Shown here piece after piece: positions 1 to 64,000 of a DNA stretch of 64,000 nucleotides. Source of the stretch: Eubacteriales bacterium. GTDB taxonomy: Bacteria; Bacillota; Clostridia; Oscillospirales; CAG-382. The notes below the pieces were generated by a model, which was not told where the DNA came from, searched no databases, and saw only the letters and a program-made list of their open reading frames with translations. The first letter of the stretch is position 1. Each line of letters opens with the position of its first letter. The DNA lies in NCBI GenBank assembly GCA_028705495.1, contig JAQWDK010000009.1:1-64000 (forward strand), in the 5' to 3' direction. Both the position numbers and the translations under genes were made by a program.

Positions 1-16
1 GAGGGAATATAATTTG

Positions 17-1207
17 ATGCCGGAAAGCTGCTTTAACCCGGAAAGCTTCGTGTCAGACCGCGCGGCAGCGATAAAACCGTCCGGAATAAGAAAATTTTTT
101 GATATACTTGACGAAATGAAAGGCGTTGTTTCTCTGACGGTCGGTCAGCCTGACTTCGTCACTCCTTGGCATGTCCGCGAGGCAGGGATCCGCAGTCTTG
201 AGGATGGGAAAACCTATTACACATCAAACTCCGGACTCTTAGAGCTTCGCACGGAGATTGCCGCATACCAAAAACGCCGTTTTTCGCTTGAATACGATCC
301 AAAATCAGAGATTATCGTAACTGTCGGTGGAAGCGAAGCGATTGATATAGCACTTCGTGCTGTCCTCAACCCCGGTGATGAAGTCGTCATACCCGAACCG
401 AGCTTTGTTTGCTACTCTCCTCTTGTTGAGCTTGCCGGCGGGGTTGCGGTAAGATTGCCGCTTCGCGAAGAGGATGGCTTTAAGTTGACTCCTGAGCTTC
501 TCAGCGGCGTTATTTCAAACAAAACCAAAGCTCTGATACTTCCATTCCCCAACAACCCAACAGGCGCGGTGATGGACAGGGACGAGCTTGAGGAGATTGC
601 AAAAGTAATTAGAAAAACAAATTCCTTCATCATATCAGACGAGCTTTATGCGGAGCTTACATATAACAGCTCCCACTGCTCTATTGCTACCCTTGAGGGG
701 ATGAGGGAACGCACTGTTGTAATCAACGGCTTCTCTAAGGCTTATGCTATGACGGGCTGGAGACTTGGCTACTGCCTTGCACCGAAAGCAGTCACAAAAC
801 AGATGCTGAAGATACACCAGTACTGCATAATGTGCGCGCCGATAACAAGCCAATATGCCGCAATCACTGCGATAAGAGATGGCGACGAAGATATAGAGTT
901 CATGAAGATGCACTACGATTCAAGACGCAGATTTATCTTGAAGCGTTTTAAGGAAATGGAAATCGAGTGCTTTGCGCCTGGCGGTGCATTCTATGTGTTC
1001 CCAAACATAAGCCGTTTCGGGCTTTCCTCTGAACAATTTTGCGAAAGGCTACTCAAGGAAGCAAACACCGCGATCGTTCCAGGAAACGCCTTTGGTGAAT
1101 GCGGAGAGGGCTTTGCGAGAATATCCTACGCTTATTCACTCAGTCATATCGAAAAAGCGCTTAACAATATCGAAGGATTTATCAAAAAACTGAAAGCTGA
1201 ACGTTAA
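17..1207 (+). CDS. Class I/II pyridoxal-phosphate aminotransferase
   Basis: A PLP-dependent aminotransferase of fold type I, likely acting on an aspartate-, alanine- or aromatic-type amino acid; the substrate cannot be told from sequence. Seen: the N-terminal VGQPDF segment, PNNPTG near residue 178, and the PLP-lysine motif GFSKAYAMTGWRLGY with Lys at about 241. Length (396 aa) is normal for the family. ATG at 17 is preferred because GAGGG lies at 1-5; an in-frame TTG is at 14 and the frame is open to the window edge, so a longer protein is not excluded. The stop abuts the ATG of ispE with no gap, so the two are probably co-translated although their pathways are unrelated. Confidence 0.9.
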   Translation: MPESCFNPESFVSDRAAAIKPSGIRKFFDILDEMKGVVSLTVGQPDFVTPWHVREAGIRSLEDGKTYYTSNSGLLELRTEIAAYQKRRFSLEYDPKSEIIVTVGGSEAIDIALRAVLNPGDEVVIPEPSFVCYSPLVELAGGVAVRLPLREEDGFKLTPELLSGVISNKTKALILPFPNNPTGAVMDRDELEEIAKVIRKTNSFIISDELYAELTYNSSHCSIATLEGMRERTVVINGFSKAYAMTGWRLGYCLAPKAVTKQMLKIHQYCIMCAPITSQYAAITAIRDGDEDIEFMKMHYDSRRRFILKRFKEMEIECFAPGGAFYVFPNISRFGLSSEQFCERLLKEANTAIVPGNAFGECGEGFARISYAYSLSHIEKALNNIEGFIKKLKAER

Positions 1208-2068
1208 ATGGATTACATCACCGAAAGAGCCTGTGCAAAAATAAATTTAACCTTGTCGGTGGGCAAAAAACGCGCGGACGGGTACCACGATATAAGCTCC
1301 GTAATGCAGACGGTATCCCTTTGCGACACAATAAAGCTCACGAAAGCCGACACAATCTCACTTGAATGCAGTCGTAAGTCGTTGCCTACGGGGGAGACAA
1401 ACCTCGCATACCGTGCTGCAGCTTTGTTTTTTGCGAAAACAGGGATTGTTGGAGGGGTTTCAATCTATCTGAAAAAGTATATCCCCGTTGCTGCAGGGCT
1501 TGGAGGCGGAAGTGCGGATGCTGCTGCTGTGCTTAGGGGGCTAAACAGGCTGTACAGTGCAGGGCTTGGTCTTGGGGAGCTTTGCAATATAGGTGCGGAG
1601 CTTGGCGCTGATATACCGTTTTGCATAATGGGAGGGACCGCTCTTGCTGCAGGTATTGGTGAGAGGTTAACTCCCATCACAAACAATGTGACAATGCAGT
1701 TTGTTGTAGCCGCTGGTGGCGAGGGTGCTTCTACAAAGATGATGTATGAACTGCTTGATGGGACGGACGAACGTGTTCTTATTGACAATGACGCAATGGT
1801 TGCCGCCTTGAGCGGCAAGAACCTTGATGCGGTAACTGCGCTGATGGCAAACGATTTTGAGATTGTTGCTGAGCCAATTAGACCGACAGTCACCGAGTTG
1901 AAACGCTCGCTTGTCGAAAGAGGAGCGAGAGCGGCGATGATGTCCGGTAGCGGTACATCGGTATTCGGCGTTTTCGCTACAAGGAAAGCCGCAGTTGATG
2001 CTGCGTCGACTTTACGCACAGAAGGTTATTTCGCAGCAGTATGTTCAAAATCTGCAAGGATTGGTTAA
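1208..2068 (+). CDS. ispE: 4-diphosphocytidyl-2-C-methyl-D-erythritol kinase
   Basis: GHMP-family kinase that phosphorylates the 2-hydroxyl of CDP-methylerythritol in the cytoplasmic MEP pathway to isoprenoids. Seen: N-terminal ACAKINLTLSVGKKRADGYHDI, the ATP-binding loop GLGGGSADAA at about residues 97-106, and the C-terminal GSGTSVFGVF motif near residue 245. Length (286 aa) is normal. The ATG follows the stop codon of the upstream aminotransferase directly. Followed by the tRNA-Leu promoter. Confidence is high because all three GHMP motifs and the IspE N-terminus are present. Confidence 0.95.
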   Translation: MDYITERACAKINLTLSVGKKRADGYHDISSVMQTVSLCDTIKLTKADTISLECSRKSLPTGETNLAYRAAALFFAKTGIVGGVSIYLKKYIPVAAGLGGGSADAAAVLRGLNRLYSAGLGLGELCNIGAELGADIPFCIMGGTALAAGIGERLTPITNNVTMQFVVAAGGEGASTKMMYELLDGTDERVLIDNDAMVAALSGKNLDAVTALMANDFEIVAEPIRPTVTELKRSLVERGARAAMMSGSGTSVFGVFATRKAAVDAASTLRTEGYFAAVCSKSARIG

Positions 2069-2116
2069 AGAATACAGAGCAGGTTGACGGATTTTCAAAA
2101 TCAGCAAAAATTACTA

Positions 2117-2144
2117 TTGACAAATCTGAAAAAATGAGTATAAT
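2117..2144 (+). promoter_or_regulatory. Sigma-A promoter for tRNA-Leu
   Basis: TTGACA at 2117-2122 and TATAAT at 2139-2144, spacer 16. It sits 47 bases upstream of the tRNA-Leu 5' end. Confidence 0.85.
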
Positions 2145-2190
2145 ATGTTTTGTTGCCCTTGATTAGCACATGGGACAACAAAAGTAATAT

Positions 2191-2276
2191 GCGGTTGTGG
2201 CGGAATGGCAGACGCGCTAGCTTGAGGGGCTAGTGGGAGCAATCTCGTGGGGGTTCAAGTCCCCCCAACCGCACCA
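2191..2276 (+). tRNA. tRNA-Leu(GAG)
   Basis: Class II tRNA with acceptor stem 2191-2197 pairing 2266-2272. Anticodon stem CTAGC/GCTAG encloses loop TTGAGGG (anticodon GAG), there is a long variable arm, and CCA is encoded at 2274-2276. No clear terminator follows. The 3' end borders an AT-rich accessory stretch, but I see no second copy of the tRNA end that would mark an attachment site. Confidence 0.95.
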
Positions 2277-2523
2277 CAATTTGACCGTGGCATTGATACG
2301 ATGCTTCGGTTAATATTTTTGTTATTCCTGTTAGAAAAGCCTTCAATACTAGGGGTTTGCCTCATAGGGTGATGTAACTCGCTTTGAACAAAAGCTTTTT
2401 CTATTTCAGGGCAGTGCTTGCACTCCCTGTACAAAGTGTCATTTTGCATACCCCTATTTTATAAATAAGCAATGTGTGATATAATTAATGGAGTATTTAT
2501 AAGTCCAAAGGATAGTGAATGTG

Positions 2524-3552
2524 ATGAATACTGAGAAAAATAAAAATGGCACATCATTAGTCGAACAGTCTCTATTCTATTTCATAAAAAAATTTTTTCC
2601 TGATGCAGTAAATAGATACTGTTTTAGGTGTTTGAAACATTATGTTGAAATAGACATTTATATTCCATCATTAAACATGGCAGTGGAATATGATGGGAGC
2701 TATTGGCATAAGAGTAAGGTCGATTCTGACAACAAAAAGAATGTAATATTAAATGAAAACGGCTTTTCTGTCCTTCGAATAAGGGAGTTTGGCCTCCCTG
2801 CGTTAGAAAAGTTCAATGGAGATGTCATAAATTTACCATATATCAAGATTAACGAAAAAAACTATGATTATATTAATACAACATTAGTATATATTTCGAA
2901 GCAAATTGGTGAACCTTTGTCGTCTGAAATAAAAAAATTTTTCGTGGATGATACAGTGTATACTGAAACGCTGAGAGAAATCTATGCGCTTAGATACTCT
3001 TTTGAAGTATTTCCTAATTTGACAAGTATGTGTGGCATTGAATTCTGGAGTGATGAACTTAGCGCACCTTTGAAGCCTCAAAATATTGAAAAATATACCT
3101 GGGTACCAGCACATCTTGTGTGTAGTGAGGGTCGAGATATGATATTACCTCGATATAGAAGGTGTTTTAGGTCAGAAAATGAGGAAGATAAGCAATGCGA
3201 CAAGTGCGTATTCGACGTACTGTGCCCTCTGATGAGATTTTGTAATGATAAAATTAGCCAGGGTGAAAAAGAATTCTCTGACGAAGTACTTGTTGAATGT
3301 AAATATGTTGAAAATATAATTTGGCAATTTATTGACGAGGGAAAAAGCTTAAAAGGGTATTCAGGGTTTACTACTTTTCATACATGGCTGACTAAATCAA
3401 GTACAATTGGGAAGAAACTGCTAAAAGCTTATACATCAAGCCGAACAAGTAAAAAAGTAAAAGAGAATATCGTGTTTTTTATGGGGCTTCAAAAAGAAAC
3501 GTATCGGGAATATCTAAAAATGGGTGTATTTGATATATATTCACTATTTTGA
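2524..3552 (+). CDS. Vsr/DUF559-like PD-(D/E)XK nuclease-domain protein
   Basis: Probable DNA-binding or nuclease protein of unknown role. Residues about 45-100 contain VEIDIYIPSLNMAVEYDGSYWH followed by a basic helix and VLRIREFG, which matches the core of Vsr/DUF559 very-short-patch-repair-like endonucleases (acidic residues in EIDIYIP, EYDG, WH). The C-terminal half has a Cys cluster (CSEG, CFRS, CDKCVFDVLCP, FC), possibly a zinc or metal site; I do not recognise that half. Start: AAAGGA at 2507-2512 favours GTG 2521 or ATG 2524; GTG 2515 is too close. The gene is clearly more AT-rich than ispE or the ilv-leu operon and stands alone, suggesting horizontal transfer. The nuclease assignment is inference from motif shape. 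Confidence 0.6.
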   Translation: MNTEKNKNGTSLVEQSLFYFIKKFFPDAVNRYCFRCLKHYVEIDIYIPSLNMAVEYDGSYWHKSKVDSDNKKNVILNENGFSVLRIREFGLPALEKFNGDVINLPYIKINEKNYDYINTTLVYISKQIGEPLSSEIKKFFVDDTVYTETLREIYALRYSFEVFPNLTSMCGIEFWSDELSAPLKPQNIEKYTWVPAHLVCSEGRDMILPRYRRCFRSENEEDKQCDKCVFDVLCPLMRFCNDKISQGEKEFSDEVLVECKYVENIIWQFIDEGKSLKGYSGFTTFHTWLTKSSTIGKKLLKAYTSSRTSKKVKENIVFFMGLQKETYREYLKMGVFDIYSLF

Positions 3553-3870
3553 TTTATAAGTATGCCAAGCTGGAGAGCTTTTTTAATATGAATAGCAGAC
3601 GAGGTTGGCTTGTCCGACACTTACATTTGGGAAAAGGACACCGGCAACGCATTACATCTTTGGAAGCCGTTATGGTTCTTGCGAGCGCAATGAACACCTT
3701 ACGGAAAATTTGAATACCCCTAACGAGGAAAAATAATATTGTATCGGTCGCTCGGTCACAGCACAAAAAGAAACCTGTCAAAAAAGCTGAAACATTGCTT
3801 TTGAGGCAGGTTTTTGTTATAATGAGGCATATAGAAATTAAGCAAGTGCGAGAGGGAGGCGAGATAATAT
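3553..3870. other. Intergenic stretch with weak terminator and promoter
   Basis: A small hairpin (AAGCT-GGAG-AGCTT followed by T residues, about 3567-3586) could end the nuclease-like gene. The rest up to the promoter at 3795 has no convincing coding or RNA structure on either strand. Confidence 0.5.
3795..3823 (+). promoter_or_regulatory. Promoter for the phospholipase C-like gene
   Basis: TTGCTT at 3795-3800, 17-base spacer, TATAAT at 3818-3823, followed 48 bases later by the start codon, with GAGGGAGG as ribosome binding site. Confidence 0.7.
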
Positions 3871-4569
3871 ATGCCAGGTTCATCAACTCATATTGCAATT
3901 GCGGATAAAATATATTCAATTCTTGGCAATGATGTCATATCTGATTTACCATTGTTTTTCGGTGGGAATATCGCTCCAGATGCAATTCATGCGAAACCAG
4001 GTTATCAAAGAGAAGATAAAAGGCGTACTCATTTGACCGAAGGAATGTCAATCGACGAATTTCAGAATCCAGCTAAACTTGCAATTTTTCATGAGCGTGT
4101 TAATAAATTCATTAAAGATTATTATTTATCATCAGATAAAGACAGAGATTTATACTTAGGTTATTTAATTCATTTGCTAACAGACGAATTATCAAACACG
4201 ATTCTAAGAACTCCTTTTAATAGACTCATGTTTAAATATAAAATTGGGCAAAGCGAATGTGATCTCTTTAATAGTATTTTGTCTGATATCGAGTATGCTG
4301 ATAAATATGTTCTGAATAGGTACCCATATGCTCAAAATGTGATTAGTGTTCTTGATTCAGTATGGGATTATGAAATAAAAGGTTTTGTTGAAAAAAGCGA
4401 AATTAACAGTAGTAAACATTATGTAATTAATAAATTCCGAGAAAACAAACCTCCGCAGAAGGAAATGAAATACTATAGTTATACTGATGCTCTCGAATTT
4501 ATTGATTATTCAGCATACATGATTCTCAACTGTCTTTCCGGTAAATCTAATATCATTAAAGTTTTATGA
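3871..4569 (+). CDS. Zinc-dependent phospholipase C family protein
   Basis: Resembles the zinc-dependent phospholipase C/S1-P1 fold (Zn_dep_PLPC). The N-terminus carries STHIAIADKI, then GNIAPDAIH and RRTHLTEG, and later YLGYLIHLLTDEL, i.e. several His/Asp residues placed as in the metal-binding helices of that family. There is no signal peptide, so it may be cytoplasmic; many Clostridia have such short non-secreted members of unknown substrate. 232 aa. The gene is monocistronic with its own promoter and terminator, and AT-rich like the preceding gene, so both may belong to a transferred segment beside tRNA-Leu. Phospholipase activity is not proven by the sequence. Confidence 0.7.
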   Translation: MPGSSTHIAIADKIYSILGNDVISDLPLFFGGNIAPDAIHAKPGYQREDKRRTHLTEGMSIDEFQNPAKLAIFHERVNKFIKDYYLSSDKDRDLYLGYLIHLLTDELSNTILRTPFNRLMFKYKIGQSECDLFNSILSDIEYADKYVLNRYPYAQNVISVLDSVWDYEIKGFVEKSEINSSKHYVINKFRENKPPQKEMKYYSYTDALEFIDYSAYMILNCLSGKSNIIKVL

Positions 4570-4647
4570 TAAAACTCAACAGGTATTACATATTATCGTC
4601 TTGCATCTTTTTCGTTACCTCTTTACAGCAGGCTTAGCCTGCACCCA

Positions 4648-4680
4648 ATATCGCGCAACTATGTTGTGCGATATTTTTTA
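4648..4680 (+). terminator. Terminator after the phospholipase C-like gene
   Basis: Twelve-bp stem, ATATCGCGCAAC pairing with GTTGTGCGATAT (one G-T pair) around loop TAT, followed by TTTTTT. Confidence 0.85.
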
Positions 4681-4793
4681 TATCTAAAATCCGCATCAAG
4701 CGTACATTATTTTGGTAGGTTTATCCACTATTTCTTCGTTTTTCTTTCTTCTCTACGCCCGTAAGCGACTTTTTCCAGCAAAAAACCGAAACA

Positions 4794-4821
4794 AAAAACC
4801 CTTGATTTCTCAAGGGTTTTT
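4794..4821 (-). terminator. Terminator of the tRNA operon
   Basis: Read on the minus strand, AAACCCTTGA pairs with TCAAGGGTTT around a short loop, followed by a T run. It lies directly downstream of tRNA-Thr, the last tRNA of the operon. Confidence 0.85.
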
Positions 4822-4822
4822 G

Positions 4823-4898
<76 letters not shown>

Positions 4899-4903
4899 GT
4901 TTT

Positions 4904-4978
4904 TGGAGGCGCCACCCAGAATCGAACTGGGGGATAAAGGTTTTGCAGACCTCTGCCTTACCGCTTGGCTATGGCGCC
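4904..4978 (-). tRNA. tRNA-Cys(GCA)
   Basis: Acceptor stem begins GGCGCCA, anticodon loop CTGCAAA (anticodon GCA), discriminator U, encoded CCA. Five bases separate it from tRNA-Thr. Confidence 0.95.
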
Positions 4979-5049
4979 GTACAAATGATTATAGTGCGTT
5001 GCAAACAAAAATGAAAGCTGAACCCGCGAAATTGGATCCAGCCTTCAGC

Positions 5050-5125
<76 letters not shown>

Positions 5126-5267
5126 GTTTTATAACGCATAGAGGTATAATATATTATATTGAATTTCCGTTCGACTGCTACCTAAAAGGAAAGGATTTTT
5201 AAGTAATCGTAAATCTGTTAAAAAAGAACGCTTGCGGTAATTAAATCATATCGCAAATTTATTCAAG

Positions 5268-5309
5268 GAAGAACGCTTGCGTTCTTCGGGATGTTTCCAA
5301 AGGAAACAT
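5268..5309. repeat. Paired-hairpin element, type G (copy 1)
   Basis: Two adjacent perfect inverted repeats: GAAGAACGC/GCGTTCTTC (5268-5287) and ATGTTTCC/GGAAACAT (5291-5309), separated by GGG. Same layout as 5898-5939. Lies in the spacer between tRNA-Phe and tRNA-Asp. Confidence 0.85.
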
Positions 5310-5343
5310 TTGCGAGCCTTTAGTTAAACAAAAACTCGATAAG

Positions 5344-5388
5344 GAAGAACGCTTGCGTTCTTCGAGAACGATTTCCTTAGAAATCGTT
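5344..5388. repeat. Paired-hairpin element, type A (copy 1)
   Basis: GAAGAACGC/GCGTTCTTC (5344-5363), then GAG, then AACGATTT/AAATCGTT (5367-5388). The second hairpin ends one base before the encoded CCA complement of tRNA-Asp. Confidence 0.85.
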
Positions 5389-5465
5389 TGGCGATCCGGA
5401 AGGGACTCGAACCCTCGACCTCTAGCGTGACAGGCTAGCGTTCTAACCAACTGAACTACCGGACC
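5389..5465 (-). tRNA. tRNA-Asp(GTC), copy 2 in transcript order
   Basis: Anticodon stem CTAGC/GCTAG with loop CTGTCAC (anticodon GTC); acceptor GGTCCGG with CCGGATC; encoded CCA. Same sequence as 6080-6156. Confidence 0.95.
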
Positions 5466-5469
5466 GTAT

Positions 5470-5545
5470 TGGAGCGGATTACGGGGCTCGAACCCGCCAC
5501 CTCGACCTTGGCAAGGTCGCGCTCTACCAAATGAGCTAAATCCGC
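5470..5545 (-). tRNA. tRNA-Gly(GCC), copy 2 in transcript order
   Basis: Anticodon loop TTGCCAA (anticodon GCC) within stem CGACC/GGTCG; acceptor GCGGATT/AATCCGC; encoded CCA. Same sequence as 6161-6236. Confidence 0.95.
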
Positions 5546-5546
5546 A

Positions 5547-5593
5547 GCGTGAAAATGAAGTATGCTTAGTTTATGACGCCCGTTTATTCACGC
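5547..5593. repeat. GCGTGAA hairpin element (tRNA spacer, copy 1)
   Basis: Inverted repeat GCGTGAA ... TTCACGC spanning 47 bp beside tRNA-Gly. The same stem sequence and size recur at 6238-6284, 15784-15829 and 15887-15932, and a relative is at 7192-7227. Confidence 0.7.
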
Positions 5594-5666
5594 CCAGGGA
5601 GGTACAAACAAAGCAACGTGAAAATGATGTATGCTTAATCTAGCAACATCGAATAAGTTGAAAACT

Positions 5667-5742
<76 letters not shown>

Positions 5743-5897
5743 AAATAGATTTGAGCATCTGCTTATAAAAGAAATGCCGAGATAAGTTAGAAGACGCGTT
5801 TCTACATCTCAGCCTGCCGACATATTAGGTTGTATGACCGATGTGTGTATAACGTCTTGTTGTAAATCCGACAAATCATAACGCAAATTTATACAAG

Positions 5898-5939
5898 GAA
5901 GAACGCTTGCGTTCTTCGGGATGTTTCCGGAGGAAACAT
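5898..5939. repeat. Paired-hairpin element, type G (copy 2)
   Basis: GAAGAACGC/GCGTTCTTC (5898-5917), GGG, then ATGTTTCCGG/AGGAAACAT (5921-5939). The loop differs from copy 1 (GGA in place of AAA) but the stem is kept. Confidence 0.85.
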
Positions 5940-5954
5940 TAAAAACCAGATAAG

Positions 5955-5998
5955 GAAGAATCCGTAGGATTCTTCGAGAACGATTCGTCAGAATCGTT
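5955..5998. repeat. Paired-hairpin element, type A (divergent copy)
   Basis: GAAGAATCC/GGATTCTTC (5955-5975), GAG, then AACGATTC/GAATCGTT (5979-5998). Both stems differ from the other copies, but both arms changed together so pairing is perfect. No counterpart exists in the other duplicate. Confidence 0.85.
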
Positions 5999-6032
5999 TG
6001 GCGAGCCTTTAGTTAAACAAAAACTCGATAAG

Positions 6033-6079
6033 GAAGAACGCTTGCGTTCTTCGAGAACGATTTTCTTTAGAAAATCGTT
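6033..6079. repeat. Paired-hairpin element, type A (copy 2)
   Basis: GAAGAACGC/GCGTTCTTC (6033-6052), GAG, then AACGATTTT/AAAATCGTT (6056-6079). The second stem is one base pair longer than in copy 1 (5367-5388), with the extra base present on both arms. Confidence 0.85.
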
Positions 6080-6156
6080 TGGCGATCCGGAAGGGACTCG
6101 AACCCTCGACCTCTAGCGTGACAGGCTAGCGTTCTAACCAACTGAACTACCGGACC
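6080..6156 (-). tRNA. tRNA-Asp(GTC), copy 1 in transcript order
   Basis: Identical to the gene at 5389-5465; anticodon GTC, encoded CCA. Confidence 0.95.
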
Positions 6157-6160
6157 GTAT

Positions 6161-6236
6161 TGGAGCGGATTACGGGGCTCGAACCCGCCACCTCGACCTT
6201 GGCAAGGTCGCGCTCTACCAAATGAGCTAAATCCGC
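6161..6236 (-). tRNA. tRNA-Gly(GCC), copy 1 in transcript order
   Basis: Identical to the gene at 5470-5545; anticodon GCC, encoded CCA. Confidence 0.95.
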
Positions 6237-6237
6237 A

Positions 6238-6284
6238 GCATGAAAATGAAGTATGCTTAGTTTATGACGCCCGTTTATTCACGC
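6238..6284. repeat. GCGTGAA hairpin element (tRNA spacer, copy 2)
   Basis: Duplicate of 5547-5593 with one G-to-A change in the left arm (GCATGAA), giving a single A-C mismatch with TTCACGC. Confidence 0.65.
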
Positions 6285-6388
6285 CCAGGGAGGTACAAAC
6301 AAAGCAACGTGAAAATGATGGTAACCAATTTATATCTTTTTTCAAATATAAACTGAGCTTGGAACGAAAATACGTCCAGGCTCAGTTT

Positions 6389-6464
6389 TGGTGGGAGCTA
6401 CAGGGCTCGAACCTGTGACCCTCTGCTTGTAAGGCAGATGCTCTCCCAGCTGAGCTAAGCTCCC
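6389..6464 (-). tRNA. tRNA-Val(TAC)
   Basis: Acceptor GGGAGCT/AGCTCCC, anticodon stem TCTGC/GCAGA with loop CTTACAA (anticodon TAC), encoded CCA. First gene of the tRNA operon. Confidence 0.95.
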
Positions 6465-6488
6465 ACGCCGTATCGGACAGCGAAAATT

Positions 6489-6517
6489 ATAATACCATAT
6501 TACCGCCGATTTTGCAA
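6489..6517 (-). promoter_or_regulatory. Promoter of the tRNA operon
   Basis: On the minus strand TTGCAA (6517-6512), 17-base spacer, TATTAT (6494-6489), about 25 bases before tRNA-Val. Confidence 0.75.
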
Positions 6518-6577
6518 GAGGATTTACTTCTTTTTTTCAAGAGAGAAATCATATTTACAGATTGTTCATAAACCATC

Positions 6578-7165
6578 TTATACTATAACGAAGTCACCAA
6601 AGTATTCTGGTCTATGGAAGTCGGGCTTTTCGGTACCAACTATCGACCACATACCATGGTGAGGTATTTGAGTTTCATCACCGCATTTGTAGAAGTTACC
6701 GCGAAAACGTGCACCTTTTTCAAACTTGAAAGTGGGGTACAGGGTTTTGACCTCGTCGATCGTAAGGTATGCCTCTGCGAACCAACCATTTTCGGTCTTT
6801 CCGCTCTTTACGGTTGGAGGAGTCATAATCTTGTCGATGTGAGTTCTTTCTTTCCTGCCGGCACCAATCGCCATAAGAGAGGCTCCGTTTGCGTTCATCT
6901 CGATATTCATATAACGAACTCCGTCGAGAGTGAGGAACATCTCAAGGCAGCTGTCTTTATAAACAGGGTCGTAAAAATTATAGTAAGTAGCCTTGGGGTC
7001 TTTTTCTTCGCATTCCATACGAAGCGCAAAGCCCTTGTTTTCTACATATATCAGCCTTGCTTCGGTTTTTGGCATGTAATCTGAATCCCAAACAAACTTA
7101 TCAACGAGCGCAACCTCAGCTGCTGAAAAATCAAGATTTTGTGTTGTTGCAACTTTGTATTCCAT
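6578..7165 (-). CDS. Carbohydrate-binding family 9-like protein
   Basis: Resembles the CBM9-like (DUF1083/DOMON-related) beta-sandwich proteins common in gut Clostridia and Bacteroidota. Seen: ARLIYVENKGFALRMECEE, YKDSCLEMFLTLDG, YMNIEMNANGA, a middle strand NGWFAEAYLTIDE, and RGNFYKCGDE followed by the closing HRPEYFGDFVIV. This matches the CBM9-like pattern of a conserved sandwich ending in a PE-FG motif. There is no signal peptide or membrane segment, so it is probably cytoplasmic, unlike secreted CBM9 domains. Ligand unknown. 195 aa, a single domain. The next gene downstream on the same strand is the tRNA operon, which has its own promoter. Confidence 0.7.
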   Translation of the reverse strand: MEYKVATTQNLDFSAAEVALVDKFVWDSDYMPKTEARLIYVENKGFALRMECEEKDPKATYYNFYDPVYKDSCLEMFLTLDGVRYMNIEMNANGASLMAIGAGRKERTHIDKIMTPPTVKSGKTENGWFAEAYLTIDEVKTLYPTFKFEKGARFRGNFYKCGDETQIPHHGMWSIVGTEKPDFHRPEYFGDFVIV

Positions 7166-7191
7166 AATATCTCCATTTAGGATAAGGCTTG

Positions 7192-7227
7192 GGGCGTGAA
7201 TGTCTTAATCTGAGTTAAAATTTACGC
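7192..7227. repeat. GCGTGAA hairpin element (diverged)
   Basis: GGCGTGAAT pairs with ATTTACGCC (one G-T pair) in the gap between two genes. Read on the minus strand it shares the ATTCACGCCCCAA end and the TAACT core with the leu-operon copies. Confidence 0.6.
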
Positions 7228-7230
7228 CTT

Positions 7231-7536
7231 TTATTGTTCGTTGTTAGCATTCATTGCTGCGCGCTGTGCGTCGAGCTTTCTGTTTCTGAAATAAATCACA
7301 ATATCAGTGAAAACCATCACTGCATTGAGTATGTAGAACCAAAAGTTATATTGAATATTTCCTGAAAGCAGCTTTGAAACTACACCGCAGACATAACCGA
7401 GGAAAATCATCACCAAAAAGACGACACTCTTTCCTTTTGCGGTTTTGGCTCTTAGCGACTTTATTATAGACAGAGGCCAGGATATACCAAATGCGATTAC
7501 CATCGCCGCTTCAAGGTGTACTGCCAGTTCTCCCAC
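7231..7536 (-). CDS. Small three-helix membrane protein, PQ-loop/SemiSWEET-like
   Basis: Small integral membrane protein with three hydrophobic stretches (AMVIAFGISWPLSII, SVVFLVMIFLGYVCGVV, FWFYILNAVMVFTDIVIYF). The SWP...I...RAKTAKGKS pattern resembles the PQ-loop (Pro at helix 1, conserved T..GKS) of SemiSWEET-type sugar transporters, which act as dimers of a three-helix unit. The match is suggestive only, and the substrate is unknown. Start: GTG at 7536 has AAGGGA about 12 bases upstream; the in-frame TTG at 7557 lacks a binding site. The C-terminus is hydrophilic (RNRKLDAQRAAMNANNEQ). It lies upstream of the CBM9-like gene on the same strand, separated by the hairpin element 7192-7227. 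Confidence 0.55.
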   Translation of the reverse strand: MGELAVHLEAAMVIAFGISWPLSIIKSLRAKTAKGKSVVFLVMIFLGYVCGVVSKLLSGNIQYNFWFYILNAVMVFTDIVIYFRNRKLDAQRAAMNANNEQ

Positions 7537-7565
7537 TAATATAAACCATCCCTTCAATAATAGAA

Positions 7566-7595
7566 CCGGAGCACAAAGTCTGTCGTACTCCGGTG
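7566..7595. other. Intergenic hairpin
   Basis: ACCGGAG pairs with CTCCGGT around a loop of about 16 bases, between the lipoprotein gene end (7692) and the small membrane protein. No T run follows on either strand, so it may be a processing or stability hairpin rather than a terminator. Confidence 0.45.
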
Positions 7596-7691
7596 ATTAT
7601 TGTAGCATAAAAAGCCCTTAAAGTCAACCGCTTAAACAGTAGTCGGTGTCGATGATTCACCGAAATGACAGTGACCAGCTCTCAACCTATT

Positions 7692-8771
7692 CTATTCAAG
7701 AAAGCCGTCAAAAGAAACAAAGGTAAAATTGCCATTTCCGTCGCTTTTTAAGGCAAAGCTGCTGGGAACCATATAGTCGTCATCTAAAAAATAGATTACG
7801 CCGGCTGTTGATATACCGTTTCTCCCGACATTTATATAATAATTTTCTTCCTTTTCATATTTTATTGTATCGGTTAAGCGATCTCTATTAATGAGCATGA
7901 GCGCTAAAAAGTCAATACCTTTATAATCGAACCAGCTCTCATTGGGAGGGTCGATAAGAGCTTCGTTTTTGAGCGCTGTTTCGAGTTTTTCATAAGCTGA
8001 GGTGCTTATTTTGCTTTTGATATAGTCAAGGTCGTTTTCACGGATAGCATTATAGAAGCTGTCAAACTCCTCTTTTACATTGTCGCCGTATTTTTCTTCA
8101 ACAGCTCCAAAGTTGTATTCAATCATTTCGTGACTTCCGTCCGCACGGAGCATCAGAACATATGACTTATTATTGATGTAGGCATAAAACTGCTCAAGAT
8201 ATATCCGATTTAAACCTAAGAACTCTTCTCCGAGTGTCTCTCCACCTATAAAAACCGCTTTGAAATTACCGTTGTGAAGATGACCAATAGCCCAATTACT
8301 ACGGTAAGGGTGTTGTATATACGAATAAAGACCGAAAGGTATAATTTCGGTTTTTTTACTGTCCACAAGGGCGCTATTGAGAACTTCATCATTGCTTGTA
8401 CTGATAAGGAATAAGTCTTCTTCAACCTGCTCGAATCTTATGAGGTTGAAATCAAAATCGTAAAGAACCTCGTTATCTGCGGTGACAACGGCATATTCGA
8501 CATTATAAAGCTTATCCTTGTTCTCGCGCTTGACAAGGTAAAGACTGTTGTCATTGCAGCTCTTTTCAATCTCATACTTTTCGATATAAATAACGGTTGG
8601 CTCGGAGTTTATCGCTTCACTCTCAGCGATCGATTCGGGCAATGACTCGGAAACAGACGTTACATCCTTGTGTGATTCTTCACGAGATGATTCTGAACCG
8701 ACATCTCGGCACGAGGACAGCAAAACCGATATGCTGACGATAAAAAACAAAACAGCTGATAACTTTTTCAT
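7692..8771 (-). CDS. Hypothetical lipoprotein with Ser/Glu-rich linker
   Basis: Secreted lipoprotein of unknown function, 359 aa. The N-terminus MKKLSAVLFFIVSISVLLSSC is a lipoprotein signal with lipobox LSSC (Cys21). Residues about 25-60 form a Ser/Glu-rich low-complexity linker. The rest is a soluble domain that I do not recognise; it has a repeated beta-strand character (VYDFDFNLIRFEQ, NFKAVFIGGETLGEE) followed by a region that may be helical (EEFDSFYNAIRENDLDYIKSKI) with an NTF2-like feel. A good binding site (TGAGGT) precedes the ATG. It is divergent from the lipoprotein-ABC operon starting at 8996, so the two could be co-regulated from the shared intergenic region. Confidence 0.75.
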   Translation of the reverse strand: MKKLSAVLFFIVSISVLLSSCRDVGSESSREESHKDVTSVSESLPESIAESEAINSEPTVIYIEKYEIEKSCNDNSLYLVKRENKDKLYNVEYAVVTADNEVLYDFDFNLIRFEQVEEDLFLISTSNDEVLNSALVDSKKTEIIPFGLYSYIQHPYRSNWAIGHLHNGNFKAVFIGGETLGEEFLGLNRIYLEQFYAYINNKSYVLMLRADGSHEMIEYNFGAVEEKYGDNVKEEFDSFYNAIRENDLDYIKSKISTSAYEKLETALKNEALIDPPNESWFDYKGIDFLALMLINRDRLTDTIKYEKEENYYINVGRNGISTAGVIYFLDDDYMVPSSFALKSDGNGNFTFVSFDGFLE

Positions 8772-8893
8772 AAACCTACCTCACAGAATTTATTTGACCT
8801 ATTATTAATACCTCTGGAAAGTTGATTTTGTTACATATTTTATAATAAAATCGCGAAATAGACAAATATCAATAATGATAAAGTTAAAATACG

Positions 8894-8922
8894 TTGACAT
8901 CGTCTGGGAAATTGTGTATACT
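8894..8922 (+). promoter_or_regulatory. Promoter of the lipoprotein-MFP-ABC operon
   Basis: TTGACA (8894-8899), 17-base spacer, TATACT (8917-8922), 73 bases before the chosen start codon of the first gene. Confidence 0.8.
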
Positions 8923-8995
8923 GAGAAAGTAAAATAGTATTGGCAAAGTGATAACTGAGAAAACACCTAAATATTATTGCTTAGGAGAAGCTGAT

Positions 8996-10117
8996 ATGAC
9001 AATTAAGAAACTTGCTGTATTAATATTGACGCTTGTGCTGTTTTCCACTTTATTCAGTTGCGAAAACGAGAAAAATAATATGAATCTTCCAAAAGCTCTC
9101 AAAGAAGATGAAGTTATCATTCTTCTTGATGATGTTGATTTTACTTTTTATGAGAGTATGTCTTTTATGAGGTTTATTCAATTTGACATAATCTCACAAA
9201 AAGAGATTAGAGATGACTATTCGTTAAATCTCGATATAAACACACCTTACAAATTAACAATAGAAGAAAAACCAGAGCAAGAAGAATCGGGATTAGAATT
9301 CGAGTTCCCTTATTATGTATTCCAGTCTTACCAAAATGTTGATTGGAAAGAGATGTACTCTCTACATTTATTAAATGAAAAAAGCATAGAGGAAGAATAT
9401 AAACAATATGAGCCTTATGTTGAATACATGAATCTTTATAAAGATAGTTATTCTAAGGTTAAAGCATCGGACTTGCCTGTCCTATATAGATATACAGCTT
9501 CTATTGTGTTTAATATGCCTGATAATATCGATGAAAATGAAGAAATCGAAGAGTTGAAATTTGAAATCAATGGAAAAGAATATAAGAAAAAAGTAAATAT
9601 AAAAATTGATTATACAACAAAGAGTATATATAAAGTCGAGAGTATATTACAGAGAGCTTTAGCTCAAAGCGAGAGATTGATAATACCCAACAGCGAGGGT
9701 AAAATGGTGGTAGATAATTTTCCGGTTGAATGTAAAAGCGATATAGAAATAACTGATTTTTATGTATTAAATAATGATGTAGAAATAAAGGAACTGACAA
9801 TTAACAGCAGTATAAATAATGGCGCTAACATAAATCAGAAATGGGTAAAGGGAAAAATAATTGCATTCCCGGAAGGCACTAATTTTAATATTAAGGTAAC
9901 GTTCACGGATAAAAATTTTATTGATAAAATGAACTATTCTGCGAAAGTCTACTTGGTCCTAGAGTATAATTCCGGCGAGGGTAAAGAAGAATGCACATAT
10001 TTCGAAATTGTATTTACGACTAAGCTGAACGAATACGAAATTTTGGGTGTTATGTACGATCAGACCACCATAAAGTCTTATTATTACGATTATTATAGCA
10101 AAATATCAGGAAGGTAA
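8996..10117 (+). CDS. Lipoprotein of an ABC export-type operon, unknown function
   Basis: First gene of a four-gene operon. The chosen start, ATG 8996, has TAGGAG at 8982-8987; an upstream in-frame GTG at 8948 would add 16 residues ahead of the signal peptide and lacks a binding site. The signal sequence ends in lipobox LFSC (Cys22 of the 373-aa product). The rest is beta-rich with many Lys/Glu; residues about 160-320 contain two strand-rich stretches that could be Ig-like, but I do not recognise a family. High AT content like the rest of the operon. By analogy with MacAB-type systems, a dedicated lipoprotein could be an extracytoplasmic partner of the permease; that is inference. Confidence 0.75.
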   Translation: MTIKKLAVLILTLVLFSTLFSCENEKNNMNLPKALKEDEVIILLDDVDFTFYESMSFMRFIQFDIISQKEIRDDYSLNLDINTPYKLTIEEKPEQEESGLEFEFPYYVFQSYQNVDWKEMYSLHLLNEKSIEEEYKQYEPYVEYMNLYKDSYSKVKASDLPVLYRYTASIVFNMPDNIDENEEIEELKFEINGKEYKKKVNIKIDYTTKSIYKVESILQRALAQSERLIIPNSEGKMVVDNFPVECKSDIEITDFYVLNNDVEIKELTINSSINNGANINQKWVKGKIIAFPEGTNFNIKVTFTDKNFIDKMNYSAKVYLVLEYNSGEGKEECTYFEIVFTTKLNEYEILGVMYDQTTIKSYYYDYYSKISGR

Positions 10118-10122
10118 CTGAT

Positions 10123-10935
10123 ATGAAAAAAGTATTGGTTGTATCAGCGGTAATATTAATAATATTACCCATTCTTTTAATCTTCTATATTACTTATGTA
10201 GAAATGGAACAGTATAGATATGATGATAATTACAAGATAATAGAAACAGCTTATGGAGTGCCTTCACAAGTTATCAGAGGAACGATTAATGAATCCTTTG
10301 AGTTAGAAGGTCAGTTTATATCGAAAGAATTTGTTTTCATTGATATAGACACAAGCAATGAGAACCCAATCAAATTCTTGTATTCCGTTAATGATGAAGT
10401 AAAAGCCGGAGATTGTTTAGCATTAATCGGAGACGAGAAAATCTATTCACAATATAACGGTATTATTGCGGACTTCAGTTTTACGGCAAACGACTCTTAT
10501 ATTAAATTACTTAATTTAGAGAAATTGATGTTTGAATGTTATTATAATGGCGACCTTTCTATTGAAGAGAGTAAAACATATACCACAACGGATAATAACA
10601 AATTGACTATTACATCAGTCTCAAACATTTATGATGAGCAGGGCAGGAAAATATATGCACAAGTCGAAAATGATGAGTATATGTATGGTCAAAAGGCGAA
10701 ATTTATCGTTAACACTGGTGTTTCTTATGAGGATGTGCTTATGATTAGAAAAGATTGCATTTATCGTAAAGAGATGGATGGAAAGCATTATATCAGAAGA
10801 GTTAAAAGCAACAGAGAAGTTATAGGTGAAGTCGAAGTAACCCCCGGAATCTCGGACGGAAATATGATCAGCATTACAGGACTGGAAGAAGGATGGTACT
10901 GTGACCCTGGTTATGCTAAGTTCTTGAATAATTAA
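10123..10935 (+). CDS. HlyD/MacA-like membrane fusion protein, short form
   Basis: Single N-terminal membrane anchor (residues 4-23) followed by an extracytoplasmic domain of about 245 residues. VNDEVKAGDCLALIGDEKIYSQYNGIIADF at about 88-118 has the shape of the lipoyl/barrel-sandwich hybrid domain of HlyD/MacA-type adaptors (turn V..GD.L). It is followed by beta-barrel-like strands and a C-terminal VTPGISDGNMISITGLEEGWYC that resembles the adaptor membrane-proximal domain (G.. dG..veI..GL..G). The long coiled-coil hairpin of classical adaptors is missing, as expected in a Gram-positive with no outer membrane channel. Binding site AGGAAGG; 5 bases after the lipoprotein stop. Confidence 0.75.
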   Translation: MKKVLVVSAVILIILPILLIFYITYVEMEQYRYDDNYKIIETAYGVPSQVIRGTINESFELEGQFISKEFVFIDIDTSNENPIKFLYSVNDEVKAGDCLALIGDEKIYSQYNGIIADFSFTANDSYIKLLNLEKLMFECYYNGDLSIEESKTYTTTDNNKLTITSVSNIYDEQGRKIYAQVENDEYMYGQKAKFIVNTGVSYEDVLMIRKDCIYRKEMDGKHYIRRVKSNREVIGEVEVTPGISDGNMISITGLEEGWYCDPGYAKFLNN

Positions 10936-10954
10936 GGATGTGGTTATTAATGTT

Positions 10955-11602
10955 ATGGAAGATATATGCATTGACCTGAAAGATATAAAAAAATCATATA
11001 CCCGGACAGTGTTATCAGCGGTAAATCTACATATTGACAACAACAGCTATATTGCAATTACAGGAAAATCCGGCTCTGGTAAGTCAACGCTTATGAATAT
11101 ACTGGGTTTAGTCGAACATTTTGACGAAGGAACTTATATTTTTAATGATACTGAGATAAATAAGAAAAAGGACTTCTCAAATTTCCGTTTAAATAGCATC
11201 GGTTTTATCTTTCAATCATTTAATTTAATACCTACACTGACTTGTATGGAAAATATTCTGTTGCCTACACTATACACTGACAAGGAGAGCTCAATTTTAG
11301 AGCCCCTTGTTTCACTCCTTGATATAAAACCGCTGCTTGATACAACAATAAATGTTTTAAGCGGAGGAGAGAAACAGAGAGTCGCAATAGCAAGAGCTCT
11401 TATATTAAACCCCCAACTGATTATAGCGGATGAACCGACGGGAAATTTAGACGAAGAAAACAAGAATATCGTTTTGAACCTGCTTGACCACGAGCATAGA
11501 AAAGGTCGTGCGGTGGTTGTTATAACCCACGACATGGAAGTGGCAAAAAGATCGTCATTGATATATGAGTTAAAGGATGGTGTTTTGTGTGAGAAAGCAT
11601 AG
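10955..11602 (+). CDS. ABC transporter ATP-binding protein, MacB/LolD type
   Basis: Nucleotide-binding subunit that energises the permease encoded next. Walker A GKSGSGKST near residue 35, Q-loop FIFQSFN, signature LSGGEKQR, Walker B LIIADEPTG followed by NLDEE, and the H-loop VVITHD. Size and sequence fit the MacB/LolD/FtsE-like group that pairs with FtsX-type permeases. Start is uncertain: the only nearby ATG is 10955, with no clear binding site; GTG 10940 sits too close to AAGGA. The end overlaps the permease by 14 bases if the permease starts at 11589, suggesting translational coupling. Confidence 0.93.
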   Translation: MEDICIDLKDIKKSYTRTVLSAVNLHIDNNSYIAITGKSGSGKSTLMNILGLVEHFDEGTYIFNDTEINKKKDFSNFRLNSIGFIFQSFNLIPTLTCMENILLPTLYTDKESSILEPLVSLLDIKPLLDTTINVLSGGEKQRVAIARALILNPQLIIADEPTGNLDEENKNIVLNLLDHEHRKGRAVVVITHDMEVAKRSSLIYELKDGVLCEKA

Positions 11603-12821
11603 AAAATCATCCCACGCTTTTTTAATGGTTAAAAAAAATATAAAAAGTTATCTGTTGCTGTCCGTAACAATTATAATGTCATTCTCTTTTCTATTAGGAT
11701 TTTTTGTTTTTATCGATTCAGAAATTTACAACAAACACAAGATTACTTTCAGTATCTCCCCCAAAGTAGTCGTATTGATTGGACCAACTGATATAAAATC
11801 TAATTTAAATGAGACGAACAATAATTTTAATTTGCTCATCCACCAGTTAGAGAAGATGGATGACACCGATTTTTACATGTTTTATGAAAAACAATTTCAG
11901 TTAAACCATTATCAAAGCGGCAATCTTATTATCAATTCTAATGTTTATTACATCCCCAACAACACCCAAGGATTTTACGAAAATCATGATGGCTCAGGGT
12001 TTATCAGCACAAGGTACTTAAAGGGAAGCAAAGTTATTGAGTCATCGAATCAAGCTATAATCGATGAAAATCTATATAATTTGCTGCGCGCTCAGGGCAA
12101 AAATACCGATGAATCGGTAAAGATAACAATACCGGTAGCAGAGGAAAACGGCGGTACAGTCTTAAAAGAATTCCAAGTAGTCGGTGTTGTCAGTGCTTTC
12201 GCCGGATATTACACCGCCAATGATTCCCGCAGTTTAGACTCACACATTTTTTTATCGCAAGATTTAATAAAAAACACCGATTCTGATATTAAACAGAGCA
12301 GGATTTTAGTATTCTCTGATAGAGTTAGCGAAGTTGTATCCATATGCGACATCCTCAACATAGAATACTTTTATCCGCCCTATATGATTCAAAGACAAGC
12401 ACTTTCAGAGATACAAAATCAGGTTTTCATAAAAGGCATTACATCGATAATATTGTTTTTCCTGCTCGCAATTAATCTTTACAGCAGTTTTAAGAATGCT
12501 CTAAATGATAGAAAGTTTGAAATTGGTGTTAAAAGAGCAATAGGCGCTGGGAAAAAGGATATTGTATATCAGTTTTTTATTGAAGGAATGATTGTTATGG
12601 TTTCAAGTATAATCGTATCGGCTATTATAATACTTAACCTATCTCTTATTTATAAGCTTATACAAAGGGTTGCTTTCGGTGTTCAATGGACGATTTATTT
12701 GTCAAGCTATTCAGTTATTATGTTTTTGTTCAGCGCATTCTTTTTATCGGTTTCTTTCAGCCTTATTTTTGCATTCCAATCTACACAAATTGAAATCGTC
12801 AAACATCTAAAACAGGAATAA
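11589..12821 (+). CDS. FtsX-family ABC permease, MacB-like
   Basis: Permease of the type VII ABC superfamily. One N-terminal membrane helix (LLLSVTIIMSFSFLLGFFVFI), a large extracytoplasmic domain of about 230 residues, then three C-terminal helices (ITSIILFFLLAINLY, MIVMVSSIIVSAIIIL, SVIMFLFSAFFLSVSFSLIF). The conserved FtsX segment RKFEIGVKRAIGAGKKDIVYQFFIEGM lies before the second helix. This topology matches MacB, which moves substrates by mechanotransmission rather than through the membrane. GTG 11589 is chosen as start because AAAGGA lies at 11572-11577; ATG 11577 overlaps that site. Substrate unknown; antimicrobial peptide export or lipoprotein release are the usual roles. Confidence 0.88.
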   Translation: MRKHRKSSHAFLMVKKNIKSYLLLSVTIIMSFSFLLGFFVFIDSEIYNKHKITFSISPKVVVLIGPTDIKSNLNETNNNFNLLIHQLEKMDDTDFYMFYEKQFQLNHYQSGNLIINSNVYYIPNNTQGFYENHDGSGFISTRYLKGSKVIESSNQAIIDENLYNLLRAQGKNTDESVKITIPVAEENGGTVLKEFQVVGVVSAFAGYYTANDSRSLDSHIFLSQDLIKNTDSDIKQSRILVFSDRVSEVVSICDILNIEYFYPPYMIQRQALSEIQNQVFIKGITSIILFFLLAINLYSSFKNALNDRKFEIGVKRAIGAGKKDIVYQFFIEGMIVMVSSIIVSAIIILNLSLIYKLIQRVAFGVQWTIYLSSYSVIMFLFSAFFLSVSFSLIFAFQSTQIEIVKHLKQE

Positions 12822-12823
12822 AC

Positions 12824-12856
12824 AAAAAGAGCAGGGTTGTGTTACCTTGCTCTTTT
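12824..12856. terminator. Bidirectional terminator
   Basis: AAAAGAGCA...TGCTCTTTT with a GGT/ACC inner stem; it serves the ABC operon (+) and the ilv-leu operon end after leuB (-). Confidence 0.85.
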
Positions 12857-12861
12857 GCGTC

Positions 12862-13914
12862 TTAAACTATAAATTCAATTATTTTTGCAGTTACCTGAGC
12901 ATTGTTCAGAGTTCCTCCGAGGTCTGCTGTCAGAAATCCGCCGTCAAGTGCTTTTTCGACTGCTGCTTCAATATCGTCCGCTTCTTTTGAAAGCGAGAAG
13001 GAGTATCTAAGCATCATTGCCACGGACAGGATTGTCGCAATCGGGTTTGCGATGCCCTTTCCTGCAATGTCGGGTGCTGAGCCGTGTATCGGCTCATACA
13101 TGCCCCTTGTGCCTTCACCAAGGGAAGCGGAGGGGAGCATACCGATTGAGCCCGTGAGCTGGGAAGCTTCGTCCGAGAGGATGTCGCCGAACATATTTGA
13201 GGTGACGATGACATCAAACTGAGCGGGGTTTCTAATCAGCTGCATTGCAGCGTTGTCCACGAGCATATCCGAATATTCAACCTCCGGGTATTCCGCTGAA
13301 AGTCTGTGCATTGTCTCACGCCAGAGTCTGGAGGTTTCGAGGATATTTGCCTTGTCGATGCTTGTCAGCTTCTTCCCGCGCTTCATAGCTGCGTCAAAAG
13401 AAACTCTGCCAATGCGCTCAATCTCGGTTATACTGTAGCTTTCTGTGTCGTATGCCTCCGGGCCATACTTGCCCTCGCGCCTTCCGTTTTCGCCGAAGTA
13501 GATACCGCCTGTGAGCTCACGGACGATGAGTATATCAAAACCGTCGGTTACACGCAGCGGACATCTTTCAGCAAGTGCGCCATAGAGCTTTGCCGGTCTG
13601 AGATTGGCGTATAGCTCAAGCCCCTTGCGAACGCCGAGGAGTGCCTTTTCGGGGCGCAGATTGCCGGGTAGTGTATCCCATTTCGGACCGCCCACAGCAC
13701 CGAGCAGTACGCTGTCGCTGTCGAGACAGCCTTGCAGCGTTTCCTCCGGTAGGGGAACACCGGTTGCATCGATTGCACAACCTCCGGCAAGGTAGGACTT
13801 GTATTCAATTTTATGTCCGTATTTTTCTGCTACTTTATCAAGCACAAGGCACGCGCTGTCCACAATTTCAGGACCGATTCCATCACCTTTTAGAAGTGCG
13901 AGTTTTATATTCAT
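12862..13914 (-). CDS. leuB: 3-isopropylmalate dehydrogenase
   Basis: NAD-dependent oxidative decarboxylase of leucine synthesis; in this operon it may also act on methylmalate made by CimA/LeuCD. Seen: GDGIGPEIV at the N-terminus, NLRPAKLYG near residue 105, [12 protein letters not shown], a Lys-Asp pair at [17 protein letters not shown], and [23 protein letters not shown], followed by [18 protein letters not shown]. 350 aa, normal length. AGAGG precedes the ATG. Last gene of the nine-gene operon, followed by a bidirectional terminator. Confidence 0.97.
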
Positions 13915-13929
13915 TTTTTGACCTCTTTA

Positions 13930-14421
13930 TTAGAATTTTCCGCTTTTAACAGCGCTTACAAGACCGCCTGCTTCGATTATGGACTGGATGAAGGCGGGGA
14001 ACGGTTCGGACTGATATTCCTTGCCCGTCGTCAGGTTTTTGATAACACCTGTTTCGAAGTTCATTTCAACGCTGTCGCTTTCGTTTATCTCATTTGCAGC
14101 TGCTTCACATTCAACAATCGGGAGACCGATGTTAATGGAGTTGCGGTAGAAGATTCTTGCAAAGCTCTGCGCTATGATAAGGGAGATGCCGCTTTCCTTG
14201 ATAGCGATTGGCGCATGCTCACGGGATGAGCCGCAGCCGAAGTTCTTGCCTGCAACCATGATATCGCCCTGCTTCACCTTCTTGACAAAATCCTTGTCAA
14301 TATCCTCCATGCAGTGGGCGGCAAGCTCCTTTTTGTCGCTGGTATTGAGGTAGCGAGCCGGGATTATAACGTCGGTGTCAACATTGTCACCGTATTTTAA
14401 TGCTTTTCCGTTTACATTCAT
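13930..14421 (-). CDS. leuD: 3-isopropylmalate dehydratase small subunit
   Basis: Small subunit that pairs with LeuC to isomerise 2- to 3-isopropylmalate, and probably citramalate to methylmalate. Seen: [16 protein letters not shown] at the N-terminus, [14 protein letters not shown] near residue 60, and [16 protein letters not shown]. 163 aa is the short bacterial/archaeal type rather than the ~200-aa enterobacterial type. Good binding site (GAAAGGA). 15 bases before leuB. Confidence 0.96.
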
Positions 14422-14440
14422 TATTTATTTTCCTTTCTGA

Positions 14441-14466
14441 AGATTGAAAGATTTATCTTTCAATCT
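14441..14466. other. Intercistronic hairpin between leuC and leuD
   Basis: Perfect 12-bp inverted repeat AGATTGAAAGAT/ATCTTTCAATCT with a 2-base centre; it includes the leuC stop codon. Confidence 0.7.
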
Positions 14467-15737
14467 TTGTCGCCTGCTACTTCTTCAGGACGAGAGATTT
14501 TGCCTGTTATAGCGCTTGCTGCTGCGACTGCCGGGCTTGCGAGATAGACTTCGGATTCCGGATGTCCCATTCTGCCGACAAAGTTGCGGTTGGTCGTAGA
14601 AACAGCACGTTCACCCTTTGCAAGGATGCCCATATGTCCGCCAAGGCAGGGTCCGCAGGTCGGTGTAGAAACTGCAGCACCAGCTTCGATAAAGTCCTTG
14701 AGCAGTCCGAGCTGCATACATTCGAGGTAGATTTTCTGTGTTGCGGGGATTACGATGGTTCTGACATTTTTAGCAACCTTTTTGCCCCTCATGATGTCTG
14801 CGGCTATGATAAAGTCCTCAAGTCTGCCGTTTGTGCAGGAACCGATAACAACCTGATCGATTTTTATGTCGCCGATTGCATCAAATGTTCTTGCGTTTTC
14901 GGGAAGATGGGGGAATGCGACGGTCGGTTCGATTTTGCTAAGGTCAATCACAATTTCACGCTCATAAACTGCGTCCTCGTCAGCCTTGTAAACTACAGGC
15001 TTTTTAGCGCCGACCTCTTCAAGGAATGCTATCGTCTGCTCGTCAACCTCGAAAATACCGTTCTTTGCACCTGCTTCGATTGCCATATTGGCGATACAAA
15101 GCCTGTCGCTGACGGTGAGGTTCTTGACGCCGTCTCCGGTGAACTCCATCGATTTGTAAAGCGCACCGTCAACGCCGATAAGACCGATTATGTGGAGTAT
15201 AACATCCTTGCCGCCGACCCAGCCTTTGGGTTTACCGGTGAGGACAAATTTTATCGCTTCGGGAACTTTGAACCAAGCTTTACCCGTAGCCATTCCGCAT
15301 GCCATATCGGTAGAGCCGACACCTGTAGAGAACGCGCCGAGTGCGCCGTAAGTACAGGTATGGGAGTCTGCACCGATTACAATGTCGCCTGCAGTTACAA
15401 GCCCTTTTTCGGGGAGAAGTGCGTGTTCAACACCTGTTTCACCGCAGTCATAGAAGTTTTCAATACCCATATCATCCGCAAAAATGCGGCATTTCTTTGT
15501 CTGTTCGGCGGCTTTTATGTCCTTGTTGGGGACAAAGTGGTCCATTACGAGGGAGACTCTCTTTTTATCGAAAACCCTCCCTGTACCAAGTCTTTCAAAT
15601 TCATTTATCGCAACAGGCGAGGTGATGTCATTGCCAAGCACCATGTCGACATTAGCAAGAATAAGCTGTCCGGCAGTAACGCTCTCAAGTCCCGCGTGGA
15701 ACGCGAGTATCTTTTGTGTCATTGTCATTTTACTCAT
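14460..15737 (-). CDS. leuC: 3-isopropylmalate dehydratase large subunit
   Basis: Aconitase-family large subunit holding a [4Fe-4S] cluster. Cluster cysteines are seen in VIGSCTNGR and the C-terminal [30 protein letters not shown] and the substrate region MDHFVP are present. Start: [16 protein letters not shown] at 15737, with GGAGA just upstream. The frame continues open for another 30 codons upstream, but that extension lies in the repeated hairpin leader and is not family-like. 425 aa fits the monomeric, archaeal-type LeuC/HacA that pairs with a short LeuD. Confidence 0.96.
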
Positions 15738-15775
15738 ATTATTTCTCCGTTTTTTAGATTTCACGCTTAGGTTTA

Positions 15776-15831
15776 ATTTTGGGGCGTGAATAACCTGTAG
15801 TTGGATTTCGCCTAAGTTAGATTTCACGCTT
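15776..15831. repeat. 56-bp direct repeat, copy 1 (leuC leader)
   Basis: Perfect copy of 15879-15934. Contains the hairpin 15784-15829 with stem GCGTGAA/TTCACGC and an inner 6-bp stem (TAACTT/AGGTTA on the minus strand). Located between the cimA stop and the leuC start. Confidence 0.9.
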
Positions 15832-15878
15832 GTGCTTTTCCCCTTTTACATTCAAGTTCATGAAATTCAATTTATTGA

Positions 15879-15934
15879 ATTTTGGGGCGTGAATAACCTG
15901 TAGTTGGATTTCGCCTAAGTTAGATTTCACGCTT
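15879..15934. repeat. 56-bp direct repeat, copy 2 (3' end of cimA)
   Basis: Perfect copy of 15776-15831. It overlaps the last codons and stop of cimA, so the repeat supplies the CimA C-terminal residues KREI. Confidence 0.9.
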
Positions 15935-17485
15935 AGATAATTTATATTCAACTGAGTCGGCGAGAGCGATTATACTCGCTTCGATTATGTCGTTTGATAC
16001 ACCGATTGTGGTCCAGGTACTGCTGTCGTCCGAGGTTTCTATCAAGACTCTGACTCGGGCGGCGGTTGTGCTGTTTTGCTCAAGCACACGAACCTTGTAG
16101 TCTGTCAGCTGCATATCTTTTATCGAGGGGTAGAATACAGTGAGAGCTTTTCTAAGCGCAAGGTCGAGCGCATTTACTGGGCCGTTGCCCATCACCGCAG
16201 TTACTTCTTCGTTTCCGTCAACCTCAACTTTTATTGTCGCTGAGGCGGGCATACCGCCTTCCGGGACGGGGAACTCACCCATTGTTCTGTAAAGTACAAG
16301 TCGGAAATGCGGTTTGTATGTGCCAAGCACCTTTTTAACCATAAGCTCAAAACTTGCATCCGCAGCTTCAAAGTGATAACCCTGATGCTCAAGTTCTTTG
16401 AGTTTTTCGAGAATTTCAGCGGTTTTCGGTGAATCCTTTGTAAGCTCAGGCGCAATATTGTGTATTTTTGAAATGATAAGGCTCCTTCCGGAAACCTCCG
16501 ATAAAAGAAACTTTCTTGTATTGCCGACCGCTTCCGGTGCAATATGCTCAAAAGATGCTGCCAGCTTCATCACTCCGTCAATATGCATTCCGCCCTTGTG
16601 GGCAAAAGCTCCAGAGCCTGTATAGGGTTTATTCGGTTCAATCGAGGTGTTGGAGATTTCTGCGATACGCCTTGAAACATTAAACAAATTTTCAGTGTTT
16701 CCACCGCATTCACAGCCTAATTTTAACTTAAGGTTTGGTATTATCACACTTAAATCAGCATTGCCGCATCTTTCACCTATCCCGGTAAATGTACCCTGAA
16801 CCTGTGAAGCGCCTGCTTTGACCGAAAGCATAGAGTTTGCGACAGCGCAACCGGTGTCGTTATGACAGTGTATGCCGATTTTCATCTCTGGATGCGCTTC
16901 TATGACCTTCTTTGTGACCTCGAACACCTCATGGGGCAGGGTTCCGCCGTTGGTGTCGCAAAGCACAAGCGTCTCAGCGCCGCCTTTTGCGGCAGCGGCA
17001 AGAACACTCATTGCGTAATCGGGATTGGACTTGTAACCGTCAAAGAAGTGTTCAGCGTCGAAGAAAACTCTTTTACCTTTGGAAACAAGATATCTCACTG
17101 TGCTCTCAACTATATCTAGGTTTTCTTCAAGCGTCGCCTTTAGTATCTCCTCAACATGAAGATCCCATGATTTGCCGAATATCGCAACAACATCAGTGTT
17201 TGCGTCCAGCAGAGATTTTATATTGGTGTCCTCGTCCGCTGAAACATTTTTCCTTCTTGTGCTACCGAAGGCGCATAAAGTGGCATTTTTCAGCTCAAGC
17301 TCAGCTGCACGGGTGAAAAACTCAAGGTCCTTAGGGTTGGACCCTGGGTTTCCGGCTTCTATGTAATCGACGCCGAACTCATCGAGTGCCTTTACAATGT
17401 GTAGTTTGTCATTCACAGAAAAGGAAATACCCTCACCCTGAGCGCCGTCCCTTAGCGTGGAATCAAATATTTCAATTCTTCTCAT
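15920..17485 (-). CDS. cimA: (R)-citramalate synthase
   Basis: Condenses pyruvate and acetyl-CoA to citramalate, the first step of the threonine-independent isoleucine route. TIM-barrel with FDSTLRDGAQGEGISFSVNDKL at the N-terminus, YIEAGNPGSNPKD, CDTNGGTLPHE, GIHCHNDTGCAVANS, and a GAFAHKGGMHIDGV motif; the C-terminal third is the allosteric LeuA dimer domain. The long 521-aa form with SNPKDLEFF and MHIDGVMK is the CimA rather than LeuA type, and a separate true leuA lies immediately upstream. The last four residues are encoded inside a repeated hairpin element. Binding site GAAAGGA. Confidence 0.9.
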   Translation of the reverse strand: MRRIEIFDSTLRDGAQGEGISFSVNDKLHIVKALDEFGVDYIEAGNPGSNPKDLEFFTRAAELELKNATLCAFGSTRRKNVSADEDTNIKSLLDANTDVVAIFGKSWDLHVEEILKATLEENLDIVESTVRYLVSKGKRVFFDAEHFFDGYKSNPDYAMSVLAAAAKGGAETLVLCDTNGGTLPHEVFEVTKKVIEAHPEMKIGIHCHNDTGCAVANSMLSVKAGASQVQGTFTGIGERCGNADLSVIIPNLKLKLGCECGGNTENLFNVSRRIAEISNTSIEPNKPYTGSGAFAHKGGMHIDGVMKLAASFEHIAPEAVGNTRKFLLSEVSGRSLIISKIHNIAPELTKDSPKTAEILEKLKELEHQGYHFEAADASFELMVKKVLGTYKPHFRLVLYRTMGEFPVPEGGMPASATIKVEVDGNEEVTAVMGNGPVNALDLALRKALTVFYPSIKDMQLTDYKVRVLEQNSTTAARVRVLIETSDDSSTWTTIGVSNDIIEASIIALADSVEYKLSKREI

Positions 17486-17515
17486 CTATCTTTTCCTTTC
17501 AGAGTGAGGAGCACA

Positions 17516-19024
17516 TCAAACCATGCTCGAGAGCTTATTTATACCGTTGACATAGGCAAGAATACTTGACTCTATGATGTCGGTGGAAAGTCCGCGTCCT
17601 GTTACGGTTTTATCCTTAGCACGCATTTTTACAGTCACTTCGCCGAGTGCGTCATTACCGTCCGATATGGAATGGATATTATAACTATTCATTTCCTCAC
17701 AAATGCCGCCGGTGATCTTGTCGATGGCATTGTATGCGGCGTTAATCGGCCCCTGTCCGAGGGATACTTCCTCGAGTATCTCATTACCCTTGCGGAGTTT
17801 GACAACACAAGCGGAAGTGGAATTCATCGATGTATGAACATCAAAATGTTCGAGTTTGTAAACGCCTTCGCTCATCTCTCTATTGTTGACAATCGCTTCG
17901 ATATCGCTGTCGGTAATGAACTTTTTCTTGTCGGAGAGGTCGATGATTTTTTCATAATAAGAAGCAAGCTGATTTTCGTCAAAAGTATAACCGAGCTCTC
18001 TAATTTTATCGGCGATTGCGTGTTTACCGGAATGTTTGCCTATGACAAGATTATTTTTTGTGATACCGATTTCCTCGGGCACCATAATTTCATAAGTAGA
18101 TTTATCAGCTAACACTCCATGCTGATGGATGCCTGCTTCGTGAGCAAAGGCGTTAGCGCCTATTATGGGCTTGTTTATTGCAGGGGTATGCCCGATAATA
18201 TTGTATACAAGTTTACTTGTTCGGTTTATCTGCTTTGTATCAATCCTTGACTCACAGCCGAAGAATGGCTTTCTTGTTTTGAGTGCCATAACAACTTCTT
18301 CGAGTGCGGCGTTTCCTGCACGCTCACCGATACCATTGATCGTACATTCTACTTGTCTTGCACCTGCTTTAACACCAGCAAGAGAGTTTGCGACAGCCAT
18401 ACCGAGGTCGTTGTGGCAGTGTACTGCAACATCAACTTTTTCAATACCCTTGACGGTTTCATAAAGATAACGAATCCGAGAGTACATTTCTTCAGGTGTT
18501 ATATATCCTACGGTGTCGGGTATGTTGACAACAGCCGCACCTGCTTCAATCGCCGTCTGAACTGCGAGAGCGAGAAATTCCTTATCGGAACGCATAGCGT
18601 CTTCAGCAGAGAATTGGATATCACTACAGAGGGTTTTTGCGTAGGAGACAGAGTTTTTTATGCGCTCGATTACCTGGTCGGGTGTCATCTTGAGTTTATG
18701 CTGCATGTGGATGGGGGAAGTGGCGAGAAAAACGTGAATTCGCGGCGAAACAGCATTTTTCACTGCTTCATAGGCGGTGTCTATGTCCTTTTGCACAGCT
18801 CTCGCAAGGGATGCGACTCTGCTGTTTTTTATAACACCAGCCACGATTTCAACGGACTTAAAGTCCCCCGGAGACGAAATCGCAAATCCGGCTTCGATAA
18901 TATCCACACCGAGTAGCTCTAGCTGTTTTGCAATCTCGACTTTCTCGTCAAGGTTCATACTGCAGCCGGGAGCCTGCTCTCCGTCACGCAGGGTTGTATC
19001 AAATATTTTTACATGCGTGTCCAT
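17516..19024 (-). CDS. leuA: 2-isopropylmalate synthase
   Basis: First committed step of leucine synthesis from 2-oxoisovalerate and acetyl-CoA. Seen: FDTTLRDGEQAPGCSMNLDEKV (catalytic RDGEQ), IEAGFAISSPGD, VAVHCHNDLGMAVANSLAGVKAGARQVE, and NAFAHEAGIHQHGVL; the C-terminal domain ends with SLGQGPINAAYNAIDKI and TVTGRGLSTDIIESS, the leucine feedback domain. 502 aa. A binding site is weak; the ATG follows a hairpin (19037-19056) with 12 bases between. It sits between ilvD and cimA in the operon. Confidence 0.95.
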   Translation of the reverse strand: MDTHVKIFDTTLRDGEQAPGCSMNLDEKVEIAKQLELLGVDIIEAGFAISSPGDFKSVEIVAGVIKNSRVASLARAVQKDIDTAYEAVKNAVSPRIHVFLATSPIHMQHKLKMTPDQVIERIKNSVSYAKTLCSDIQFSAEDAMRSDKEFLALAVQTAIEAGAAVVNIPDTVGYITPEEMYSRIRYLYETVKGIEKVDVAVHCHNDLGMAVANSLAGVKAGARQVECTINGIGERAGNAALEEVVMALKTRKPFFGCESRIDTKQINRTSKLVYNIIGHTPAINKPIIGANAFAHEAGIHQHGVLADKSTYEIMVPEEIGITKNNLVIGKHSGKHAIADKIRELGYTFDENQLASYYEKIIDLSDKKKFITDSDIEAIVNNREMSEGVYKLEHFDVHTSMNSTSACVVKLRKGNEILEEVSLGQGPINAAYNAIDKITGGICEEMNSYNIHSISDGNDALGEVTVKMRAKDKTVTGRGLSTDIIESSILAYVNGINKLSSMV

Positions 19025-19036
19025 GTTATTTTATCG

Positions 19037-19056
19037 CGCCGGAACTGTTTCCGGCG
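19037..19056. other. Intercistronic hairpin between ilvD and leuA
   Basis: Perfect 8-bp stem CGCCGGAA/TTCCGGCG with loop CTGT, just upstream of the leuA start where a strong ribosome binding site is lacking. Confidence 0.65.
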
Positions 19057-19074
19057 GCTTGCCTTTCTAAATTT

Positions 19075-20769
19075 CTATTTATTGCGGTCGCAGTAAATGT
19101 CTTGGTTGACAACTGCACCTTTGTCCGCTGAGGATACCATCATCGCATATCTTGCGATATAGCCTTTCAGGTCGGTTTTTTGTTTGGGAGCGCTTTCTTT
19201 CATCCGCTTCTCATGCTCATCTGCATCAACCAAAAGCTCAAGCTTTTTAGCAGGGATATCGATTGAAATTAAATCTCCCTCCTTGACATAAGCAATCGGT
19301 CCACCTTGGGAGGCTTCGGGGGATATATGTCCGATAGCAGCGCCCCTCGTTGCACCGGAAAATCTTCCGTCGGTGATGAGCGCAACATCCTTGTCAAGCC
19401 CCATACCTGCTATAGCGGAGGTCGGAGACAGCATTTCCCTCATTCCGGGCCCACCAGCGGGTCCTTCATATCGGATGACGACAACGTCCCCTTTGACTAT
19501 CTTACCATCAAATATCGCATCTATCGCCTCTTCTTCGCTGTCAAACACCCTTGCGGGGCCTGTATGCACGAGCATTTCAGGTGCGACTGCGCTTCTCTTC
19601 ACAACTGCACCCTTAGGAGCAAGTGAGCCAAAGAGAACAGCTATACCCCCAGTAGCGGAGTAGGGATTTTCAAGAGGTCTAATGACGTCTTTATTTATTA
19701 TCTTATACTTTTCATTTTTAAGATTCTCACCCATTGTTGCGCCTGTAACTGTCATACAGTCACCATTGATGTAGCCGCCACCCATGAGTGTTTCCATAAC
19801 CTTGTAAACGCCGCCTGCGTTATGCAGGTCCTGCATATGGTAAGGTCCGGAAGGCGCAAGTTTGCAGAGGTTCGGTGTCTTTTCGCTGATTTTATTTATA
19901 AGCTCAAGGTCGATTTTTACCCCTGCTTCATTTGCGATAGCCATCAGGTGAAGCACAGAGTTTGTAGAGCAGCCAAGCGCCATATCAACGGCAAGCGCGT
20001 TGTGAAACGCCTTTTCTGTCATAATATCTCTCGGGCGTATATCTTTCTTGAAAACCTCAAGCACTTTTTCGCCTGCAGTCTTAGCCAGTCTTATACGCTT
20101 TGAGTAAACCGCAGGGATTGAACCATTACCAGGAAGTGCCATACCGATAGCTTCTGTAAGGCAGTTCATCGAGTTTGCTGTGAACATACCCGAACAAGAA
20201 CCGCAGCTCGGGCAGGCGCTTTCTTCAATCGCATGTACTTCTTCTTCTGTCATCGTGCCGTTTTTGTAGCTGCCGACAGCCTCGAATGCGCTGTTGAGGT
20301 CAAGGCAAGAACCGCCTTCACCCTCGAGCGAGAGCATAGGACCACCGGACACAAAAACTGACGGAAGGTTAAGTCTTGCCGCAGCCATCAGCATAGCTGG
20401 TACGATTTTATCGCAGTTGGGGATGAACACAAATGCGTCGAAGCAGTGTGCCATCGCCATACATTCAATGCTGTCAGCTATTACCTCGCGGGAAGCAAGG
20501 GAGTATTTCATCCCCTGATGACCCATCGCAAGCCCATCGCAGACACCGATTACGTTAAACTCAGCAGGTGTTCCTCCAGCGGCAAGGACACCGTCCTTGA
20601 CCGCTCTGGAGATAGTCTGCAGATGAACATGGCCGGGTACGATTTCGTTGAAGGAGTTGACAATACCTATGAGCGGTTTTGTCATATCCTTGTCGGAATA
20701 GCCCATAGCTTTAAGAAGCGAACGCTGAGGTGCTTTTTCTATACCTTTTGTTATTTTTTCGCTGTTCAT
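19075..20769 (-). CDS. ilvD: Dihydroxy-acid dehydratase
   Basis: Fe-S dehydratase, third common step for Ile/Val. Seen: [37 protein letters not shown] with the cluster Cys, [28 protein letters not shown], and the C-terminal [25 protein letters not shown]. Start at 20769 (MNSEKITKG) with GGAAA just upstream; an in-frame ATG four codons earlier has no site. 564 aa, normal. Confidence 0.97.
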
Positions 20770-20818
20770 ATAAATTTCCATTCTGCCGCAAAGCAGCTTG
20801 CATTAGATAAGCGTAAGA

Positions 20819-21841
<1,023 letters not shown>

Positions 21842-21867
21842 TTAATTTTTTATATATAATGAGATTT

Positions 21868-22383
21868 TTAAAGTGAGTATGCTCCGCGTTTCATTGCGAG
21901 AGCTCCTGAACGGCATATTTCAATTATGCCGTAATTTTTTGTGAATTCAATAAAAGCGTTTAGTTTTGAGGGCTCGCCGTTGATTTCAATCGTCAGCGAT
22001 TCTGTATTAAAATCAACAATCTTACCTCTGAAAACATTTACCGCTTCGGTTATCTCGCTTCTCGTTTGGCGGTCAACGCTTATTTTAATAAGCAGATGCT
22101 CTCGGAGAACGGTTTCGGCCTTCGGTAGGAGTTCTACCTTTTTAACTTCCTGAAGTTTTGCAAGTTGTTTTACGATTTGCGATTTGATGTAATCATCACC
22201 GGTTACAATAATCGTCATCCTTGAGAGAGCGGGGTTTTCGGTTTCGCCTACATTGAGGCTGTCGATATTGTATCCGCGGCGGGAGAAAAGCCCCGATATG
22301 CGAGTTAGTACACCAAAATGGTTTGAAACAAGGACGCTTAGGATAAATTGTTCTCTATCGTTGTTATCAGTAGCATTGTTCAT
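21868..22383 (-). CDS. ilvN: Acetolactate synthase small subunit
   Basis: Regulatory subunit that gives valine feedback to IlvB. ACT domain with FILSVLVSNHFGVLTRISGLFSRRGYNIDSLNVGETENP at the N-terminus, then MTIIVTGDD and the conserved C-terminal half (ISVDRQTRSEITEAVNVFRGKIVDF). Start 22383 has GGAGG five bases upstream; the in-frame ATG at 22395 contains that GGAGG itself. 171 aa. 16 bases after ilvB. Symbol ilvN/ilvH is interchangeable here. Confidence 0.96.
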   Translation of the reverse strand: MNNATDNNDREQFILSVLVSNHFGVLTRISGLFSRRGYNIDSLNVGETENPALSRMTIIVTGDDYIKSQIVKQLAKLQEVKKVELLPKAETVLREHLLIKISVDRQTRSEITEAVNVFRGKIVDFNTESLTIEINGEPSKLNAFIEFTKNYGIIEICRSGALAMKRGAYSL

Positions 22384-22399
22384 GTTAGCCTCCATTTAT

Positions 22400-24061
22400 T
22401 CAATTTACTATCATACTGTCAATTGAGCTGCCAGCAGGGATCATCGGGAGAACCCTCTCGTCGATGTCAATTACGCAGTCTATGAGAAACGGTCCATTTG
22501 TGGCAAGTGCTTTTTCAAGCGCTGCGTCGAACTGCGCTTCAGTTTCAGCTCTTGCACCGTCAGCGCCGAAAGCCTTTGCGAGTGCGACAAAATCAGTTTT
22601 TCTGTTAAGGGTTGTGTTAGAATACCTTTCTCCGAAAAACAGCTTCTGCCACTGCCTTACCATTCCGAGGGTGTGGTTGTTCATAACGACAATAATAATC
22701 GGAAGTCCGTTTGATACAGCGGTTACTGTTTCGTGGAGGTTCATACCATAGCTTCCATCGCCGGTTACAAGAATTGTGCGCTGTCCGCCGCTTCCTATAC
22801 AGCCTCCGATTGCGGCACCCATTCCGTATCCCATAGTACCGAGTCCGCCGGAGGTGAGGAAGGTTCTTCTGCCTTTGAACTTGAAAAACTGTGCGGTCCA
22901 CATCTGGTGCTGCCCGACATCTGTTGCAACGATGGTCTTCTCATCGGCTTTTGCGTTGATCTTCTCGATAATATTTCTCGGATGCATTCCTTCGGCTTTT
23001 GGAGCGTTTTCATTTTCAAAAGCTCTGAACTCGTTAATCTGATCCCACCATTCGGGATGCTTTGTTTTCGCAATCTTTTCTGTAAGCTTGCGGAGAATAG
23101 CTTTCACATCTCCGTTTACGCTCTTAAAAACATCAATATTTTTACCGAACTCTGCCGGGTCGATGTCTATGTGGACGATTTTAGCATTAGGTGCGTATTT
23201 TGATTTGTTACCAGTTGCTCTATCGCTAAATCTAACGCCTAAAGCAATAATAAGATCAGCTTCGTAATTTGCTTTAATTGAAGCATAGTGCCCGTGCATA
23301 CCCGTCATACCGAGGTTGTTGGGGTGATTTCCGTCAAGGGCTGATAAACCCATTATTGAAAGCCCAATCGGGGCATCTATCTTCTCTGCAAGCGCTTTAA
23401 CCTCATCACTTGCATCAGATATGACAATACCGCCGCCGCTGTAGATATAGGGCTTTTTAGATTCGGAGATAAGAGATGCGATTTCGTCAATCTCGCTTTC
23501 CGCAGGGAGGGAATAGGACTTCTTTTCTGCAGGAGTTTGTTTTTTATATTCAGCGCTTGCAAGCTGGATATCCTTGGGTATATCTACAAGAACAGGTCCA
23601 GGTCTTCCTGACTTTGCAATATAAAACGCTTCTCGGAGGATTGAAGCAAGCTCGTTTACGCTCCTGACGATGTAATTATGCTTTGTTATGGGCATTGTCA
23701 CACCCATTATATCCACTTCCTGAAAACTGTCTCTGCCTAAGAGGTTGAGAGGGACGTTTCCTGTAATGGCGACAAGTGGTACGGAATCAAGAAACGCGTT
23801 AGCGATACCGGTCACAAGGTTAGTAGCTCCAGGACCTGAGGTTGCTATAACAACACCGACTTTGCCGGAAGCTCTCGCATATCCGTCGGCTGCGTGTGCT
23901 GCTCCTTGCTCGTGGGCGCCGATAATGTGATTGATGCGATCCTGCGCCTTGTAGAGCTCATCGTAAATATTGAGTACAAAACCTCCGGGATAGCCGAACA
24001 CCGTGTCACAGCCTTGTTCTATTAAGGTTTCAACTATAATCTGTGCGCCCGTCATTTTCAT
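22400..24061 (-). CDS. ilvB: Acetolactate synthase large subunit
   Basis: Thiamine-diphosphate enzyme making acetolactate/acetohydroxybutyrate. Seen: GCDTVFGYPGGFVLNIYDEL, GAHEQGAAHAADGYARASGKVGV with the catalytic Glu, TSGPGATN, the FAD-binding middle, and the TPP motif VTGDGSYGMNLHETVTAV...NNHTLGMVRQWQ. First structural gene after the leader peptide and attenuator. Start 24061 (MKMTGAQ) is preferred; ATG 24073 lies directly on AAAGGA. About 553 aa. Confidence 0.97.
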   Translation of the reverse strand: MKMTGAQIIVETLIEQGCDTVFGYPGGFVLNIYDELYKAQDRINHIIGAHEQGAAHAADGYARASGKVGVVIATSGPGATNLVTGIANAFLDSVPLVAITGNVPLNLLGRDSFQEVDIMGVTMPITKHNYIVRSVNELASILREAFYIAKSGRPGPVLVDIPKDIQLASAEYKKQTPAEKKSYSLPAESEIDEIASLISESKKPYIYSGGGIVISDASDEVKALAEKIDAPIGLSIMGLSALDGNHPNNLGMTGMHGHYASIKANYEADLIIALGVRFSDRATGNKSKYAPNAKIVHIDIDPAEFGKNIDVFKSVNGDVKAILRKLTEKIAKTKHPEWWDQINEFRAFENENAPKAEGMHPRNIIEKINAKADEKTIVATDVGQHQMWTAQFFKFKGRRTFLTSGGLGTMGYGMGAAIGGCIGSGGQRTILVTGDGSYGMNLHETVTAVSNGLPIIIVVMNNHTLGMVRQWQKLFFGERYSNTTLNRKTDFVALAKAFGADGARAETEAQFDAALEKALATNGPFLIDCVIDIDERVLPMIPAGSSIDSMIVN

Positions 24062-24135
24062 TTTTATGACCATTCCTTTCTTGATAACTAATTGAAATAT
24101 TTATCTTTCAATCTGTCCCTTTAAAAAATTATAAT

Positions 24136-24171
24136 AAAAAAGAGTCTTACAGCTTTGCACTGTAAGACTCT
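24136..24171 (-). terminator. Attenuator terminator upstream of ilvB
   Basis: Read on the minus strand, AGAGTCTTACAG (24171-24160) pairs over 12 bp with CTGTAAGACTCT (24152-24141), seven-base loop, then TTTTTT. It lies between the leader peptide stop (24197) and ilvB. The leader segment 24225-24217 (GTGCTGTAA, codons 31-34 of the leader) can pair with 24165-24157 (TTACAGTGC) and so open the 5' arm. Confidence 0.85.
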
Positions 24172-24196
24172 AAGGTTTGTCGAAGAATTCGCCGCC

Positions 24197-24316
24197 TCAA
24201 CAACAATCCGCCTTCTTTACAGCACAAAAAACGCCATTACCAATAATGCTTAGCACCACGACTAGGCTGATAATGACGATATTAATAATTATTGCTGCAA
24301 AATTCGCGGACATCAT
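24197..24316 (-). CDS. Branched-chain leader peptide (IlvL-like) of the ilv-leu operon
   Basis: 39-codon frame beginning ATG ATG TCC GCG, too short to be listed by most gene finders. Codons 9-25 hold 8 Ile, 4 Val and 2 Leu in 17 positions (IIINIVIISLVVVLSII), both Leu being CTA; it ends CAVKKADCC and TGA. AAAGGA stands 11 bases before the ATG. The gene lies between a consensus promoter (24408-24380) and a 12-bp rho-independent hairpin (24171-24136) ahead of ilvB. Organisation and composition match ribosome-mediated attenuation leaders such as E. coli IlvL. Alternative: a tiny single-helix Cys-ended membrane protein resembling FeoB-associated proteins; the hydrophobic run and final Cys-Cys would allow that. 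Confidence 0.75.
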   Translation of the reverse strand: MMSANFAAIIINIVIISLVVVLSIIGNGVFCAVKKADCC

Positions 24317-24379
24317 TATAATGGCTTTCCTTTCGGTTACTGTAAAGCGGGTATTGTGAACCGCCGATATATTATTATT

Positions 24380-24408
24380 ATAATATCACTGAGAGATGTT
24401 TCTGTCAA
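24380..24408 (-). promoter_or_regulatory. Promoter of the ilv-leu operon
   Basis: Minus strand TTGACA (24408-24403), 17-base spacer, TATTAT (24385-24380). Expected transcript start near 24373, about 57 bases before the leader peptide ATG. Confidence 0.85.
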
Positions 24409-24473
24409 CAGTTATTTTTTATATAATTTAATTCCACCTGCCGAGATAATATGTCAAAAAGAACGGATTAAAG

Positions 24474-24509
24474 AAAAAACCGGTGAAGCCGTAAGGCAAC
24501 ACCGGTTTT
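24474..24509 (-). terminator. Terminator of the discoidin-like lipoprotein gene
   Basis: Stem AAACCGGTG/CACCGGTTT with inner GCC/GGC; on the minus strand it is followed by T residues. Confidence 0.85.
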
Positions 24510-24521
24510 GAAAACAAAGTT

Positions 24522-25253
24522 TTATTCGTATGTAGAGATTTCGAACTCGCTCATGAATAACCAATTTTGTTTTTCTATTTCAAACTTTACATACTGAGCT
24601 TTGACACCTTTTTCAAGTTCAAGAGTCATAGCAAAGCTTGCAAACGGATCAGGAGTGGTCTCTGTGATCTCGACGCCTGCGATTTCTTCCTCTGACATGG
24701 TTAAGGCACCTGCTTCATAATATGTCACACCGTCTTCTGAAACATAAGCAACTAAGTTTAATGGAACTTTAATTGTCGGCTGTGGCTGGTAAAGCATATG
24801 AACATCAAAATCAGCAATACCTTCTACAACTTCACCAAGATCAATTACAATAGTGGGTGAAGCGTCTTGAACACCTACCCAAACAGCGTTAGTATAAGCC
24901 ACCTCTTCACCAATAATACCGTCTGTGAGAGTTTTGTTTTCTTCATCAGCATAATTCGGATCGGGAGTACCTGCTTCAAATGTGTAGGTCTTGTTAAGAG
25001 CTACATTTGTCTTTGTCTTTGTGCGGTCGATATCGTAGGTAAAGATGTCGACTTTGGATTCTTCGGCACTTTCTTCAACGCTTTCTTCGACGCTCTCTTC
25101 TGCGCTTGTAGCAACGCTTTCAGCCTTGCTGTCTGCAGTCGAAGTTTGGGATGTTGCTTTGCTTTCGTTACCGCCGCCGCCACATGAACCAAGTAAGAAC
25201 AGGCTCACGCTAAGCAGAAGAACAAGAGCGATAAAACCAGTAAGTTTCTTCAT
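24522..25253 (-). CDS. Lipoprotein with discoidin (F5/8 type C)-like domain
   Basis: Secreted lipoprotein of 243 aa. The signal sequence ends in lipobox LGSC (Cys24), followed by GGGG and a Ser/Glu/Ala-rich linker with ESVEESVEESAEES repeats (to about residue 70). The remainder reads NVALNKTYTFEAG at its start, IVIDLGEVVEGIADFDVHM, an AYVSEDGVTYYEAG strand typical of discoidin domains (v.vS.DG..w), and a closing AQYVKFEIEKQNWLFMSEFEI. So it is probably a galactose-binding-like beta-sandwich that binds a surface glycan. It is related in layout to the paralogue pair at 59694 and 60611. It has its own promoter and terminator. Confidence 0.75.
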   Translation of the reverse strand: MKKLTGFIALVLLLSVSLFLLGSCGGGGNESKATSQTSTADSKAESVATSAEESVEESVEESAEESKVDIFTYDIDRTKTKTNVALNKTYTFEAGTPDPNYADEENKTLTDGIIGEEVAYTNAVWVGVQDASPTIVIDLGEVVEGIADFDVHMLYQPQPTIKVPLNLVAYVSEDGVTYYEAGALTMSEEEIAGVEITETTPDPFASFAMTLELEKGVKAQYVKFEIEKQNWLFMSEFEISTYE

Positions 25254-25314
25254 TTATATTCCCTCCAATATTTATAAGTGGCACGAAATTTTCTTAGTGC
25301 CGTATTCTGTGAAT

Positions 25315-25343
25315 ATTATATAAATAAACGCGACAATTGTCAA
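25315..25343 (-). promoter_or_regulatory. Promoter of the discoidin-like lipoprotein gene
   Basis: Minus strand TTGACA (25343-25338), 17-base spacer, TATAAT (25320-25315). The leader contains a small GGCAC/GTGCC hairpin, and GGAGGG precedes the start. Confidence 0.88.
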
Positions 25344-25434
25344 GCCAAACTTTTAATAGCCAAAAAGGAATAAGAATAAATTAAAAAAGATACAAAAAGT
25401 GGAGTTCAAATATTTGCCTGACCATTTAGTGGTA

Positions 25435-25463
25435 TTGACAATATAGAAGAATAAGACTATAAT
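25435..25463 (+). promoter_or_regulatory. Promoter of the CapD-like dehydratase gene
   Basis: TTGACA (25435-25440), 17-base spacer, TATAAT (25458-25463): an exact consensus. Transcript would start near 25470, about 105 bases before the TTG start. Confidence 0.88.
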
Positions 25464-25574
25464 GAATTGTTATTACTTGTAACTCTGAGGTTGTTTATTG
25501 TTTAAATTTGTGCTTCTAATCATCGCGAATATTTTAACATAATCCTTAATTATTATCCAATGGAGGTATTCGTC

Positions 25575-27527
25575 TTGTTTGCTCTTATAAAAAAAATGAT
25601 TGTTAAATCTGATGAATTGAAAAAAATATTATCCGGCAGGCGAAAGCCCGTGCTTATGCTTATCGATCTTTTTATTATGGTAGTAGTATACACAGTACTT
25701 ACCATAATGTATAACGGTAGCGTAATGCTTAGGTTGAATTTCGTAGATAAGGTTGTCAATTTTGCTATCCTTGTCGCCTTTTTATTTATACTCAGACTTA
25801 TTAGCGGCATTTACTCAAGTGTTTGGAGATATGCGCGTTCATATTCTTATCTTAAACTCATCATTGCTGACATAATTTCCTGTATCTTCTATATAGCATT
25901 TACACGCCTCATGCCTTGGACTTATACAAGCGGATGGCACTCTGTAACTGTAGTTTGTGTTATCACGCTTGGAACACTGGCTTCTCGCTTTGTATATCAG
26001 CAAATATACTCAAAATTAAAAAACGGCAGGAATGTTGAGAGAGACAAGATTAATGTTGCAATAATCGGTGCCGGCAGGGTAGGAACGATGCTCGCTGAAG
26101 AGCTTAGGGTTAACGAAAACTCTCGTTATAAACCATATGTGTTCATCGACAAGGACCCCGAGAAAGTCGGCAATAGAATCAGCGGTATTCGTGTTATCGG
26201 TGCACAGTCCGATGTACTTAAACAGATAACATCCATGCCGATTGGTGAAATCATTATCGCAACACCCGACCTTGACGGTGAAACAAAGCAAAGGCTTTAT
26301 AATTTTTATTCCCAAAGCGGACTGCCGATAAAAATTTACGATTATGCTTTCGGAAAAGACAGCTCCGAAATCAGAGATCGCCGAATTAGAAATATAAAAA
26401 TCGACGACCTTCTCTTTAGAGAACCTGTAATGCTTGTCGAAAATATTTCAAAAGAATATTATAAAAATAAAAGAGTGCTCGTCACCGGAGGTGGCGGTTC
26501 CATCGGCAGCGAAATCTGCCGCCAGATCGCAAGGTGCTCGCCAGAGCAGCTAATTATAGTTGATATATACGAGAACAACGCATATGATATTCAGCAAGAG
26601 CTCTTTCGCGCTTACGGTGACGAATTAAAACTTGCTATTGAAGTCGCTTCTGTTCGTGACAGGGATAGAATTGACGATATTTTCAGCCACTATAAACCTG
26701 AAATCGTGTTCCACGCAGCAGCACATAAACATGTTCCGCTCATGGAGCATAACGGCTGTGAGGCAATTAAAAACAATATCATCGGAACGTATAACACCGC
26801 GGACATGGCGGAGAAATACAGCGCTGAAAAGTTTATACTTATCTCCACCGATAAAGCTGTTAACCCCACCAGTATCATGGGCGCATCAAAGCGTATGTGC
26901 GAGATGATAGTCCAGAGCAGGCATGACAGCAAGACCTCATTCGCCGCAGTACGATTCGGTAATGTGCTCGGGTCAAACGGTTCCGTTATACCTCTTTTTA
27001 AGAAACAAATTGAAGACGGCGGCCCGATAACCGTCACCGATAAGAGAATTATCAGATATTTTATGACGATACCGGAAGCAGCACAGCTTGTTATGCATGC
27101 TGGTATGCTTGCTAAGAGGGGCGAACTTTTCATCCTCGACATGGGTAAGCCCGTAAAAATAGTTGAGCTTGCGGAAAATATGATTAGATTATCCGGCCTC
27201 GTTCCCTATACAGATATTGACATAGTTGAAATAGGACTAAGACCGGGTGAAAAGCTATATGAGGAGCTGCTGATTAAAAGCGAAAAATTGTCTGTCACGG
27301 AAAACAAAATGATTTTCATCGAAAAAGATACACCCTTTACCAGAGGTGAAGTTGACGATAAACTCGAGACTCTCAGGAGCGCTATGTTTTCGGCTGAAAC
27401 AACAATTGAATCAGTCGATATAAAGGAAGCTTTACAAAGTGTAGTACCTGATTTCCGCGACCCCGAAGAGGTCAACAAAGACGCATACAATTCCGACGAA
27501 ATGAAGCTTGCGGAAATGATTGTTTAA
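25575..27527 (+). CDS. Membrane NDP-sugar 4,6-dehydratase (CapD/PglF/WbpM type)
   Basis: Probably converts UDP-GlcNAc to the 4-keto-6-deoxy sugar for surface polysaccharide or glycan synthesis. Layout: about four membrane helices in residues 15-120, a first Rossmann-like domain with VAIIGAGRVGTMLAEEL near 165, then the extended SDR domain with VTGGGGSIGSEICRQIA near 305. Its active-site segment STDKAVNPTSIMGASKR has Met in place of the usual Tyr, as in PglF/WbpM. Start: TTG 25575 lies 8 bases after GGAGG (25562-25566); ATG 25560 precedes that site and cannot be the start. 650 aa, normal for the membrane form. Confidence 0.92.
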   Translation: MFALIKKMIVKSDELKKILSGRRKPVLMLIDLFIMVVVYTVLTIMYNGSVMLRLNFVDKVVNFAILVAFLFILRLISGIYSSVWRYARSYSYLKLIIADIISCIFYIAFTRLMPWTYTSGWHSVTVVCVITLGTLASRFVYQQIYSKLKNGRNVERDKINVAIIGAGRVGTMLAEELRVNENSRYKPYVFIDKDPEKVGNRISGIRVIGAQSDVLKQITSMPIGEIIIATPDLDGETKQRLYNFYSQSGLPIKIYDYAFGKDSSEIRDRRIRNIKIDDLLFREPVMLVENISKEYYKNKRVLVTGGGGSIGSEICRQIARCSPEQLIIVDIYENNAYDIQQELFRAYGDELKLAIEVASVRDRDRIDDIFSHYKPEIVFHAAAHKHVPLMEHNGCEAIKNNIIGTYNTADMAEKYSAEKFILISTDKAVNPTSIMGASKRMCEMIVQSRHDSKTSFAAVRFGNVLGSNGSVIPLFKKQIEDGGPITVTDKRIIRYFMTIPEAAQLVMHAGMLAKRGELFILDMGKPVKIVELAENMIRLSGLVPYTDIDIVEIGLRPGEKLYEELLIKSEKLSVTENKMIFIEKDTPFTRGEVDDKLETLRSAMFSAETTIESVDIKEALQSVVPDFRDPEEVNKDAYNSDEMKLAEMIV

Positions 27528-27541
27528 AGAAATAATATAAG

Positions 27542-27590
27542 AAAATCCGAAATGCATCATTCCGTGCAGGAACAACGCAAATTCGGATTT
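27542..27590 (+). terminator. Terminator after the CapD-like gene
   Basis: AAAATCCGAA pairs with TTCGGATTTT around a loop of about 30 bases and is followed by T residues. The rhamnosidase gene starts 23 bases later, so some read-through is likely. Confidence 0.6.
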
Positions 27591-27612
27591 TTTAGTTTTG
27601 AGGTAAAACAAA

Positions 27613-29847
27613 ATGAAACTATCTGAAATGTTTTTCTGTGCGGGAGAGAAGATGTGTGATCTATTCAACTTTGTACCTTCTCCGTACATTAGGAAAAAAA
27701 TTATGCTTGAAAGCATTCCCGAAAAGGCGGAACTGACTATCTGCGGACTGGGGTTCTATGAGCTTTACGTCAACGGTGAGCGTATAACAAGAGGCTATCT
27801 ATCACCTTACATATCCAACCCCGACGATTTTCTTTATTATGATTTTTATAAAATTACAGAAAAGCTGCAAGTCGGTGAAAATGTACTTGGCATAAGGCTT
27901 GGAAACGGTATGCAGAACGCATTCGGCGGCTATGTATGGGATTTCGAAAAAGCGTCCTTCCGCTCATCGCCAAAGTTTGGACTAAGACTTGAATTAGATG
28001 ATGTTATTATCGAAGCGGACGAAAGTTTTGTTTGCGCTCCATCACCGACATATTTTGACGACCTTCGCCTTGGCGAAAGATACGACGCGCGCAAAGAAAT
28101 TGTAGGCTGGAACCTGCCCGGTTTTGACGACAGCAGCTGGACAGCGGTTACAAAAGCGAAAAAGCCTAAGGGCGAGAAGAAGCTCAACGAGGCAAAACCG
28201 ATAACAGAAAGAGCACAGTTGAAGCCTGTTCGTATTTTTGCCGAGGGCGATGCGTTTATCTATGATTTCGGTATAAACTCAGCGGGTGTTTGCAAGATTT
28301 GTGTAACGGGTGAGCCGGGGCAAAAAATCGGAATGACTTTTGGCGAATATCTCAAAGATGGACAATTCCATACTGACAATATCAGCTTTATTCGCGATGA
28401 GTATAAAGACCTACCGCCTTATATTCAGTATGATGAATACATCTGCGCAGGTGGCGAGAATGAAACCTATACACCTTCTTTTACATACCATGGATTTAGA
28501 TATGTAAAAGTTGAGGGAATAACAAAAGCACAGGCTACACCTGAGCTGCTTACTTTTATTGTGTTTAACACAGAACTTCCCGAGCGCGGAGGTTTTGAGT
28601 GTTCTGATGAGATTTTGAACTCACTCCAAAAGATGACAAGGGAGTCGACGCTCTCAAACTTTCACCACTTTCCGACGGATTGCCCACACCGCGAAAAAAA
28701 TGGCTGGACCGCTGACGCTGCTCTTTCATCCGAACACACACTCCTTAACCTTGAGCCGTCGGACAACTATGTTCAGTGGATGAAAAACATCTGCAAATCA
28801 ATGAATGATGAGGGTGCGATTCCCGGCATTATTCCTACCGGCGGATGGGGCTTTCAGTGGGGCAACGGACCTGCATGGGACAGCGTGATCGCTGTGATAC
28901 CATACTTTCTTGCCATTTATAGAGACGACCTAAGGGCTGCTAAATACACCTCTCCATATCTCCTGCGATATCTCAAATATCTAGCTTCAAGGCGTGACGA
29001 AAAAGGACTTGTCGCTTTTGGACTTGGCGACTGGTGCCATCCTACCGGAGCGGCGGTTCCGCCCCTTGTGCTCACCGATAGCATAACCGCTGTGGATATC
29101 TGTACGAAGGCAGCTTATATATTTGAAAGACTAAGCTTAAGAGAAGAACAAAAGTCTGCTGAGAAACTTAAAGATGAATTTAGATATGCTATAAGAGAAG
29201 AACTTCTTAATAAAGGAACAATGAAGCTATGTGGTGGGGAACAGACTTCCCAAGCTATGGGACTTTACTATGGTATATTTGAGAAGGACGAAAGACAAAG
29301 GGCTTTCGATGGGCTGCTTGAGAGTATCGAGGCTTTTGGCGGACATATGGCGTGCGGTGTTCTCGGAGCAAGGGTTATCTTCCATGTGCTTGCGGAGTTT
29401 GGGAAAACTGAGCTTGCGGTAAGCATGATAAGCTGCAAGGATGCGCCTTCGTATGGTAACTGGGTTGTTGGTGGCGAAACTACCCTTGCGGAGGTCTTCA
29501 ACCGAGAGGGTGAAAATGTCGCTTCGCGAAACCACCACTTTTTCGGCGATATCAGCGCATTCTTTATCAAAAGGCTTGGCGGAATTGTGATTAATCCGAC
29601 GGGATTTGATGCCGATGAAGTGCTCATTTCACCTTTTTTTGCAGACAACTTAAGCTTTGTAAAAGCGTTCCATATAACCCCGGCGGGAAAAATTATAACA
29701 GAGTGGGTAAGAAAAGACGATACTACCGTTCTTGAAGTGACAATACCGGAGGGATGTAAAGCAAAACTTTCATTGAATGACGGCTATTACACCGAAATCA
29801 GCGAGCTAAAATGCGGTGTTAATCGGTTTGTATGCAGGAAAAAGTAG
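27613..29847 (+). CDS. Alpha-L-rhamnosidase, GH78 family
   Basis: Glycoside hydrolase releasing terminal alpha-L-rhamnose. The N-terminal beta-sandwich (ICGLGFYELYVNGERITRGYLSPYISNPDDFLYYDFY) is the GH78 carbohydrate-binding domain; DFGINSAGVCKICVTGEPGQ and FTYHGFRYVKVEG follow; the (alpha/alpha)6 barrel holds DCPHREKNGWTADAA near residue 360, the GH78 acid motif (usually DCPQRDER.GWTGD), with Glu/Asp retained. A C-terminal beta domain ends the protein. No signal peptide, so it acts in the cytoplasm on imported rhamnosides. 744 aa. GAGGT precedes the ATG; partly co-transcribed with the upstream sugar dehydratase by read-through. Confidence 0.9.
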   Translation: MKLSEMFFCAGEKMCDLFNFVPSPYIRKKIMLESIPEKAELTICGLGFYELYVNGERITRGYLSPYISNPDDFLYYDFYKITEKLQVGENVLGIRLGNGMQNAFGGYVWDFEKASFRSSPKFGLRLELDDVIIEADESFVCAPSPTYFDDLRLGERYDARKEIVGWNLPGFDDSSWTAVTKAKKPKGEKKLNEAKPITERAQLKPVRIFAEGDAFIYDFGINSAGVCKICVTGEPGQKIGMTFGEYLKDGQFHTDNISFIRDEYKDLPPYIQYDEYICAGGENETYTPSFTYHGFRYVKVEGITKAQATPELLTFIVFNTELPERGGFECSDEILNSLQKMTRESTLSNFHHFPTDCPHREKNGWTADAALSSEHTLLNLEPSDNYVQWMKNICKSMNDEGAIPGIIPTGGWGFQWGNGPAWDSVIAVIPYFLAIYRDDLRAAKYTSPYLLRYLKYLASRRDEKGLVAFGLGDWCHPTGAAVPPLVLTDSITAVDICTKAAYIFERLSLREEQKSAEKLKDEFRYAIREELLNKGTMKLCGGEQTSQAMGLYYGIFEKDERQRAFDGLLESIEAFGGHMACGVLGARVIFHVLAEFGKTELAVSMISCKDAPSYGNWVVGGETTLAEVFNREGENVASRNHHFFGDISAFFIKRLGGIVINPTGFDADEVLISPFFADNLSFVKAFHITPAGKIITEWVRKDDTTVLEVTIPEGCKAKLSLNDGYYTEISELKCGVNRFVCRKK

Positions 29848-29874
29848 GATAAAATATCGTAGCCTAAAAACAAA

Positions 29875-29909
29875 AAACCGGACTTTACGAAGAAAGTAAA
29901 GTCCGGTTT
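29875..29909. terminator. Terminator between rhamnosidase and PLP enzyme genes
   Basis: 14-bp stem AAACCGGACTTTAC/GTAAAGTCCGGTTT; the T run is better on the minus strand (after the PLP enzyme gene) but both directions are served. Confidence 0.88.
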
Positions 29910-29918
29910 GATTATTTA

Positions 29919-31082
29919 TTAGTCGAGTACGCTGGCTAAGTCAGCTATAATATCGTCTGCATCCTCGATACCAACTGACAAGCGGAGAAGGCGGTCGGTG
30001 ATTCCGATTTTTTCTCTTATCTCCTTAGGTATCGATGCGTGAGTCTGGGTTATAGGGTAGGTAATGAGCGTTTCTGTACCGCCAAGACTTTCAGCGAACA
30101 TAATCATACGGCAACCGCAAAGGACTTTTTCAACCTTTGTGACATCCTTTAAGGTGAAGGAAATCATTCCGCCGAAACCGCTGCTCTGACGCTTTGATAT
30201 TTTATAGGATGGGTTTTCAAGGTCACCGACAAAGTAGATCTTGTCAACATTTTTGTTGGTTTTGAGCCATGCAGCAACCTTAATTGCATTTTCTTCATGG
30301 CGCTTCATTCTCAGCGCGAGTGTCTTTATACCGCGAAGGACAAGCCAGCTGTCAAAGGGAGCGAGTCCGCTTCCTTCGGTGCGCAGAATTAGACCTATAC
30401 GTTCTGCAAGCTTTTCGTCTGCAACGACAAGAAGGCCTGCCATTGTGTCGTGGTGACCTGCAAGGTATTTTGTACCGCTGTGGATAACGATATCAGCTCC
30501 GAGATCGATTGGTTTCTGGAAATAAGGTGTCAAGAAGGTGTTGTCAACCGCAAGGAGTGCGCCGTGTGCTTTTGCTATCTTGCTAATGGCGGCAATATCT
30601 GCGACTTTCATCATCGGGTTAGTAGGCGTTTCGATGAAAATCATCTTTGTGTTGGATTTCATGCAAGCTTCAACAGCTTCAGGATTTCCGACATCGACAT
30701 AGTCGAATTCTACATTATAACGCTTCCAGATTTCTTCAATTAAGCGATAAGTACCACCGTAAATATCGTCGGACATGACGACATGATCCCCTGCCTTCAT
30801 AAGGGAGAAGGAGGCGAGTACTGCTGCAAGCCCGGTTGTGAAAGCAAAGCCTGCAACGCCGTTTTCGAGAAGGGCGATGGTGTTCTCAAGCTCCGAGCGC
30901 GTTGGATTCGAGCATCTTGTGTATGAATGCTCTATGTTTGAACCAAGTCCGGGATTGAGATATGTAGAGGTCTGGTATATAGGGAAGCTGACAGCTCCGG
31001 TGCGCGAGTCATGGCCTTCATAGCCGTGAACAACCGCTGAGTCGGGCGACAGCCCGGGTATAATCTTTGTTTTGTCGAGCAT
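29919..31082 (-). CDS. Trans-sulfuration PLP enzyme (cystathionine gamma-synthase/lyase family)
   Basis: PLP-dependent Cys/Met metabolism enzyme. Seen: SFPIYQTSTYLNPG, SYTRCSNPTRSELENTIALLE (phosphate-binding), SDDIYGGTYRLIEEI, FIETPTNPMMKVADI, VDNTFLTPYFQKPIDLGADIV and the PLP Lys in HSGTKYLAGHHDTMAG. 387 aa. Members of this fold do gamma-synthase, gamma-lyase, beta-lyase or O-acylhomoserine sulfhydrylase reactions, and the sequence alone does not decide. AAAGGA lies 12 bases before ATG 31082. Own promoter and terminator. Confidence 0.9.
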   Translation of the reverse strand: MLDKTKIIPGLSPDSAVVHGYEGHDSRTGAVSFPIYQTSTYLNPGLGSNIEHSYTRCSNPTRSELENTIALLENGVAGFAFTTGLAAVLASFSLMKAGDHVVMSDDIYGGTYRLIEEIWKRYNVEFDYVDVGNPEAVEACMKSNTKMIFIETPTNPMMKVADIAAISKIAKAHGALLAVDNTFLTPYFQKPIDLGADIVIHSGTKYLAGHHDTMAGLLVVADEKLAERIGLILRTEGSGLAPFDSWLVLRGIKTLALRMKRHEENAIKVAAWLKTNKNVDKIYFVGDLENPSYKISKRQSSGFGGMISFTLKDVTKVEKVLCGCRMIMFAESLGGTETLITYPITQTHASIPKEIREKIGITDRLLRLSVGIEDADDIIADLASVLD

Positions 31083-31153
31083 GGCGCATTATCATCCTTT
31101 CAGAAGATACACAGGGTTTTATATTTATAAGCGAAATAACGGATTATATTATT

Positions 31154-31182
31154 ATTATATTATCCTTTTGACTTAATGTCAA
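31154..31182 (-). promoter_or_regulatory. Promoter of the trans-sulfuration enzyme gene
   Basis: Minus strand TTGACA (31182-31177), 17-base spacer, TATAAT (31159-31154). The leader of about 65 bases is too short for a SAM riboswitch or T-box. Confidence 0.88.
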
Positions 31183-31203
31183 TCAATATTAGAATATTGA
31201 TAT

Positions 31204-31899
31204 CTATTCAACGAGTATCGGGCGGAATTTTATAAAGTCTGCAGAAACGAATTTCATCTTTATTCCTTCGTAAAGCGTTGTTACCGAATCTTTTTTAACA
31301 CCGTGAAGATGGCCGTAATATACATCAGTTATACCGTGTTCCTTCAGTGTTTCCATTATCGGTTCGCAGACATTACCTCGCCAAACAGGTGGATAGTGAA
31401 GAAAAACAGTAGGCTTTTGACCTGATTTGCAGAGCTTTTCTCCCTGAGTGAGGGACATTTTCAGCCTTCCAGCTTCACGTTCTTGAATCTTTTTATCAAA
31501 AGATTCAGTGCCATCGATCATCCAGCCCCTTGAACCGCAGATGACAATATTGTCACAAGCGAAGGCGTTGTTGTAAAGGAAGCTGATGCTTGAAAAACCT
31601 TTGGCGGTTATAAAGGATTTCATTTTAGCTAGGGAAGTCCACCAATAATCATGGTTGCCTTTGCCGAGAATTTTTCTACCCGGCAAGCTTTCGAGAAATG
31701 TAAAATCAGGCTCTGCTTCTTCAAGCCTCATAGCCCAAGATATATCTCCCGGTATTACAACAGTGTCATCCGGTGTGATTAGCTCACGCCAGTTTTTTTC
31801 GAGTTTATCAACATAACCTTCCCAGCCGCCTCCGAAAACATCCATCGGTTTATCCGTTCCCAGCGACAGGTGCAGGTCAGCGATTGTGAATACAGCCAT
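31204..31899 (-). CDS. Calcineurin-like metallophosphoesterase
   Basis: Cytoplasmic metallophosphoesterase with the five blocks of the fold: IADLHLS at the N-terminus (D.H), VVIPGDISWAM (GD), KILGKGNHDYWW (GNHD), FLHYPPVW (H) and DVYYGHLHGV (GH.H). 231 aa. Substrate unknown. The gene lies head-to-head with the DUF1540 gene and is separated from the trans-sulfuration gene by that gene's promoter. Binding site GGAAAGG. Confidence 0.9.
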   Translation of the reverse strand: MAVFTIADLHLSLGTDKPMDVFGGGWEGYVDKLEKNWRELITPDDTVVIPGDISWAMRLEEAEPDFTFLESLPGRKILGKGNHDYWWTSLAKMKSFITAKGFSSISFLYNNAFACDNIVICGSRGWMIDGTESFDKKIQEREAGRLKMSLTQGEKLCKSGQKPTVFLHYPPVWRGNVCEPIMETLKEHGITDVYYGHLHGVKKDSVTTLYEGIKMKFVSADFIKFRPILVE

Positions 31900-32086
31900 T
31901 TATACAAAAACCTTTCCAATTATCAATGTGTCAAGCTTTGGTTTCGATTTCTCGAAATTTATTTATTTTAAAAAATGCGTATATTGTTGTGGTTTTGTGA
32001 AAAAATAAGTTTGAACCCAAAAAAGCGAAATCGCTTCAAAAGTCGCAAAAAAAGGTTCAAAAGCGTAAGAAAGGCAGGCTTAATCC

Positions 32087-32284
32087 ATGGAAGGCATCTA
32101 CCTCGACGGAAACGATCGTCGCGAGCATATCGAAAGAATCAGTTGCAGCGTTAGAAACTGCGTTTATCATGACGGAGAGCTTCACTGCACAGCAAAAAGA
32201 ATATCAGTTGGCACTACCGCTGCAACAAGCTGCGGCGAGACCATGTGTGCAACCTTTAAACCACGCACCAATACAATCGGCTGA
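32087..32284 (+). CDS. DUF1540 Cys-rich small protein
   Basis: 65 aa. Contains ISCSVRNCVYHDGELHCTAKRISVG and SCGETMCATFKP, the DUF1540 pattern of four or more Cys around NC.YH...C.A..I.VG, probably a small metal-binding domain. Common in spore-forming and gut Clostridia, function unknown. GAAAGGCAGG precedes the ATG. Upstream (31900-32086) I see no further structure. Confidence 0.85.
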   Translation: MEGIYLDGNDRREHIERISCSVRNCVYHDGELHCTAKRISVGTTAATSCGETMCATFKPRTNTIG

Positions 32285-32309
32285 TAACGAAATTTAAATC
32301 CATCCCGTA

Positions 32310-33800
32310 TTAGCGTTCGTCGGCGAAACTTAGAACTTTATCCGCCATTTTTTCAGGTGGAACTACATCCCTGAAGCGTATATTTTCCGCTTTTAACCCG
32401 GAAATCGCTTCGGGGATTTTTACGAGTGTTTTTTCGTAAATTTTTTCTAAGCATCCAAAATCGTCTGAAGTCCTCTCGATTCCAAGGCTGTCCGCAACTG
32501 CTCGTGGAAATTTATAAGGCGAGGCGGTAGAAACGATGAGCATTTTATTTTTTGAGCCTGATTTTTTGTATTCATCGGCGCAGAAAGCGGCAACCGCTGT
32601 GTGCGGGTCAATAAGGTAGCCGTGTTTTTCAAAATAATTCGCAATAGTTGCCTTTGTCTGATCTTCAGTGCAGGAGATACCTACAAAGTTTTTGAATATA
32701 TTCGAATTCTCTTTGATATCATTCTCGAAAAATCCGTTTTCAGATAAGCTTTTCATATTGCCGCTACAAAAGGCAGCACCGTATTCCATTGAAAGCAGGC
32801 GTTCGAGATTGCTTGAGATTAAGATATCCATCGATGGGGAAACAGTTGTGAAGAACTCTCTGCGTCTGTCGTATTTACCCGTTGTAAAGTAATCCGCCAA
32901 GACTTTGTTTTTGTTTGTGGCGCATACAAGAGCACCAATCGGCAGCCCCATTCTTCCTGCGATGTAAGCGGCGAGTATGTTGCCGAAGTTACCTGTCGGC
33001 ACCGTTACATCAAGCTGTTCGCCAATTTTTAAATCACCGCTATTTAACATATCACAGTATGCGGAAAAATAGTAGACAATCTGCGGAGCGAGCCTTCCCC
33101 AGTTGATGGAGTTTGCGCTTGAGAGGAACAGCCCCTTGTCTGAAAGAGCAGATATAATTGCAGAGTCGGCAAAAATCTTTTTAACGCCGCTTTGTGCATC
33201 GTCAAAGTTGCCTTTTATCGAACAGACATAAACATTATCACCCTTTTGAGTCGCCATCTGCAGTTTCTGCATCTCGCTGACTCCGTCGACGGGGTAAAAG
33301 ACAGCTATGCTTGTTCTCGGAACATCGGAATAACCCTCAAGAGCGGCTTTTCCGGTATCTCCTGAAGTTGCAACAAGTATTAGAGCATCATTTTTTACAC
33401 CTGTTTTCTCAAGTGATAACGAAAGAAGTCTTGGCATAAGCTGAAGCGCCATATCCTTGAATGCTTTTGTCGGACCATGCCAAAGCTCAAGAAATCCATT
33501 ATCACCTGCGTTTACGACAGGGGCGGGAGATGAGCCGAATTTCTCGGATGAATATGCGGCGTTGCATGCATTTATTAGCTCTGCTTTTGTAAAATCGGTT
33601 AAGAAAAGTGAAAGAACTTCCGCAGCTCGTTCGGGATAGCTCATTGATTTGAGCTTTTCAATGAATTCGCTATCAATTTGCGGAATGCTTTCGGGGATGT
33701 ATAGACCGCCGTCCGGCGCCATCCCTTCAATTATAACTTCAGCGGAGGATTTAAGATCGTTTGCTGAAGGATTTTCGTTTCTTGTACTGTAATATTTCAC
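32310..33800 (-). CDS. thrC: Threonine synthase
   Basis: PLP-dependent conversion of O-phosphohomoserine to threonine. Long bacterial form (496 aa): KYYSTRNENPSANDLKSSAEVIIEGMAPDGGLYIPESIP at the N-terminus, WHGPTKAFKDMALQLMP with the PLP Lys, LVATSGDTGKAALEGY, SANSINWGRLAPQIVYYFSAY and VPTGNFGNILAAYIAG. The start is GTG at 33800 with GGAG nine bases upstream. It is the last gene of an rnhB-yraN-thrC transcript (2 bases after yraN), an unusual neighbour for replication/repair genes. Confidence 0.96.
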   Translation of the reverse strand: MKYYSTRNENPSANDLKSSAEVIIEGMAPDGGLYIPESIPQIDSEFIEKLKSMSYPERAAEVLSLFLTDFTKAELINACNAAYSSEKFGSSPAPVVNAGDNGFLELWHGPTKAFKDMALQLMPRLLSLSLEKTGVKNDALILVATSGDTGKAALEGYSDVPRTSIAVFYPVDGVSEMQKLQMATQKGDNVYVCSIKGNFDDAQSGVKKIFADSAIISALSDKGLFLSSANSINWGRLAPQIVYYFSAYCDMLNSGDLKIGEQLDVTVPTGNFGNILAAYIAGRMGLPIGALVCATNKNKVLADYFTTGKYDRRREFFTTVSPSMDILISSNLERLLSMEYGAAFCSGNMKSLSENGFFENDIKENSNIFKNFVGISCTEDQTKATIANYFEKHGYLIDPHTAVAAFCADEYKKSGSKNKMLIVSTASPYKFPRAVADSLGIERTSDDFGCLEKIYEKTLVKIPEAISGLKAENIRFRDVVPPEKMADKVLSFADER

Positions 33801-33802
33801 TG

Positions 33803-34297
33803 TCAGTTACTCCGGAATCTATTTCTTTCTCTCTTGCGGTATTTTTCAAGCCGTTTAGGTGTTGCGGCTGTAAATGCGTTTTCGTGTTGTCTGATGCTCT
33901 CGATTTTCCCATCTCGGGATAAAAGCACCTCTATAATATCATGTCTTCTGTCTTTTATTTTTAACCTTTTGCGCAGTTTGAAAAACAAGAAAGGAACATA
34001 GGCAAAAATTCTACCGTTTTTCACAAAGTCGTTTTCAAATGCTGCTGCGGTCCTGACGAGGGCTTTCATTTTGCGTATGTCAACAGCATCCATCGGTTCT
34101 CCATAGAGGTTGCTCGAACGTGTTTTCACCTCCGCGAAAACAAGGCAGTCGTCTTTCCATGCGACGATGTCTATCTCTCCTGCAAACTCACCCGTCCCAC
34201 TTTGGTAATTCGTTACAAGAATCAGGTGTTTTGAGTTTTTCAGATGATTTTCTGCGGCCTCTTCGCCTATTGCACCGATTTTTCTTGTATCATTCAT
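33803..34297 (-). CDS. UPF0102 (YraN family) endonuclease-like protein
   Basis: Small PD-(D/E)XK-fold protein resembling Holliday-junction resolvases. The core GEIDIVAWKDDCLVFAEVKTRSS has the D...ExK catalytic residues; GAIGEEAAENHLKNSKHLILVTNY at the N-terminus is typical. 164 aa, longer than most (about 120) through a Lys/Arg-rich tail. Overlaps the end of rnhB by 8 bases, which is the common rnhB-yraN linkage in Firmicutes. Confidence 0.9.
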   Translation of the reverse strand: MNDTRKIGAIGEEAAENHLKNSKHLILVTNYQSGTGEFAGEIDIVAWKDDCLVFAEVKTRSSNLYGEPMDAVDIRKMKALVRTAAAFENDFVKNGRIFAYVPFLFFKLRKRLKIKDRRHDIIEVLLSRDGKIESIRQHENAFTAATPKRLEKYRKRERNRFRSN

Positions 34298-34898
34298 GAT
34301 GGTTTACGATTTTTCTTATAAAAAGACTGCGGTGGAGGGGGCAAGGTCCGTAGTCCTCAATGGCCTTGCGATGTTTTGCAGTTCCATATCCCTTGTGAGA
34401 AGCAAAACCGTACATCGGGTAGAGAGCATCCATTTCAAGGCAGTACCGGTCTCTTGCAACCTTAGCGAGAATAGATGCTGCTGCAATTGAAGGGCAGAGC
34501 GCGTCGCCGTCGATGATGGCTTTCGAGGGGATGTCAAATCCTCTTACGATGTTTCCGTCAATAAGTGCAAAATCCGGCTTTGGATAAAGTTTTTCGATAG
34601 CTCGTCTCATAGCGAGCAGTGACGCCTCAAGGATATTGTACTGCTCAATTTCGGCAACTGACGCTGTGGCAATATCATACGAAATAGCATTATTTTTTAT
34701 CTCGTCAAAAAGCTTGTCGCGTTTTTTAGGGGAGAGTTTTTTTGAATCGTTGAGCCCTTCGGGAATATAGCCTTCTGGCAAAATAACAGCGGCGGCAAAT
34801 ACATCACCGGCGAGCGGTCCTCGTCCGGCTTCGTCCACACCGCAGATAAGACTAAACCCGTTTATCCTCAAATCGTTCTCGATGTCATAGGTAATCAT
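34290..34898 (-). CDS. rnhB: Ribonuclease HII
   Basis: Cleaves RNA in RNA-DNA hybrids, including single ribonucleotides. Seen: ICGVDEAGRGPLAGDV with the first two acidic residues, LNDSKKLSPKKRDKLFDEI, FALIDGNIV, IDGDALCPSIAAASILAKVARDR, and the C-terminal YPMYGFASHKGYGTAKHRKAI. 202 aa. First gene of the transcript. Confidence 0.96.
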   Translation of the reverse strand: MITYDIENDLRINGFSLICGVDEAGRGPLAGDVFAAAVILPEGYIPEGLNDSKKLSPKKRDKLFDEIKNNAISYDIATASVAEIEQYNILEASLLAMRRAIEKLYPKPDFALIDGNIVRGFDIPSKAIIDGDALCPSIAAASILAKVARDRYCLEMDALYPMYGFASHKGYGTAKHRKAIEDYGPCPLHRSLFIRKIVNHHE

Positions 34899-34926
34899 AA
34901 AGGCACCCTCCGAAAATACACTTTAA

Positions 34927-34955
34927 ATAATAACATAATCATCAACTCTTTGCAA
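34927..34955 (-). promoter_or_regulatory. Promoter of rnhB-yraN-thrC
   Basis: Minus strand TTGCAA (34955-34950), 17-base spacer, TATTAT (34932-34927), followed by CGGAGGGT before the start. Confidence 0.75.
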
Positions 34956-35053
34956 TAGTACGAAACCGCTGAATTTTATTGTAAATTATACCTTATATAA
35001 AGCTTTATAGTGGGGTGATTAAGTAAAATTGTCGAAAATTCATAGAAATGTTA

Positions 35054-35082
35054 TTTACATAACGCGAAAAAGGTGGTATTAT
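35054..35082 (+). promoter_or_regulatory. Promoter of nifJ
   Basis: TTTACA (35054-35059), 17-base spacer, TATTAT (35077-35082); the AGGAGG ribosome site follows within about 20 bases, giving a very short leader. Confidence 0.75.
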
Positions 35083-35113
35083 AATGATTGTAATTACTTT
35101 AGGAGGATTCAAA

Positions 35114-38100
35114 ATGGGCAGAAAGAAAATTTCTATGGACGGTAACACCGCCGCGGCGCATGTATCGTATGCGTTTACTGAGGTTGCGGGTATATACCCG
35201 ATCACACCGTCGAGCGTTATGGCTGAACTGACGGACGCTTGGTCCGCCAACGGGCTAAAGAACATTTTCGGCGACACCGTAAAAGTCGTTGAAATGCAGT
35301 CGGAGGCAGGTGCAGCAGGCGTTGTTCACGGTAGCCTTGCAGCCGGTGCTCTTACAACAACCTTCACTGCTTCCCAGGGATTGCTTCTTATGATCCCGAA
35401 TATGTATAAAATCGCAGGCGAGCTTCTTCCGGGCGTTATTCACGTTTCCGCAAGAACTGTCGCTTCCCATGCTCTAAACATCTTTGGCGACCATTCGGAT
35501 ATTTACGCATGCCGCCAGACAGGTTATGCTCTTTTAGCTAACACCAACCCACAAGAAGTTATGGACCTCGGAGCTGTAGCTCACCTTGCTTCAATTAAAG
35601 GAAGAATTCCGGTTGTAAACTTCTTTGATGGCTTTAGAACATCTCACGAAATTCAGAAAATCGAAGCTTGGGATTACAAAGACCTTGACGAGATGGTCGA
35701 CAAGGATGCTATTGCTGCATTCCGTAAGAGAGCGCTAAATCCTGAACGCCCCGTGCTCAGAGGAAGCGCAGAAAACGGCGACATCTTCTTCCAGCATAGA
35801 GAAGCAAGCAACGAATTTTACAATGCATTCCCGGCTATTGTCGAGGAATATATGGATAAAGTCAACGCCAAAATAGGCACAGACTACAAACTCTTCAACT
35901 ACTACGGCGCACCCGACGCTGATCGTGTCATCATAGCGATGGGCTCGGTTTGCGACACAGCTGAAGAAGTTATCGATTACCTGACAGCTAAGGGCGAAAA
36001 GGTTGGTCTTATTAAAGTAAGACTTTATAGACCTTTTGTTGGAGACAAGCTCTTTGAAGCTATTCCTAAGACAGCTAAGAAAATCGCAGTGCTCGACAGA
36101 ACAAAAGAGCCCGGCGCTCTTGGCGAACCCCTTTACCTTGATGTTGTCACAACTCTCGCTCAGAGAGGATCCTCTGCTAAGGTTGTCGGCGGACGCTACG
36201 GTCTCGGTTCAAAAGACGTTCCTCCCGCAAGCATCTTCGCAGTTTACAAAAACCTCGAAGCTGATGCTCCGAAGAACGGCTTTACACTCGGAATTGTCGA
36301 CGACGTTACTCACCTCTCCCTCGATGAATCCTACGCACCCAATACAACTGCTGAAGGTACAATCAGCTGCAAATTCTGGGGTCTTGGCGGTGACGGAACA
36401 GTCGGTGCTAACAAAAACTCCATCAAAATCATCGGTGACCATACCGACAAAAATATTCAGGCTTATTTCCAGTATGACTCAAAGAAGACGGGCGGTATAA
36501 CAATCTCCCACCTGCGCTTTGGCGATAAGCCGATTAAATCCACCTACTATGTAACAAAAGCTAATTTTGTCGCCTGCCACAACCCGGCATACGTCTATAC
36601 GGGCTTCAAAATTGTCGAAGACATTGTAAAAGGCGGAACATTCCTTCTCAACTGCCAGTGGAAGCCTGAGGAACTTAATGATAAGCTCCCCGCTTCATTT
36701 AAGAAATATATCGCACAGAACGATATCAAATTCTATATTGTCAATGCTATCGACACGGCTCGTGATATAGGAATGGGCAAGCGTACGAACACGATTCTTC
36801 AATCGGCGTTCTTCGCACTCGCTGACATTCTTCCTATTGAAGACGCTGTTAATTATATGAAAGCAGCAGCTAAGAAGTCCTATCTCAAGAAGGGCGAAGC
36901 AGTTGTTGAAATGAACTACAAGGCTATTGACGCAGGCGTAAAAGCTATTGTCAAAGTTGATGTACCTGCTGCTTGGAAAACAATCGGCGAAGTCGAAAAA
37001 GATGACGAGGTTACAGGAAACCGTCCTGAACTTGTTAAATTCGTTAAAAATGTCGTTAACCCAGCTAATAAAATGCAGGGTGACTCACTCCCTGTAAGTG
37101 CATTCGTCGATTATGTTGATGGTACCTTCCCACAGGGTTCAGCAGCTTATGAGAAGCGCGGTGTTGCGGTTGAGGTTCCGGAATGGATTCCTGAAAACTG
37201 CATTCAGTGTACTCAGTGTTCCTATGTCTGCCCCCATGCTACAATCCGTCCTTATATAATGGACGAAAAGGAACAAGAAAACGCTCCCGCGTGGACGAAG
37301 AAGGTTCCTGCAAAGGGCAGAGGTCTTGAAGGCAAAACTTATACCATAGCAGTCAGCCCACTCGACTGTATGGGATGCGGACTTTGTGCTATTGTATGTC
37401 CTGCTAAGGAAAAAGCTCTTGTCATGAAGCCACAGGATACCCAGTGCGAAGAGCAGGGCGTATTCAACTACATGGTTGGCCATGTAACAAAGAAAGAAAC
37501 CCCGTTCTCTGAGAATACAATCAAGGGCAGCCAGTTCAACCAGCCCCTCCTTGAGTTCTCCGGTTCTTGCGCAGGATGCGCAGAAACATCTTATGCAAGA
37601 CTTGTAACTCAGCTGTTCGGTGAGAGAATGTATATCTCCAACGCAACAGGTTGTTCGTCGATTTGGGGTGGTTCAGCTCCCGCAACACCTTACACCGTCA
37701 ACAGAGAATCTCTCAGAGGTCCGGCTTGGGCTAACAGCCTCTTTGAAGACAACGCTGAACACGGTCTTGGAATTTATCTTGCTCAGAAAACACTTCGCAA
37801 CAGGCTTATCGGTTATGCGACTGAACTGTCTGAGAGATATGCTACAATGGACGGCGGCGCTGAAATGAAAGCGGTCCTTGACAAGTACCTTGAAACAAAG
37901 GATAACGGCAAGGAAAACGATAAGGCGACAAAAGCTTTGGTAGAAATGCTCGAAGCGAACAGCTGCAAAGAAAATTGTGACTGCTGTGAGCTTGAAAAGA
38001 AAATACTTGAAAACAAAGAATACCTCTCGAAGAAATCCATCTGGATCTTCGGCGGTGACGGTTGGGCTTATGACATCGGATTCGGCGGTCTTGACCATGT

Positions 38101-38683
38101 TATCGCAAGTGGCGAGGATGTAAACATCTTCGTATTCGATACAGAGGTTTATTCGAACACCGGCGGACAGGCTTCAAAATCTTCTCAGCTCGGACAGGTC
38201 GCTCAGTTTGCTGCTGCTGGTAAATCCATCGGCAAGAAAGACCTTGCTCAGATTGCTATGTCTTACGGTTATGTCTATGTCGCTCATGTAGCGATGGGTG
38301 CTGATATGAACCAGACACTCAAAGCGATCCTCGAGGCAGAAGCATATCCCGGACCTTCTGTAATTATCGGCTATTCACCTTGCGAAATGCACGGAATTAA
38401 GGGTGGCATGACAAATTGTCAGGTAGAGATGAAGCGCGCAGTTGAGGCTGGTTATTGGCAGAACTTCAGATACAATCCTATGCTCAAAGCTGAAGGAAAG
38501 AACCCCTTCGTTCTTGACAGCAAAGAACCTACAGGCGATTATATCGGATTCCTGCAGAACGAAACAAGATACAGCCGCCTTGTTCAGGCATTCCCTGATA
38601 GAGCTGAAGTTCTCTTCGAACAGGCTAAAGAGAATTCGAAGGAAAGATATCAGTTCCTCAAGGATCTTGCTGCACCTAAATAA
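35114..38683 (+). CDS. nifJ: Pyruvate:ferredoxin (flavodoxin) oxidoreductase
   Basis: Single-chain PFOR, about 1189 aa: oxidises pyruvate to acetyl-CoA and CO2 and reduces ferredoxin, central in anaerobic fermentation. Domain order: I (IYPITPSSVMAE), II, III, IV with cluster motifs CIQCTQCSYVCP near residue 700 and CMGCGLCAIVCP near 760, then the TPP domain with SGSCAGCAETSYARL, NATGCSSIWGG and GGDGWAYDIGFGGLDHVIASG; a fourth cluster Cys set is NSCKENCDCC. Start ATG 35114 has AGGAGG at 35100-35105; earlier in-frame codons precede that site. The downstream gene shows no metabolic link. Confidence 0.97.
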   Translation: MGRKKISMDGNTAAAHVSYAFTEVAGIYPITPSSVMAELTDAWSANGLKNIFGDTVKVVEMQSEAGAAGVVHGSLAAGALTTTFTASQGLLLMIPNMYKIAGELLPGVIHVSARTVASHALNIFGDHSDIYACRQTGYALLANTNPQEVMDLGAVAHLASIKGRIPVVNFFDGFRTSHEIQKIEAWDYKDLDEMVDKDAIAAFRKRALNPERPVLRGSAENGDIFFQHREASNEFYNAFPAIVEEYMDKVNAKIGTDYKLFNYYGAPDADRVIIAMGSVCDTAEEVIDYLTAKGEKVGLIKVRLYRPFVGDKLFEAIPKTAKKIAVLDRTKEPGALGEPLYLDVVTTLAQRGSSAKVVGGRYGLGSKDVPPASIFAVYKNLEADAPKNGFTLGIVDDVTHLSLDESYAPNTTAEGTISCKFWGLGGDGTVGANKNSIKIIGDHTDKNIQAYFQYDSKKTGGITISHLRFGDKPIKSTYYVTKANFVACHNPAYVYTGFKIVEDIVKGGTFLLNCQWKPEELNDKLPASFKKYIAQNDIKFYIVNAIDTARDIGMGKRTNTILQSAFFALADILPIEDAVNYMKAAAKKSYLKKGEAVVEMNYKAIDAGVKAIVKVDVPAAWKTIGEVEKDDEVTGNRPELVKFVKNVVNPANKMQGDSLPVSAFVDYVDGTFPQGSAAYEKRGVAVEVPEWIPENCIQCTQCSYVCPHATIRPYIMDEKEQENAPAWTKKVPAKGRGLEGKTYTIAVSPLDCMGCGLCAIVCPAKEKALVMKPQDTQCEEQGVFNYMVGHVTKKETPFSENTIKGSQFNQPLLEFSGSCAGCAETSYARLVTQLFGERMYISNATGCSSIWGGSAPATPYTVNRESLRGPAWANSLFEDNAEHGLGIYLAQKTLRNRLIGYATELSERYATMDGGAEMKAVLDKYLETKDNGKENDKATKALVEMLEANSCKENCDCCELEKKILENKEYLSKKSIWIFGGDGWAYDIGFGGLDHVIASGEDVNIFVFDTEVYSNTGGQASKSSQLGQVAQFAAAGKSIGKKDLAQIAMSYGYVYVAHVAMGADMNQTLKAILEAEAYPGPSVIIGYSPCEMHGIKGGMTNCQVEMKRAVEAGYWQNFRYNPMLKAEGKNPFVLDSKEPTGDYIGFLQNETRYSRLVQAFPDRAEVLFEQAKENSKERYQFLKDLAAPK

Positions 38684-38692
38684 GTTATAAAT

Positions 38693-38724
38693 CGGGGCTG
38701 CCCCGGCTCTCCGGGACGGCCCCT
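38693..38724 (+). terminator. GC-rich hairpin after nifJ
   Basis: GGGGC/GCCCC outer arms with CCCGG/CCGGG inner arms; no T run follows, so termination may be partial and the VanY-like gene may share the transcript. Confidence 0.6.
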
Positions 38725-38773
38725 GTTCTCTGTAAAACATTCAACTACTTCGGGAAGAAAGGCAGGTATATTT

Positions 38774-39790
38774 ATGGCAGTAAACAGAAGACGGAAAAGA
38801 GCGGATCTCGTTATCCTCATAAAAGCGGGCGTATTTCTTGTTGTGATTGTTCTCGCAGTTTTCTTAATGCTTTCAATAATGAAGCTTGCCAACGGACCTG
38901 CGGGCGACACATCCGAAACTTCATCAGTAGCGTCAACAAGTGCCGAAAGCAGTGGTGATGATGTTTCCGAAGTTGATGAAAGCCTCCCAACCAATATTAC
39001 ATTCACCCCCGTTACCGTTGAAAACGATAAAGTACATATGGGAAATCTCGTTCTTGTCAACTCTTTGTACCCTTATGAATTTCCAGTATCAGAGGAAGAG
39101 TCCCTTGTAGAAGTTTATAAAAAGAAGACGGGCGACTACAAGATTGCAGATTCCAATGTAATGCTTCAACCTCAGATGGTCGATGCGATGAATGAAATGA
39201 TGAAGGGTTACACTCAACTTTACTCGAAAAAAGACTTGACTATTGTCGGCGCTTATCGTTCGTCAGCAGATCAGCAAAAGCTATATAACGACAGAGTGGC
39301 GAGATTGGGCGAGGAAAAAGCATCAAAACAGGTTGCTAAACCCGGCCAAAGCGATAATCATACAGGGCTCGCGATGAGTCTGAAAATAGTAACTTCTACA
39401 TCGGTAGACAACTTCAACCCAGCGGGTGACTATGCTTGGGTAGCGGAAAACGCTTTCCGTTATGGTTTTGTGCAGCGGTACAGAAGTGACAAAGAAGTTT
39501 CTACAGGCATGGAGGGTATTGACGGCTATTACAGATATGTAGGTTTGCCGCACTCGTATATAATGAATGTAGGAAACCTTTCGTTAGAAGAATATGTTGT
39601 TTACATAAAGACCTTCAGATACGATGGCGATATGCTTACCCAGGAATTTGACGGCAAAACATACAAGATTTACTACTTTCCGGCAGACTCTGGAGCGAGC
39701 ACCAGCGTTCCTGTTCCTTCCGACGCTTCGGAATATCGGATCGAAGGAAACAATATTGACGGCTTTGTTGTAACTGCTATCTACGAATAA
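38774..39790 (+). CDS. VanY-like (peptidase M15B fold) membrane protein, active site degenerate
   Basis: Membrane-anchored extracytoplasmic protein, 338 aa: basic N-terminus, helix at 12-36, Ser/Glu-rich linker to about 70, then a D-Ala-D-Ala carboxypeptidase (VanY) fold with IVGAYRSSADQQKLY, WVAENAFRYGFVQRY and RYVGLPHSYIMN. The metal and catalytic residues are gone. The usual SEHxTGLAxD reads SDNHTGLAMS (His to Asn195, Asp to Ser202), and EPWHxRYVG reads IDGYYRYVG (Glu to Ile249, His to Tyr252). It is therefore probably a peptidoglycan-binding or regulatory pseudoenzyme. Follows nifJ by 90 bases on the same strand. Confidence 0.8.
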   Translation: MAVNRRRKRADLVILIKAGVFLVVIVLAVFLMLSIMKLANGPAGDTSETSSVASTSAESSGDDVSEVDESLPTNITFTPVTVENDKVHMGNLVLVNSLYPYEFPVSEEESLVEVYKKKTGDYKIADSNVMLQPQMVDAMNEMMKGYTQLYSKKDLTIVGAYRSSADQQKLYNDRVARLGEEKASKQVAKPGQSDNHTGLAMSLKIVTSTSVDNFNPAGDYAWVAENAFRYGFVQRYRSDKEVSTGMEGIDGYYRYVGLPHSYIMNVGNLSLEEYVVYIKTFRYDGDMLTQEFDGKTYKIYYFPADSGASTSVPVPSDASEYRIEGNNIDGFVVTAIYE

Positions 39791-40279
39791 AATCAAAATT
39801 TCTACCGACTGTATCGTTCGTTTAAAGCGATGACGAAACGGTCGGTCGATTTGTCCCTTGCCTTCGTTAGTTGTTGATAAATTTTTTGAACATTTTCTGC
39901 TAAAAAGTGTAAATGCATCAAAAGAACATACGTTTTGTTCGTTTGCACACGATGTAGAATTTAAAGCTAAAAAATTGTGCAAAAAGACGAACGAAAGTAG
40001 ACAAATATGCAATTAATTAACAGTAAAAATCATCCAACAGCAGTTTAAATGATGATTATTAACATTAGTGTTCAATAATATAATTTTCTAAAATTTATTT
40101 TATTGTCGAGAATTACTGCTTTATCTCTATAAAAAACGAGAAAATAAAAACAATAAACTACCCAGACTATGTTAACCAAAATTTATATAGTGTATATTGC
40201 ACATATTTATTAAATATTTAAGAACGACCTTTTCTTTGGTTGAAATCGCACAAAAAAACAACACTCATTATATACATCC
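39791..40279. other. AT-rich intergenic region before the sugar-uptake locus
   Basis: About 490 bases without a supported gene. A hairpin at 39803-39845 (ACCGAC/GTCGGT with imperfect inner pairs) may end the VanY-like transcript. Beyond it I see only AT-rich sequence with no RNA structure I can support. Confidence 0.5.
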
Positions 40280-40308
40280 TTGACAAAAAAATGCTGGTGT
40301 GATATGAT
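40280..40308 (+). promoter_or_regulatory. Promoter of the sugar-uptake locus
   Basis: TTGACA (40280-40285), 17-base spacer, TATGAT (40303-40308); AGGAGG precedes the solute-binding protein start. Confidence 0.85.
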
Positions 40309-40361
40309 ATTTCAACTACTTATAAGGGTGGAAACAGCTATTAGCTTAGGAGGTACACTGA

Positions 40362-43300
40362 ATGATGCAATTCAAAAAGGCCGCTAGAAAATCACTTGTT
40401 TTTCTTTTGGCGTTTGCGATGCTCCTTCCGGGAATCGTCTCATTTGCGGCGAGTGCGGAAGAGGATAAATGGGTTCCGAAATCGGAACTCGTCGATTCTA
40501 TAAGCGATGTAAAGAAGCTATTATCTTCTGAAACGTACAAAACTTACAGATCGATTTACAAAGATATGCCCAATGCAAAAAACGATATCGTTATCGATGC
40601 GAAAAACTATGACGAAGCGACGACTGACGCCTCTGTTTATATTGTTAATGGCTACCAGGGCAGCACGGGCGATACATTAATTGCCGCTGATAATGGTGCT
40701 GTTTCTTGGGTTGTAGACATCCCACAAGACGGGATGTACTCGATCAGACTTGAATATTTCACTCAGGTTCAGTACAAAGATGGTGATGTTCAGGTTCAGA
40801 GCAAAGACTCCTCAATCGAAAGAATGCTCCTTGTCGATGACAAAGTTCTTTTCGGCGAAGCGAGATCTCTTGTCTTCTCAAAGACATATGTTGATAAATA
40901 CATAGTCGATGGTAAAGAAGTTTTATCAAATTCTGAGGAGTTTCGTAGCCTTATTTCAGGAGACAACGAAGCCGCAAGAATTTTCCAGAGAGATTTGAAA
41001 GATAACGAGCTTAGACCGGAAAAGGTTGCGTTCGGCGAATGGAAGACTGTAGACATCAAAGATTCTTCCTCTTATTATAATCAGCCTTTCGAAATCTATT
41101 TGGCAGCAGGTCAGCACACTATCGCGCTTGACGCTATAAGAGAGCCGATCGCTATCAAATCCTTGACGCTTTTCGTTCCTGAAGCCCTTAAGTCTTACGA
41201 AGAGTATCTCGAGGAACATTCTGGCGCATCCGACGTAACAGGCGTTGAACCTATTTACATACAGGCTGAATATGCCGCTGCAACATCGGATAAAACAATA
41301 TATCAAATCACAGACAGAACATCTGCTATCACCCAGCCGTCTGATACAACAAGAATCCGCCTTAATACAATCGGCGGAGATAAATGGATGTACTCTGGAT
41401 CGTGGATTAGCTGGACTGTTGATATTCCCGAATCTGGCTTCTATAATATAATACCTCGTTCGAAGCAGTCGTACTACTCGGGCGTTTACGTTTCGAGAGA
41501 GCTGCTTATCGACGGAGTGATTCCTTTTAATGAAGCTTCGTTCCTTAGATTCACCTTCTCGGATGGATTCCAGGCGAAACCACTTACAAACGGAACTGAT
41601 AATTATAAGATATACCTTGAAAAGGGTATAAGAACAATTACAATGCGTGTTGTTCTTGGGGATATGGCAGAAGTTCTTGCCGATATCCAAAACTCACTTA
41701 AAAAGATCAACGAATACAGAAGACAGCTTTTGATGGTAACGGGCCCTGACCCCGATGAATACCGTGACTACCAGTTTGATAAAACGATGCCGGCAGTCAT
41801 GAAGGGACTCCTTCAGGAATCCGCTAACCTTTATGCGCATTCCGACGCACTTGAAAAGATCATCGGCTCTAAAGGTGACCACACTGTCATTCTTGACAAA
41901 GTAGCCTTCATCCTCGAGAGAATGGGTAAATACCCCTCAAAGGTAGCTTCTCTTATGGATGACCTGCGCGACCAGTCCGGTTCTCTCGGAACCTGGCTCA
42001 TGACAACACAGAATCAGCCTCTGCTTCTCGATTACATTTGCATCCAACCGGTAGCTGATAAAGCTCCCCGTGCTGAAGCGAGCTTCTTCCAGCAGATGAT
42101 GAACGAGTTCTACGCTTTCATCCAGTCGTTCTGGTCTGATTATAACTCCATCGGCGCAATATCCGAAGAAGATGTTGATCCCAACAAGAAAATTGATGTA
42201 TGGGTTACAACAGGTCGTGACCAAGCACAGATTATCAGATCCCTTATTGACGACAACTTTACAACTCAGACAGGCATTTCCGTTAACCTCAAGCTCGTTG
42301 TCGGCGGCACACTTCTCCCTGCAACACTTGCCGGAACAGGCCCGGACTTATCAATGGGTAACGGACAGGGCGATGCTATAAACTACGCTATTAGATCGGC
42401 GGTACTTAAACTCAACGACTACGACACCTTTGATGATGTTACTCAAAGATTTACAGAATCAGCAATGACTCCGCTTACACTTTATGGAGACACTTACGGA
42501 ATACCTGAAAATATGAGCTTCTCGATGATGTTCTATCGCAAGGATATTCTTGCTGAACTTGATATTGATGTACCCGAGACATGGGACGACTTCTATGATG
42601 CGATAGCAACTCTCCAAAGAAAGAAGCTTGACATCGGATTCCCCTCCGGACTTGCTGGAACACTGATGCTTATGTATCAGGAGGGTGAACCTCTTTATGA
42701 AAGAGCCCTTTTAGATGAAAACGGAAACGAGATTCCGAAAACCGAAGGTATGAAGGTTAACCTCGGCTCCGACGTAGCTCTTGCAAAGTTTAAGGAAGTC
42801 AGCCAGCTGTTCACAATGTACGATTTCCCAGTAGCCTACGACTTTGCAAACCGCTTCCGTAGCGGCGAGATGCCTTTGGCGATAGCCGACTATTCCACCT
42901 ACAACACCCTCGTTATATTCGCACCCGAAATCAAGGGTATGTGGGGCTTTACGACTCTGCCGGGTGTAGCTCAAGAAGATGGATCGATCAACTACACAAG
43001 TGTAGGTGGCGTTTCATGTATCCTTATGATGAGAACCGTTAAGGAAGAAAGAAAAGAATACGCTTGGGACTACATCGATTGGTGGACTAGTGCTCAAGCA
43101 CAGAGCAAGTACGCTAACGAAATGGAAGCACTCCTCGGACCGTCTGCTAAGCAGCCTACAGCTAACAGAGAAGCACTCTACGAGATGCCTTGGTCTGCCG
43201 AGGAATATAAGAATCTCGACGCACAGTTCAAGCAGGTAACATGTACTCCCGAATTCCCGGGCGGATATATAATAGGCCGTTACGCAGGCTTTGCGTTCTT

Positions 43301-43421
43301 GAACGTTTATAATTCTAAAGCTGAACCTATTAATGCGATGCGTGAATACATCGACGAGATGAACAAAGAGCTTACAAGAAAACGTAAGGAATTTGGTCTC
43401 CCGACAGCAGATGATTTTTAA
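40362..43421 (+). CDS. Large extracellular solute-binding protein with two N-terminal beta-sandwich domains
   Basis: 1019 aa, more than twice the length of an ordinary family 1 sugar-binding protein. Order: signal peptide (1-31, ending AASAEED, with no lipobox Cys); beta-sandwich A at about 55-280 (SWVVDIPQDGMYSIRLEY); beta-sandwich B at about 290-445 (SWISWTVDIPESGFYNIIPRS); a helical region at about 450-600; and the solute-binding domain from about 608 (IDVWVTTGRDQAQIIRSLIDDNF, GPDLSMGNGQGDAINYA, YGIPENMSFSMMFYRKDIL, ETWDDFYDAI) to the end. The two sandwich domains share the WxVDIPxxGxYxI signature of CBM-like galactose-binding folds. Retention is unclear without a lipid anchor. First gene of the uptake locus; a strong hairpin separates it from the permeases. 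Confidence 0.88.
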   Translation: MMQFKKAARKSLVFLLAFAMLLPGIVSFAASAEEDKWVPKSELVDSISDVKKLLSSETYKTYRSIYKDMPNAKNDIVIDAKNYDEATTDASVYIVNGYQGSTGDTLIAADNGAVSWVVDIPQDGMYSIRLEYFTQVQYKDGDVQVQSKDSSIERMLLVDDKVLFGEARSLVFSKTYVDKYIVDGKEVLSNSEEFRSLISGDNEAARIFQRDLKDNELRPEKVAFGEWKTVDIKDSSSYYNQPFEIYLAAGQHTIALDAIREPIAIKSLTLFVPEALKSYEEYLEEHSGASDVTGVEPIYIQAEYAAATSDKTIYQITDRTSAITQPSDTTRIRLNTIGGDKWMYSGSWISWTVDIPESGFYNIIPRSKQSYYSGVYVSRELLIDGVIPFNEASFLRFTFSDGFQAKPLTNGTDNYKIYLEKGIRTITMRVVLGDMAEVLADIQNSLKKINEYRRQLLMVTGPDPDEYRDYQFDKTMPAVMKGLLQESANLYAHSDALEKIIGSKGDHTVILDKVAFILERMGKYPSKVASLMDDLRDQSGSLGTWLMTTQNQPLLLDYICIQPVADKAPRAEASFFQQMMNEFYAFIQSFWSDYNSIGAISEEDVDPNKKIDVWVTTGRDQAQIIRSLIDDNFTTQTGISVNLKLVVGGTLLPATLAGTGPDLSMGNGQGDAINYAIRSAVLKLNDYDTFDDVTQRFTESAMTPLTLYGDTYGIPENMSFSMMFYRKDILAELDIDVPETWDDFYDAIATLQRKKLDIGFPSGLAGTLMLMYQEGEPLYERALLDENGNEIPKTEGMKVNLGSDVALAKFKEVSQLFTMYDFPVAYDFANRFRSGEMPLAIADYSTYNTLVIFAPEIKGMWGFTTLPGVAQEDGSINYTSVGGVSCILMMRTVKEERKEYAWDYIDWWTSAQAQSKYANEMEALLGPSAKQPTANREALYEMPWSAEEYKNLDAQFKQVTCTPEFPGGYIIGRYAGFAFLNVYNSKAEPINAMREYIDEMNKELTRKRKEFGLPTADDF

Positions 43422-43481
43422 CTTATCTATATAGGTCTAAAGCTCAAAGCGTAATATCTCAACTTTAACTAAGGTCAGTCG

Positions 43482-43521
43482 GTTCCGCTTCGAAGAAGCG
43501 ACAAGCAATTCGAAGCGGAAC
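43482..43521 (+). other. Stable hairpin between binding protein and permease genes
   Basis: 11-bp perfect stem GTTCCGCTTCG/CGAAGCGGAAC, loop of 18 bases, no T run. It is placed like the malE-malF intercistronic hairpins that let a binding-protein mRNA segment outlive the permease segment. Confidence 0.7.
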
Positions 43522-43549
43522 AGACTCACGATATGAGGAGGAAATTTAT

Positions 43550-44503
43550 ATGTCTGCCAATGCAGCAGTGCAGGATAACAAGCCTGTTGTGCGTAAAGAT
43601 ATATCGAAGTTTTCCTGGACAATTAAAGAGATCAAGAAGAATAAAGTAGCTTATGCTATGATCGCACCTTTCTTCATTCTCTTCTTCGTTTTCACGGTTG
43701 TCCCGGTTTTGCTTTCGGTAGTAATCAGCTTTACAACGTTCAACATGCTTGAATGGCCAAAGTTCGTGGGTATGGACAACTACATAAGACTTCTTCTTGA
43801 CGACGAAATATTTCTTATTGCTATTAAGAATACTCTTGTTTTCGCCGCAATAACAGGTCCTTTGTCATATCTACTCTCGATGTTTTTCGCTTGGTTCATC
43901 AACGAACTTCGCCCGAAAATCAGAGCATTCGTAACCCTTATTTTCTACGCACCGTCTATCGCAGGTAATGCTTATCTTATCTGGACGATACTTTTCTCAA
44001 GTGACCAATACGGTCTTATAAACGGTCTCCTGTTAGACCTCGGCATCATCAACTCGCCGATACTTTTCTTCCAGGATAAGAATTTCATCATGCCGCTTAT
44101 TATAGTCATCGCTCTTTGGTCCTCACTGGGCACCTCGTTCCTCACATTTATCGCGGGCTTCCAGGTCGTCGATAAAACACTTTACGAGGCAGGCGCAGTT
44201 GACGGTATAAAAAACCGTTGGCAAGAGCTTTGGTTTATCACACTTCCGACGATGCGTCCTCAGATGATGCTCGGTGCGATTCTTTCAATCACCGGTTCCT
44301 TTGGATTCGGCGACATCATATCCGCACTGGTCGGATTCCCCAGCCCTGACTATGTGGCGCATACGATTATGCATCACCTCCAGGACTTCGGCGGAATGAG
44401 GTTTGAGCTTGGATATTCATCAGCAATAGCTACTATTCTATTCTTTATGATGGTCGGCGCTAACCTTATGGTAACAAGACTAATCAGAAAGGTGGGAACC
44501 TGA
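43550..44503 (+). CDS. Sugar ABC transporter permease, MalF/LplB type
   Basis: Inner-membrane permease with six helices (AMIAPFFILFFVFTVVPVLLSVVISF is the first) and the EAA loop YEAGAVDGIKNRWQELWFITLPTMRP near residue 210, which docks the ATPase. 317 aa. GAGGAGG precedes the ATG. The partner permease starts one base after its stop. No ATPase gene is present in the locus; such transporters often use a shared MsmK-like ATPase encoded elsewhere. Confidence 0.95.
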   Translation: MSANAAVQDNKPVVRKDISKFSWTIKEIKKNKVAYAMIAPFFILFFVFTVVPVLLSVVISFTTFNMLEWPKFVGMDNYIRLLLDDEIFLIAIKNTLVFAAITGPLSYLLSMFFAWFINELRPKIRAFVTLIFYAPSIAGNAYLIWTILFSSDQYGLINGLLLDLGIINSPILFFQDKNFIMPLIIVIALWSSLGTSFLTFIAGFQVVDKTLYEAGAVDGIKNRWQELWFITLPTMRPQMMLGAILSITGSFGFGDIISALVGFPSPDYVAHTIMHHLQDFGGMRFELGYSSAIATILFFMMVGANLMVTRLIRKVGT

Positions 44504-44504
44504 T

Positions 44505-45380
44505 ATGGCATCATACAACAAGCCGGCAAAAAGATACCGTGCTTTGAACCGTTCACTCGGTGGCGATATCGGTGTTTATATCGTTTTAGCGATCATAGGC
44601 ACAATTATGGTAATCCCGCTGGTATACGCAATAGCTCAGTCCCTCAAGCCTCTTGACGAGCTGTTTATATTCCCTCCGAGACTTTTCGTTGTAAACCCAA
44701 CGCATAAGAACTTCGGTGACCTTTTCAGACTTATGGGCACCTCGTGGGTTCCTTTCTCAAGGTACATATTCAATACATTATTCTATTCTGTAACAGGTAC
44801 CATAGGTAACGTTCTTTTATCATCAATGGCAGCTTATGCTATGTCGAAGATCAAGTTCCCGGGTAGAAGTTTCCTTTTCCAGATGATTGTTTATTCCCTT
44901 ATGTTCAACGCAACGGTTACCGGTATTACGAACTTCATCACTATGTCCGCTCTTGGTATGGTTGATACAATCTTTGCAATCATCATACCTGCTTGGTGTA
45001 CGACATTCGGTCTTTACCTGATGAAGCAGTTTATGGAAAGCTCAGTTCCGGACGAAGTCCTCGAGTCAGCACGACTTGAAGGAGCCGGTGAATTTAGGAT
45101 TTTCATAAAAATTGCGATGCCGATGGTTAAGCCCGCATGGATTACACTTATCATCTTTGCATTTAACGGACTCTGGAACCAGGGTGCAAATATGTTTATC
45201 TACAGTGAGCAGCTCAAAACCTTCAACTACGCTATCGGTCAGATTCTTGCCGGTGGTATTGCAAGGTCCGGTGCAGCTGCAGCTTCTACGGTTGTTACGA
45301 TGATAGTACCGATTATAGTTTTCATCATAACACAGAGCAACATCATCCAGACGATGTCAACATCTGGAATGAAGGATTGA
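44505..45380 (+). CDS. Sugar ABC transporter permease, MalG/LplC type
   Basis: Second permease of the first pair: six helices, EAA loop LESARLEGAGEFRIFIKIAMPMVKP near residue 190. 291 aa. The N-terminus MASYNKPAKRYRALNRSLGGDIGVYIVLAIIGTIMVIPL is typical of MalG-type partners with a cytoplasmic leader. Binding site overlaps the end of the MalF-type gene. Followed after 13 bases by the NHL/YIP1 gene. Confidence 0.95.
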   Translation: MASYNKPAKRYRALNRSLGGDIGVYIVLAIIGTIMVIPLVYAIAQSLKPLDELFIFPPRLFVVNPTHKNFGDLFRLMGTSWVPFSRYIFNTLFYSVTGTIGNVLLSSMAAYAMSKIKFPGRSFLFQMIVYSLMFNATVTGITNFITMSALGMVDTIFAIIIPAWCTTFGLYLMKQFMESSVPDEVLESARLEGAGEFRIFIKIAMPMVKPAWITLIIFAFNGLWNQGANMFIYSEQLKTFNYAIGQILAGGIARSGAAAASTVVTMIVPIIVFIITQSNIIQTMSTSGMKD

Positions 45381-45393
45381 GGGGGGATTTATA

Positions 45394-47559
45394 ATGAAGA
45401 AAAAATTATCAAGTATACTCCTGCTCAGCCTATGTCTTATCTTCATCCTAAGCGCAATCCCTGTTTCGGCAAAGGTACCCTATCAGACATACAGCTACGA
45501 ACAGATGGGACCTGTCGAAAGCCCCGACGCATATGTCCCGGAAAGAGTGCTGAGCGCGAAATCGCTAATGGATTCACTCGAGAATCCAGGAAACGAAGAT
45601 TCACTCTATCGTTATGGCGATTTGAAAGAAACTTTCGCTTTCAGCCAACTTGCAGATGTTTTTGTTGATGCCCAGCAGTGGCTTTATATTTCCGACAAAG
45701 TCGCTAACAGGGTCATGATATGTGACGAAAACTATAACCTAAAGTACATCGTTTCAACTTTTATTAACGATCAGGGTATAGCAGATAGCCTTGAAGCTCC
45801 CGAAGGTCTTTTTGTAACTGATACGGAAATCTTTGTAGCTGACTCAGCAAATAGCCGTATAGTTATATTTGACAAAGTTGGCAACTTCAAAGAAATCGTT
45901 CCCGAGCCTGCAAGTGAAGTTATGCCCGAGGGCAACATCTACACACCTATTGCAGTAGCAGCTGATAAAGCTGGACGTATCTATGTTGTTTCAAGAACAA
46001 CAAACTATGGTGTTATATCCCTTAACAGAGACGGTTCTTTCAACGGATTCTTAGGCGCACAAAAAACAACACCGAACCTTTGGCAATATTTCTGGCGTAT
46101 ATTCCAGACTCCGGAGCAGATTGCCGCTACGATAAAGAACGTTCCGACTGAGTATAACAATATTGCAATAGACGATGGCGGATTCATCTATGTAACATCT
46201 TCGTCAATTGATCCAGGTTCTCAGGCAGCCGCAAACTTTTCAAAAGACGGCAGATACTCACCTGTTAAAAAGCTGAACCCAAATGGAACCGACGTTATGA
46301 GAAGAACTGGTTTCTATGGCCCTTCAGGTGAAATTCGCACAATGGATTTAGGTGTTTCTAAAATCAAAGACGTCGCTCTCGGACCGAATGGTATGTGGAG
46401 TATCATAGACGATGTAAGATCGAGAATATACACCTATGACCAGGACGGAAACAACTTGTTTAACTTCGGCGACATCGGTAAGCTTGTTGGAAACATCCAA
46501 AAAATAGCCGCTGTTGAGTACCAAGGTACGAATATACTGGCAGTCGATGCAACAGAAAACAGCATTGTCATTTACAAACGCACAAATTACGGTGCGCTGC
46601 TTGACGAAGCTTTGAGGAATACTCTAGAAAACAAATATCAAAACGCTGTTAACTACTTCATCAACATCCTCCAGATGAACAACAACTATACCCAAGCTTA
46701 TGTTGGAATAGGTAAGAGCAAGATGATGAGCGGAGAATATACTCAGGCAATGTCTTACTTCAAGTATGGGTATGATAGAGCAAGTTATTCAGAAGCATAC
46801 GGCGAAGCTCGTAAGGAATGGATCGAAAAGTATGTCTATGTAATCCCTGTCATACTAATCGTTGTTTTATTCCTCATAAGCAGATTCTTTAAATTTGCAA
46901 ACAAAGTAAATAAAAAGGGTCAGGTAATGAAGGAGAAGAGAACACTCCTCGAAGAGTTCTTATATGCCTTCCATGTTATTTTCCATCCGTTCGACGGATT
47001 CTGGGATTTAAAACATGAAAAACGCGGCTCCTTCAAAGGTGCAATCCTGATTCTCGGCATAACAATTTTAGCATTCATCTACAACACAATCGGAACAGGC
47101 TATCTGTTCGGAGCGCACACAGCGAACATCAACTACTTCATGCAAATCAACTTTGTCTTGATGCCTGTGCTGCTTTGGACTTCTGCAAACTGGGGACTTA
47201 CGACACTCTTCGATGGAGAAGGCAGTTACAAGGATGTATTCGTAACGACCTGTTACTCGCTGACACCTCTCCCCATGCTTATGATTCCGAGTGCAATGCT
47301 TAAGAACGTCGTCACTATAGAAGAAGCAGGTTTGCTCGATATGGTTATGACCATCGCAATTGTATGGATGGTAATGCTGCTCTTCTTCGGTACAATGGTT
47401 ATTCACGACTACTCGTTGTTCAAAAACATGGTTACATGGGCAGTTACAATTCTGGGTGTTGCTTTCATCGTTTTCGTTGTAGCACTGTTCGGTCTGCTTG
47501 TAACTCAGATTGTTAAGCTCTTTGTTGGTATCTATGTCGAATTGTCATTACGAGTTTAG
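45394..47559 (+). CDS. NHL-propeller/TPR/YIP1-domain membrane protein
   Basis: 721 aa. Signal peptide (to about 26, ending SAKVPYQ). Then an extracytoplasmic NHL-type six-bladed propeller at about 75-400 (APEGLFVTDTEIFVADSANSRIVIFDKVGNF, YTPIAVAADKAGRIYVVSR). Then a TPR-like hairpin at about 410-475 (NNYTQAYVGIGKSKMMSGEYTQAMSYFKYGYDRA), a membrane helix (YVIPVILIVVLFLISRFF), a short cytoplasmic stretch, and a C-terminal YIP1-like domain with five helices (about 545-715). GGGGGG precedes the ATG. This gene regularly accompanies DUF5696 and MalFG-type permeases in Firmicutes; role unknown. It may sense or deliver a polymer breakdown product at the membrane. Confidence 0.8.
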   Translation: MKKKLSSILLLSLCLIFILSAIPVSAKVPYQTYSYEQMGPVESPDAYVPERVLSAKSLMDSLENPGNEDSLYRYGDLKETFAFSQLADVFVDAQQWLYISDKVANRVMICDENYNLKYIVSTFINDQGIADSLEAPEGLFVTDTEIFVADSANSRIVIFDKVGNFKEIVPEPASEVMPEGNIYTPIAVAADKAGRIYVVSRTTNYGVISLNRDGSFNGFLGAQKTTPNLWQYFWRIFQTPEQIAATIKNVPTEYNNIAIDDGGFIYVTSSSIDPGSQAAANFSKDGRYSPVKKLNPNGTDVMRRTGFYGPSGEIRTMDLGVSKIKDVALGPNGMWSIIDDVRSRIYTYDQDGNNLFNFGDIGKLVGNIQKIAAVEYQGTNILAVDATENSIVIYKRTNYGALLDEALRNTLENKYQNAVNYFINILQMNNNYTQAYVGIGKSKMMSGEYTQAMSYFKYGYDRASYSEAYGEARKEWIEKYVYVIPVILIVVLFLISRFFKFANKVNKKGQVMKEKRTLLEEFLYAFHVIFHPFDGFWDLKHEKRGSFKGAILILGITILAFIYNTIGTGYLFGAHTANINYFMQINFVLMPVLLWTSANWGLTTLFDGEGSYKDVFVTTCYSLTPLPMLMIPSAMLKNVVTIEEAGLLDMVMTIAIVWMVMLLFFGTMVIHDYSLFKNMVTWAVTILGVAFIVFVVALFGLLVTQIVKLFVGIYVELSLRV

Positions 47560-47578
47560 CGGAAGAAAGGAGAAAAAC

Positions 47579-50398
47579 ATGAAAAAAAGCATCAAATCGC
47601 TGACAGCTTTGTGTCTTGCTTTTTTGATGATGTTGTCGATGATCGTGGCACTCCCGGTCTTTGCCGACGACGCTTCCGCAACAAGCGATACGAGCGGTGA
47701 AGAAGTGGAGACCTTGAACGAGGCCCCCTATCTTCAGACGGTATATGGCTCGGTTGAAGCGAAGATAGCCGTTATGAAAAAAGGTTTATCAAACGGTAAA
47801 ATTCAGCTGTATTACGACCCGGCATCCGGTGAGGTAGCGTTCGAAAACCTCGAAACAAAAGAAGTGTTGTTTACAAACCCTTATAATGTTTCGTCTACGA
47901 CCACCGCGACAAATACGAAGGCATCTCCCGACACAATGAGAGAACTGCTTTCACAGATTATCATCACCTATACGGAAAATGATAAGCAAGCTACTTTCTA
48001 CAGCTTTAAGGACGCTGCTATCAATAAGCAGATCGTTGTTAAAGATATCAGAGGTGGTCTGCGTGTTGAATACACAATCGGTCGTGAAGAAGTAAGACTT
48101 CTTGTTCCCGAATGTATTACTGTAGAGGACTTCAAGTACCTCTATGATCAAATAGCTGCAGAGGACACATTCTTTGCTGAAAAATTTGAATCATACTACC
48201 TCTATAAAGAAATCAACCCCGACGACCCGAAACAGACTCAGCTTACAGTTCAAATGAAGTGGCCGATCACTAATGAATTCCCGATTTACGTTCTTGATCA
48301 GACACTCAAATATGCTGAGCATTTAAGACTTGAGAACATAGTTAAAGAGTACACCGACCTTAACTTCGAGATGATCGAAGAAATGCACAAAAAGACAAAC
48401 TTCCAACCTAAAACAAAGGAACCGGCTCTCTTCAAACTTGCTCTCGACTACACTCTCAACAACGACGGTGTTACCGTAAACCTCGCGGCAAACGGCATCC
48501 GCTTTGACTCATCATCATACAAGCTTGAAAATGTCACCTACCTTCCCTATATGGGATCCGGCGACATCAAGAATGAAGGATATGTGTTCACCCCCGACGG
48601 TTCCGGAAGCCTTATCAGCTTTGCGGATGTTAAGGGTAAAGCGGTTACAATTACCGATAACCTTTACGGACACGACTACGCGTTCCACGATATAACCGCG
48701 GGCGCAAACAGAGAAGTCATGCGTCTCCCGGTATTCGGTATGGTTCAAAACCTTATCAGATACAGGAGAGAAATAGAAATACAAGAAGTGATCGACGACG
48801 AAGGTAATATCACCGAGAAAGAAGTTGCGGTGGATGTTGAAGTACCGTCACCCGTAGGCTACCTTGCAATCATCGAAAACGGTTCGTCGCTCTCTCAGAT
48901 CACAATCGACAACAGCGGTATAAAGCACAACCATATCACTGTTTACACAAAATTTAACCCGCGTCCTAAGGATAAATACAAACTTGATGGCGGACTTTCC
49001 GCAGGCTCTAACGCTATGTGGACCGTTGAATCGAAGCGTAAATATACCGGAGACTTTACAATCAGGTATATAATGCTCAAGGACGAGGAAGCAACATATG
49101 CGGGTATGGCGAGAACATTCCAGAACTATCTCGTAGAGAAGGGTGTTTTAACAAAGCTCGAAGAAAAAGAGTCGAATATACCCCTCTACCTTGAAACACT
49201 TGGAGCGATCGAGTCAACAAAACGTGTTATGGGTGTGCCGATTGATACTATGGCACCGCTTTCATCCTTTAATTTGACTCAAGATTATCTCAACAAACTC
49301 ATTGAGCAGGATGTATCGAATATCAAATTGAAGCTCACAGGTTGGTACAATGGCGGATTGACCTCCACCGTTCCGTATGACTTGAACATCGAGAAATCCC
49401 TCGGCGGCAGTGATGGTTTCAAGAACCTTATATCCTACGCCAAAGAAAAGAATATCGAACTCTTCCCTGATCTCGAATTTGTATTCGTTAGCAAAGACAA
49501 ATCGTTCGACGGCTTTGATCCTCAGAAAGAAGCTGTAAAGACGATTGACAACCGTTCGACGAGATACAGAGAATACGACTATCTCTTCCAGGCATATAGA
49601 CCCGAACCCAAAAACTTCATAAGTGCGAACGTTGTTACGAAGTTCTATGAAAAAGCTTATGGACAGTATTCACAGTACAATGTCGGCGGAATCGGCGTTT
49701 CGAATTTAGGTTCAATCTTGAACTCCGACTTCAACAAAAAAGCTCAGCTCAATAGAGAAGACTCCGTAATGCTGTACACCCGTCTTCTTGCGAAGATAAA
49801 GGAACAGAACGGAAATGTCCTTATCAGTGGTGGTAACTACTACGCACTGCAGTATGCGACAGATATTATTAATGTATCTCTCGAAAACTCCAGAAGTATC
49901 TACTCAAAAGCAAGCGTTCCATTCATGGGAATGGTTCTCCATGGCTATAAGGAATTTTCGGGCACAGCAATAAACCTCGCAGGTGACTATCGCTATGAGC
50001 TGCTCAAAACGATTGAGAACGGCGCATATCCGTACTTCATCCTTGCACTCGAAAACTCTTCGGAGCTTATCGAGTCAGGTTACACCGAATACTATTCGGT
50101 ACGTGCGAGCATCTGGCTTGAGACTATTATAGATACCTATAAAGAGCTCAATGCTGCAACAAACGATGTTATGTATGCGAAGATGGTAAACCACGAATTC
50201 CTTGACAAAGAAAGCAGAGTTGTCAGAGTAACTTATGATAACGGAATATCCTTTGTTATAAACTATACTCTCAACGATTATACGCTTGAGTTGACCGACG
50301 ATGAGGGTGAAGTTACAGAGACATTCATAATTCCATCCGAAGACTTCGTAAAGTTTGACAAGAGCGGCAAGGTAGTAAATCTTAAGGAGGCAGGATAA
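47579..50398 (+). CDS. DUF5696 secreted protein, glycoside-hydrolase-like
   Basis: 939 aa. The signal peptide MKKSIKSLTALCLAFLMMLS...FADDAS lacks a lipobox. An N-terminal beta-rich domain of about 300 residues (GKIQLYYDPASGEVAFENLETKEVLFTNPYNVS) precedes a DUF5696 TIM-barrel-like region that resembles GH-type alpha-galactosidase folds: LKLTGWYNGGLTSTVPYDLN, ELFPDLEFVFVSKD, VGGIGVSNLGSILNSDF, and VLISGGNYYALQYATDIINVSLENS. Catalytic activity is not proven; conserved acidic residues (WYNGG, DLEF) are present. Start ATG 47579 has AGGAG just upstream; earlier in-frame codons lie inside the previous gene. Its stop overlaps the next ATG by one base. Confidence 0.8.
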   Translation: MKKSIKSLTALCLAFLMMLSMIVALPVFADDASATSDTSGEEVETLNEAPYLQTVYGSVEAKIAVMKKGLSNGKIQLYYDPASGEVAFENLETKEVLFTNPYNVSSTTTATNTKASPDTMRELLSQIIITYTENDKQATFYSFKDAAINKQIVVKDIRGGLRVEYTIGREEVRLLVPECITVEDFKYLYDQIAAEDTFFAEKFESYYLYKEINPDDPKQTQLTVQMKWPITNEFPIYVLDQTLKYAEHLRLENIVKEYTDLNFEMIEEMHKKTNFQPKTKEPALFKLALDYTLNNDGVTVNLAANGIRFDSSSYKLENVTYLPYMGSGDIKNEGYVFTPDGSGSLISFADVKGKAVTITDNLYGHDYAFHDITAGANREVMRLPVFGMVQNLIRYRREIEIQEVIDDEGNITEKEVAVDVEVPSPVGYLAIIENGSSLSQITIDNSGIKHNHITVYTKFNPRPKDKYKLDGGLSAGSNAMWTVESKRKYTGDFTIRYIMLKDEEATYAGMARTFQNYLVEKGVLTKLEEKESNIPLYLETLGAIESTKRVMGVPIDTMAPLSSFNLTQDYLNKLIEQDVSNIKLKLTGWYNGGLTSTVPYDLNIEKSLGGSDGFKNLISYAKEKNIELFPDLEFVFVSKDKSFDGFDPQKEAVKTIDNRSTRYREYDYLFQAYRPEPKNFISANVVTKFYEKAYGQYSQYNVGGIGVSNLGSILNSDFNKKAQLNREDSVMLYTRLLAKIKEQNGNVLISGGNYYALQYATDIINVSLENSRSIYSKASVPFMGMVLHGYKEFSGTAINLAGDYRYELLKTIENGAYPYFILALENSSELIESGYTEYYSVRASIWLETIIDTYKELNAATNDVMYAKMVNHEFLDKESRVVRVTYDNGISFVINYTLNDYTLELTDDEGEVTETFIIPSEDFVKFDKSGKVVNLKEAG

Positions 50399-51399
50399 TG
50401 AATAAAGCAGTTAACCCAAAAATGAATATCCAGTCCTCTCCCGCGAAAAGAAGAAAAAGAGTATCGCTTAACCAGAAGAAGGAACGAATAGGATGGCTTT
50501 TTATACTACCCTTCGTCATCGGCTTCATAGCGATATATGTTCCGGTAATTTTTGAATCGATCTACTACAGCTTTGTTAAAAGCCAGTCGGTCGCCGGCGC
50601 AGGAAACATCTACATTCAAGTCGGATTTGAAAACTATCGCTACGCGCTCTTTACCGATCCAGACTTCTTCCAGCTCCTCCTCAGCAACCTCTCAGAGCTT
50701 GCACTTAATGTACCGGCAATAGTTATCTTCTCACTGTTCCTCGCAATCCTTCTTAACCAGAAGATGATAGGAAGAGCAGCGTTCAGAGCGATATTCTTCA
50801 TACCGGTTATTACATCCACGGGTATTATTGAAACAATAAATATCCAAGCGAGCCTTGTTGAGAACATGCAGAACCTCCAACAGCTTGAAGGCGGTACAAC
50901 GGGTATTACACAATCCGCAACAGAGCAGATTTTACAGGTTGCAGACATATCAAGACTTTTCAACAACATGTTTATCGGTCGTGAGTTGATAGAGCCTGTC
51001 GTTGGTCTTGTCAACCAGGTGTACTCACTTGTTGACAGAACCGGTGTTCAGATGCTGATCTTCCTTGCGGGTCTCCAGTCCATATCGCCGAGCATATACG
51101 AATCATGCTATATGGAAGGCGCGTCGGAATGGGAAACCTTCTGGAAAATCACAATCCCGATGATCAGCCCGATGATTCTCGTAAACTTGATTTATACGAT
51201 AATCGACTCGTTCACCCGCCAGTCGAACAGCGTAATGAACTTTATTGCTGACACGATCAGCGGCAAAAAGGGACCGGACGGTTATACACACGGTACTGCG
51301 ATGGCGTGGATTTACTTCTTGTTCATCATCATTATCGTAGCATTGATCGGAGCCATATTCTCAACAGCCTACGTCTTCTATCAGCGTAGAGAAAAGTAA
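50398..51399 (+). CDS. Sugar ABC transporter permease, MalF/LplB type (second pair)
   Basis: 333 aa. Longer cytoplasmic N-terminus, first helix IGWLFILPFVIGFIAIYVPVIF, EAA loop YESCYMEGASEWETFWKITIPMISP near residue 230. An extended periplasmic loop of about 50 residues (SLVENMQNLQQLEGGTTGITQSATEQILQV) is larger than in the first pair. TAATG overlap with the DUF5696 gene, so translationally coupled. Confidence 0.93.
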   Translation: MNKAVNPKMNIQSSPAKRRKRVSLNQKKERIGWLFILPFVIGFIAIYVPVIFESIYYSFVKSQSVAGAGNIYIQVGFENYRYALFTDPDFFQLLLSNLSELALNVPAIVIFSLFLAILLNQKMIGRAAFRAIFFIPVITSTGIIETINIQASLVENMQNLQQLEGGTTGITQSATEQILQVADISRLFNNMFIGRELIEPVVGLVNQVYSLVDRTGVQMLIFLAGLQSISPSIYESCYMEGASEWETFWKITIPMISPMILVNLIYTIIDSFTRQSNSVMNFIADTISGKKGPDGYTHGTAMAWIYFLFIIIIVALIGAIFSTAYVFYQRREK

Positions 51400-51411
51400 G
51401 GAGGAGAAAAA

Positions 51412-52431
51412 ATGGACGTTTTTACAAAACCACGTTACGGCTCAAAGGTTAAGTTTGAAGGTCAGCTCTCCTTCTTCCAGAGATTGAGATATAAATACCT
51501 TACAACCTATTTTCTAAAATCTTTCATCTTGAAAATCGTCAGATTTGTCTTTCTTTTAGGTGTTGCCTATATTATTATCTTCCCGTTTATATCCAAAATT
51601 GCAGGTTCATTTATGGGTATAGAGGACTTCGTTGACGTTCAAGTCAAGCTTATACCGAAGAACTTTACACTCGATACCTATAAGGGTATAATCATCGGAA
51701 ATAAGTATTGGGAACTCTTCTGGCACTCAGCGGTACTTTCCGTTGGCTTAGGTCTAATTCAGACAATGGTCGCAGCTCTCGTCGGTTATGGATTCGCTAA
51801 GTTCAAGTTCAAAGGAAGCTCGATATTCTTCCTTGGCGTTATGCTTACGATGATTATACCTCACCAGACTCTTCAGATGGCCTTATTTATGAAGTTCAGA
51901 AACTTTGATATACTTGGAATTGTTTCCTTACTTTCAAAGATTTTTGGCTTTGCACAGCCTAATCTGATCGGTTCACCGATACCGATGATATTGATGTCAG
52001 CAACGGGACTGTATTTCAAGAACGGACTTTTCATATTCGTTATGAGACAGTTCTTCAATGGTGTACCAGATGAGCTTGAAGAAGCTGCTTATGTTGATGG
52101 CGCAGGTTCCTTCAGAACATTCTTCAAAATCATTCTTCCGATTTCGATTCCAATGCTGGTTACGATTTTTATGTTCGCTTTCTCATGGCAGTGGACGGAC
52201 ACGTATTATATAGGAGTATTCATGCCCAGCAGAGCAAACTTCCAGGTAATGGCCGACCTTGTTAAGGTTCCGAAAGCACTCCAAGCTACGGGATTTGCAG
52301 GTGAATCAGCTTATAACAAGGCGATTCTTAATACAACAGGTATTCTGATTCTCCTACCGCTCGTTATCATCTACTTGTTCGCTCAGAAGACTCTAATTCA
52401 GGGTATTGAACGTACAGGCGTTACCGGATAA
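51412..52431 (+). CDS. Sugar ABC transporter permease, MalG/LplC type (second pair)
   Basis: 339 aa. A 40-residue cytoplasmic N-terminus with basic residues, six helices, EAA loop LEEAAYVDGAGSFRTFFKIILPISIP near residue 225. GGAGG lies 6-7 bases before the ATG. Last gene of the locus, followed by a bidirectional terminator. Confidence 0.93.
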   Translation: MDVFTKPRYGSKVKFEGQLSFFQRLRYKYLTTYFLKSFILKIVRFVFLLGVAYIIIFPFISKIAGSFMGIEDFVDVQVKLIPKNFTLDTYKGIIIGNKYWELFWHSAVLSVGLGLIQTMVAALVGYGFAKFKFKGSSIFFLGVMLTMIIPHQTLQMALFMKFRNFDILGIVSLLSKIFGFAQPNLIGSPIPMILMSATGLYFKNGLFIFVMRQFFNGVPDELEEAAYVDGAGSFRTFFKIILPISIPMLVTIFMFAFSWQWTDTYYIGVFMPSRANFQVMADLVKVPKALQATGFAGESAYNKAILNTTGILILLPLVIIYLFAQKTLIQGIERTGVTG

Positions 52432-52451
52432 TAACAATTACAACAACACAA

Positions 52452-52484
52452 AAACATCCCCGAACTCGAAGTTCGGGGATGTTT
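52452..52484. terminator. Bidirectional terminator
   Basis: AACATCCCCGAAC pairs with GTTCGGGGATGTT around TCGAA; T runs exist in both directions, serving the sugar locus (+) and the propeller protein gene (-). Confidence 0.9.
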
Positions 52485-52506
52485 GTTTTAGTTTTAGTGG
52501 GATTTA

Positions 52507-54672
52507 TTAATCGAATATAAAGCTGTCAGTTCTTTCGTAGTCGTTCATATCGTAAGAAAAGATTCCTTGGTTCACAGCTATGATATAAACATGATCGCCT
52601 ATATAAAGGCCTCTCATCTCGTTGTAATAGTAGTTTTCGGTGTCGCTGAAAATATCAATAGCAGCGCGCTGTACGAATTCACCATCAACATAGCTGTAGA
52701 CATAGTACATTCTCTTCACTGAAGAGTAGTTTTCGTTATAACTGTAACCTGGGAAGCCAATAAAGTTCTTTTCGCTATCTACAATTATCGCTTTATGCTG
52801 ATACTGAGCTTCGCTATAACCAAAACCAAGTTTGGTAATAGACTTTTCTGTTACATTTGTCTTGTCTGTAACATCGAACATCGATAACTTAAGACCTGTA
52901 GTTCTTCCCTCGTTGTCAGCGTCCATACCGAGTCCGAATAGCAGATTGTCGTTCCATGAGTGCATGTAGTTGGAAAAACCGGGAATCTTCAGCTCGCTAA
53001 GGATGCGTGGATTTGTTTTATCGGATAGGTCGACTGCGAAGAGCGGGTCGGTTTGACGGAATGTTACCATATATCCGATATCACCGTCAAAGCGGACTGA
53101 ATAGATTCTTTCATCCATCCCCATTTTCTCTATAACACCGAGAGGTTTTAGGTCAAGACTGAGTACATACAGGTTGTTGTAGTTCGCTGTTTCATAATTA
53201 TCAAACACAGGGATATCAGAATTTGAAGCATCTTTAGAAATAGCGGAAACCTCATAAGTGTATTCACCTACAGTCGTTGCAATTCTGAAAGCGCCGTCAT
53301 ACTCATCCATAGAAAACTGGTTTAAAAGATTTCCTTCTACAGTACCGCTTGCTTTGAAATCAACCACACCTTTTTCGGTGGAAAAGCGGTAAATGTTTGT
53401 TTTCGAAACAAGTCTGATCTTTTCGCCGACTTCATAAACTTCGCTATTTGTATCATTAATATCACCATCAACAAAACTGGATCTCCATCCCCAGCCCCAT
53501 CCCCAAATACTACTTGAGTAATCATAAGCTGCGATATAGATGTTTTTTCCGTTTGAATAGATTTGGCCGGTAACGCCGAGAACTGCTTCACTGGATGTGT
53601 GGCTCTGCGGTTTTGTGAGATCAATGCCGGTCAGAACTGTATAGTAAGGGTATGCAAAATTTTCTGCCATTTGGATATTGGATTCAGACACAAAGGTCTT
53701 TTTGTTGTAGGAAGAAGCTAAGGGTACATAGGTCTCGGGATAAGCTTCATCCGGGGATTGCGTATAGAAGGTTGAAGCAAGGTAAAGGTAGTTGTCAACC
53801 ATTCTTGAAGACGAATAGCTACCACTCTGGAAGAGCTCGTTGACGAAAACAGGATTTGAACGGTCAATTATATCGTATATTTCAACCGCGGTTATACTGA
53901 TGTCGTAATTATACCGATATGCTCCGGATTCTGCGGTTGATTTTGCGGTTTTCATATATCCGGTCTTTACAATTACGAGGGTATCGCCATAAAGCAGTAT
54001 TTCGGATACAGCATAATACTGTCCTTCTGTCATTCTGGGTTTTATAACAGATACCTTTTCCACATTACCGTCATTAGCAGACAGGATGTAGACAGAATCG
54101 ACTGGGGCCTTTTTCTCGGGGTAGCCGTCAGGATAAGCGACATCGTCAACGGCAATACCGCCTCCGTAGTAACCATATCCTCCCTTATTAGTAATATAGA
54201 TATATTCACCATCTGTTTTTACGATATCCGCTTCCTGAACACCTTTAACCTGGTTATTGGTGTCGGAAAAATCATCTTTTGATGCGCCGCCTTTTGATTC
54301 ACTGTCTGTTGCTGGTGCTCCAATACTGGATTCGAGGACAACATCATACTGATAGCGAACAATGTTCTTGTAAGCTCCGTTTATCTTATCAAACAAGCTC
54401 AGATAGCTTGTTACAGGCTTAAGCGGCACTAAAGAGTTGTTGTTCTTAACTTGGTCGGGCGTGTAGTCGTGACCTCCGCCCCTCTGCATCTGGTAAATAC
54501 CTGAGAAGACAGCTGTAAATAGGATCGCAACGCAGAGAATTACAGGTGTCAAACGCCTCATAACACCGCCGCTTGTTCTTTCATCGCCTTTGTGTTTTAG
54601 CACTTCGTTCAATGAGTCAGCAGAGTATGTGATTTTGTTCAGATCGGATTTGTACTTGTTTTTAAAGTTCAT
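52507..54672 (-). CDS. Membrane-anchored beta-propeller protein, likely anti-sigma partner
   Basis: About 721 aa. A cytoplasmic N-terminus of about 40 residues (MNFKNKYKSDLNKITYSADSLNEVLKHKG), one membrane helix (VILCVAILFTAVFSGIY), then an extracytoplasmic domain of the COG4880 type (secreted C-terminal beta-propeller distantly related to WD-40): repeated Y/V-rich strands such as YIYITNKGGYGYYGGG, VYILSANDGNVEK, NYLYLASTFY. The start at 54672 overlaps the sigma factor gene by 11 bases, with AAAGGGA upstream. Sigma overlap and a short cytoplasmic tail suggest it controls the sigma factor, as in other sigma/anti-sigma pairs; the tail lacks a recognised zinc anti-sigma (HxxxCxxC) motif. That role is inference. 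Confidence 0.75.
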   Translation of the reverse strand: MNFKNKYKSDLNKITYSADSLNEVLKHKGDERTSGGVMRRLTPVILCVAILFTAVFSGIYQMQRGGGHDYTPDQVKNNNSLVPLKPVTSYLSLFDKINGAYKNIVRYQYDVVLESSIGAPATDSESKGGASKDDFSDTNNQVKGVQEADIVKTDGEYIYITNKGGYGYYGGGIAVDDVAYPDGYPEKKAPVDSVYILSANDGNVEKVSVIKPRMTEGQYYAVSEILLYGDTLVIVKTGYMKTAKSTAESGAYRYNYDISITAVEIYDIIDRSNPVFVNELFQSGSYSSSRMVDNYLYLASTFYTQSPDEAYPETYVPLASSYNKKTFVSESNIQMAENFAYPYYTVLTGIDLTKPQSHTSSEAVLGVTGQIYSNGKNIYIAAYDYSSSIWGWGWGWRSSFVDGDINDTNSEVYEVGEKIRLVSKTNIYRFSTEKGVVDFKASGTVEGNLLNQFSMDEYDGAFRIATTVGEYTYEVSAISKDASNSDIPVFDNYETANYNNLYVLSLDLKPLGVIEKMGMDERIYSVRFDGDIGYMVTFRQTDPLFAVDLSDKTNPRILSELKIPGFSNYMHSWNDNLLFGLGMDADNEGRTTGLKLSMFDVTDKTNVTEKSITKLGFGYSEAQYQHKAIIVDSEKNFIGFPGYSYNENYSSVKRMYYVYSYVDGEFVQRAAIDIFSDTENYYYNEMRGLYIGDHVYIIAVNQGIFSYDMNDYERTDSFIFD

Positions 54673-55174
54673 CAAAATCATCCCTTTCATCATTTTGTTC
54701 AAGTTTTTTACGAAGCTTCTTTCTCGCACGGAACAAGGCTGATTTAACGCTTGCCTCGCTTTTCTTCATTATAAAGGCGATTTCAGCTAAACGATATCCC
54801 TCATAATAATATAGATGGATAATCGTCCTTAAATCCGCAGGTAGTTCTGCGACAGCATAATAAACATCGCTTTTTTCTTTCATTTCAGTAGAAAAGCGAT
54901 CATCCATAGCTGCTGTCTTTCTGAACCATGCTGATGTAAGAAGGCTCTTAGAGCAATTGATTGCGCAACGAAGGAACCATGCTTTTTCATGCTCCTCGTT
55001 TTCAAATTCAGGTTTGCTTTTCATATACCTGATGAAAACATCCTGCAGAATATCATCCGCATCGTAAGAGTTGTTGGTCCTCGCATAGGCAATTTTGAAA
55101 ACTGTATCCGCGTATTTTTCAAATACAAGTTTTACCGAATCATCCGTACGTGACGATTGGCTGCCTGATAACAT
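54662..55174 (-). CDS. ECF (group 4) sigma factor
   Basis: RNA polymerase sigma factor of the extracytoplasmic-function group: region 2 LVFEKYADTVFKIAYARTNNSYDADDILQDVFIRYM, and region 4 ELPADLRTIIHLYYYEGYRLAEIAFIMKKSEASVKSALFRARKKLRKKL with the helix-turn-helix. About 170 aa. The start is uncertain: ATG 55174 has only GGCGG nearby, and TTG 55189 lies 16 bases after AGGGGG. It overlaps the beta-propeller gene by 11 bases. Confidence 0.9.
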   Translation of the reverse strand: MLSGSQSSRTDDSVKLVFEKYADTVFKIAYARTNNSYDADDILQDVFIRYMKSKPEFENEEHEKAWFLRCAINCSKSLLTSAWFRKTAAMDDRFSTEMKEKSDVYYAVAELPADLRTIIHLYYYEGYRLAEIAFIMKKSEASVKSALFRARKKLRKKLEQNDERDDFDEL

Positions 55175-55185
55175 AGTGCTTGCCG

Positions 55186-55200
55186 CCAAAACTGTTTTGG
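55186..55200. promoter_or_regulatory. Palindrome next to the sigma factor start
   Basis: Perfect palindrome CCAAAAC-T-GTTTTGG around the first codons of the sigma factor gene. It could be an operator or an mRNA hairpin masking the start; function not known. Confidence 0.4.
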
Positions 55201-55345
55201 GTAAATCCCCCTAATTACAGCTCTGACATCTCCCTCCCGATTTGATATATTCAAAACGAGCTGCACAATCTTCCCTTCTACTAATAATACTTTTCAAAAT
55301 GGACTTTGGTTGCATGAAAAGAAAAAATTTCGTCTTGATAAAAAT

Positions 55346-55373
55346 ATTATAACACTTTTGTTTGAAATGTCAA
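55346..55373 (-). promoter_or_regulatory. Promoter of the sigma factor/propeller operon
   Basis: Minus strand TTGACA (55373-55368), 16-base spacer, TATAAT (55351-55346), giving a leader of about 170 bases. The -35 box touches the T run of the htrA terminator just upstream. Confidence 0.8.
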
Positions 55374-55377
55374 AAAA

Positions 55378-55405
55378 ATCCGTAAGTCGAAGCAGACTTA
55401 CGGAT
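55378..55405 (-). terminator. Terminator of htrA
   Basis: Minus strand ATCCGTAAGTC pairs with GACTTACGGAT over 11 bp with a six-base loop, followed by TTTTTTT. Confidence 0.9.
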
Positions 55406-55423
55406 TCTCGGTTATTGCAGTAA

Positions 55424-56746
55424 TTATTCGCTTCTCGGGTCGAGCTTAAAGGTTATTGTTACGGTTTCTTCGTTTCTAAAAACTTCTACATTAACAGTAT
55501 CACCGACTTTGTGTTTACCAAGCTCGTTAACAAGGTCATCGACACTTTCAACTTTAACTCCGTCAAACTTGGTTATTATATCGTTTCTTCGCATTCCTGC
55601 TTTGTAAGCGGAACCCGATGTTTCAATATAAGTTACGAGAGCGCCCATCGGAACATTGTACAGCTGTGCTTCTTCTTCGGTCACATTACTGACTTGTACG
55701 CCGAGATAGGGGGAAGCGGTTACTGAATCGTTGGGGTCTGTTACTGTGCCTTTTTCGATAAGCTGATTGATTATATCAATAGCACTGGACATAGGTATTG
55801 CGAAACCGATGCCTTCATAATCAGCGACAAGCTTCATTGTGTTGATGCCGATTACCTGCCCCTTCATATTGACAAGGGGGCCGCCGCTGTTGCCGCTGTT
55901 GAGTGTTGCATCTGTCTGAAGCATAGTCATCGTTTTGATGACGGAGCTGCCGCTTGTGACTGCGACCTGCCTGTCAGTTGCGGAGATGAAGCCGAAGGTG
56001 TGAGTGCCGGCGAGGTCAAGGCTGTAAGGTGTGCCGATAGCAACTACCATATCCCCGACAACAAGTTCATCGCTGCTGCCGAGCACAGCGGGTATAAAAT
56101 TATCACCTTCAATTTTGAGTACAGCTATATCATAAAGAGAGTCACCGCCGACTAGTGTAGCTTCGTATTCGCTGTCGTCGTAGAAGATAACTTTAATACT
56201 TTCCGCCTCGTCAATTACATGGTGATTTGTTACAACATATCCGTTCTCGCTGATAACAAAGCCGCTGCCAAAACTGATGCTTCTTCCACCAAAGGGCGAT
56301 TCTGCACCTGTGCAGTAGACTGTAACCGTGCTTTTGTCCATCTTTTCAGCGATTTCTTGAAGGCTCAGGTTGTCGCCACCATTTGTAAGAAAAGCGTTAT
56401 AACTTGGGAATGAGGTATTATCAGCGGATTCGGAAGACACATTTGATATTTGATTACCTTCCGCGGGGATTTTAGGAGCTCCGCCGTATGCCAACATCAT
56501 AATCATTGCGCTGACTGAAAGAACGGTCAAAAGCGACATAACTGTCGCGAAGATGCGAAGTCTTCTCGTCTCGCTACGTTTCTTTTTCTCTTCCGCTTTT
56601 TTGCTCTCATCCTGATTCCATGTGTAGCGATATTCAACGCTTGGTTCAGCCGGTTGAGCAGTTTCGTTAACCTCCGAAGGGGAAGTTTCTGTTTCGGTAT
56701 TATTTGTAAGCTCGTTATTTTCTTTCATATCGAATTTATCATTCAT
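55424..56746 (-). CDS. HtrA/DegP-like membrane serine protease with PDZ domain
   Basis: 440 aa. A cytoplasmic Glu/Thr-rich N-terminus (about 65 residues), a helix (IFATVMSLLTVLSVSAMIMMLAYGG), then a trypsin-like protease with His in VTNHHVI, Asp in LYDIAVLKI and Ser in TLNSGNSGGPLV, followed by a PDZ domain (SAYKAGMRRNDIITKFDGVKVESVDDLVNEL). Degrades misfolded exported proteins or cuts signalling substrates at the cell surface. Upstream of it on the same strand are the histidine kinase and response regulator genes, suggesting a role in envelope stress. Own terminator. Confidence 0.95.
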   Translation of the reverse strand: MNDKFDMKENNELTNNTETETSPSEVNETAQPAEPSVEYRYTWNQDESKKAEEKKKRSETRRLRIFATVMSLLTVLSVSAMIMMLAYGGAPKIPAEGNQISNVSSESADNTSFPSYNAFLTNGGDNLSLQEIAEKMDKSTVTVYCTGAESPFGGRSISFGSGFVISENGYVVTNHHVIDEAESIKVIFYDDSEYEATLVGGDSLYDIAVLKIEGDNFIPAVLGSSDELVVGDMVVAIGTPYSLDLAGTHTFGFISATDRQVAVTSGSSVIKTMTMLQTDATLNSGNSGGPLVNMKGQVIGINTMKLVADYEGIGFAIPMSSAIDIINQLIEKGTVTDPNDSVTASPYLGVQVSNVTEEEAQLYNVPMGALVTYIETSGSAYKAGMRRNDIITKFDGVKVESVDDLVNELGKHKVGDTVNVEVFRNEETVTITFKLDPRSE

Positions 56747-56864
56747 AATGCTTCTATTCCTTTCATGTCTTTGTGACTATATTATAACCAGTTTTTATTG
56801 ATTTGTGGTGTTGTTATAATAAAAGCCATCTGAAAGCTTTGTGAAAATCATTTCACAAAAAGAC

Positions 56865-58331
56865 TCAAGTGTTAGAAGGCTGTTTCGGTTCGGGTTTACC
56901 AATTGGGAGCGTGAACGTAAATTCGCAGAATTCGCCTTGTACGGAATTTACCTTTATATCTTCACCATGCCTGTTGAGAGTGTTCTTTACAATGGCCAGC
57001 CCTAAACCAAGCCCTGTTTTATCAAGTCCTCTTGAGCGGTCGCTCTTGTAAAAACGGTCGAACAAGAAGGGCAGTTCGGACTGGGGTATGCCCTCACCGG
57101 TGTTGCGTATGGAGACAAAGGCTTTTTTGTCATGCTTTTCGATTGTTATAGTTATTGTACCCTTTTCAGGTGTAAATTTTATTGCGTTGTCGCAGAGGTT
57201 GTATAGCGCTTGATGGATTTCATCCCTGTCAGCATTAACAATTACATCGTTTTCATCGTTGTTGAAAACGATATCGATGTGCTTTGAATCAATCTTTTTC
57301 TCAAAAGAGATCATTATCTGACGTGCTTGTTCGCTTAAATTATAATTTTTGCGATTAAGCACCTTTTCGTTAGCTTCAATCTTTGATAACTCTATGAGTG
57401 TGCTGACAAGGCGTGAGAGCCTTCTGACTTCGGATGATATAATAGCCAAGTAATGCTGCTGCTTTTCAGGAGGTATTGTTCCGTCGATTATACCGTCAAC
57501 AAATCCTGCAATTGTGGTCATAGGTGTACGCAGGTCGTGGGAGATGTTGGCGAGCAGGGAGGTTCTCTTTTCCTCGATATGCTCAAGGGATTCAGCCATA
57601 TTATTAAAGGTGGTTGCAAGCTCTGCAACTTCGTCTCTTCCGAGCACAGGAACCCTGACATCAAATTTACCGATTGAGAAGCTCTTAGCTGCGTCGCTGA
57701 TTGCTCTTAGAGGTATAACAATTTGACGGCTGACGATGTAAACGGCAATTATTGCAGCGAGGAACACCCAAAGGCTTGCTGAGATAATAACTGTTGTCAT
57801 TTTCGCGGTAAGGGAGGTGTCGCTTATACTCGGTGAAGATACAATAATTAAGCCTGCTTGTTTATTGTCGTCATAGGTTATGGGGGTAAAATCGTTTAGA
57901 TGCTTATCAGCGAAAACACCGAGGTCGTGGAGCATGTATTGGTCGCTTCCATTAACAATACTTTCGACAACTGTTTTTGGAAAAGATGCAAACTTAACCT
58001 CAACTGGTTCAAGAGTGCTGAGGAGTACTCGTCCACCGGTGTCGGTGATGTATATTTCAGCGCCGGCCGCGTTAGCGTACTTATCCATTATATCGGTTAT
58101 TCTGTCACTGTAACGCTTAATAGCTTCGCTGAAGGTTTCCTCATTATAAATGTCCTTGAAAACGCTTACGATCTCCATAGTGTTTTCCGCTGCACCGGAC
58201 ATCAGCACCTTTTTCGCTTCGATCGAATAAGAGGTGAGCATAGAACTGATAATCAGCGACAAAATAAGAAAGCTGAAGCCAATAATCAAGGTGAAAGTAG
58301 ATATGAATCTTGTGAACACACTTTTATACAT
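56865..58331 (-). CDS. Sensor histidine kinase, PhoR/ResE type
   Basis: 488 aa. Two membrane helices (about 10-35 and 185-205) flank an extracytoplasmic sensor domain of about 150 residues; then a HAMP linker (SRQIVIPLRAISDAAKSFSIGKFDVRVP), HisKA with phospho-His in NISHDLRTPMTTIAGF near residue 270, and the ATPase domain with NLCDNAIKFTPEKG (N box) and GLDKTGLGLGLAIVKN (G1). Partner of the response regulator encoded upstream with a 145-base gap containing a hairpin. Confidence 0.95.
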   Translation of the reverse strand: MYKSVFTRFISTFTLIIGFSFLILSLIISSMLTSYSIEAKKVLMSGAAENTMEIVSVFKDIYNEETFSEAIKRYSDRITDIMDKYANAAGAEIYITDTGGRVLLSTLEPVEVKFASFPKTVVESIVNGSDQYMLHDLGVFADKHLNDFTPITYDDNKQAGLIIVSSPSISDTSLTAKMTTVIISASLWVFLAAIIAVYIVSRQIVIPLRAISDAAKSFSIGKFDVRVPVLGRDEVAELATTFNNMAESLEHIEEKRTSLLANISHDLRTPMTTIAGFVDGIIDGTIPPEKQQHYLAIISSEVRRLSRLVSTLIELSKIEANEKVLNRKNYNLSEQARQIMISFEKKIDSKHIDIVFNNDENDVIVNADRDEIHQALYNLCDNAIKFTPEKGTITITIEKHDKKAFVSIRNTGEGIPQSELPFLFDRFYKSDRSRGLDKTGLGLGLAIVKNTLNRHGEDIKVNSVQGEFCEFTFTLPIGKPEPKQPSNT

Positions 58332-58383
58332 CGTTACTCCAAGCCTTTCAATGAAATAATTCGGAGATAAGGAAAAGCGAACC

Positions 58384-58416
58384 GTCGTTTGGTCTTCAAC
58401 GGCTCGCTTTATAGTA
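58384..58416 (-). other. Hairpin between response regulator and histidine kinase genes
   Basis: AAGCGA(A)CCGT pairs with ACGG(C)TCGCTT, with four T residues on the minus strand. It may partly terminate, lowering kinase relative to regulator. Confidence 0.5.
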
Positions 58417-58476
58417 CCACGATTTATGTTGTTATGTCAACCGGCGCAACATAATAATTTGTAGTTTTGAGGCTTT

Positions 58477-59163
58477 TTATTCGCCGTATACCTCAAACTT
58501 GTAGCCTACGCCCCAAACCGTTTTAAGGGTCCATTTGTCGGACGCATTGTCGAGCTTCTCGCGAAGCCTCTTGATATGAACGTCGACTGTTCTCGAGTCA
58601 CCGAGATAATCGAAGCCCCAAACCTTATCGAGGAGCTGGTCACGTGTGAAAACTCTGTTGTAGTTAGCTGCGAGGAAGTATATCAGTTCAAGTTCCTTCG
58701 GGGGGAGGTCTACAACTTTTCCGCGGATCTTGAGTTCGTACTTCTGAAGGCTGATTTCGATATTTTCGAACTTGATGAGCTCACCGCTCACTGTGTCGTG
58801 GTTTGCGTATCTTCTGAGAACCGCTTTGATACGCGCAAAAACTTCTTTCATATCGAGTGGCTTAACGATGAAATCGTCAGCTCCAAGCTCGAGTCCGAGA
58901 ACTTTGTCGATTGTTTCACCTTTTGCGGTTATCATGATAATAGGTTTCGAGGAGTGCTCTCTGATCTCACGGCAGACCTGCCAACCATCTTTCTTAGGCA
59001 TCATGATATCCAGGAGGACAAGGTCGGGTTCGTACATTCTAAACGCTGTAACGCCTTCAGCGCCGTCAGCAGCAGTTCTGACCTCGTATCCTTCTTTTTC
59101 AAGATACATTCTTAAAAGTTCACTTATGTTTACATCATCGTCGATAACAAGTATTTTCGTCAT
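58477..59163 (-). CDS. OmpR/PhoB-family response regulator
   Basis: 228 aa. Receiver domain with KILVIDDDVNISELLRMYLEKEGYEV, phospho-Asp in PDLVLLDIMMPKKDGW (near residue 52), and Lys in KPLDMKEVFARI, then the winged-helix DNA-binding domain (ELKIRGKVVDLPPKELELIYFLA...SRTVDVHIKRLREKL). AGGAGG before the ATG. First gene of the transcript with the histidine kinase. Confidence 0.97.
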   Translation of the reverse strand: MTKILVIDDDVNISELLRMYLEKEGYEVRTAADGAEGVTAFRMYEPDLVLLDIMMPKKDGWQVCREIREHSSKPIIMITAKGETIDKVLGLELGADDFIVKPLDMKEVFARIKAVLRRYANHDTVSGELIKFENIEISLQKYELKIRGKVVDLPPKELELIYFLAANYNRVFTRDQLLDKVWGFDYLGDSRTVDVHIKRLREKLDNASDKWTLKTVWGVGYKFEVYGE

Positions 59164-59237
59164 TTTCTTTTCCTCCTGTTGTTTGTGTTTACATTTAAAT
59201 ATTATGCCAAATTTGTAATTCCTCGGTTCTCGAATTA

Positions 59238-59266
59238 ATTATATCACCAAAAATATCCGCTGTCAA
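59238..59266 (-). promoter_or_regulatory. Promoter of the two-component system
   Basis: Minus strand TTGACA (59266-59261), 17-base spacer, TATAAT (59243-59238): exact consensus, about 75 bases before the response regulator start. Confidence 0.88.
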
Positions 59267-59599
59267 TACATTTATTTAAATTTCTGAAATAAAAAATAAA
59301 TTGCCATTCACATTATGGAGCTATCAAAGATTAACGAAAATATCACTCTTGGAGACGATAACAGCGCCAGTTCACAGGGCGTTTAAAAGGTATATATAAA
59401 ATAAGCATAACCGGAAGAAAACATCTAAAGTTAAAACTATGTTAAATAATTTGCTTTCATAGTGCTTTTATAGGACATAAATCACTGTTATGTAATTTTG
59501 GAAAAACAAATAGTATTAAATATTAATATAAGGTACATCTAATATTCAAATAAAACAATTTCGCCACTTTCCTTTGTGAATGAAGTTCTATTGTTGCTA
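59267..59599. other. Intergenic region without gene
   Basis: AT-rich, between the divergent two-component and surface-protein transcripts; nothing supported. Confidence 0.5.
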
Positions 59600-59629
59600 T
59601 TGACTTATTATTCATAACTGTGATATAAT
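59600..59629 (+). promoter_or_regulatory. Promoter of surface protein 1
   Basis: TTGACT (59600-59605), 18-base spacer beginning TATT, TATAAT (59624-59629). The same -35, spacer length and -10 recur before the paralogue at 60515-60544. Confidence 0.8.
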
Positions 59630-59693
59630 CCAATAGGCTTGGATGAAATATAAAATACCCAAGCAAAGTTCAAAAACAGAAGGGAAAAACAAA

Positions 59694-60449
59694 ATGAAAA
59701 AAGTTCTTTCAGTAATGTTTGCTTTAATGCTCATTGTAGCAATGACAGCAACAGTTACAGCAGAAGATGCTAAGCTTGCAATAGCAGAAGTAACATATGT
59801 AGCTGTTGAAGCAGACGCAGGTATGGCACCTCAGGGTGGCGGAGATATCAGTGTACTTACAGACGGTGACGCTCTTACCGCTCCGACTGCATTCTCTACA
59901 AAGGGTATTGTACTTTTCCAGAACAAGAAAAGCACCGAAGCCGGCGTTTACACAGAGTTCAGCCTTGTAATCGAGTTAGAAGAATCTTCCGTAGTCGGAA
60001 GCGTTGTTCTTGATTTCTACAAGGAATACAACTCAATGATCGGTCTTCCTCAAAACAATGAAGTAGCAATCGCTAAGTCCAGCGATGGCACAGCTTTCAT
60101 AGATGTTGAAACACTTACATTCGAAGGCGAAGCAGCTCCAGCTGTAATCGAAATGCAGAATGTTAAGCTCGACCTCACAGAAGCAGTTGAAGCTAAGTTC
60201 ATTAAACTTACTTTTACATACGGCGACAGCCCCTTTGCTGATGCTACTCCTTCTAAGCCCGTTTGGGAGTGGATGGGTCTTACCGAAGTTGGCGTTCTTG
60301 AAGGCGTAATGTCTGAAGTTTCTGAAGACGTTTCCGAAGACACATCTGAAACACCTGCTACAGGCGACAATGGTTATGTAGCTCTCGCAGTTATCGCAGT
60401 TGTTTCTCTTGCGGGCGCAGCAATCATATCTCGCAAAAAGCGCGCTTAA
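59694..60449 (+). CDS. Secreted surface protein with PxTGD anchor, discoidin-like (paralogue 1)
   Basis: About 251 aa. Signal peptide MKKVLSVMFALMLIVAMTATVTAED (Ala-type cleavage). A discoidin-like beta-sandwich at about 35-200 (TEFSLVIELEESSVVGSVVLDFY, VAIAKSSDGTAFIDVETLTFEGEA, AKFIKLTFTYGDSPFAD). A short Ser/Glu linker (SEVSEDVSEDTSE), then a C-terminal sorting-like tail: PATGDNG, a hydrophobic stretch and RKKRA. PxTGD is a known variant of the LPxTG sortase motif in Clostridia, so it may be wall-anchored. Start ATG 59694 has GAAGGG upstream. Confidence 0.75.
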   Translation: MKKVLSVMFALMLIVAMTATVTAEDAKLAIAEVTYVAVEADAGMAPQGGGDISVLTDGDALTAPTAFSTKGIVLFQNKKSTEAGVYTEFSLVIELEESSVVGSVVLDFYKEYNSMIGLPQNNEVAIAKSSDGTAFIDVETLTFEGEAAPAVIEMQNVKLDLTEAVEAKFIKLTFTYGDSPFADATPSKPVWEWMGLTEVGVLEGVMSEVSEDVSEDTSETPATGDNGYVALAVIAVVSLAGAAIISRKKRA

Positions 60450-60472
60450 TTCGATTATTTAATTGAATTTAC

Positions 60473-60504
60473 AAAAATCCGGAGCATTTGCCCCGGATTT
60501 TTTT
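60473..60504 (+). terminator. Terminator of surface protein 1
   Basis: AAATCCGG-A-GC pairs with GC-CCCGGATTT, followed by T residues. The same hairpin sequence recurs after paralogue 2. Confidence 0.85.
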
Positions 60505-60514
60505 ATTATTTGTA

Positions 60515-60544
60515 TTGACTTATTGTTCACAGATATGCTATAAT
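60515..60544 (+). promoter_or_regulatory. Promoter of surface protein 2
   Basis: TTGACT (60515-60520), 18-base spacer beginning TATT, TATAAT (60539-60544). Confidence 0.8.
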
Positions 60545-60610
60545 CAAACTAACGTGAATTGAAAATAATTCATGTAATAAAAAAACATATCACAAGAAAG
60601 GGAAAACAAA

Positions 60611-61363
60611 ATGAAAAAGTTTCTTTCAGTGCTTTTTGCTGTTCTTCTTGTTGTTTCCATGACAACGGTTGTTACTGCTGAAGACACAAAACTCGCAATC
60701 GCATCCATCGACTTCCCCGACAATCCCGACGTTGATGCCATACCAAGAAGCGGAACACTTGATCTTCTTATCAATGGAGATGCAACAACAGCAGTTGCTC
60801 ACGAAACAGCTGGCATAGTTTTATTCATGAACAAAAAATCAACTGAAGCCGGCGTTTATACCGAATTTGATATTGTCCTCGAACTCGAGGAAGCAGGTGT
60901 TGTCGGCGGACTTGACATCGACTTCTATGTACAGTACATGGCAATGATAGGTCTTCCCAAGGACAATACCATCATAGTTGAAAAATCAAATGACGGAACA
61001 GCTTTTGTTCCTGCCGAAACACTTACATTTGAAGGCGAAGCGGTCAGCGGTGAAGACGGCGTTCAGCACAAGACTATTATGTTCGACGAAGCTTTTGAAG
61101 CAAAGTTCCTCAAACTCACATTCGCATACGGCGACAGTCCTTTCACAACCGATGCAAAAGTTATCTGGGAATTCGTTGCATTTACAGAATTTGCAGTTCT
61201 TGAAGGCGAAATAGCTGATGATGTTTCCGAAGAACCCGCAGATGAATCAGAAGAAGAATCCAAATCACCGGACACAGGCGACAACGGTTACATATCCTTC
61301 GCAGTTATCGCAGTTGTTTCTCTTGCAGGCGCAGCAATCATAGCCCGTAAAAAGCGCGCATAA
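60611..61363 (+). CDS. Secreted surface protein with PxTGD anchor, discoidin-like (paralogue 2)
   Basis: 250 aa. Signal peptide MKKFLSVLFAVLLVVSMTTVVTAED, a discoidin-like domain closely related to paralogue 1 (TEFDIVLELEEAGVVGGLDIDFY, VEKSNDGTAFVPAETLTFEGEA, FLKLTFAYGDSPF), a longer Glu/Ser linker (SEEPADESEEESK), and the tail PDTGDNG with helix and RKKRA. The two tails are almost identical while the domains diverge. Its promoter and terminator match those of paralogue 1, so this is a gene duplication that included the control regions. Confidence 0.75.
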   Translation: MKKFLSVLFAVLLVVSMTTVVTAEDTKLAIASIDFPDNPDVDAIPRSGTLDLLINGDATTAVAHETAGIVLFMNKKSTEAGVYTEFDIVLELEEAGVVGGLDIDFYVQYMAMIGLPKDNTIIVEKSNDGTAFVPAETLTFEGEAVSGEDGVQHKTIMFDEAFEAKFLKLTFAYGDSPFTTDAKVIWEFVAFTEFAVLEGEIADDVSEEPADESEEESKSPDTGDNGYISFAVIAVVSLAGAAIIARKKRA

Positions 61364-61378
61364 TCAATTTTTAACATA

Positions 61379-61410
61379 GAAATCCGGAGCAGAAATGCCC
61401 CGGATTTTTC
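61379..61410 (+). terminator. Terminator of surface protein 2
   Basis: AAATCCGGAGC/GCCCCGGATTT with a 6-base loop and T residues; it also ends the opposing surface protein gene. Confidence 0.85.
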
Positions 61411-61414
61411 TTTG

Positions 61415-64000
61415 CTAAGAACGCTTTTTACGATAACGGCTCAAAACTACTGCCATTGTTATTCCGAGAGCAGCAATAGTGCTAAGGATTGAGCCATATA
61501 GCATCAGTTCGCCGACATTTTCCGTAATTGTAGATTCATTTGCGGATTCGTTCGATACGGTGGCGAGAGTGATGTTGTAAACCCTCACGCTTCCGTTCTC
61601 AGCGGTGCAAGTTATGATGTAGTGTTTTGAAGATGCAAGACGATATTCGGCTACTGCCTTTCCGTCAACGGTTTCAAGCTCAAAAGACACAGAATAGATG
61701 CCTGCGGGTAAGTAAAGAACATAGTTGCTAACCTCAGAATCGAAAATCGGAGAAAGCTCACCGTCTGATGGTATGATGTTTTTAAGCCTGTTTTCACCGT
61801 TGTTTACGATTATCGGGTCCTCTCCGCGACTCACATTAACGATGTATTCAGTAATAGAACCGTCCTCGGCGATTACCGTAATCTTAACAGGAGTCGTTTC
61901 TCCAGCTACAAGAGTTACTGGGATTAACTCAACGCTCGCTCTCTCATGCTCAGCTGCAGCAGTGATAGTTATTTCAGAAACCTCGAATGGTACGCTTAAA
62001 TCGTATTCGGTTTTATCTGGGCCGAATGAAATTAAATTCTCAAAACCGTCAACAGTCAGGCTTTTTAGCCTACTATCGGAGGAAAGAGCCTGCAATACTT
62101 GGAATTCAAATGGTTCGACATTTAGAGAACCCAAGTCTGAGTTGAGAAACAGCGGTGTAATCGTCAAGGTTTCACCGACGAGCGTATTTTCCATTACATT
62201 AAAGGTTATTATCATTGCAGAGGGTTCGGAAAGTTCGTCTTCGATGGAGTCTTTATACATATTGAAGTAAACCGTATCTTCGTGAACGGAATAATTAGCT
62301 TGCCATCCGGGCTTGAAAGCGCTGATGGATATTAACTCAAGTTTTGAGGAATCGAACTTGAAAGCTCCGTTAGCTCCAACCCAACCTACGCTGTCAGATG
62401 ACAGTTTTATTTTTAGAGATGAACCTTGGTGAGCTGTAGTTACGGATGTGATAATTGAATTACCTTCTTTGATATAATTAGTCTTCAAATCAAAATTAGA
62501 TAGCAGTGCATTCGCCAAAAGATGGGATTCAAGCATTATAACATCCGTCAAGTCGATTTTACCGTTCTTGTCGATGTCCGCTGCGGCATGCACGATAACT
62601 CCCGGCTGTGTAGCAGACAGCACCAATTCCCTCAGCAGCAGAAAATCACCTGCTGAAAGGATGCCGTCACCGTCAAGGTCGCCGCGAACCGAAATATATG
62701 CGCTTGCCACTTCCTTGCCGTTGATGTTACGAACGGAGAGTCTACCGCCCGTTGCCAGCAGATGGTTACCGGCGATTTCTTTGTCACCGGACACTACTGC
62801 AGCACTGCCGTTTCCTTTAACAACAGCCGCGAGCAGAGCTGAAACAGTTGTACCGGGTCTGTCGATTATAATAACTCCGTTTGCGTTTTTGTAGAAGATG
62901 TCATTAACGAAACTGATCTCGTTAGATCTTACATTGACAGAAACGACTGATGTGAATTTACCGTCCATAACCGATGCGGTTATTTTTGCCGTGCCTTCGT
63001 TTATACCCGTGAGCTTACCGCCCGCTGTTACCGAAACAATGGAAGGGTCGCTGCTTGTGTAGAGGACAGGCACCCTTGAAACGCCCAGGGGATAGAAGAC
63101 CACCGACAGGGTTCGGCTTTCGTTGATGTTCAGATACAAATCTCCACCGCTGATTTCAATACCGGATAGGACGGGAATCACTGTAATCTGTTTGCTAATC
63201 GTTACACCAAGGGGCATAACGATGGTTATTAGATGCGTTCCACCGTCAGAAATTTTCGCCCCACTATTTATTTTATAACCGTTGAGATAACCGTAACCAA
63301 AATCGAAGCGTATAGTAACTGCTCCAGTGTAGATGTCTTTTCCGGTCAGGTTTCCTTCAAGCTTGATTTCGGGTTCTTTGCCAAGAGGAGTGTTAGAAGG
63401 ATTTTGTATTAGCGTAAAACCCGCACCTTTTTCAAAGCTAAATACTTCGTTTCTCTTTGTGAGAAGAGGGACGTTGTTCTCGAATAGATTAGTGGTGGCA
63501 GTGATTGTTTTTGTATTATGATCAAAAACACCTTTGTCGATAAGGACGGTGGTTTTGTTTGATGTTTTAAGCCTACCGGGCATAGCATAAAGCAACGCCA
63601 TATCCGAACAGTCGTAAACGAGGTTTTCGGAATAAATATATTTACCGTCGCAGTAAATGACTGACGAGGACACAATGAACGGATAAGTATGCGTTCTCTT
63701 CAATGTGCTCAAAAGGTAGACCGAGATTGTGTCATTCACTCCGGTAAAGCTTACATAAAGAAGCGATTTTTCTTTGTTTAAGGTGAAAGTAACCGCATTT
63801 TCCGCGAGTGGCAAAGTTTTTGTAGTTGCGGTGACAGAATTGAAAGCGTATATGATGGAACCGGAAAGGATGTAGAGAACACCTTCATACGCTTCAGTAT
63901 GACGAGCGTTTACAACCTGGGAAAGGGTTGAGGTAACTCTCGACATATTAGATGTGTTAAGGATATAAACAGTTCTCGAAGCGTCGAAGGTAACATAAAC
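61415..64000 (-). CDS. Large surface protein with Big_2, dockerin, cohesin-like and cadherin-like domains (5'-truncated by window end)
   Basis: The frame is open to the window edge; the Met at 63946 is internal (VYVTFDASRTVYILNTSN precedes it), so this is the C-terminal 861 residues of a larger secreted protein. Order: repeated propeller-like strands (VYVTFDASRTVYILN, EAYEGVLYILSGSIIYAF), a Big_2-like Ig domain near 250-360 (SGGDLYLNINESRTLSVVFYPLG, SSDPSIVSVTAGGKLTGINEGTAKITASV), a dockerin-like pair of calcium loops near 430-490 (DLDGDGILSAGD and DIDKNGKIDLTD), a cohesin-like beta domain near 510-640, two cadherin-like/Ig-like sandwich domains (SLTVDGFENLISFGPDKTEYDLSVPFE and KNIIPSDGELSPIFDSEVSNYVLYLP), then a membrane helix and RYRKKRS tail. 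Role: cell-surface adhesion or enzyme assembly, not certain. Confidence 0.75.
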   Translation of the reverse strand, partial: VYVTFDASRTVYILNTSNMSRVTSTLSQVVNARHTEAYEGVLYILSGSIIYAFNSVTATTKTLPLAENAVTFTLNKEKSLLYVSFTGVNDTISVYLLSTLKRTHTYPFIVSSSVIYCDGKYIYSENLVYDCSDMALLYAMPGRLKTSNKTTVLIDKGVFDHNTKTITATTNLFENNVPLLTKRNEVFSFEKGAGFTLIQNPSNTPLGKEPEIKLEGNLTGKDIYTGAVTIRFDFGYGYLNGYKINSGAKISDGGTHLITIVMPLGVTISKQITVIPVLSGIEISGGDLYLNINESRTLSVVFYPLGVSRVPVLYTSSDPSIVSVTAGGKLTGINEGTAKITASVMDGKFTSVVSVNVRSNEISFVNDIFYKNANGVIIIDRPGTTVSALLAAVVKGNGSAAVVSGDKEIAGNHLLATGGRLSVRNINGKEVASAYISVRGDLDGDGILSAGDFLLLRELVLSATQPGVIVHAAADIDKNGKIDLTDVIMLESHLLANALLSNFDLKTNYIKEGNSIITSVTTAHQGSSLKIKLSSDSVGWVGANGAFKFDSSKLELISISAFKPGWQANYSVHEDTVYFNMYKDSIEDELSEPSAMIITFNVMENTLVGETLTITPLFLNSDLGSLNVEPFEFQVLQALSSDSRLKSLTVDGFENLISFGPDKTEYDLSVPFEVSEITITAAAEHERASVELIPVTLVAGETTPVKITVIAEDGSITEYIVNVSRGEDPIIVNNGENRLKNIIPSDGELSPIFDSEVSNYVLYLPAGIYSVSFELETVDGKAVAEYRLASSKHYIITCTAENGSVRVYNITLATVSNESANESTITENVGELMLYGSILSTIAALGITMAVVLSRYRKKRS

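Follow-up and report, generated by a model that had tools for sequence, protein, structure and literature searches.

Predicted leader-peptide attenuation of the ilvB operon in a lineage of Clostridia

Branched-chain amino acid biosynthesis in the window (the whole stretch of 64,000 nucleotides that was analysed, from an uncultured clostridial bacterium of gut type) is encoded by the genes ilvB-ilvN-ilvC-ilvD-leuA-cimA-leuC-leuD-leuB, which provide the pathway to valine, leucine and, via citramalate, isoleucine. The region upstream of ilvB raises the question of how transcription of this operon is controlled, and an earlier note on this DNA had proposed a leader peptide and attenuator rather than a T-box. 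This proposal is supported by the conservation of peptide composition only, the covariation of terminator and antiterminator, a bias towards rare codons and the absence of T-box and CodY matches, while the response itself is predicted. It is very probable that ilvBNCD-leuA-cimA-leuCDB is controlled by a ribosome-mediated transcription attenuator of the classical trp/his/ilv type, in which leader translation, termination and the response to starvation are predicted steps.

Organisation of the ilvB upstream region

The features of the locus are as follows:
24380..24408, minus strand: predicted sigma-70-type promoter, TTGACA-N17-TATTAT with an extended -10 TG, 11/12 consensus matches
24328..24333, minus strand: Shine-Dalgarno (SD)-like AAAGGA, 11 nt 5' of the leader ATG, read directly from the sequence
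24197..24316, minus strand: leader ORF MMSANFAAIIINIVIISLVVVLSIIGNGVFCAVKKADCC, 39 codons and a stop, matched by equivalent leaders in 24 other genomes of the order
24242..24292, minus strand: control codons 9-25, 14/17 Ile/Val/Leu, both Leu codons being the rare CTA
24233..24277, minus strand: P1 hairpin, GTCATTATC (24277..24269) with GGTAATGGC (24241..24233), recognised by its stability and two-sided changes
24217..24229, minus strand: antiterminator strand (region 2), TTTTGTGCTGTAA, codons 30-34
24153..24165, minus strand: terminator 5' arm and loop (region 3), TTACAGTGCAAAG, partner of region 2
24141..24171, minus strand: intrinsic terminator, AGAGTCTTACAGT-GCAAA-GCTGTAAGACTCT followed by TTTTT, 13 pairs with a loop of 5
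22400..24073, minus strand: ilvB, acetolactate synthase large subunit, first gene of the operon (TIGR00118, 714 bits), starting at 24073 or 24061
12862..22395, minus strand: ilvN, ilvC, ilvD, leuA, cimA, leuC, leuD and leuB (NCBIfam), an uninterrupted run on a single strand

The promoter, the AAAGGA element and the 39-codon frame with fourteen Ile/Val/Leu residues in codons 9-25 were all located as described in the earlier note, with a TG before the -10 element in addition, and the hairpin with its T run is likewise present, with 13 pairs where 12 bp had been given. On the minus strand the leader occupies the space between ilvB and a terminator-like hairpin that belongs to a lipoprotein-like gene upstream. 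When the 450-nt region was dinucleotide-shuffled 5000 times, 17 of the shuffles contained an ORF as rich in Ile/Leu/Val. One other equally rich ORF was found in the 64-kb window, near position 10628; it lies antisense within a gene and was dismissed as chance. The leader RNA of the window folds with z = -5.3 relative to shuffles. SD-like elements (AAAGGGG, GAGGT and GGAG) are found at comparable sites in the relatives. Two components of an attenuator can thus be read from the DNA, namely a short ORF, predicted to be translated, with control codons for the products of the operon, and an intrinsic terminator between this ORF and the first gene, the latter in both the window and its relatives.

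Antiterminator pairing and ribosome position

Upstream regions of ilvB were gathered from the family and order of the window. Twenty-five genomes of one order, including that of the window, carry an Ile/Val/Leu-rich leader ORF at ilvB, with a recognisable terminator before ilvB in nearly all cases, and these leaders are too divergent for trustworthy automatic alignment. In the window, UUUUGUGCUGUAA (24229..24217) pairs with UUACAGUGCAAAG (24165..24153), a segment which includes the terminator loop, over 13 contiguous pairs, three of them G-U. The previously claimed pairing between the leader end and the terminator therefore stands, but not its length of nine pairs with two G-U. For each of the 25 leaders a pairing energy was computed between the 3' end of the ORF and the 5' arm plus loop of the terminator from the same leader, and the energies were summed. 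With arms cut by hand and sequences that are related, the summed pairing of region 2 with region 3 amounted to -327.1 kcal/mol, compared to -246.4 (sd 12.7) when terminators were permuted among the genomes (as good as the own terminators in 0/2000), -240.2 (sd 11.7) for dinucleotide shuffles and -254.6 (sd 13.0) for synonymous recoding. Around ten of the 25 leaders, including L128, L129, L131, L140, L178, L182 and L183, do not attain significance individually. Within the family of the window, the 13-bp antiterminator register is paired in 91 % of cells and shows two-sided changes at four pairs, three of which involve terminator-loop bases that have no partner within the terminator. Covariation of antiterminator and terminator, for which the earlier note had proposed a comparison of related leaders, is thus observed.

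The distance between the last control codon and the antiterminator strand is 5-29 nt in the 25 leaders and mostly 11-23 nt, which is approximately the downstream reach of a ribosome, while the strand ends at the stop codon or a few codons 5' of it. Ribosome placement was modelled in silico by folding only the RNA downstream of the footprint, before the 3' arm of the terminator exists. Whether the A site was set at the start, the middle or the end of the control codons, the antiterminator formed in 23-24 of the 25 leaders, as opposed to only seven when folded free of a ribosome. A ribosome near the stop codon masked the antiterminator strand, the zero count for the stop codon itself being a consequence of the assumed footprint, and the switch point of the window leader fell between codons 25 and 31. 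At equilibrium the terminator was more stable than the antiterminator in every case, and the switch must therefore be kinetic, as it is in known attenuators. In the window, the stop codon lies at least 10 nt past the antiterminator strand and a ribosome parked there covers the strand only partly, so that masking must come from a moving, coupled ribosome. The terminator swaps, covariation, geometry and ribosome placement together identify an antiterminator which is mutually exclusive with the terminator and close enough to be covered or exposed by the ribosome.

Under attenuation, the transcript would start at approximately 24373 and the leader peptide would be translated behind RNA polymerase. 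Where charged Ile-, Val- or Leu-tRNA is scarce, the ribosome would stall within codons 9-25, leaving UUUUGUGCUGUAA (codons 30-34) free to pair with the emerging 5' arm and loop of the terminator, and the polymerase would read through to ilvB. Where charged tRNAs are ample, a ribosome over codons 30-40 would mask UUUUGUGCUGUAA, the terminator would form and transcription would end near 24141.

There is a slim chance that the main switch is instead the initiation of leader translation, with CUUUACAG (24347..24340) of the 5' UTR and the SD-ATG region pairing with region 2. The minimum-energy fold of the leader in the window contains this pairing, which surpasses shuffles (-28.3 kcal/mol; p = 0.003) and hides the antiterminator strand when the ribosome is absent. 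However, when tested in all relatives as a conserved part it proved not to be conserved, being non-significant in most of them, including the sister species L003 of the same genus (p = 0.54). Since it is missing in L003 and most others, it represents an individual addition and not a defining part, and is best read as a local feature that would make termination the default for an untranslated leader. The long helix of the 5' UTR and SD with the antiterminator strand (24347-24217, minus strand) would also hide the SD when no ribosome loads. In L003, L005 and L125, region 2 is not hidden by the 5' UTR.

Codon usage and the P1 hairpin

Across the 25 leaders the control run consists of 77 % Ile, Val and Leu (36, 26 and 16 %, respectively), and Phe, Met and Trp are almost absent. 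Composition and spacing of the peptides are kept, while neither their sequence nor their cysteines are. The opposite pattern, a protein-like peptide with retained cysteines beside a hairpin that is not conserved, had been named beforehand as evidence against attenuation, and it is contradicted across these leaders. The comparison of Ile/Val/Leu codons among relatives, also proposed earlier, showed the run to be retained with a bias towards a rare synonym. The codon CTA accounts for 29 of the 76 leader Leu codons (38 %), compared to 3.2 % in the ORFs of the same loci and 5.6 % in those of the window (binomial p 1e-23, a value which ignores relatedness). GTT, the most common Val codon, is scarcer in the leaders (13 % versus 39-44 %), and no enrichment was found for ATA (20 % versus 27 %). 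The leu attenuator of Salmonella likewise employs rare CUA control codons, and swapping these lowered its sensitivity (PMC1183508). The rare CTA codons probably sharpen the response to starvation.

A further constraint on the codons is the P1 hairpin, with counterparts in other leaders that include GGCATTATC..GATAATGCT and GCTGTCGCC..GGTGATAGC. Its summed stability is -382.7, as against -253.9 (sd 14.6) for synonymous recodings drawn from the codons of the leaders themselves. Two-sided changes occur at 9/9 pairs and 96 % of cells are paired (14 distinct leaders, with arms chosen by hand). The 3' arm corresponds to a recurring peptide motif, (D/G)NA, which follows the control run. As P1 ends just 5' of the antiterminator strand, the two do not compete in most leaders. 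P1 probably serves as a hairpin for pausing or timing, as a spacer, or through coaxial stacking with the antiterminator.

These codon and RNA data lead to rejection of the reading, assigned a very low probability, that the ORF specifies a small membrane protein with a function of its own and that the hairpin merely terminates this ORF or is a 5' terminator unconnected with it. The peptide is hydrophobic, could span a membrane and resembles transmembrane segments in a weak Pfam match below the threshold. Nevertheless, its run is rich in Ile and Val and nearly devoid of Phe, Met and Trp, conservation extends to composition and position but not to sequence, and a membrane protein offers no reason for the strong enrichment of CTA. 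In addition, P1 places a constraint on synonymous positions, and the 3' end of the ORF covaries with the terminator loop. No protein family was matched at the cut-off when five leaders were searched against Pfam and NCBIfam, nor any leader-peptide family even at E values of up to 10. On account of four independent tests, namely the antiterminator swaps, the CTA bias, the P1 covariation and the in silico ribosome placement, the leader is favoured as a codon sensor over a conserved small protein.

A more tentative proposal, held with less than even confidence, is that these leaders constitute a distinct class of ilvB attenuator RNA, absent from Rfam, which follows the ilvB lineage across families of Clostridia and perhaps into Lentisphaerota, and in which P1 is conserved, in register with the codons and directly 5' of the antiterminator. 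Unlike region 1:2 of the trp model, P1 has no 3' arm in common with the antiterminator, and under this proposal it would act as an element of its own, in timing or stacking.

Distribution and relation to known systems

The least credible alternative is that a divergent T-box, a ppGpp riboswitch or a new riboswitch sensing a metabolite or tRNA drives the terminator and that the ORF is incidental, for while ilvB genes of other lineages in the same order lie under T-boxes and the leader RNA of the window is strongly structured, Infernal searches with Rfam yielded no T-box (RF00230) and no credible family at gathering or permissive thresholds, no conserved aptamer-like sequence was seen outside the ORF and terminator, and the conserved RNA features lie in, and shift with, the codons of the ORF. 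The searches thus reject a T-box, ppGpp or other known riboswitch at this leader, and the T-box absence claimed in the earlier note held in the Infernal run it had suggested. The T-box model does match elsewhere in the window's own genome, at three sites of which one exceeds the gathering score. The genes that follow these sites, named here from their sequence, are of the HTH-cupin-AMP-ligase type, of the tryptophan synthase beta type, and thrS; T-boxes are therefore in use in this genome, but not at the ilvB leader. The first of these T-boxes (L208, C53:50198-50439) has an unusual target, a gene for a protein resembling an HTH-cupin-AMP-binding acyl-CoA synthetase. CodY (PF06018) was found in none of 20 genomes (the window's own, 97 % complete, and 19 relatives), while two control genomes expected to carry it gave matches.

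T-boxes precede ilvB at 22 of the collected loci. In a tree of the IlvB proteins the leader and T-box labels are strongly clustered, with five changes each where shuffles give approximately 20; one clade of 59 rows contains all 25 leaders, and the other contains 19/22 T-boxes. Many members of the window's family (f1) have an ilvB without a detected leader element, and leader, T-box and unlabelled ilvB lineages all occur within it, from which it follows that the control element tracks the gene lineage. This suggests operon transfer or replacement behind the distribution of the sensors. One further leader (L126) was spotted later by eye, and tree rows labelled 'none' hence mean 'none detected'. 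Similar leaders precede close ilvB homologues outside the order, in Oribacterium sinus DSM 17245 (Lachnospiraceae), Oligosphaera ethanolica DSM 24202 and a Lentisphaerae MAG. The antiterminator pairing is significant in O. sinus (GCGUAACGC with GCGUUACGC, p = 0.007) and in the Lentisphaerae MAG (p = 0.023), and not individually so in the others outside the order. A scan of viral contigs gave only distant ilvB homologues.

The ilvGMEDA (IlvL) and ilvBN (IvbL) operons of Escherichia coli similarly combine a branched-chain-rich peptide of around 30-40 codons with a terminator and a competing antiterminator, and serve the synthesis of the same amino acids (PMC6123439). They differ in operon content and in that P1 here joins the control codons to those that directly follow, and no sequence relation to IlvL or IvbL was found with the curated Pfam/NCBIfam models at cut-off. 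Among Firmicutes, peptide-leader attenuation likewise replaces the T-box at the ilv-leu operon in Listeria monocytogenes (Rli60; PMC5864092) and at ilvD in Staphylococcus aureus (PMC5794164), as shown by mutation in both species. These are Bacilli in which ilvD comes first, the peptides are 13 and 26 aa long and the attenuators act with CodY, whereas the present system is clostridial, begins with ilvB and occurs where CodY was not found. The contrast with Firmicutes drawn in the earlier note holds as regards the T-box and CodY here, but is less sharp than stated, given these attenuators.

The ilvB-II motif of Corynebacterium and the ilvB-OMG and Leptospira ilvB motifs, proposed attenuators from other lineages and of different motif, also place a uORF with branched-chain codons and a terminator before ilvB (PMC10272879). 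Rfam gave no match in 13 sources with further leaders and none that was credible in the window, the ilvB-OMG and ilvB motifs being unconfirmed in the copy of Rfam used. The same study predicts uORF attenuation of ilvB to be common, which the clostridial case bears out. Peptide-leader control of ilv genes is established in enteric bacteria, and for Actinobacteria, Corynebacterium among them, it has been either proposed or demonstrated (PMC1262725, PMC10272879). The T-box of ilv operons (RF00230) shares aminoacylation sensing and terminator control at the same gene in sister lineages, but binds uncharged tRNA directly. Predicted his leader-peptide attenuators of the Peptostreptococcaceae are also found in the class Clostridia, but concern histidine, other families and few species (PMC9413887), and T-box to leader peptide switches in Firmicutes have been noted for hisS (PMC2965389). 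No report of ilv peptide-leader attenuation in this group of Clostridia was found in the open-access literature. Branched-chain leader peptides are thus already known in Proteobacteria, Actinobacteria and Bacilli, and what is new is their clostridial spread and the conserved P1.

Within one bacterial order, this operon thus has a T-box in some lineages and a peptide leader in others, a replacement that follows the ilvB lineage rather than the species family, and a mode of control known experimentally in Bacilli is predicted to extend to gut Clostridia in which CodY was not found. With 25 attenuators and the cultured relative O. sinus DSM 17245, sensor switching and the role of P1 become practically testable.

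Several further features were observed. In L011, L012 and L014 (genus g6, same family) a TGA lies inside the ilvB match, just before the likely ATG, and their upstream regions contain no leader. A Ruminococcus flavefaciens MAG (L042) has a separate Ile/Val-rich small ORF, MRTVYISSGIVIIIGAVINVSDCSLSSFCPNGALAF, with a terminator approximately 240-380 nt 5' of ilvB, perhaps another leader, and a c-di-GMP-II riboswitch lies close to the ilvB locus of a family member (L006, 4480-4563). Three members of the window's family correspond to MAGs that carry the label Oscillospiraceae or Clostridia bacterium, and ruminant rectum is the source of two. The window itself carries a tRNA-Leu(gag) at 2191-2276 and, at 4823-6464 on the minus strand, a cluster of nine tRNA genes in which an Asp-Gly unit and a Phe unit each occur twice, apparently through local duplication.
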